DNA of 20,135 nucleotides from a virus, in the IMG/VR virus record IMGVR_UViG_3300007640_000345, positions 1 to 20,135 of that record; one strand, 5' to 3'. A model generated the notes under the pieces. That model did no database searches and was not told the DNA's origin. It saw only the letters and a program-made list of their open reading frames with translations. A program made the position numbers and the translations under genes. Shown piece by piece: positions 1-20,135 of the stretch; within the stretch, counting starts at the first letter, position 1; each line of letters begins with the position of its first letter.

Positions 1-99
1 CAGACGCTTGACCTCGGCCTTGTCGTTGTCGCGCATTGCATTGAATACCTGCTTGCGCAGGGTCTTCTCTGTCTCTGTTGCGTCGTCGTAAGCGCCCAT
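1..99 (-). CDS. N-terminal end of an unidentified leftward gene (partial)
   Basis: This is the 5' part of a leftward gene that runs off the window start; only the first 33 codons are present. The ATG at 99-97 is supported by a strong Shine-Dalgarno AGGAGGG on the minus strand (positions 113-107) with a 7-base gap, and the frame stays open to base 1. The visible peptide begins MGAYDDATETEKTLRK and is highly charged and probably helical. I do not recognise the family. It is divergent from the large rightward operon and shares a control region with it, as regulators often do in phages, but the visible residues do not show a DNA-binding fold. The reading of this as a real gene rests on the RBS, the predicted promoter at 142-170 and the open frame. 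Confidence 0.6.
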   Translation of the reverse strand, partial: MGAYDDATETEKTLRKQVFNAMRDNDKAEVKRL

Positions 100-117
100 C
101 TGGTTTCCCTCCTGTTG

Positions 118-133
118 CGGGACAAATGTCCCG
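118..133. promoter_or_regulatory. Perfect 16-base palindrome, candidate operator
   Basis: The sequence CGGGACAAATGTCCCG has 7-base arms that are exact reverse complements, separated by AA. It abuts the predicted rightward -35 box (134-139) and lies just downstream of the predicted leftward -10 box, at or just after the expected leftward start near 135. A dimeric repressor bound here would block leftward transcription directly. In leftward mRNA the same bases could form a hairpin 4 bases before the Shine-Dalgarno. No U-run follows on either strand, so it is not a terminator. Confidence 0.6.
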
Positions 134-163
134 TTGACGAACATATAGCGATGCGGTGATACT
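134..163 (+). promoter_or_regulatory. Predicted sigma70 promoter for the rightward operon
   Basis: TTGACG (134-139, 5 of 6 match to TTGACA) is followed after 18 bases by GATACT (158-163, 4 of 6 match to TATAAT). Transcription would start near 170, just upstream of the AAGGAGGG ribosome site and the GTG at 190. A 17-base spacing to TGATAC (157-162) is a poorer alternative. The promoter overlaps the predicted leftward promoter, so the two probably cannot be occupied together. Confidence 0.45.
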
Positions 164-170
164 GCGTCAA
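142..170 (-). promoter_or_regulatory. Predicted sigma70 promoter for the leftward gene
   Basis: On the minus strand TTGACG (170-165) is followed by exactly 17 bases and then TATATG (147-142), the optimal spacing and a 5/6 plus 4/6 match to consensus. The expected start near 135 places the palindrome at 118-133 at the very beginning of the leftward transcript, ahead of the RBS at 113-107 and the ATG at 99. Confidence 0.5.
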
Positions 171-189
171 CCCATGAAAGGAGGGTATC

Positions 190-390
190 GTGAAAAATGT
201 CACTACACGTCATGTCCCCGGCAAGCGCCGGGTGACGTTCTACCTGTCGGAGGAGATCGCCAAGCGGCTCGAGGAGCGGGTCGAGGCGGTCAACAAACTG
301 TCGGCGCCCAACAAGGCGAGCATGAGCGTGGTCGCCGACCAGCTCCTCGATCACGCCATCGCCACGACCGGCCCAGGGGCGCAGGCATGA
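190..390 (+). CDS. Ribbon-helix-helix (CopG/MetJ-Arc-like) DNA-binding protein
   Basis: This is a 66-residue protein starting at GTG 190, chosen because AAGGAGGG lies just upstream at normal spacing. Residues 13-19 (RRVTFYL) fit the short beta strand of an RHH dimer, followed by a first helix (about 20-34, SEEIAKRLEERVEA) and a second (about 43-56, SMSVVADQLLDHAI). RHH proteins bind operators as dimers and often repress their own promoters. It is the first gene of the rightward operon, immediately downstream of the palindrome and overlapping promoters at 118-171, so autoregulation of this switch is a reasonable inference. Its stop overlaps the next start by ATGA. The RHH assignment is by pattern and length, not by close identity to a named protein. 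Confidence 0.65.
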   Translation: MKNVTTRHVPGKRRVTFYLSEEIAKRLEERVEAVNKLSAPNKASMSVVADQLLDHAIATTGPGAQA

Positions 391-641
391 CCGAGGGAAG
401 CAACACCATTGCAGGCGACAAGATCAAGAGCGTGATCGATCGCGTCGAGAACCTGATGCAGGAGCGAAAGAACATCACCGAGGACATCCGCGAGGTGTTC
501 ATCGAGGCCAAATCGGTCGGCCTGGATCCATCCATCATCAGAGAGCTGATCAAGCTGCGGGCGATTGAGCGTGATGCACGGCAGGAGAAGGCCGCGCTGC
601 TCGAGAGCTACTCTGTGGCAGCGCAGCTCGACCTCTTCTGA
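387..641 (+). CDS. GapR-family (DUF2312) nucleoid-associated protein
   Basis: This 84-residue protein closely follows the DUF2312/GapR pattern: residues 10-24 (GDKIKSVIDRVENL), 33-45 (DIREVFIEAKSVG, where the family has I-x-E/D-V-Y/F-x-E-A-K-x-x-G), then a basic R/K-rich helix and R65-Q66-E67 before a terminal L-x-x-Y motif (71-75). GapR of Caulobacter is about 89 residues, binds overtwisted AT-rich DNA as a multimer and aids topoisomerases ahead of forks and polymerases. A phage copy may act on phage DNA topology or compete with host GapR; that is inference. The start at 387 overlaps the preceding stop (ATGA). An in-frame extension to 156 is open but crosses the RHH gene and lacks family similarity. 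Confidence 0.85.
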   Translation: MTEGSNTIAGDKIKSVIDRVENLMQERKNITEDIREVFIEAKSVGLDPSIIRELIKLRAIERDARQEKAALLESYSVAAQLDLF

Positions 642-1276
642 TGCGCGTACTGGTGGGCTGCGAGATCTCGGGCCGGGTGCGCGATGCCCTCTGCAGGCTC
701 GGCCATGACGCATGGTCCGTAGATCTGGACGGCCCGGCGCAGGAGCCGGAACTGTTTGAGCGGCAACAGTTTCCTGATCGGCATATCCAAGGGGATGTGT
801 TTGAGGTTATCGACAGGGGCGGCTGGGACATGATCCTAGCCTTCCCCGACTGCACATACCTGTCATCCTCTGGGCTCCACTGGAACGGGCGCGTACCGGG
901 CCGTGCGGCAAAAACGGAGATGGCCGTGACCTTCGCCCGCATGCTGATAGACACGCCTGCGGCCCCACGGGTGGCCGTGGAAAACCCGATAGGCTGCCTC
1001 TCGACGCGCATCCGCAAGCCTGACCAGATCATTCAGCCCTATCACTTTGGCGAGGATGCGAGCAAGGCTACATGCCTGTGGCTCAAGGGTTTGCCCGAGC
1101 TGGCCGGGACCGAGTATGTGCCCCCCCGCATCGTCAACGGAAAAAAGCGGTGGGCGAACCAGACCGACAGCGGTCAGAACCGCCTCGGCCCATCTCCGAA
1201 ACGCGCAAGAGAGCGCGGTCTCACATATCCAGGCATATCCGATGCCATGGCGCTACAATGGGGGGGTGCGCCGTGA
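641..1276 (+). CDS. Small DNA cytosine methyltransferase-like protein
   Basis: This 211-residue protein resembles a phage family usually annotated as DNA cytosine methyltransferase-like. The N-terminus (residues 2-28, MRVLVGCEISG then GHDAWSVDL) matches the SAM-binding motif I/II region. P69-D70-C71-T72 sits where C5-methyltransferases have the catalytic Pro-Cys of motif IV, and E114-N115-P116 matches the ENV motif VI. The C-terminal half has the family's SGQNRLGPS (177-185) and TYPGIS-x-AMA-x-QWG ending. It is shorter than typical C5 enzymes (over 300 residues) and I see no clear target-recognition domain, so it may modify DNA with a partner, act on nucleotides, or be inactive. The start overlaps the previous stop as TGATG; its own stop overlaps the next GTG. 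Confidence 0.7.
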   Translation: MRVLVGCEISGRVRDALCRLGHDAWSVDLDGPAQEPELFERQQFPDRHIQGDVFEVIDRGGWDMILAFPDCTYLSSSGLHWNGRVPGRAAKTEMAVTFARMLIDTPAAPRVAVENPIGCLSTRIRKPDQIIQPYHFGEDASKATCLWLKGLPELAGTEYVPPRIVNGKKRWANQTDSGQNRLGPSPKRARERGLTYPGISDAMALQWGGAP

Positions 1277-1623
1277 CCCCCGGCCCGCAGCGAAAACATA
1301 AGTACGGCGCCAGGGGCGTCCGCACAGAGGATGGGTTCTTCCCATCACAGCGCGAACACAGGCGCTGGGAGGAGCTGAAGCTCCTGCAGATGGCAGGCGA
1401 GATCACAGACCTCGAGCGCCAGGTGGCGATGCCCTGCGTCGTCAACGAAATCAAGGTGGCGCGACCCGTGATCGACTTCCACTACCGCAGGGTCGGTGGC
1501 GAGGAGGTGTACGAGGATGTCAAAGGCTACATCAAGAGTTCGGATCCTGTGACGCGGATCTGGAAACTACAGCACAAGTTGCTGAAGGCCCTATACAACA
1601 TAGAAGTGGAGATTGTGAAATGA
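1273..1623 (+). CDS. DUF1064 phage nuclease-like protein (PD-(D/E)XK type)
   Basis: A 116-residue protein starting at GTG 1273, which forms a GTGA overlap with the upstream stop; a run of seven G at 1260-1266 may serve as ribosome site. It carries the DUF1064 signature: HKYGARGV near the N-terminus, F23-x-S25-x-x-E28-x-x-R-x-x-E-L, A41-G42-E43-I44-x-x-L-x-x-Q, then I67-D68-F69-x-Y71 and E81-D82-V83-K84-G85. E28, D68 and D82-x-K84 fit a PD-(D/E)XK nuclease core, as in VRR-NUC and Holliday-junction-resolvase-like proteins. The substrate is unknown; processing of branched or host DNA is possible. An ATG at 1258 would add five residues. The stop overlaps the next ATG (ATGA). Confidence 0.8.
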   Translation: MTPGPQRKHKYGARGVRTEDGFFPSQREHRRWEELKLLQMAGEITDLERQVAMPCVVNEIKVARPVIDFHYRRVGGEEVYEDVKGYIKSSDPVTRIWKLQHKLLKALYNIEVEIVK

Positions 1624-1865
1624 CCAAGAAGGAAGCAGCCACCGTCGAGGATGACGGCAAGAACGAAGTGACTACCCGCCTCACCGAGCGGCACATGGCA
1701 TGGGTCGAGGCCCGCGCTCGCATGGATGGACGGACGCCCGCGCAGCAGGTCGAGAAGATCATCCGTGAGGCCTGGGCCAACGACCCCTACAAGAAGGAGG
1801 TGGTGAGCTACGGCCGGGACGTTGCCCTGGGCGGATCCATGCCTGCGGCCGACTTCAAGCCGTGA
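1620..1865 (+). CDS. Small protein with a ribbon-helix-helix-like core
   Basis: An 81-residue protein whose ATG at 1620 overlaps the DUF1064 stop (ATGA). Residues about 16-52 read as a strand (EVTTRLTERH) followed by two helices (MAWVEARARMDGRT and PAQQVEKIIREAWA), a typical RHH arrangement, with a charged N-terminal extension and a short loose C-terminus. I do not recognise a specific family. If the fold is right this would be a second small DNA-binding dimer in the operon, alongside the product of 190-390. It ends in a GTGA overlap with the next gene. Confidence 0.55.
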   Translation: MTKKEAATVEDDGKNEVTTRLTERHMAWVEARARMDGRTPAQQVEKIIREAWANDPYKKEVVSYGRDVALGGSMPAADFKP

Positions 1866-2437
1866 CGCCGCGCATCGACATCTCCGACGAGATGCTGCGC
1901 CAGAGCGAGGCCTTCGGCCGGGCTGTCGTGGCATCCTACGCGGCTGGCGCGAAGGCCCGCTCGAAGAGGATGGCGATGCACGACATCGACAAGGATCCCA
2001 GGATGCAGGCCGTCGGTCGGGTCGGGGAGGTGGCTGCGGCCATCTACCTCGGCCTCGACCCTCGGGCCGATCTCGACTGGGGATCCGTCGCCACCGACGC
2101 GGGATCCGACTTCAGCCTCCCCGTCGGGTCGGTCGATGTCAAGGCAACCAACCACAGCCGAGCCCGGCGATTGATCTGGCCGGTGAACAAGCGGGCGATC
2201 TTTGAGGAGGCCTGCGCAGACATCCTGATCCTGGCCGTGGTCGCACCCGATCTCCGATCGGCAGAGCTGCGAGGATGGCTGCTGCGCGAGGACTTCACCA
2301 AGATGCGAAAGACGGCAGGACCGGCTGACGCGCTGATGCAGGGGACATGGTACGTCGATCAGGACCACCTGATGCGGCTTGCAGTCCTGCGCCAGTGGGT
2401 CCACAATGCATCACCACACAAACAGGAGGGAACCTGA
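1862..2437 (+). CDS. Candidate PD-(D/E)XK nuclease-like protein
   Basis: A 191-residue protein beginning at GTG 1862 in a GTGA overlap with the previous stop. The central part carries E56 in GRVGEVAAAIYLG, D83 in GSDFSLPVG and D92-V93-K94-A-T, the spacing of the E...D...(D/E)xK core of the PD-(D/E)XK superfamily. The following hydrophobic strand ADILILAVV (119-127) and a final WYVD-x-x-HL segment also fit such folds. Phage proteins of this type are normally annotated hypothetical. The function is unknown; roles in DNA recombination or host-DNA cleavage are possible. The operon pauses here: one base separates its stop from the start of the replication gene, which has its own strong RBS. Confidence 0.6.
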   Translation: MTPRIDISDEMLRQSEAFGRAVVASYAAGAKARSKRMAMHDIDKDPRMQAVGRVGEVAAAIYLGLDPRADLDWGSVATDAGSDFSLPVGSVDVKATNHSRARRLIWPVNKRAIFEEACADILILAVVAPDLRSAELRGWLLREDFTKMRKTAGPADALMQGTWYVDQDHLMRLAVLRQWVHNASPHKQEGT

Positions 2438-2438
2438 T

Positions 2439-3473
2439 ATGTCTACTGGACGCCATAGCTACGTCCGTTTCTTTGCGAGCGACTGGATCGCCGGGACCGC
2501 GCGGATGACACCGATGCAGGAGCTGGTCTATCTGCGCATCTGCTGCGTGATCTGGGACAAGGCAGCGCCCTGCCCGGAGGCCGAGCTACCCCTCATGCTG
2601 GGGTCCATCGATGGCTGGGACGTCATCGTCGAGAACCTTGTCGCAGCCGGGAAGCTCGAGGTCGTGGAGGGAGGCATCGTGAACGCGCGAGCCATGGAAG
2701 AGGCAATGATTTCGCTCGAGCTGTGGGAGCGTAAGAGCGCGGGAGGTCGACGGGGCGCCAGGGCCGTCAACAAGCAACGTCGGAACGACGTCATCGATGA
2801 TGTCGATGATGTCGATGATGTTGTGGAAGAATGTGGAAAGCGCGACACTCCCGACGACACTCCCGACGACACTCTCGACGAGACTGCCGTCGACACTCCC
2901 GACGAGACAGGGGGGGGTGTCTCGACGCATAACCAGAACCAGAACCAGAACCATAACCAGAGTTACTCTTCGAGTAACACGCGCGGGCGCGAGGCGATGT
3001 TCGATCAGTTCTGGGAAGCCTATCCCCACAAGGTGGGAAAAAAAGCAGCTCGAAAGAGCTTCGACACCGCGATCAAGACAACCGACGTCGAGACAATGCT
3101 GACCGCCGTGAGGCGGTACATTTCAAACAAACCTGTGGACAGGCAATTCTGCAATCCTGCAACCTGGCTCAATCAGGGTCGCTGGGAGGATGTCCCCGCA
3201 GAAGGTGGCACCAGAGCCAACGTCTCACAGAAACCCCAAGGCCCGAAAGAGCCGCCCATCAGCATCACCTGGGAGGCGGAGCCTCGAGATTGGGCAAGGT
3301 TCAGAAACGTCGTAAAATCTCGCATCGGATCCTCCTCGTGGAAGGTGTATTGGGAGAAGCTCATGCCACACGCCCCAGGAACAGCGACAGCTCCAGAGCC
3401 TCCCCAGACGCAGGTCGCCACGGTCAAAGGCCTCGCCGATCACAACAGCATCGGGATGATGATCAATGGCTAA
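2439..3473 (+). CDS. DUF1376-type phage replication protein / putative helicase loader
   Basis: This 344-residue protein starts at ATG 2439 with AGGAGGG at 2424-2430. Residues 7-95 match the DUF1376 (YdaU-like) domain, beginning with SYVRFFASDWIAGTARMT. The C-terminal part has F188-x-x-F191-W192-x-x-Y195-P196-x-K198, then KKAARKSF, and FCNPATWLNQGRWED (237-251), a signature shared with phage helicase-loading proteins. Such proteins are thought to bring the host replicative helicase to the phage origin. Residues about 117-182 form a low-complexity linker: D/V repeats, DTPD repeats, a Gly run, NQ repeats and a Ser run, encoded by three different DNA tandem repeats. The last 8 bases overlap terS. 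Loader function is inferred from the family, not seen directly. Confidence 0.75.
   Translation: MSTGRHSYVRFFASDWIAGTARMTPMQELVYLRICCVIWDKAAPCPEAELPLMLGSIDGWDVIVENLVAAGKLEVVEGGIVNARAMEEAMISLELWERKSAGGRRGARAVNKQRRNDVIDDVDDVDDVVEECGKRDTPDDTPDDTLDETAVDTPDETGGGVSTHNQNQNQNHNQSYSSSNTRGREAMFDQFWEAYPHKVGKKAARKSFDTAIKTTDVETMLTAVRRYISNKPVDRQFCNPATWLNQGRWEDVPAEGGTRANVSQKPQGPKEPPISITWEAEPRDWARFRNVVKSRIGSSSWKVYWEKLMPHAPGTATAPEPPQTQVATVKGLADHNSIGMMING
2796..2822 (+). repeat. 9-base tandem repeat GATGATGTC x3
   Basis: Three copies of GATGATGTC (the last ends in TT) lie head to tail inside the replication gene and encode acidic Asp-Asp-Val units. The length keeps the frame, so copy number can vary without breaking the protein. 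Confidence 0.8.
2844..2903 (+). repeat. 12-base tandem repeat (GACACTCCCGAC) x5
   Basis: Five 12-base units start at 2844, 2856, 2868, 2880 and 2892. Units 1, 2 and 5 are identical, unit 3 has one change and unit 4 several. They encode DTPD-type tetrapeptides in the linker of the replication protein and preserve frame. Confidence 0.85.
2903..2924 (+). repeat. Hairpin CGAGACA / TGTCTCG with an eight-G loop
   Basis: CGAGACA (2903-2909) and TGTCTCG (2918-2924) are exact reverse complements that flank a run of eight G (2910-2917). The G run encodes part of Gly-Gly-Gly in the linker. A homopolymer of this length in a hairpin loop is a plausible slippage site for polymerase or ribosome. Confidence 0.6.
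2931..2960 (+). repeat. 6-base tandem repeat AACCAG x5
   Basis: Five AACCAG units (the fourth is AACCAT) encode alternating Asn-Gln in the linker of the replication protein. Together with the two upstream repeats this makes about 165 bases of repeat-rich coding DNA. Confidence 0.85.
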
Positions 3474-4017
3474 TCCGAAGCCGACCGTCGAGGACATCAC
3501 GCCGCTCCAGGATCTCTGGTGCAGCGCGTATGTCGGTGAGGCTCGATACAACGCACAAGAGGCAGGTCGCATCGTGGGGATCTCCGTCGATTACGCGAAG
3601 GAGCTGCCCCACAAAACCCACATCAAAGAGCGGATCGCCCAGCTCCAGGCTGATACGGCCAAGCGGCTGCAGGTCGCCGAGAACCGTGTCATGCGTGAGC
3701 TGCTCGCCGTCGGGTTCAGCGACATCTCCGAGATCATCGAGGTCACGCCGGAGGGTGGGCTCTCGGTCAAGGCCTTCGAGGATCTGCCCCGGTCGGTCAC
3801 GTCAGCGATCAAGAAGGTGAAGCTGCGGCGGGCCAACCGAGGCGACGGTGACTTCGACGAGATGCTCGAGATCGAGATGCATGCGAAGCAGCCCGCCCTC
3901 GACCGTCTCTTCGACTACCTGGGCCTCGACGGCAAGGGCGCTGGGTCTGATGCTGCTTCCGCGCCGACGTTCACCGGCCTGACCCTGATCGGCCCAGAGA
4001 AGGATGCTGCTGAATGA
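3466..4017 (+). CDS. terS: Terminase small subunit
   Basis: A 183-residue protein directly preceding terL. Residues about 15-60 follow the small-terminase pattern: a helical segment ending in Y22-V23-G24-E25-A26-R27-Y28-N29-A30, then a helix-turn-helix-like AQEAGRIVGIS-x-x-YA and a basic HIKERIAQLQ helix. This DNA-binding part recognises the packaging site. The rest (helices to about 155, ending FDYLGLDGK) fits the oligomerisation core of Terminase_2/XtmA-like proteins, and a flexible C-terminus would contact TerL. The ATG at 3466 overlaps the replication gene by 8 bases and has only a weak GGGATGATG ahead, suggesting coupling. It is close to the length of typical TerS proteins. Confidence 0.8.
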   Translation: MANPKPTVEDITPLQDLWCSAYVGEARYNAQEAGRIVGISVDYAKELPHKTHIKERIAQLQADTAKRLQVAENRVMRELLAVGFSDISEIIEVTPEGGLSVKAFEDLPRSVTSAIKKVKLRRANRGDGDFDEMLEIEMHAKQPALDRLFDYLGLDGKGAGSDAASAPTFTGLTLIGPEKDAAE

Positions 4018-4118
4018 GATACACGCACTCAATGGAGACAGCCGTGACTGACCTGATTGAACGACTTGAAGCCGCAGCCGAAGGGCCGTGGGAAATCATA
4101 GGGGAGCAACAGCCATGA
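4014..4118 (+). CDS. 34-residue micro-ORF with the phage DLIERLEAA motif
   Basis: ATG 4014 overlaps the terS stop as ATGA, and the TGA at 4116-4118 overlaps the next ATG in the same way. The peptide contains METAVTDLIERLEAAAEGPWE. T-D-L-I-E-R-L-E-A-A is the opening helix of a common family of roughly 70-100-residue phage proteins with an ABA-sandwich domain, but here only that first helix remains. It is either a truncated remnant kept for translational relay or a genuine micropeptide. The double ATGA coupling argues it is translated; no other support exists. Confidence 0.45.
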   Translation: MRYTHSMETAVTDLIERLEAAAEGPWEIIGEQQP

Positions 4119-4285
4119 CACATGCCTTCTGGATCAACGCCGCCTGCAGGAACGTCCGCTCCACGACAGCGCACGGAGCCCAGAGGTTCCACCCTGGCCG
4201 GCGCCGCTCGTGGGCAGCCAAACACCGAGACGTGATCTGGGTGGCGCTGGTCGTCGCGCTGATCATCGGAGGGGGCGCGGCATGA
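4115..4285 (+). CDS. Small basic single-pass membrane protein
   Basis: A 56-residue protein starting at ATG 4115 (GGGGAG upstream; ATGA overlap with the micro-ORF). The N-terminal two thirds are rich in Arg and His, and the last 16 or so residues before the end (DVIWVALVVALIIGGGAA) form a hydrophobic membrane segment. Topology would place the basic part in the cytoplasm by the positive-inside rule. I do not recognise a family. It lies between terS and terL, an unusual location for lysis genes, so a holin-like role is not supported. The stop overlaps the next ATG (ATGA). Confidence 0.5.
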   Translation: MTHAFWINAACRNVRSTTAHGAQRFHPGRRRSWAAKHRDVIWVALVVALIIGGGAA

Positions 4286-4548
4286 CACGCGAGATGACGA
4301 GGGGGGCGATGGCCCTGCTCAGACGCAACAGCACACACTCGATGAGTTACTTCCGCTGGGTGCCTAACGAGGGCGCTCACGAGTTCACGTTCAGGGACGG
4401 GTCACAGATGCGCCTACCGCAGGTGGATCTCGACATCTTCCGCGAGAATGGCTACAGCCTGATCTGGTCCATGGGCCACAAGTCCCCAGACTTCGCCAAG
4501 CTGGCTAAATGTCCCAAAATCACGCAGCAAATGAGGGGCGTCCGCTGA
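4282..4548 (+). CDS. Unidentified small protein before terL
   Basis: An 88-residue hypothetical protein. ATG 4282 gives the ATGA coupling seen throughout this operon; ATG 4309, preceded by AGGGGGG, is a credible alternative and would remove nine residues. The centre (MSYFRWVPNEGAHEFTFRDGSQMRLP) looks like a small beta-rich domain, followed by a helix and a basic tail. No family is recognised. Its last 40 bases overlap the proposed terL start. Confidence 0.5.
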   Translation: MTREMTRGAMALLRRNSTHSMSYFRWVPNEGAHEFTFRDGSQMRLPQVDLDIFRENGYSLIWSMGHKSPDFAKLAKCPKITQQMRGVR

Positions 4549-6059
4549 CCGGATACCACAAGACCTTAGACTTCTCGACGAGCCCGACGCTGTGGGACTT
4601 CCTGCAGTCTCGGGCCTTCGTGTCTATCGTGCGCGGCTCGGTCGGCTCGGGAAAGTCAACCGTCTGCTGCGCAAAGATTATGAAAGCCGCCATGGAGCAG
4701 GAGCCTGCCCCGGACGGCTGGCGCTACACCAAGGCCGCCGTCGTGCGCAACACCTACGGCGAGCTGGCGACCACGACCGTGGCGACCTGGCGCTCAATCT
4801 TCGACGAGGAGGTGTTCGGGCCGATCAGGATGGGCGCACCGATGACGCATCACATCCGCAACGAGGAGGGCAAGATCGACCTGCTGGTAGAGTTCCTCGC
4901 CCTCGACAAGCCAAAGGACATCAAGAAGCTCCTCTCCTGGGAGGGCAGCATCATCTGGTTCAACGAGCTGCGCGAGATGCCCAAGCAGCTCGTCGACGCC
5001 GCCACCGCCCGCGTCGGTCGATACCCATCGAAGGCAAGCCGAGGGGTCGAGTGCAGCTATGCCGCCATCCTCGGCGACACCAACCCGCCTGACGAGGATC
5101 ACTGGCTGCACGATCTAGAGATGGAGTGGCCCGATGAGTGGGAGTTCTTCGCCCAGCCACCCTCAGTGCTGACCCTCGAGGAGGCCCAGACGTCAGGTGT
5201 TGCCGTCGAGGATCGCGAGGTGATCGAGGCGTCCAACGAATTCTTCGTCGTCAACCCTGGCGCCGAGAACCTGAGCAACCTACCCGACCGCTACTATTCT
5301 CGCATGCTGCCTGGCAAGGACCGTGACTGGATCCGCGTCTATGCCCAGGGCCGCTACGGCTTCGTGTCAGACGGCAAGCCGGTGACGCCCGAGTACCGCG
5401 ACGACCTCATGGCGCGGGATGACCTGCCCGTCCTTGAGGATCGACCGCTCCTGCTCGGCCTGGACATCGGCGCAGGGACACTGGCACCGGCTGCGGTGTT
5501 TGGTCAGCTCCACCAGCGTGGCGTCTGGCTGATCCACCATGAGGTGGCGAGCCTGGACATGGGGCTTGAGCGTTTCGCCACGCAGGTCAAGCAGGAGGCG
5601 GCACAGATGTTCCCAGGCCGGAGCATCGAAAGGGCGTGGGCGGATCCTGCGGGCAACGGCCGCGACGAGGTGTTCGAGGTCGCGGCCATCGACCACATGC
5701 GAAGGCGCACCGGCATCCCGACGTTCGCCGCGCCGACCAACAACATCACCGCCAGGATCCAGGCGTGGCGCTCGCCGATGTCGCGCCTGATCGATGGGCA
5801 GCCCGGCCTCCTGATTAACCGGCGATGCTCTGGCCTGCGAGCATCCCTGTCAGGCCGCTGGCGTTTCCGGCGCGTCGAGGTGTCAGGGGCCGAGCGGTAT
5901 GCCGACAAGCCGGAGAAGAACGCCTATAGCCACAAGCCTGACGCCGGTGGCTACATGCTCCTGGGCGGGGGAGAGCATCGAGAGAACAAGGGCCAGGACC
6001 GCAACCGCTCGAGGGGCGGGGGAGCCCGCGTTGCCAAGCATGACTTCAAGATTTTCTGA
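4509..6059 (+). CDS. terL: Terminase large subunit (packaging ATPase/nuclease)
   Basis: A 516-residue protein of normal TerL length. The ATPase half has Walker A G43-SVGSGKS-T51, a Walker B-like SIIWFNE (147-153, with Asn where many ATPases have Asp, followed by the catalytic Glu) and a coupling-type motif GDTNPP (189-194). The nuclease half has the RNase H-like acidic triad: D319 in LLLGLDIGAG, D379 in WADPAGN and D478 in SHKPDAGGYML. It translocates DNA into the prohead through the portal and cuts it. The last 30 residues are Gly/Arg-rich. The ATG at 4509 overlaps the previous gene by 40 bases and has no good RBS, so coupling is likely; no other ATG lies before the Walker A. It belongs with terS upstream and portal downstream. 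Confidence 0.93.
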   Translation: MSQNHAANEGRPLTGYHKTLDFSTSPTLWDFLQSRAFVSIVRGSVGSGKSTVCCAKIMKAAMEQEPAPDGWRYTKAAVVRNTYGELATTTVATWRSIFDEEVFGPIRMGAPMTHHIRNEEGKIDLLVEFLALDKPKDIKKLLSWEGSIIWFNELREMPKQLVDAATARVGRYPSKASRGVECSYAAILGDTNPPDEDHWLHDLEMEWPDEWEFFAQPPSVLTLEEAQTSGVAVEDREVIEASNEFFVVNPGAENLSNLPDRYYSRMLPGKDRDWIRVYAQGRYGFVSDGKPVTPEYRDDLMARDDLPVLEDRPLLLGLDIGAGTLAPAAVFGQLHQRGVWLIHHEVASLDMGLERFATQVKQEAAQMFPGRSIERAWADPAGNGRDEVFEVAAIDHMRRRTGIPTFAAPTNNITARIQAWRSPMSRLIDGQPGLLINRRCSGLRASLSGRWRFRRVEVSGAERYADKPEKNAYSHKPDAGGYMLLGGGEHRENKGQDRNRSRGGGARVAKHDFKIF

Positions 6060-6070
6060 GGAGGATCTCC

Positions 6071-6415
6071 ATGAACGACGACATGACGCACTACATCACC
6101 GTGCACGGCCGCTTTCCTGACACCGGCATGCGGATAACCGAGGCCATCGACCGTGCGTCGGCATGGTGGGACAAGACCGGCCGCCACCTCGTCAAGACCG
6201 AGAGCAACCTGACCGAGGTGGGCCGCCAGGTCCGCACTGGCATCGTTGTCCCCGGCGAGATGACGCCCGAGCTGGACAGCGGGATCCTCCAGGCATGGCC
6301 CTGGGCGCAGCTCAACCAGCGTGAGCAGATGGCAATCGTGATCAGGTGGCACCATGACCACATCGCCGTGCCTGACGCCGGGGCCGCGCCCTACAACCCA
6401 CGCACGGCCCAGTGA
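6071..6415 (+). CDS. Hypothetical protein downstream of terL
   Basis: A 114-residue protein with a strong GAGGAGG site ahead of ATG 6071. It has no signal peptide or membrane segment. Notable stretches are ITEAIDRASAWWDKTGRHL (about 23-41) and, nearer the C-terminus, WPWAQLNQREQMAIVIRWHHDHI, both likely helical and rich in Trp. No family is recognised. The next gene starts inside its stop (GTGA), so the two are probably co-produced. Confidence 0.65.
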   Translation: MNDDMTHYITVHGRFPDTGMRITEAIDRASAWWDKTGRHLVKTESNLTEVGRQVRTGIVVPGEMTPELDSGILQAWPWAQLNQREQMAIVIRWHHDHIAVPDAGAAPYNPRTAQ

Positions 6416-6864
6416 TCAAGTACGGGATCCCCCGCTCCCGTGTTCCGGTCGCCGTCGTGTTCCAGCGCAGGATCACGCGGCGACGCTGGTGGCACCTCTT
6501 CACGGGCGACACCTGGGCTCACTGCTGGATGGTGGTGGCGTGTCCGTTCCCGGAGCCCGGCCTGATGGCCGATTACTACACGCTTAAGGTTGACCCACTG
6601 CCCTCGAGGCTGCACGTCGACATGGTCTGGGCGGCCCCCATTGATGTGCTGGCAGCCCTCCTCGAGCGTGACGAGGTGACCGACGTCGTGGAGCTGACAC
6701 TCGACATCGGCGTGAACGAGATCCACTGCCCTCGAGCAAGCCTGACGTGTGTGTCTGTTGCTAAAGCGATTATGGGAGTATGGTGGCCGCTCATCATTAC
6801 CCCGCGCCAGCTACATCGGAAGCTCCTGGCGCTGGGGGCAAGCTCTGTGAGGGGATATGGCTGA
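6412..6864 (+). CDS. Possible permuted NlpC/P60-type cysteine peptidase-like protein
   Basis: A 150-residue protein starting at GTG 6412 (GTGA overlap). Residues 34-42 (TWAHCWMVV) contain H37, and residues 111-122 (LTCVSVAKAIMG) contain C113 at the start of a predicted helix, followed by P-L-I-I-T-P-R-Q-L (126-134). This order, His strand first and then Cys helix with a later TP-x-x-L, is that of circularly permuted NlpC/P60 (papain-like) proteins, and I recall unannotated phage proteins with the same pattern. If active it could be an amidase or protease, for example in morphogenesis or cell-wall entry. Sequence evidence is pattern-level only. The gene overlaps the next by 8 bases. Confidence 0.5.
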   Translation: MIKYGIPRSRVPVAVVFQRRITRRRWWHLFTGDTWAHCWMVVACPFPEPGLMADYYTLKVDPLPSRLHVDMVWAAPIDVLAALLERDEVTDVVELTLDIGVNEIHCPRASLTCVSVAKAIMGVWWPLIITPRQLHRKLLALGASSVRGYG

Positions 6865-7081
6865 CACCGTCAAGAACATCTTTAACCCACCGAAACCGAA
6901 GGGGCCTGACCCCGAGCTGATCGCTGCGCAGCGGCGACAGCAGGAGCGCCTCGACAGCAGGGATGCGGAGGAAGAGCGCAAGCGCAAGGCTCGCGAGAAG
7001 GTTCTCGCGGCCAGGAGCCAGGGCGCACAGAACCTCTTTGACACCGAGACCGGTGTCGAGACGACCACACTGGGTGGCTGA
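6857..7081 (+). CDS. Small charged coiled protein upstream of portal
   Basis: A 74-residue protein with a proline-rich start (NPPKPKGPDPELIAAQ) and a long charged helix (about 23-53, RRQQERLDSRDAEEERKRK) followed by a Gly/Thr-rich tail ending just before the portal gene. This layout (PKPPxPDPEL, KE-rich helix, short tail) is common in small phage proteins next to head-tail genes, some of which are virion components. A specific function cannot be assigned. The start at 6857 overlaps the previous gene by 8 bases and has GAGGGG just upstream. Confidence 0.65.
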   Translation: MADTVKNIFNPPKPKGPDPELIAAQRRQQERLDSRDAEEERKRKAREKVLAARSQGAQNLFDTETGVETTTLGG

Positions 7082-7082
7082 C

Positions 7083-8657
7083 ATGGCAAAGAAGAACGCT
7101 CCGGTCAATCTCAAGAAACTGATTGCCCGCGCCGAGGCGGCCTGGCAACGCAAGCTGCAGTGGCAGGGCATCCTCGACGATGCCTATGAGTTCTGCCTGC
7201 CCATGCGAAACCGCTATAGCGACAAGACCGAGGGCAGCCAGAAGCTCGACCGGGTGTTCGACGGCACGGCCATCGAGGCGGTGCAGCGTTTCGCGTCGCG
7301 GTTCCAGTCACAGCTCACGCCACCGTTCCAGACATGGGCGGTTCTGAGCGATGGGCCTCTGGTCCCCCAGGAAAAGAAGGAGCAGGTTCGCACCCAGCTC
7401 CAGACCATCAACAAGCAGCTCTTCGCTGCGATCCACGCCAGCAACTTCGACCACATGATCGGCGAGGTCTATCTCGAGGGAGCAATCTCGACGGCTGGCA
7501 TGCTGATCCTCGAGGGCGACGACAGCTCGCCGCTCCTCATGCAGGCCGTTCCCAACTACCAGTTCGCGACCGACGACGGCCCGATGGGTTCCGTCGATGG
7601 TGCGTTCCGGCGATGGGAGGCACCGGTCAGGGAGATCGAGGAGACGTGGACAGACGCCGAGCTGCCCGAGGATCTCGCGAGGATCGGACGCGACACGCCC
7701 GAGCAGAAGGTCAAGCTCGAGGAGGGGACGTTCTACGACAGCCGGGCGAAGAAGTACGCCTACGTCGTCTGGTGGAAGGGCGGCGCGAAGGCCGAGCCCC
7801 ACAAGATTGTCGAGCGGTGGTACAACGAACATCCCTGGGTGTTCTTCCGCTGGACCAAGGTGGCTGGCGAGGCGATGGCTCGAGGCCCGGCGCTCTACGT
7901 CCTGCCCGACATCAAGACGCTAAACAAGGTCAAGGAGCTGGTTCTCAAGAACGCGTCGCTGTCTGTGGCAGGCGTGTGGACCGCCGTCGACGATGGCGTC
8001 ATCAACCCCGACACGATCCAGATCACGCCCGGTGCCGTTGTCGAGATCGGGGCGCAGGGTAACCTCCAGGCGCTCCAGACCGGCGGCCGCTTCGACGTCT
8101 CGCAGTTCATCATCGATGACCTGCAGATGACGATCAAACGAGCCCTTTTCGACAACCAGCTCCCGCCCGACGCAGGGCCGGTGCGCTCGCCGACCGAGAT
8201 CATGGAGCGGGTGAAGGAGCTGCAGGAGGAAACCGGCGCACCATTCGGTCGGATCTCGCATGAGTTCATCCGCCCACTGCTCCAGCGATGCCTCAACATC
8301 CTGGTGCGCAAGGGCATCATCCAGATCCCCGGCGCGGATCCCGCAGCCCCGACGCCCGAGCTGAAGATCGACGGCCTGTCGGTCGCCATCGAGATCACGT
8401 CGCCGCTCGCTCGTGTGCAGCAGATGAACGACGTGGACGGCGTGGTCAACTGGCTGCAGATCTCGTCGTTCGCCGGGCAGGAGGCGGTGATGGGATCCGT
8501 CAAGGTCGAGGACATCCCGCCGTGGTTTGCCGACAAGCTGGGCATTGACCTCAAGCTCGTTCGCAGCGAAAGTGAACGGGCCGAGCTGCAGAAGGCCATG
8601 GCCCAGATGATGGCCCAGCAGCAGATGGCCCAGCAGGCTCCGCAGCAGGGGCAGTAA
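7083..8657 (+). CDS. Portal protein (T7 gp8-like head-tail connector)
   Basis: A 524-residue protein. The opening (RAEAAWQRKLQWQGILDDAYEFCLP) and the segment LDRVFDGTAIEAVQRFASRFQSQLTPP-x-x-x-W are hallmarks of the T7-like head-to-tail connector family, which is usually 500-560 residues. Twelve subunits form the ring through which TerL pumps DNA and to which the tail attaches. The middle contains ARGPALYVLPDIKTLNKVKE, and the C-terminus a Gln/Met-rich tail (MAQMMAQQQMAQQ). ATG 7083 follows GGTGG and starts directly after the previous stop; an in-frame extension upstream to 6963 only reads through the preceding gene. Confidence 0.92.
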   Translation: MAKKNAPVNLKKLIARAEAAWQRKLQWQGILDDAYEFCLPMRNRYSDKTEGSQKLDRVFDGTAIEAVQRFASRFQSQLTPPFQTWAVLSDGPLVPQEKKEQVRTQLQTINKQLFAAIHASNFDHMIGEVYLEGAISTAGMLILEGDDSSPLLMQAVPNYQFATDDGPMGSVDGAFRRWEAPVREIEETWTDAELPEDLARIGRDTPEQKVKLEEGTFYDSRAKKYAYVVWWKGGAKAEPHKIVERWYNEHPWVFFRWTKVAGEAMARGPALYVLPDIKTLNKVKELVLKNASLSVAGVWTAVDDGVINPDTIQITPGAVVEIGAQGNLQALQTGGRFDVSQFIIDDLQMTIKRALFDNQLPPDAGPVRSPTEIMERVKELQEETGAPFGRISHEFIRPLLQRCLNILVRKGIIQIPGADPAAPTPELKIDGLSVAIEITSPLARVQQMNDVDGVVNWLQISSFAGQEAVMGSVKVEDIPPWFADKLGIDLKLVRSESERAELQKAMAQMMAQQQMAQQAPQQGQ

Positions 8658-8668
8658 CAGGAGGGAAC

Positions 8669-8962
8669 ATGCCAGTTTTCAGTGAGAACGGATGGTCTGG
8701 GCTCGAGGCAGCCCGACCGGACAAAACCGACGTTGATGAACGCCGCGACCTGGACCGCGACATCCTCGGAGCCTTCACCACGCCCCGAGGTCGCCGCGTC
8801 CTGCAGTGGCTGCGCGACGTCACCATCGAAGCATCGGGGCCGCACCCCACACTGACCGGTATCGGGCTGGAGTTTCGTGACCAGCTCGTCTACCGGGAAG
8901 GTCAGCGGGATCTGGTGCGGGACATCGAGAAGCGCATGGAACGCGCGAAGGAGGAACGATGA
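8669..8962 (+). CDS. Bbp19-like phage structural-module protein
   Basis: A 97-residue protein with AGGAGGG and good spacing before ATG 8669. The pattern DI-x-x-AF-x-TP-x-GRRVLQWL (31-48) followed by FRDQLVYREGQRDLVRDI (69-86) matches the Bbp19 family first named from Bordetella podovirus BPP-1, where the gene also lies in the head module. Its exact role is not established; it may be a minor head or assembly protein. The following gene starts within its stop codon (ATGA). Confidence 0.7.
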   Translation: MPVFSENGWSGLEAARPDKTDVDERRDLDRDILGAFTTPRGRRVLQWLRDVTIEASGPHPTLTGIGLEFRDQLVYREGQRDLVRDIEKRMERAKEER

Positions 8963-9357
8963 GTGCTGACCTGACTTTAGAAGAGGTGGTTGCGGGCCTG
9001 GACCCAGACGTCGAGGCGCACTGGACCAAGACCGGCCTACCCAACCTCAATGCGGTCAAGGAGATCCTCGGCCGGGCGGTGAGCCGAAAGGACATCGACG
9101 ACAAGGGTCTGGCCGACTGGACGCAGGGCAAGGCCGCTGACGCAAAGCGGAAGGCGAAGGAGGAGGCCGAGGCCACCGTCCAGATCTCGAGCCCGGTGCA
9201 CGAGGTGACCCCTGGGCCGGTCGAGCCCGAGCCCCTGGAGCGCACACCCCTCAAGGACGCGGTCGATATTGTGATTGCTGCGGGCGTCCCCGGATCCGAG
9301 GTCGAGCTGCGCGAGGCCGCCTCATACCTCAAGCTCTGGAGGGCAAAGCATGCCTGA
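8959..9357 (+). CDS. Conserved phage hypothetical protein between portal and scaffold
   Basis: A 132-residue acidic protein. Residues 17-48 (EAHWTKTGLPNLNAVKEILGR then VSRKDID) follow a recurring phage pattern, HW-x-x-x-GLP-x-x-x-x-V-x-x-x-x-G-x-x-VSR, seen in small head-module proteins. A Lys/Glu-rich helix, a Pro/Glu-rich linker (about 83-99) and a C-terminal helix follow. No biochemical role is known to me. It is coupled to the Bbp19-like gene by ATGA and overlaps the scaffold gene by 8 bases. Confidence 0.65.
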   Translation: MSADLTLEEVVAGLDPDVEAHWTKTGLPNLNAVKEILGRAVSRKDIDDKGLADWTQGKAADAKRKAKEEAEATVQISSPVHEVTPGPVEPEPLERTPLKDAVDIVIAAGVPGSEVELREAASYLKLWRAKHA

Positions 9358-10183
9358 CGACAACAACGACGGCCTCATGGGCGTGGCTGGCGACGAACAG
9401 CAGACGACGACGAACACCGAGCAGGAGGCCGCGTCTGAGCCGAGAGACGATGGCAAGCCGACGCGTCCCGACTGGGCGCCCGAGCAATTCTGGAACGCCG
9501 AGAAGAACGAGCTGAACGGCGAGAAGCTGGCGAAGAGCTACAACGACCTGCGGGCTGAGTTCAACAAGGGCAGGAAGGGCCTGGGCAAGACGCCCGACAG
9601 CCCTGATGGCTACCTCGAGGACTTCAAGATCGAGCGGGAGCGCGGCGAGGGTGACGACAAGAAGACCCTCGAGCGGATCCGCGAGGTGGCTGGCGACGAC
9701 CCCGCACTCCTGGCGTTTGCCGAGGTTGCCCACAAGAACGGCCTGACCGACAAGCAGTTCAAGTCCCTGGTCTCCGATGCGATGTTCGCCTTCGACGGCC
9801 TCATGCCAGAGCCATTTGATCTCGACCGGGAGATCGAGGCGCTGGGCATGCCGACGATTGACGACGCCAAGAACCTGATCGCGACCAACAAGAACTGGCT
9901 CGACCGCATGCATGCCGACGGCACCCTGAACGAGGACCAGTATCTTGCCGCACGTCAGATGGGCATGTCGGCGCTTGGCCTGCAAACCCTCAACGCCCTG
10001 CGTGAGCAGGCCGGAGAGAAGCCGATCCCGACCAACACCATGCGCTCGAACGGCGGCATGAAAACCAGGGCCGAGCTGGCGGAAATGATGAAGGATCCGC
10101 GCTACAGCGAGGACAGCCCCATCGGCGAGCAGTACCGCGACGAGGTGTCTCGCGGCTTCGTGGCTCTCACGGGAGGTCAATGA
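9350..10183 (+). CDS. Capsid assembly scaffolding protein
   Basis: A 277-residue, strongly acidic and helical protein between portal and major capsid genes, the standard scaffold position. It begins with a disordered Asp/Gln/Thr-rich stretch, then RPDWAPEQFWNAEKNELNGEKLAKSYNDLRAEF (about 40-72), a pattern common in podoviral scaffold proteins (P-x-x-FW-x-x-x-x-x-x-x-x-x-E-x-LA-x-SY-x-x-LR). The body carries long helices and the C-terminus ends PIGEQYRDEVSRGFVALTG. It would fill the prohead and leave before packaging. ATG 9350 has GGAGGG at 9338-9343. Confidence 0.85.
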   Translation: MPDDNNDGLMGVAGDEQQTTTNTEQEAASEPRDDGKPTRPDWAPEQFWNAEKNELNGEKLAKSYNDLRAEFNKGRKGLGKTPDSPDGYLEDFKIERERGEGDDKKTLERIREVAGDDPALLAFAEVAHKNGLTDKQFKSLVSDAMFAFDGLMPEPFDLDREIEALGMPTIDDAKNLIATNKNWLDRMHADGTLNEDQYLAARQMGMSALGLQTLNALREQAGEKPIPTNTMRSNGGMKTRAELAEMMKDPRYSEDSPIGEQYRDEVSRGFVALTGGQ

Positions 10184-10188
10184 CAATC

Positions 10189-10217
10189 TTGCGCCCGGCA
10201 CACGTCAGGCGTATAAG
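10189..10217 (+). promoter_or_regulatory. Predicted sigma70 promoter for the capsid genes
   Basis: TTGCGC (10189-10194) and TATAAG (10212-10217, 5 of 6 match to TATAAT) are separated by exactly 17 bases. They lie just after the scaffold stop in the longest intergenic gap of the window, so the start would fall near 10224 and give a leader of about 235 bases ahead of the capsid ATG. The -35 match is modest (3 of 6). Confidence 0.4.
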
Positions 10218-10220
10218 CAA

Positions 10221-10296
10221 GGTGCTGGTGGCCCCCCAAAGGCTTTAGCACCCAGGGGGCGGGGTTTGGGTTCCCTCCTGTGCCTCGCCCCCGCCC
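10221..10296 (+). other. GC-rich structured leader with alternative hairpins
   Basis: Several exact pairings compete here. GGTGCT (10221-10226) pairs with AGCACC (10247-10252); GCCCCC (10231-10236) pairs with GGGGGC (10255-10260); GGGCGGGG (10257-10264) pairs with CCCCGCCC (10289-10296). The first two interlock and the last two share bases, so they are mutually exclusive. No T-run follows any of them, which argues against simple termination. Downstream to 10460 there are only small hairpins (GCAGA/TCTGC at 10356-10372, TCAGG/CCTGA at 10381-10397) and no convincing ORF. The leader may stabilise the capsid mRNA or be regulatory. Confidence 0.4.
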
Positions 10297-10460
10297 ACTG
10301 CGGCTCGCCCTTGCGCGGCAACCACCAGAAGGCCCACCAGAGCCTCTAATCTGGAGCAGACGACCCATCTGCCTCGGCAATCAGGGCGACGTCCTGACCC
10401 AGACATAGGCAACGGCAATCGTTCGGCGATGAACCCATCATCAACCGGAGAGATTGACCC

Positions 10461-11309
10461 ATGTCAAAGCAACTCACCGACGCAGCGGTCGCCCAGTTCG
10501 ACACCGAAGTGAAACACGAGTACCAGGGTATGGAGATGCTCCGCCCCACGGCTCGCGTTCGCACGGGTGTTGTCGGCTCGACGCACCGTTTCCCCAAAAT
10601 GGGGAAGGGTATGGCAACGCCCCGCGTCCCTCAGACGGACGTCGTCCCGATGAACATTGCCCACACGAACCGCACGGCCACCCTCGAGGACTGGAACGCC
10701 CCCGAGTACACCGACATCTTCGACCAGCAGAAGGTCAACTACAGCGAGCGCCAGCAGCTCGCCATGGTGATCGCTGGTGCGATTGGCCGTCGCTGCGATC
10801 AGCTCATCATCGATGCCCTTGATGCGGCCTCGACGAGCCTGACCGTTGCAACGTCCGTCGGCGGTTCCAACACCGGCTTGAACGTGGCGAAGCTCCGCCG
10901 CGCCAAGCAGCTCCTCGACACGAACGGCGTCCCTGCGAAGGATCGCGCCATGGTGGCTCATACCATTGGCAATGAGCAGCTCCTCGGCGAGACCGAGGTC
11001 ACCAGTGCGGACTACAATTCGGTCCGCGCTCTCACGTCGGGCGAGATCAACACGTTCCTCGGCTTCACGTTCTACTTCGTTGAAGATCGTGACGAGGGCG
11101 GCCTCACCCTGTCCACGAACACGCGCACCAACTTCGCCTTCCACGGCGGTGCCATGGGTGCAATCGGCCTCGCGGTCGGTATCGAGTTCAGCACCAGCGT
11201 GGACTGGATCCCCGAGAAAACCTCGTGGCTGGCAAACGGCATCTTTTCTGCAGGCGCGATTGACATCGACGCAGGCGGCATCGTTGACGTTTCCACCTAC
11301 GAAGCATAG
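10461..11309 (+). CDS. Major capsid protein
   Basis: A 282-residue protein starting at ATG 10461 after GGAGAG. It directly follows the scaffold gene and a promoter-bearing gap and precedes a capsid-surface protein, as major capsid genes do. It opens with AQFDTEVKHEYQGMEMLRPTAR, continues with a region resembling phage capsid-like proteins (KMGKGMATPRVPQTDVVPMN; DIFDQQKVNYSERQQLAMV) and ends with an AMGAIGLAVG-x-E-F-S-x-x-VDW-I-P-EKTSW-L strand set like the HK97-type A domain seen in podoviral coats. Several hundred copies would build the shell. It is shorter than T7 gp10A (about 345). Codons look more uniformly optimised (mostly C- and G-ending) than in neighbouring small genes. Confidence 0.88.
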   Translation: MSKQLTDAAVAQFDTEVKHEYQGMEMLRPTARVRTGVVGSTHRFPKMGKGMATPRVPQTDVVPMNIAHTNRTATLEDWNAPEYTDIFDQQKVNYSERQQLAMVIAGAIGRRCDQLIIDALDAASTSLTVATSVGGSNTGLNVAKLRRAKQLLDTNGVPAKDRAMVAHTIGNEQLLGETEVTSADYNSVRALTSGEINTFLGFTFYFVEDRDEGGLTLSTNTRTNFAFHGGAMGAIGLAVGIEFSTSVDWIPEKTSWLANGIFSAGAIDIDAGGIVDVSTYEA

Positions 11310-11321
11310 GAGGACACGCTC

Positions 11322-11900
11322 ATGGCTCTCGATAAAACCAAGCTCAATCCCGGTGGTTCGCCGGGTGGTCGTGGAGACAGCCCGGTCCTCTGGACCTATG
11401 CCTCCACGGCGGATGCCCTCGCCACAATCGCGGCGTCGGGCTATTTCAACGACATCGCCTACATGCTCACGTCGGGCGACGTCATCTACGTCAACGCCTC
11501 CGATGGTTCGGCCTGGTATGAAGTGACCAGCTCGGCAGGGGTCGTGACGTCTGCACCCATCGGGGCTGACACGTTCATCCTGACGGGGCAGATCACCGAC
11601 ATCTCGACGGCCGGTCAGGTCTACATCGTGTCGCCTGTGGCGGCCGAGGTGGTCTCGGTTTCGAGTGTGATCAACACCGCCATCACGACAGCGGATGCCA
11701 CGCTGACCGTGAAGACGGCCGCAGGCACGGTCGGCACCATCACGGTTGCCTACTCTGGCTCGGCCCCTGGTGACGTTGACACCCTGGCGGCATCGTCCAA
11801 CACGGCGGTGGCGGCTGGTGCAACGGTCGAGATCGAGACGGATGGTGGATCTTCCACCGCCTCGGTCGCTCAGATCACGGTGCTGATGCGTCGCACCTGA
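11322..11900 (+). CDS. Capsid decoration / head-surface protein, probably two-domain
   Basis: A 192-residue protein with AGGAGG (overlapping the capsid stop) and ATG 11322. Residues 23-78 (LWTYASTADALATIAASGYFND, then a Leu/Ser-Gly-Asp stretch, VTSSAGVVTS) form one beta-rich unit of a type I recall beside phage coat genes. Residues 85-190 (FILTGQITDISTAGQVYIVSPV, later TLTVKTAAGTVGTITVAYSG) form a Thr/Ala/Val-rich second unit typical of head fibre or decoration proteins. It has almost no Cys and few Lys, as expected for an exposed beta protein. It would bind the mature shell and add stability or surface adhesion; this rests on position and composition. Confidence 0.6.
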   Translation: MALDKTKLNPGGSPGGRGDSPVLWTYASTADALATIAASGYFNDIAYMLTSGDVIYVNASDGSAWYEVTSSAGVVTSAPIGADTFILTGQITDISTAGQVYIVSPVAAEVVSVSSVINTAITTADATLTVKTAAGTVGTITVAYSGSAPGDVDTLAASSNTAVAAGATVEIETDGGSSTASVAQITVLMRRT

Positions 11901-11922
11901 TGCTGACCGCTTGAACGGAACA

Positions 11923-11960
11923 GGGGCGGCTCGTTTCACGGCGGGTCGCCCCTTTTCTCT
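11923..11960 (+). terminator. Strong intrinsic terminator after the capsid genes
   Basis: GGGGCGGCTCG (11923-11933) pairs over 11 positions, including two G-U pairs, with CGGGTCGCCCC (11942-11952) across an 8-base loop. TTTTCTCT follows directly. It lies 22 bases after the decoration gene stop and ahead of the tail genes, the position of the T-phi terminator downstream of gene 10 in T7. Readthrough would still be needed for the tail genes unless another promoter exists. Confidence 0.85.
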
Positions 11961-11971
11961 AGTGAGGTGAC

Positions 11972-12583
11972 ATGGCTACTTCCGACATTGATCTTTCCTC
12001 GCAGTCCCTGCTCCGTCTCGGCGAGAAGGCCATCTCCTCGTTCAGCGATGGCACCGACGCAGCGACGATCTGCGGCAACAACTATCCCGGCTTCAAGCTC
12101 TTCATCCTCGAGATCCACGACTGGTTCTGCGCGAAGCGTCGCTCCAAGCTGACGCGCTCTGACACCAGCCCGATCAACGAGCATGCCTACGCCTACCACC
12201 TGCCCACCGACTTCCTGCGCATGGTGGCGGTCTATGACAGCGCCTCGACCGGCCACCCTATCCCGACCAAGGATTTTGAGCTGTTCGGTCGCACACTGGA
12301 GACGGACAAGACGGCCGTCTGGATCGAGTACATTGCCGATCTCGACGAGAGCCTCATGCCCGCCTACCTGCAGGAGCTGATCGTCACCGGCTTTGCCGCC
12401 GAGATCGCCATCCCGATCACCGACCAGGTCAACATGCAGACCAAGTTTGCGCGGGACGCCTGGGGGCCGGGTGGCGTGAAGGGCGAACACGGCGGCCTGT
12501 TCAAGCTCGCCAAGCGGACAGACCGGGTGCAGCAGCCCACCAAGGTGGTCCAGGACTACACCCTGATCACGGCGCGTGGCTGA
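11972..12583 (+). CDS. Tail tubular protein A (T7 gp11-like adaptor)
   Basis: A 203-residue protein, close to the 196 residues of T7 gp11. ATG 11972 has GAGGTG upstream. It begins ASDIDLSSQSLLRLGEKAISSF-type (LGE-x-x-I-x-S-F-x-D-G-T-x-A), continues with Y98-type loops (AYHLPTDFLRMVAVYD) and ends with PAYLQELIVTGFAAEIAIPIT and a polar tail, the usual order in gp11-like adaptor proteins that ring the portal and hold the nozzle. The gene after it starts within its stop (TGATG), matching the T7 order gp11-gp12. Confidence 0.88.
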   Translation: MATSDIDLSSQSLLRLGEKAISSFSDGTDAATICGNNYPGFKLFILEIHDWFCAKRRSKLTRSDTSPINEHAYAYHLPTDFLRMVAVYDSASTGHPIPTKDFELFGRTLETDKTAVWIEYIADLDESLMPAYLQELIVTGFAAEIAIPITDQVNMQTKFARDAWGPGGVKGEHGGLFKLAKRTDRVQQPTKVVQDYTLITARG

Positions 12584-14820
12584 TGGCTCGCGTTCACGCA
12601 ATCAAGACGGCCTTCACGACCGGTGAGCTGGATCCGCTCCTGCGTGGTCGCGTGGACTTCAAGGGCTACCGCAACGGCGCGGAGCTGATGCGCAACGTCC
12701 TGTCGCAGCCCCAGGGAGGCTTCGTTCGCAGGCCCGGCCTGGAATACGTCGGCAAGCTGCCCTACACGCTGACGACGCAATCGTTCTCCGGCTTCACGGT
12801 GACGATGCCCAACGACGTCGGCTCGACGAGTGTGGGCAACCTGACTGACGACGACGAGACAACGAAGGCCTCGACGACACCCCCCGGCACCACCGACAAC
12901 TTCATCATCTTCCAGATCGACTTCGCCACGGCTGCGGCATGCCCCGACTATCTCGACATCATCGGCCTTGGCGTTAACGCGGCGGGAACGCCCCCCATCC
13001 TGACCGAAGAGGTGCGCCTTCAAGACAGCGACGATGCATCGAGCTGGACCACGGTCGAGCATATCTTCTCGGAGATCTCGGAAAACCTGCGCGACTATCG
13101 CCTCCGCCTCAACGGCAAGCGGTATGTCCGCCTGATCCGCATCGGCACCACCGACGCAGGCACCAACCACTTTGAGATCAACGAGCTGTATGCATGGAAC
13201 GAGGGCACGTCCATCTCTGCCGTGCGCCTCGTGCCGTTCGAGTTCTCGATCACGCAGACCTACCTCCTGGCGTTCACCGATCGCAACTGCAGGGTCTACA
13301 AGGATGGTGTGCGCCAGGCCGACGTGCCTGTGCCGTGGACATCCGCCCAGCTCTCGACCACCGACGCGGACCTGGGGATCACCTCTATCAACTGGGAGCA
13401 GGATCTCGACACCCTGCTCGTGGTGCATCCCGACGTGACCCCCACCTCGATCACGCGCTCGGGCGATCACGACGAGTGGCAGCCCGCAGCGTGGACGTTG
13501 AGCAACATCCCGACCAAGGACTTCGGATCCGGCGCCGAGGCTGTCTGGTCCACCACGCGCGGGTGGCCGGTGAGCTGCACGTTCTTCCAAGGACGCCTCT
13601 GGTTCGGCGGGTCCAAGTCCCGACCCCAGACGATCTGGGCGTCCAAGTCTGGCGACTTTAACGATTTCGACACCAGCTCGACCGATGACGACATGGGCAT
13701 CGACGTCACGCTCGACAGCGCGGGCGTGGCTGCCATCTGGAACATCTATCCGGGGCGCCACCTCACCCTCTTCACCAGCTCGTCGGAATGGTACATCCCG
13801 ATCAGCGAGAACGAGGCGGTAACGCCGACGAACATCGTTGCTCGTCGCAACAGCTCGCGTGGGTCCAAGCGCGGCCCCAGGGTGGTCGAGGCCGACGGCG
13901 GCATTATCTTCGTTCAGCGTGGCGGCAAGACCGTTCGAGAGTTCCTGTTCACCGAAACAGAGCTGGCCTACAGCGCGATCCCGATCTCACTGCTATCGTC
14001 ACACCTCCTGACCGGTCCGGTGGACATGGCCCTGCGCAAGGCTATCTCGACCGACGAGGCCGACTACGTCTGGGTCATCAACGGCGATGGCCGGATGTCA
14101 GCCCTTTGCACCCTGCGCAGCCAGGACATCGCCGGGTGGACGTCAATCCACACCGACGGTGAGTTCAAAGCCGTGGCGGCTCTCCTCGAGGAGAGCTACT
14201 TCGCGGTCGAGCGGTCGATCAACGGGGCCGACGGCCTCTATCTCGAAAAATTCAACACATCCCTGCAGGTTGACGCGGCGAGCTATGACCTCGCCCTGAG
14301 TGTCGCCACGGGATCCCTGGCCGGAGCCACGCACCTCGCCGGGGAGGCTGTCGACATCATCCTCGACGGTGCCATTCAGGAGCAACAGACAATGTCCGGC
14401 TCGGGAGGCGTCACGTTCACACGCGATGCCTCGACAAGCTATCAGGTGGGTCTACCCTTCCCCGACGTGTCGCTCTACCTCGACGCCGACCACGTCGACT
14501 ATGGGACGGGGATGCAGGTTATGGTCAAGACTATGCCGGTCGAGGAGGCTCTCCCCGAAGGGACGTCGGTCGGCCGCAAGAAGCGGATCGTGGACTGCAC
14601 GGTCAAGGTCAAGGACAGCTCGCACCTGATTGTCAACGGCAATGAGGTGGCGTTCCGCGCGTTCGGATCCTCGCTCCTCGACGAGGCTCCTCCCGTCTAT
14701 ACTGGCGAGAAGAAGGTCGCCGGGATCCTCGGCTGGACCGAGGAAGCGTCGGTGACGTTTGGGCAAGACAAATCGCTGCCGCTTAATGTTCTCGCGGCGG
14801 CCTATCGGGTTGGAGTGTAG
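12583..14820 (+). CDS. Tail tubular protein B / nozzle (T7 gp12-like) with inserted F5/8C-like domain
   Basis: A 745-residue protein in TGATG overlap with tail tube A. The N-terminus shows the nozzle signature: AFTTGELDPLLRGRVDFKGY (10-29), LMRNVLSQPQGGFVRRPGLEYVG (35-57), then at 213-243 AVRLVPFEFSITQTYLLAF and RVYKDG. In relatives these two parts are close together. Here about 140 residues (roughly 66-208) intervene, with NLTDDDETT, a DF-type strand, LQDSDDASSW-x-x-V and GKRYVRLIRIG and a closing ELYAWNE, which reads as an F5/8 type C (discoidin, galactose-binding) domain. The rest (WFGGSKSRPQTIWAS; GIIFVQRGGKTVREF) is again typical nozzle propeller. It seals DNA and may contact the host surface through the insert. 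Confidence 0.88.
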   Translation: MARVHAIKTAFTTGELDPLLRGRVDFKGYRNGAELMRNVLSQPQGGFVRRPGLEYVGKLPYTLTTQSFSGFTVTMPNDVGSTSVGNLTDDDETTKASTTPPGTTDNFIIFQIDFATAAACPDYLDIIGLGVNAAGTPPILTEEVRLQDSDDASSWTTVEHIFSEISENLRDYRLRLNGKRYVRLIRIGTTDAGTNHFEINELYAWNEGTSISAVRLVPFEFSITQTYLLAFTDRNCRVYKDGVRQADVPVPWTSAQLSTTDADLGITSINWEQDLDTLLVVHPDVTPTSITRSGDHDEWQPAAWTLSNIPTKDFGSGAEAVWSTTRGWPVSCTFFQGRLWFGGSKSRPQTIWASKSGDFNDFDTSSTDDDMGIDVTLDSAGVAAIWNIYPGRHLTLFTSSSEWYIPISENEAVTPTNIVARRNSSRGSKRGPRVVEADGGIIFVQRGGKTVREFLFTETELAYSAIPISLLSSHLLTGPVDMALRKAISTDEADYVWVINGDGRMSALCTLRSQDIAGWTSIHTDGEFKAVAALLEESYFAVERSINGADGLYLEKFNTSLQVDAASYDLALSVATGSLAGATHLAGEAVDIILDGAIQEQQTMSGSGGVTFTRDASTSYQVGLPFPDVSLYLDADHVDYGTGMQVMVKTMPVEEALPEGTSVGRKKRIVDCTVKVKDSSHLIVNGNEVAFRAFGSSLLDEAPPVYTGEKKVAGILGWTEEASVTFGQDKSLPLNVLAAAYRVGV

Positions 14821-14822
14821 AG

Positions 14823-15446
14823 ATGGAACCAGTTACGGCGATGATGGCAGTGAGCGCGGCGGCCGGAACGGCCGGCGGGGCCGGTGCGGCTGCTGGTGGC
14901 CTTCTCGCGGGCGGCGGCCTGGCGGGTGGCCTGGCGGCGGGTGCAACGGCACCGGCTCTCGCACTCGCGGGATCCTCGAGCCTGTTTGGCGGCATCACCG
15001 CCCTGCAGGGACTGTCGTTTGCATCGAGCATCGCAAGCGGACTGATGGGCATGGGGCAGGCAAACGCCCAGGCTGCGTCCCTGGAAGAGAGCGCCCTGTG
15101 GTCCGACTTCGGTGCGCGGCAGGAGATCCTCAAGGGCAAGCAGGAGGCGGTCGAGCAGCGCAGGCAGCTCAACAAGGTGATGGCTGCAAACATCGCCGCA
15201 GGATACGCCTCCGGTCTCGGAGGAGAGGGATCGATCAGTCAAGCCTCCATCGACGCCATGAACGAGGCTGACTACCAGCTCGGCATCACGCGCGACGACG
15301 CCATCATGCGCTCGGCAACACGACGGACGCAGGCGCGACAGGCGCGAAACCAGGCCAGCTCGACGCGCGACGCGGGTCTGTGGTCGGCTGTGAGCGGAGG
15401 CCTCGACGCCGGGATGAGCTACTACAACCGCGGAGGCACCACCTGA
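14823..15446 (+). CDS. Internal virion protein, T7 gp14-like
   Basis: A 207-residue protein; ATG 14823 follows GGAG two bases after the nozzle stop. The first 75 residues are very Gly/Ala-rich and hydrophobic (LLAGGGLAGGLAAGA...), suited to membrane insertion; then a helical part has GQANAQAASLEESALWSDFGARQEILKGKQE, AANIAAGYASGLGGEGSISQASIDA and a C-terminal Arg-rich helix ending GLDAGMSYY-x-RGG. This is the composition and order of gp14-like ejection proteins (T7 gp14 is 196 residues), which form a pore in the outer membrane during DNA delivery. The next gene begins in its stop (TGATG). Confidence 0.78.
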   Translation: MEPVTAMMAVSAAAGTAGGAGAAAGGLLAGGGLAGGLAAGATAPALALAGSSSLFGGITALQGLSFASSIASGLMGMGQANAQAASLEESALWSDFGARQEILKGKQEAVEQRRQLNKVMAANIAAGYASGLGGEGSISQASIDAMNEADYQLGITRDDAIMRSATRRTQARQARNQASSTRDAGLWSAVSGGLDAGMSYYNRGGTT

Positions 15447-17218
15447 TGGTGACGCGGATCAATGCCGACCAGCAGATCGTCAACCAGGGAAACATCTCGT
15501 CGGTCCCGACGCTGACCTTTGCGAGCAGCGCCGCCGACAGCCTGCGCATGATGGGCGAGATGACGCGAAAGGTGACGCTCGTCACAAACCAGCGCCTCGA
15601 CGACAACGCCAGGATCGAGGGCGCACGTCGCGGCCTGGTCGACGGCTATGGTGGGACACTCGACAACCAGCAGCTCTACGCCCCGACCATCTACGGTGCG
15701 AGCTACACCGACAGCGCCCTGTCGGCTTACCAGAACCGCGTGGACCTCGACGCCCGCACGAAGATTGCCGAGCTGTCGGCGGCGCACCCCAACGACCCGG
15801 AGGGGCTGTCAACGGCGCTCGAGGCCTACAAGCTCGGAGCGGCATCGGAAATGCCCCCCGAGCTGCGTGGCGTGTTTGAGGCCCAGTATGGGATCTACGC
15901 CCAGTCGGCCATCACGAAGGCAAACTCAAACTTTCTCAGCGTAGCGCAGGCCCAGGCCGAGGCGGATGCGTACCTGCTCAACCAGCGGATCCAGCTCGAC
16001 CTGCAGGAGAGCGCCACCCTCCTGACCAGCAGCGACCCTGCCGTGCGCGAGGCTGCGATGACGTCCATTGCGGCCATGCAGGGGCAGCTCTCGGCCACCT
16101 ACAGCTCGACCATCCAAGATGCGTTTGGCAATGAGGTTCCGGCCTTCGATCCCCTGACACAGGCAAAGGCGCTGGAGCAGTTCCGCACCGACGTCGCCTA
16201 CTACGGCTCGCTCGGGTGGTACACCGACATGGTCGCGGCCGGGCAGGGCGTGGCTGCTCTGGCTGCACTGGAGAACGGCATGGGTCCATCCATCACGGTG
16301 TCAGATCCTGATACCGGCGAGGACGTCCCGATCTACCTTGCCGATATGCTGACCCCCGCCGACCAGCAGAAGCTCTTTACCGAGATGCGCCAGATCGAGG
16401 CAGCTCGCCGCTCGGCTATCACTTTTTCCCAGAGCCAGTTCGACCGCAATCAGGAGCAGGTCAACGACGACGCCCTGCGTCAGTTCATGCTGGCCGATGA
16501 CTTCCTGGTAGGGCAGGCACTGCTCGAGGCCGCGAAGCTCAATCCGGCCATCGACGCCGCGACCATCGACAAGATGCGCGGACGCCTCGAAAGCTGGAAC
16601 GCTGGCTACACCGACCCGACCTACCTCGCGTTCTTTGAGACGACACTCGAGCTGGGCCTGGACAACCCCGACACGGGTATGCCTTGGCGGAGCGAGGATA
16701 TTTTTGGCCTGCTCGATGACGAGCGGTTCAGCAGGGAGGACGTTGCCGAGCTGGCAAAACTCTTTGAGCAGACGCAGGATGCAAACCACTACCGCAACTT
16801 CGCGGTGTTTCAGGAGGGCATGACGAACCTCATGGCCGCCGCTGGCCTGCCGGATCCATCGACGAACGCGTGGATGGCGTCCGACGACCAGAGCCAGGAG
16901 CGTTTCCGCGAGGCTCGCCTCAACGTCCTCGACAAGATCGTTGATCTCGAGGAGGCCGGTGAGCGTGTGACCCGCACCGCCGTCTCCCAGATCATCCGCG
17001 AGGAGGTCGACCGGATCCGCGACAGCCTCGCCGCTCGCACCCCTCTCTCGGACATGGTGTCCGCGCAGATGGCTGAACAAATGCCAGCAGACGCCCTGAT
17101 CTCGTATATGAAGGGCGGCGACTACACGAACCAAGAGATCGTCAACTTTGTCGCGCAAAACAGCGCACTGTTTGGCAACAAGGCAGAACAGATCCTGCTT
17201 GACCTGGGGAACGAATAA
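15446..17218 (+). CDS. Internal virion protein, T7 gp15-like
   Basis: A 590-residue helical protein placed between gp14-like and gp16-like genes. The ATG at 15446 overlaps the previous stop (TGATG); an in-frame extension to 15380 is only readthrough. The N-terminus resembles the ejection-protein family (TLTFASSAADSLRMMGEMTRKV), and the body holds Ala/Gln-rich alpha-helical repeats (for example YAQSAITKANSNF and AQAEADAYLLNQRIQLD near residues 145-185) like the tube-forming gp15 of T7 (747 residues, so this one is shorter). It would form the periplasmic part of the DNA-ejection tunnel with gp14- and gp16-like proteins. Position and character support the assignment more than residue identity. 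Confidence 0.72.
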   Translation: MVTRINADQQIVNQGNISSVPTLTFASSAADSLRMMGEMTRKVTLVTNQRLDDNARIEGARRGLVDGYGGTLDNQQLYAPTIYGASYTDSALSAYQNRVDLDARTKIAELSAAHPNDPEGLSTALEAYKLGAASEMPPELRGVFEAQYGIYAQSAITKANSNFLSVAQAQAEADAYLLNQRIQLDLQESATLLTSSDPAVREAAMTSIAAMQGQLSATYSSTIQDAFGNEVPAFDPLTQAKALEQFRTDVAYYGSLGWYTDMVAAGQGVAALAALENGMGPSITVSDPDTGEDVPIYLADMLTPADQQKLFTEMRQIEAARRSAITFSQSQFDRNQEQVNDDALRQFMLADDFLVGQALLEAAKLNPAIDAATIDKMRGRLESWNAGYTDPTYLAFFETTLELGLDNPDTGMPWRSEDIFGLLDDERFSREDVAELAKLFEQTQDANHYRNFAVFQEGMTNLMAAAGLPDPSTNAWMASDDQSQERFREARLNVLDKIVDLEEAGERVTRTAVSQIIREEVDRIRDSLAARTPLSDMVSAQMAEQMPADALISYMKGGDYTNQEIVNFVAQNSALFGNKAEQILLDLGNE

Positions 17219-20135
17219 TGCCCGCCAACCCGCAAGCCATCGCCCACTACCGGAACCTGCGCGAGCAGGCCAACGCATCCATCCCCAGCGAGGCGGGGCC
17301 GGCGCGGGCTGCTGCCGCCAACCCTCCTGTGCCGAAGGCATGGGTGAACGCAGGCGACATGGACCTGCTCGTGGAGCAGCGCCCCGATGGCGTGTTTGTC
17401 ACAGGCAAGCGCCTGCCCGACGGATCCTCCACGACGTTCCCGGCCATCCCTGCCGAGGGCGTTGTAGGCCTGCCCTCCACGGTCAACGCCACGACCGAGG
17501 GAAACGAGCCGACCGTTGCATGGAGCGACATGCCCAAGGTCGAGGAGCCCAGCACCGGCGAGCTGATCGGCCAGGATCTCCAGCAGGGTTTCATCGAGCT
17601 GATGGAGGGGAGGATTGGCGACCGTGCCGCCGAGGAGGTGTTCCGCAACGGCCTTAACCTCTTCTCCGAGGCCCGTGATTTTTTGGCCTCCGGCATCCCT
17701 GACGAGACGCGCGATGCGCTCGGGATCCAGGCCGAGGTCACGCCCTATGGCGATGCCTTCGTCGGCGCGGTGAGGGATGTTGTGGGCCGGGAGGATGGCG
17801 ACAACGAGCTGGAGAGTGTCTCTGGCTCCCTGACGTCGGCGCTGGCCCAGTTCCTAATCCCGTTCGGAGCCATCTCGAAGGGTGGGCAGGCGCTCGGCGT
17901 GGTGAAGGCCGGTGGCTGGCTCGAGGCGTCGGGTCAGGCTGCAGGCTATGGCATGCTGACCGACATCGTTGCGTGGGATGCACACGAGGGGCGTTTTGCC
18001 GACCTGGTGCAGTCTGTCCCCTGGGCGGCCAACCCGATCACCGAATGGCTCGCGACAGACGAGGACGGCGACGCCCTCTATGAGCGCCTCAAGACGTCGG
18101 TCGAGGGTCTGGCGCTGGGTGGCATCACCGAGGCAGGCCTGCGTGGTCTGGTGACTGCCGCACGACTGATCAAGCAGGGGCGCGTCGCTCGAGGTCTGCT
18201 CGGCGAGGAAGGCCTGGCCACGCTGAAACAGCACCTTGCCGATTTCGCCGCTGACGAGACAGGAACGGTTCGGATCCCTGGCGGCGGCGGCCCTGACGCG
18301 GGCGATGTCCAGCCCCCTGCGACACCCGAGGACGTCCGCAGCGTTGGCGCCGATAGCGAGGTCGGCCTGATGACGCCCGATGAGGTGCGGGGCATGTTTG
18401 AGGCCGAGCCGGAGGCAACCCTGCAGGACGTGCAGCTCGCCCCATCGACCGCGACGGATCCCGTCGTCGCCCAGGAAAACGTCCGCATCAAGCAGATGTT
18501 TGAGGACCATGTCGCAGCGCCCGCCGAGGCGCGAGACAACCAGGGACGGCTCGCCCCCTATCTGCGCATGACCGCCGACCTTGGCGATGACGTGGAGCTG
18601 CCCAAGGGGGTGCCGCAGTCGACCAACGTCGGCAACGCGCCCGCGTCCCTCGCGCAGGTGGACGAGGCTCTCGATCTTGCTCGCGGCGAGGAGCTGACGG
18701 TCGAGACGTGGGGCCGGTCGATGGCACACGTCTATGGCAGCCCCGAGGTGCCTGTCGCGCCCCACCGCCTGATCAATCAGCTCCAAAACGTGGACGCTTG
18801 GGCTGCCGATCTGGAGCGCCTGACCCCTTCGCAGCTCCGCAACGTCGAGGACGGCCTCGCCGACGCCGCCATCATGGGCGGCCTCTACAGCTCCGGCAAG
18901 GCGGCGCCGGAGGACACTGCGGGATTGCTGCTATGGTCATTCCTGTCGAAGGGCGTTGACCCGTTCACGCAGGAGGCCATGTTCCTCGACGTGTCCTCGC
19001 GAGGAGTGCGCGAAGGTATCAATGCCGAGATGGCACCGTGGATCCGGTTGGCCCTCGACGGCAACTTCACCAAAGACAAGGTTGCCGAGTTCGTTGCCTG
19101 GGCCAAGGGCGTTGCGCCCAAGGGCTCCGGCCTCGCCGGGGCCGGGACCGCGCACAACCTGAACGCATTTGGAGACTTCCTCCAGAAAATGGGGGAGACG
19201 GGGCCGGATGGCGTCAGCCACCTGCAAACCCTGCACAACATGATTGCAGACGGCACTCCGTCTCGAGACATCCGGCGCTGGTTTCACAGCAACGTCCAGG
19301 GTGTCGGCATCGACAACAAGGTTCTGTCGTTCACCCTCTTGGCAGCGGGCCGCACTGACGTTGTGATCCTCGACCGCGTCCAGATCCGCAATATGTTCGA
19401 TGATGGCCGGTTCGCCGGGATAAACATCTACGACGGCAAGAAGGTGAAAGGACAGGGCAGTGGTGCACTGACCGGCACGACCTTTGCCCCGGTGACCACG
19501 GGCGCTCGAGGTCTCGCCATCTACGAGATGATCGAGGAGGCCCTGCTGGGCAAGCTCGGCGAGTTGAGCGAGCGCCTCGGTCGCGAGATGACCCCCGGCC
19601 GGTTCCACTGGGAGAGCTGGGTTCTCAAGTCTGAGCAGGAGGTGGACCACGCCACCCTGTCCGCCCTTCGTCAGGGCATCGAGGCACGTAACCGACCGAG
19701 CAACGGCGGCCCTGGGACCGGCGTCCCGGCTTGGGCCAACGTCTATGTGCGCCAGGGCAAACATGCAACGTACAACTATGGCGTCAGCTATGGTGTAGAC
19801 ATGGACGGCGTGCGTCACTACAAGTATGAAACATCTGACGGCACCGAGTATGTGTTCTCTCCGAGCGAGTGGACAGACGCCAGGGACGCCTTCAGCAACC
19901 CCAAGAACGGCGTCATTCCCGCCGACTTCAAGGTTTCGGAATATACGGACGCGCCATGGATTGATGCGCCGTCCGTCAACAGGGAGAAGCTCGATGGCAT
20001 CATCAGACAACACGGCACCCCTCTCTCCGGCACGGGAGGTGATGGCGCGAATGTTTCGCCGGGGGATGCCGGTACATCTCGAGGCAGACGAGGGGGCGCA
20101 GCCCTCGCCGGAGGCGCAGGAGCAGCCGTCCTCGC
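17218..20135 (+). CDS. Internal virion (ejection) protein, T7 gp16-like, C-terminus cut by window end
   Basis: This frame stays open from ATG 17218 (TAATG overlap with the gp15-like stop) to the window end, at least 972 residues; T7 gp16 has 1318. A hydrophobic, helical part lies at about 201-265 (LTSALAQFLIPFGAISKGG; ASGQAAGYGMLTDIVAWDAHEG) and about 290-315 (SVEGLALGGITEAGLRGLV), features of ejection proteins entering membranes. Residues about 560-735 form a compact domain with DTAGLLLWSFLSKGVDPFTQE, IDNKVLSFTLLAAG and VVILDRVQIRNMFDDG, which resembles the helix-hairpin-helix DNA-glycosylase-type fold; HWESWVLKS-x-QE-x-x-H follows. I see no lytic-transglycosylase motif in the visible part. 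Confidence 0.75.
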   Translation, partial: MPANPQAIAHYRNLREQANASIPSEAGPARAAAANPPVPKAWVNAGDMDLLVEQRPDGVFVTGKRLPDGSSTTFPAIPAEGVVGLPSTVNATTEGNEPTVAWSDMPKVEEPSTGELIGQDLQQGFIELMEGRIGDRAAEEVFRNGLNLFSEARDFLASGIPDETRDALGIQAEVTPYGDAFVGAVRDVVGREDGDNELESVSGSLTSALAQFLIPFGAISKGGQALGVVKAGGWLEASGQAAGYGMLTDIVAWDAHEGRFADLVQSVPWAANPITEWLATDEDGDALYERLKTSVEGLALGGITEAGLRGLVTAARLIKQGRVARGLLGEEGLATLKQHLADFAADETGTVRIPGGGGPDAGDVQPPATPEDVRSVGADSEVGLMTPDEVRGMFEAEPEATLQDVQLAPSTATDPVVAQENVRIKQMFEDHVAAPAEARDNQGRLAPYLRMTADLGDDVELPKGVPQSTNVGNAPASLAQVDEALDLARGEELTVETWGRSMAHVYGSPEVPVAPHRLINQLQNVDAWAADLERLTPSQLRNVEDGLADAAIMGGLYSSGKAAPEDTAGLLLWSFLSKGVDPFTQEAMFLDVSSRGVREGINAEMAPWIRLALDGNFTKDKVAEFVAWAKGVAPKGSGLAGAGTAHNLNAFGDFLQKMGETGPDGVSHLQTLHNMIADGTPSRDIRRWFHSNVQGVGIDNKVLSFTLLAAGRTDVVILDRVQIRNMFDDGRFAGINIYDGKKVKGQGSGALTGTTFAPVTTGARGLAIYEMIEEALLGKLGELSERLGREMTPGRFHWESWVLKSEQEVDHATLSALRQGIEARNRPSNGGPGTGVPAWANVYVRQGKHATYNYGVSYGVDMDGVRHYKYETSDGTEYVFSPSEWTDARDAFSNPKNGVIPADFKVSEYTDAPWIDAPSVNREKLDGIIRQHGTPLSGTGGDGANVSPGDAGTSRGRRGGAALAGGAGAAVL

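Follow-up and report, generated by a model that had tools for sequence, protein, structure and literature searches.

The stretch of DNA analysed here, hereafter the window, comprises 20,135 nucleotides of the viral record IMGVR_UViG_3300007640_000345 (positions 1 to 20,135). Its positions 100-189 form the intergenic stretch where the leftward and rightward gene blocks part, an arrangement also seen in a 43-kb sister contig, G001. The region and its flanking genes contain the following features, with coordinates referring to the window:

1-99, minus strand: 5' part of the leftward gene (59 aa in L001, MGAYDDATETEKTLRKQVFNAMRD...), whose product matches no recognised family
107-113, minus strand: Shine-Dalgarno sequence AGGAGGG of the leftward gene, 7 nt before its ATG at 99-97
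118-133: inverted repeat CGGGACA-AA-TGTCCCG, a candidate operator or a 5' hairpin of the leftward mRNA
133-139 and 165-171: inverted repeat GTTGACG / CGTCAAC, with perfect 7-bp arms and a 25-bp gap, holding the -35 boxes
134-163, plus strand: possible weak rightward promoter TTGACG-N18-GATACT (TTGACG at 134-139, GATACT at 158-163), with a predicted start at about 170
143-171, minus strand: leftward sigma70-type promoter GTTGAC-N17-CTATAT (-35 at 171-166, -10 at 148-143), with a predicted start at about 135
179-185, plus strand: Shine-Dalgarno sequence AGGAGGG of the rightward gene, 4 nt before its GTG at 190
190-390, plus strand: probable ribbon-helix-helix (RHH) protein of 66 aa (Pfam RHH_1, E=0.0074, below cut-off)
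387-641, plus strand: GapR-like nucleoid-associated protein (Pfam PF10073, E=1.9e-21; NCBIfam GapR, 9.3e-17, below cut-off)

The leftward block is devoted to recombination and replication. In G001, it is made up of the 59-aa gene, of small genes and of a YqaJ/RecE-like exonuclease; towards the other end of the contig, the same strand also carries a DnaB helicase and nucleases. Further along the block lies a small HTH_3-like protein (37878-38126, minus strand) with a sub-threshold match. The 59-aa product was modelled as three helices, for which a structural search gave no significant match, and family searches matched it to no DNA-binding family. The rightward block combines the RHH and GapR genes with packaging and virion functions, and includes a methyltransferase, a DUF1064 protein, a primosomal/DUF1376 protein, the terminase subunits, and the virion genes. 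Its first product is probably an RHH protein, as suggested by the weak Pfam match, a strand-helix-helix model (strand 14-19, helices 21-35 and 39-60, pLDDT 80), and the weak RHH_7 match (2.6e-4, likewise below cut-off) of a relative (41%) in L003; no solved RHH structure in the PDB matched the model. An 81-aa protein encoded at 1620-1865 looks RHH-like by eye and matched no Pfam family. The GapR-like gene is the second of the rightward operon, and GapR relatives were detected in 126 phage records, in contrast to a 2025 paper in which GapR was presented as first seen in a phage (PMC12185513).

Most GapR matches in phages come from phages of alphaproteobacteria, Rhodobacter, Rhizobium, Caulobacter, and Ruegeria among them; this suggests that the host is probably an alphaproteobacterium. 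TerL relatives include BcepC6B, MEP301, and SI2 at 38-44%, and the virus is probably a podovirus-like phage of alphaproteobacteria. All close relatives found are identical to the window across 100-400. Searches for further relatives using the RHH protein, GapR, an SSB-sized leftward protein, a 191-aa protein, and an RHH alignment returned only two near-identical contigs, plus the distant RHH homologue in L003, where the gene upstream runs in the same direction. Between the window and G001, the register is shifted by an insertion or deletion from 10446 onward. The right end of G001, which may be chimeric, carries a second small-terminase-like ORF (L100:11906-12415) about 37 kb from the first, with weak Terminase_2 and PHROG matches.

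The hexamers, spacers, and ribosome sites named in a preliminary description of this DNA are all present. The two promoters had been described there as face-to-face; they are in fact divergent and overlapping, pointing apart. In the E. coli register, the leftward promoter reads TTGACG (170-165) and TATATG (147-142) on the minus strand, with a 17-nt spacer. Since the gene after that for the RHH protein encodes GapR, most of whose phage relatives are alphaproteobacterial, the alphaproteobacterial consensus is the better yardstick. The leftward promoter matches the S. meliloti / alphaproteobacterial sigma70 consensus CTTGAC-N17-CTATAT (PMC2573895) at 11 of 12 positions with the exact 17-nt spacer. 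When the window was scanned with this consensus, the leftward site had a single mismatch, against three in each of the seven other matches; in G001, it is the sole site with two mismatches or fewer, and 0.03 one-mismatch sites would be expected. When these 90 bp were shuffled, 0.0002 (0.02%) of the shuffled sequences attained its score. The -10 element misses -7T, a base absent from more than 60% of alphaproteobacterial sigma70 promoters (PMC8407463). By sequence statistics, the leftward promoter is real and of the alphaproteobacterial sigma70 type.

The rightward site is perhaps a weak promoter, with a consensus match that does not exceed chance. It reaches 9/12 against the E. coli consensus with an 18-nt spacer, a score attained in 6.7% (0.067) of shuffles, and 8/12 against the alphaproteobacterial consensus, attained in 33% (0.33); a generic promoter scan of the 20 kb gave two matches including this site, versus 2.6 expected. 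Of the two overlapping promoters claimed at the outset, the leftward one is upheld and the rightward one is not distinguished from shuffled sequence. The -35 boxes do form the arms of one inverted repeat, as had been claimed (GTTGACG at 133-139 and CGTCAAC at 165-171, a perfect 7 bp), but this is not separate evidence, because two opposed -35 boxes give a TTGAC inverted repeat by definition; after shuffling of the 90 bp, 12% (0.12) of the sequences contain some 7-mer inverted repeat. Simple arithmetic on the predicted starts (about 135 and 170) bears out the further claim that each -35 box covers the start of the other promoter. A 20-base match to 141-160 found in the distant phage G005 lies inside coding sequence there and was dismissed as chance.

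These frequencies bear on a rather unlikely reading, according to which 100-189 holds a lone strong leftward promoter, the rightward site and the TTGACG repeat being due to chance, the rightward operon being transcribed from a different promoter or with an activator specific to the phage, and 118-133 forming a 5' hairpin that makes the leftward mRNA more stable. The rightward and 7-mer shuffle figures count in its favour; moreover, the hairpin would begin 2 nt past the predicted leftward start, and the ribosome site would not be part of its 6-bp stem (-9.5 kcal/mol). On the other hand, both E. coli-type promoters reach 9/12 jointly in only 0.6% (0.006) of shuffles, and the first rightward gene starts at 190, its GTG preceded at 4 nt by a strong ribosome site, so that the leader of the operon should start in or upstream of 100-189.

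The element at 118-133, previously taken for a perfect 16-base palindrome, is symmetric at only 14 of its 16 bases: its 7-bp arms flank a central AA that breaks the symmetry, and its reverse complement is CGGGACATTTGTCCCG. It spans +2 to +17 of the predicted leftward transcript, its centre (125.5) falling at about +10 of the leftward promoter and -44.5 of the rightward one. The element is single-copy in G001, where the next best match has three mismatches. Inverted repeats with 7-bp arms and a gap of up to 4 are no more frequent in the window than expected (11 versus 11.0), and one within this 90-bp stretch has a probability of about 0.02, such a repeat turning up in 2% of shuffles. Contigs sharing CGGGACANNTGTCCCGTTG were also considered and set aside, their contexts being unrelated.

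Autorepression is common among RHH proteins whose gene comes first in its operon. The RHH gene likewise comes first in the rightward operon, and its accumulated product might simply shut off one or both promoters, resulting in homeostasis or a short early burst and in no switch at all, which we regard as unlikely. A reference title in PMC2629481 points to autogenous regulation by Arc in the P22 literature. Three plus-strand ATGTCMC words, at 126, 197, and 212, fall into a span of 93 bp, against about 0.06 expected per 150 bp over both strands. Noted post hoc, they are possible extra half-sites for such a repressor, but those at 197 and 212 lie within the RHH coding sequence, and RHH binding to this region is putative.

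The preliminary description had proposed a compact, bistable genetic switch choosing between the leftward gene and the rightward operon. What holds of this proposal is that the control region is divergent and that its promoter sequences overlap, a conclusion drawn mainly from the leftward promoter; bistability is not supported. A double-negative switch calls for a repressor from each side. On the right stands the probable RHH protein, whereas the first gene on the left has no recognised family and a weak HTH_3 protein is found only farther along; a toggle would lack its second arm, because the leftward product shows no DNA-binding family. The overlap of start sites and -35 boxes, which is what speaks for such a switch, had been thought to make occupancy mutually exclusive. 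In bidirectional promoters, overlap itself gives no competition at basal activity unless one direction is activated (PMC12825309); it is insufficient alone, and a regulator is therefore needed. A search restricted to the integrase family PF00589 found no match in the window or its relatives, records that may be incomplete, and this too argues against bistability, which appears extremely improbable. A lysogeny switch is likewise disfavoured, because no PF00589 integrase was found: of the integrase and CI-type repressor that mark temperate-phage immunity, these possibly incomplete records offer no PF00589 match and, as sole HTH_3 candidate, the sub-threshold one. It is very unlikely, though slightly less so than bistability, that the region is a very compact two-state element in which the RHH protein, together with GapR acting on the supercoiling of the same short region, would select between promoters whose -35 boxes cover each other's starts, in a lineage for which no regulator of such kind has been described.

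We tentatively favour, as a reading that falls somewhat short of probable, a divergent control region at 100-189 that mediates a one-way early-to-late change during infection, with the RHH protein as its most likely regulator. By sequence statistics, the near-consensus, host-type sigma70 promoter fires leftward into the recombination/replication block, whereas the RHH-GapR-packaging-virion block would be transcribed rightward from the weak overlapping promoter. A phage regulator may bind 118-133 as a dimer, covering +2 to +17 across the leftward transcript start and lying at -44.5 with respect to the rightward promoter; because of this place at both starts, it would lower leftward transcription and favour rightward transcription. 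The loss of polymerase from the strong leftward promoter might itself free the weak rightward one, so that the outcome would be a temporal change in one direction and not a bistable choice. The most likely regulator would be the RHH protein, encoded in the rightward operon; a second candidate is the HTH_3-like protein encoded in the leftward block. Counting in favour of this control-region model, the 118-133 element is single-copy and is placed between the two gene starts. Counting against it, the rightward promoter is no better than chance, the RHH model has no solved-structure match, and the repeat at 118-133 could be due to chance (2%) or could form an RNA hairpin. What can be read directly from the DNA is the strong signature of the leftward promoter and the way in which the two sites overlap; the rest of the mechanism is what we infer.

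As a phage control region, the divergent stretch is of an ordinary kind, and its sequence does not establish a bistable switch. Although the system is ordinary as a kind, the packaging-side operon opens with genes for a regulator candidate and a nucleoid-associated protein, and the region offers a well-delimited target of 54 bp for experiments on how, in alphaproteobacteria, a small phage passes from expressing its replication genes to expressing its packaging genes.

Examination of the divergent regions of L089, SI2, Ss1, and BcepC6B disclosed no comparable overlapping promoter pair. The bidirectional promoters described by Warman, Grainger and colleagues also fire divergently from overlapping promoter elements, one polymerase excluding the other, but they have reciprocal -10 elements and starts 7-25 bp apart (PMC10268837), and the 35 bp separating the predicted starts here led us to reject this class. 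The Pc/Pr conjugation switch of pLS20 resembles the present region in its overlapping divergent promoters of unequal strength and in regulator sites that overlap them (PMC4207663). It differs in being plasmid-borne and in relying on RcoLS20 and DNA looping between two operators, whereas a search for a second operator copy here found none.

Among podoviruses, Mnt and Arc of P22 are RHH proteins, and Arc is encoded by the first gene of the operon that it autoregulates. The immI region of P22, where ant is under the control of these two small repressors (PMC2629481), is likewise a regulatory region of a podovirus; it is embedded in the late operon and governs an antirepressor, whereas the region described here divides two genome arms. 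In phi29, the A2c and A3 promoters are divergent. With the assistance of p6, the phi29 protein p4 acts as a repressor of A2b/A2c and as an activator of A3 (PMC4974454), and with P22 immI (PMC2629481) this provides a comparable layout, so that the earlier impression of an arrangement unfamiliar among podoviruses holds poorly. Here, unlike in phi29, core promoter elements overlap each other, the phage is not known to encode a p4 or p6 homologue, and the binding of a regulator is a proposal. Both are nevertheless podoviruses or podovirus-like, with early and late promoters (here presumptive) in one control region, and the nucleoid-type p6 of phi29 has a parallel in the GapR encoded by the second rightward gene. 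A temporal change from early to late transcription, as achieved in phi29 via p4 and p6, would be the simplest fit.
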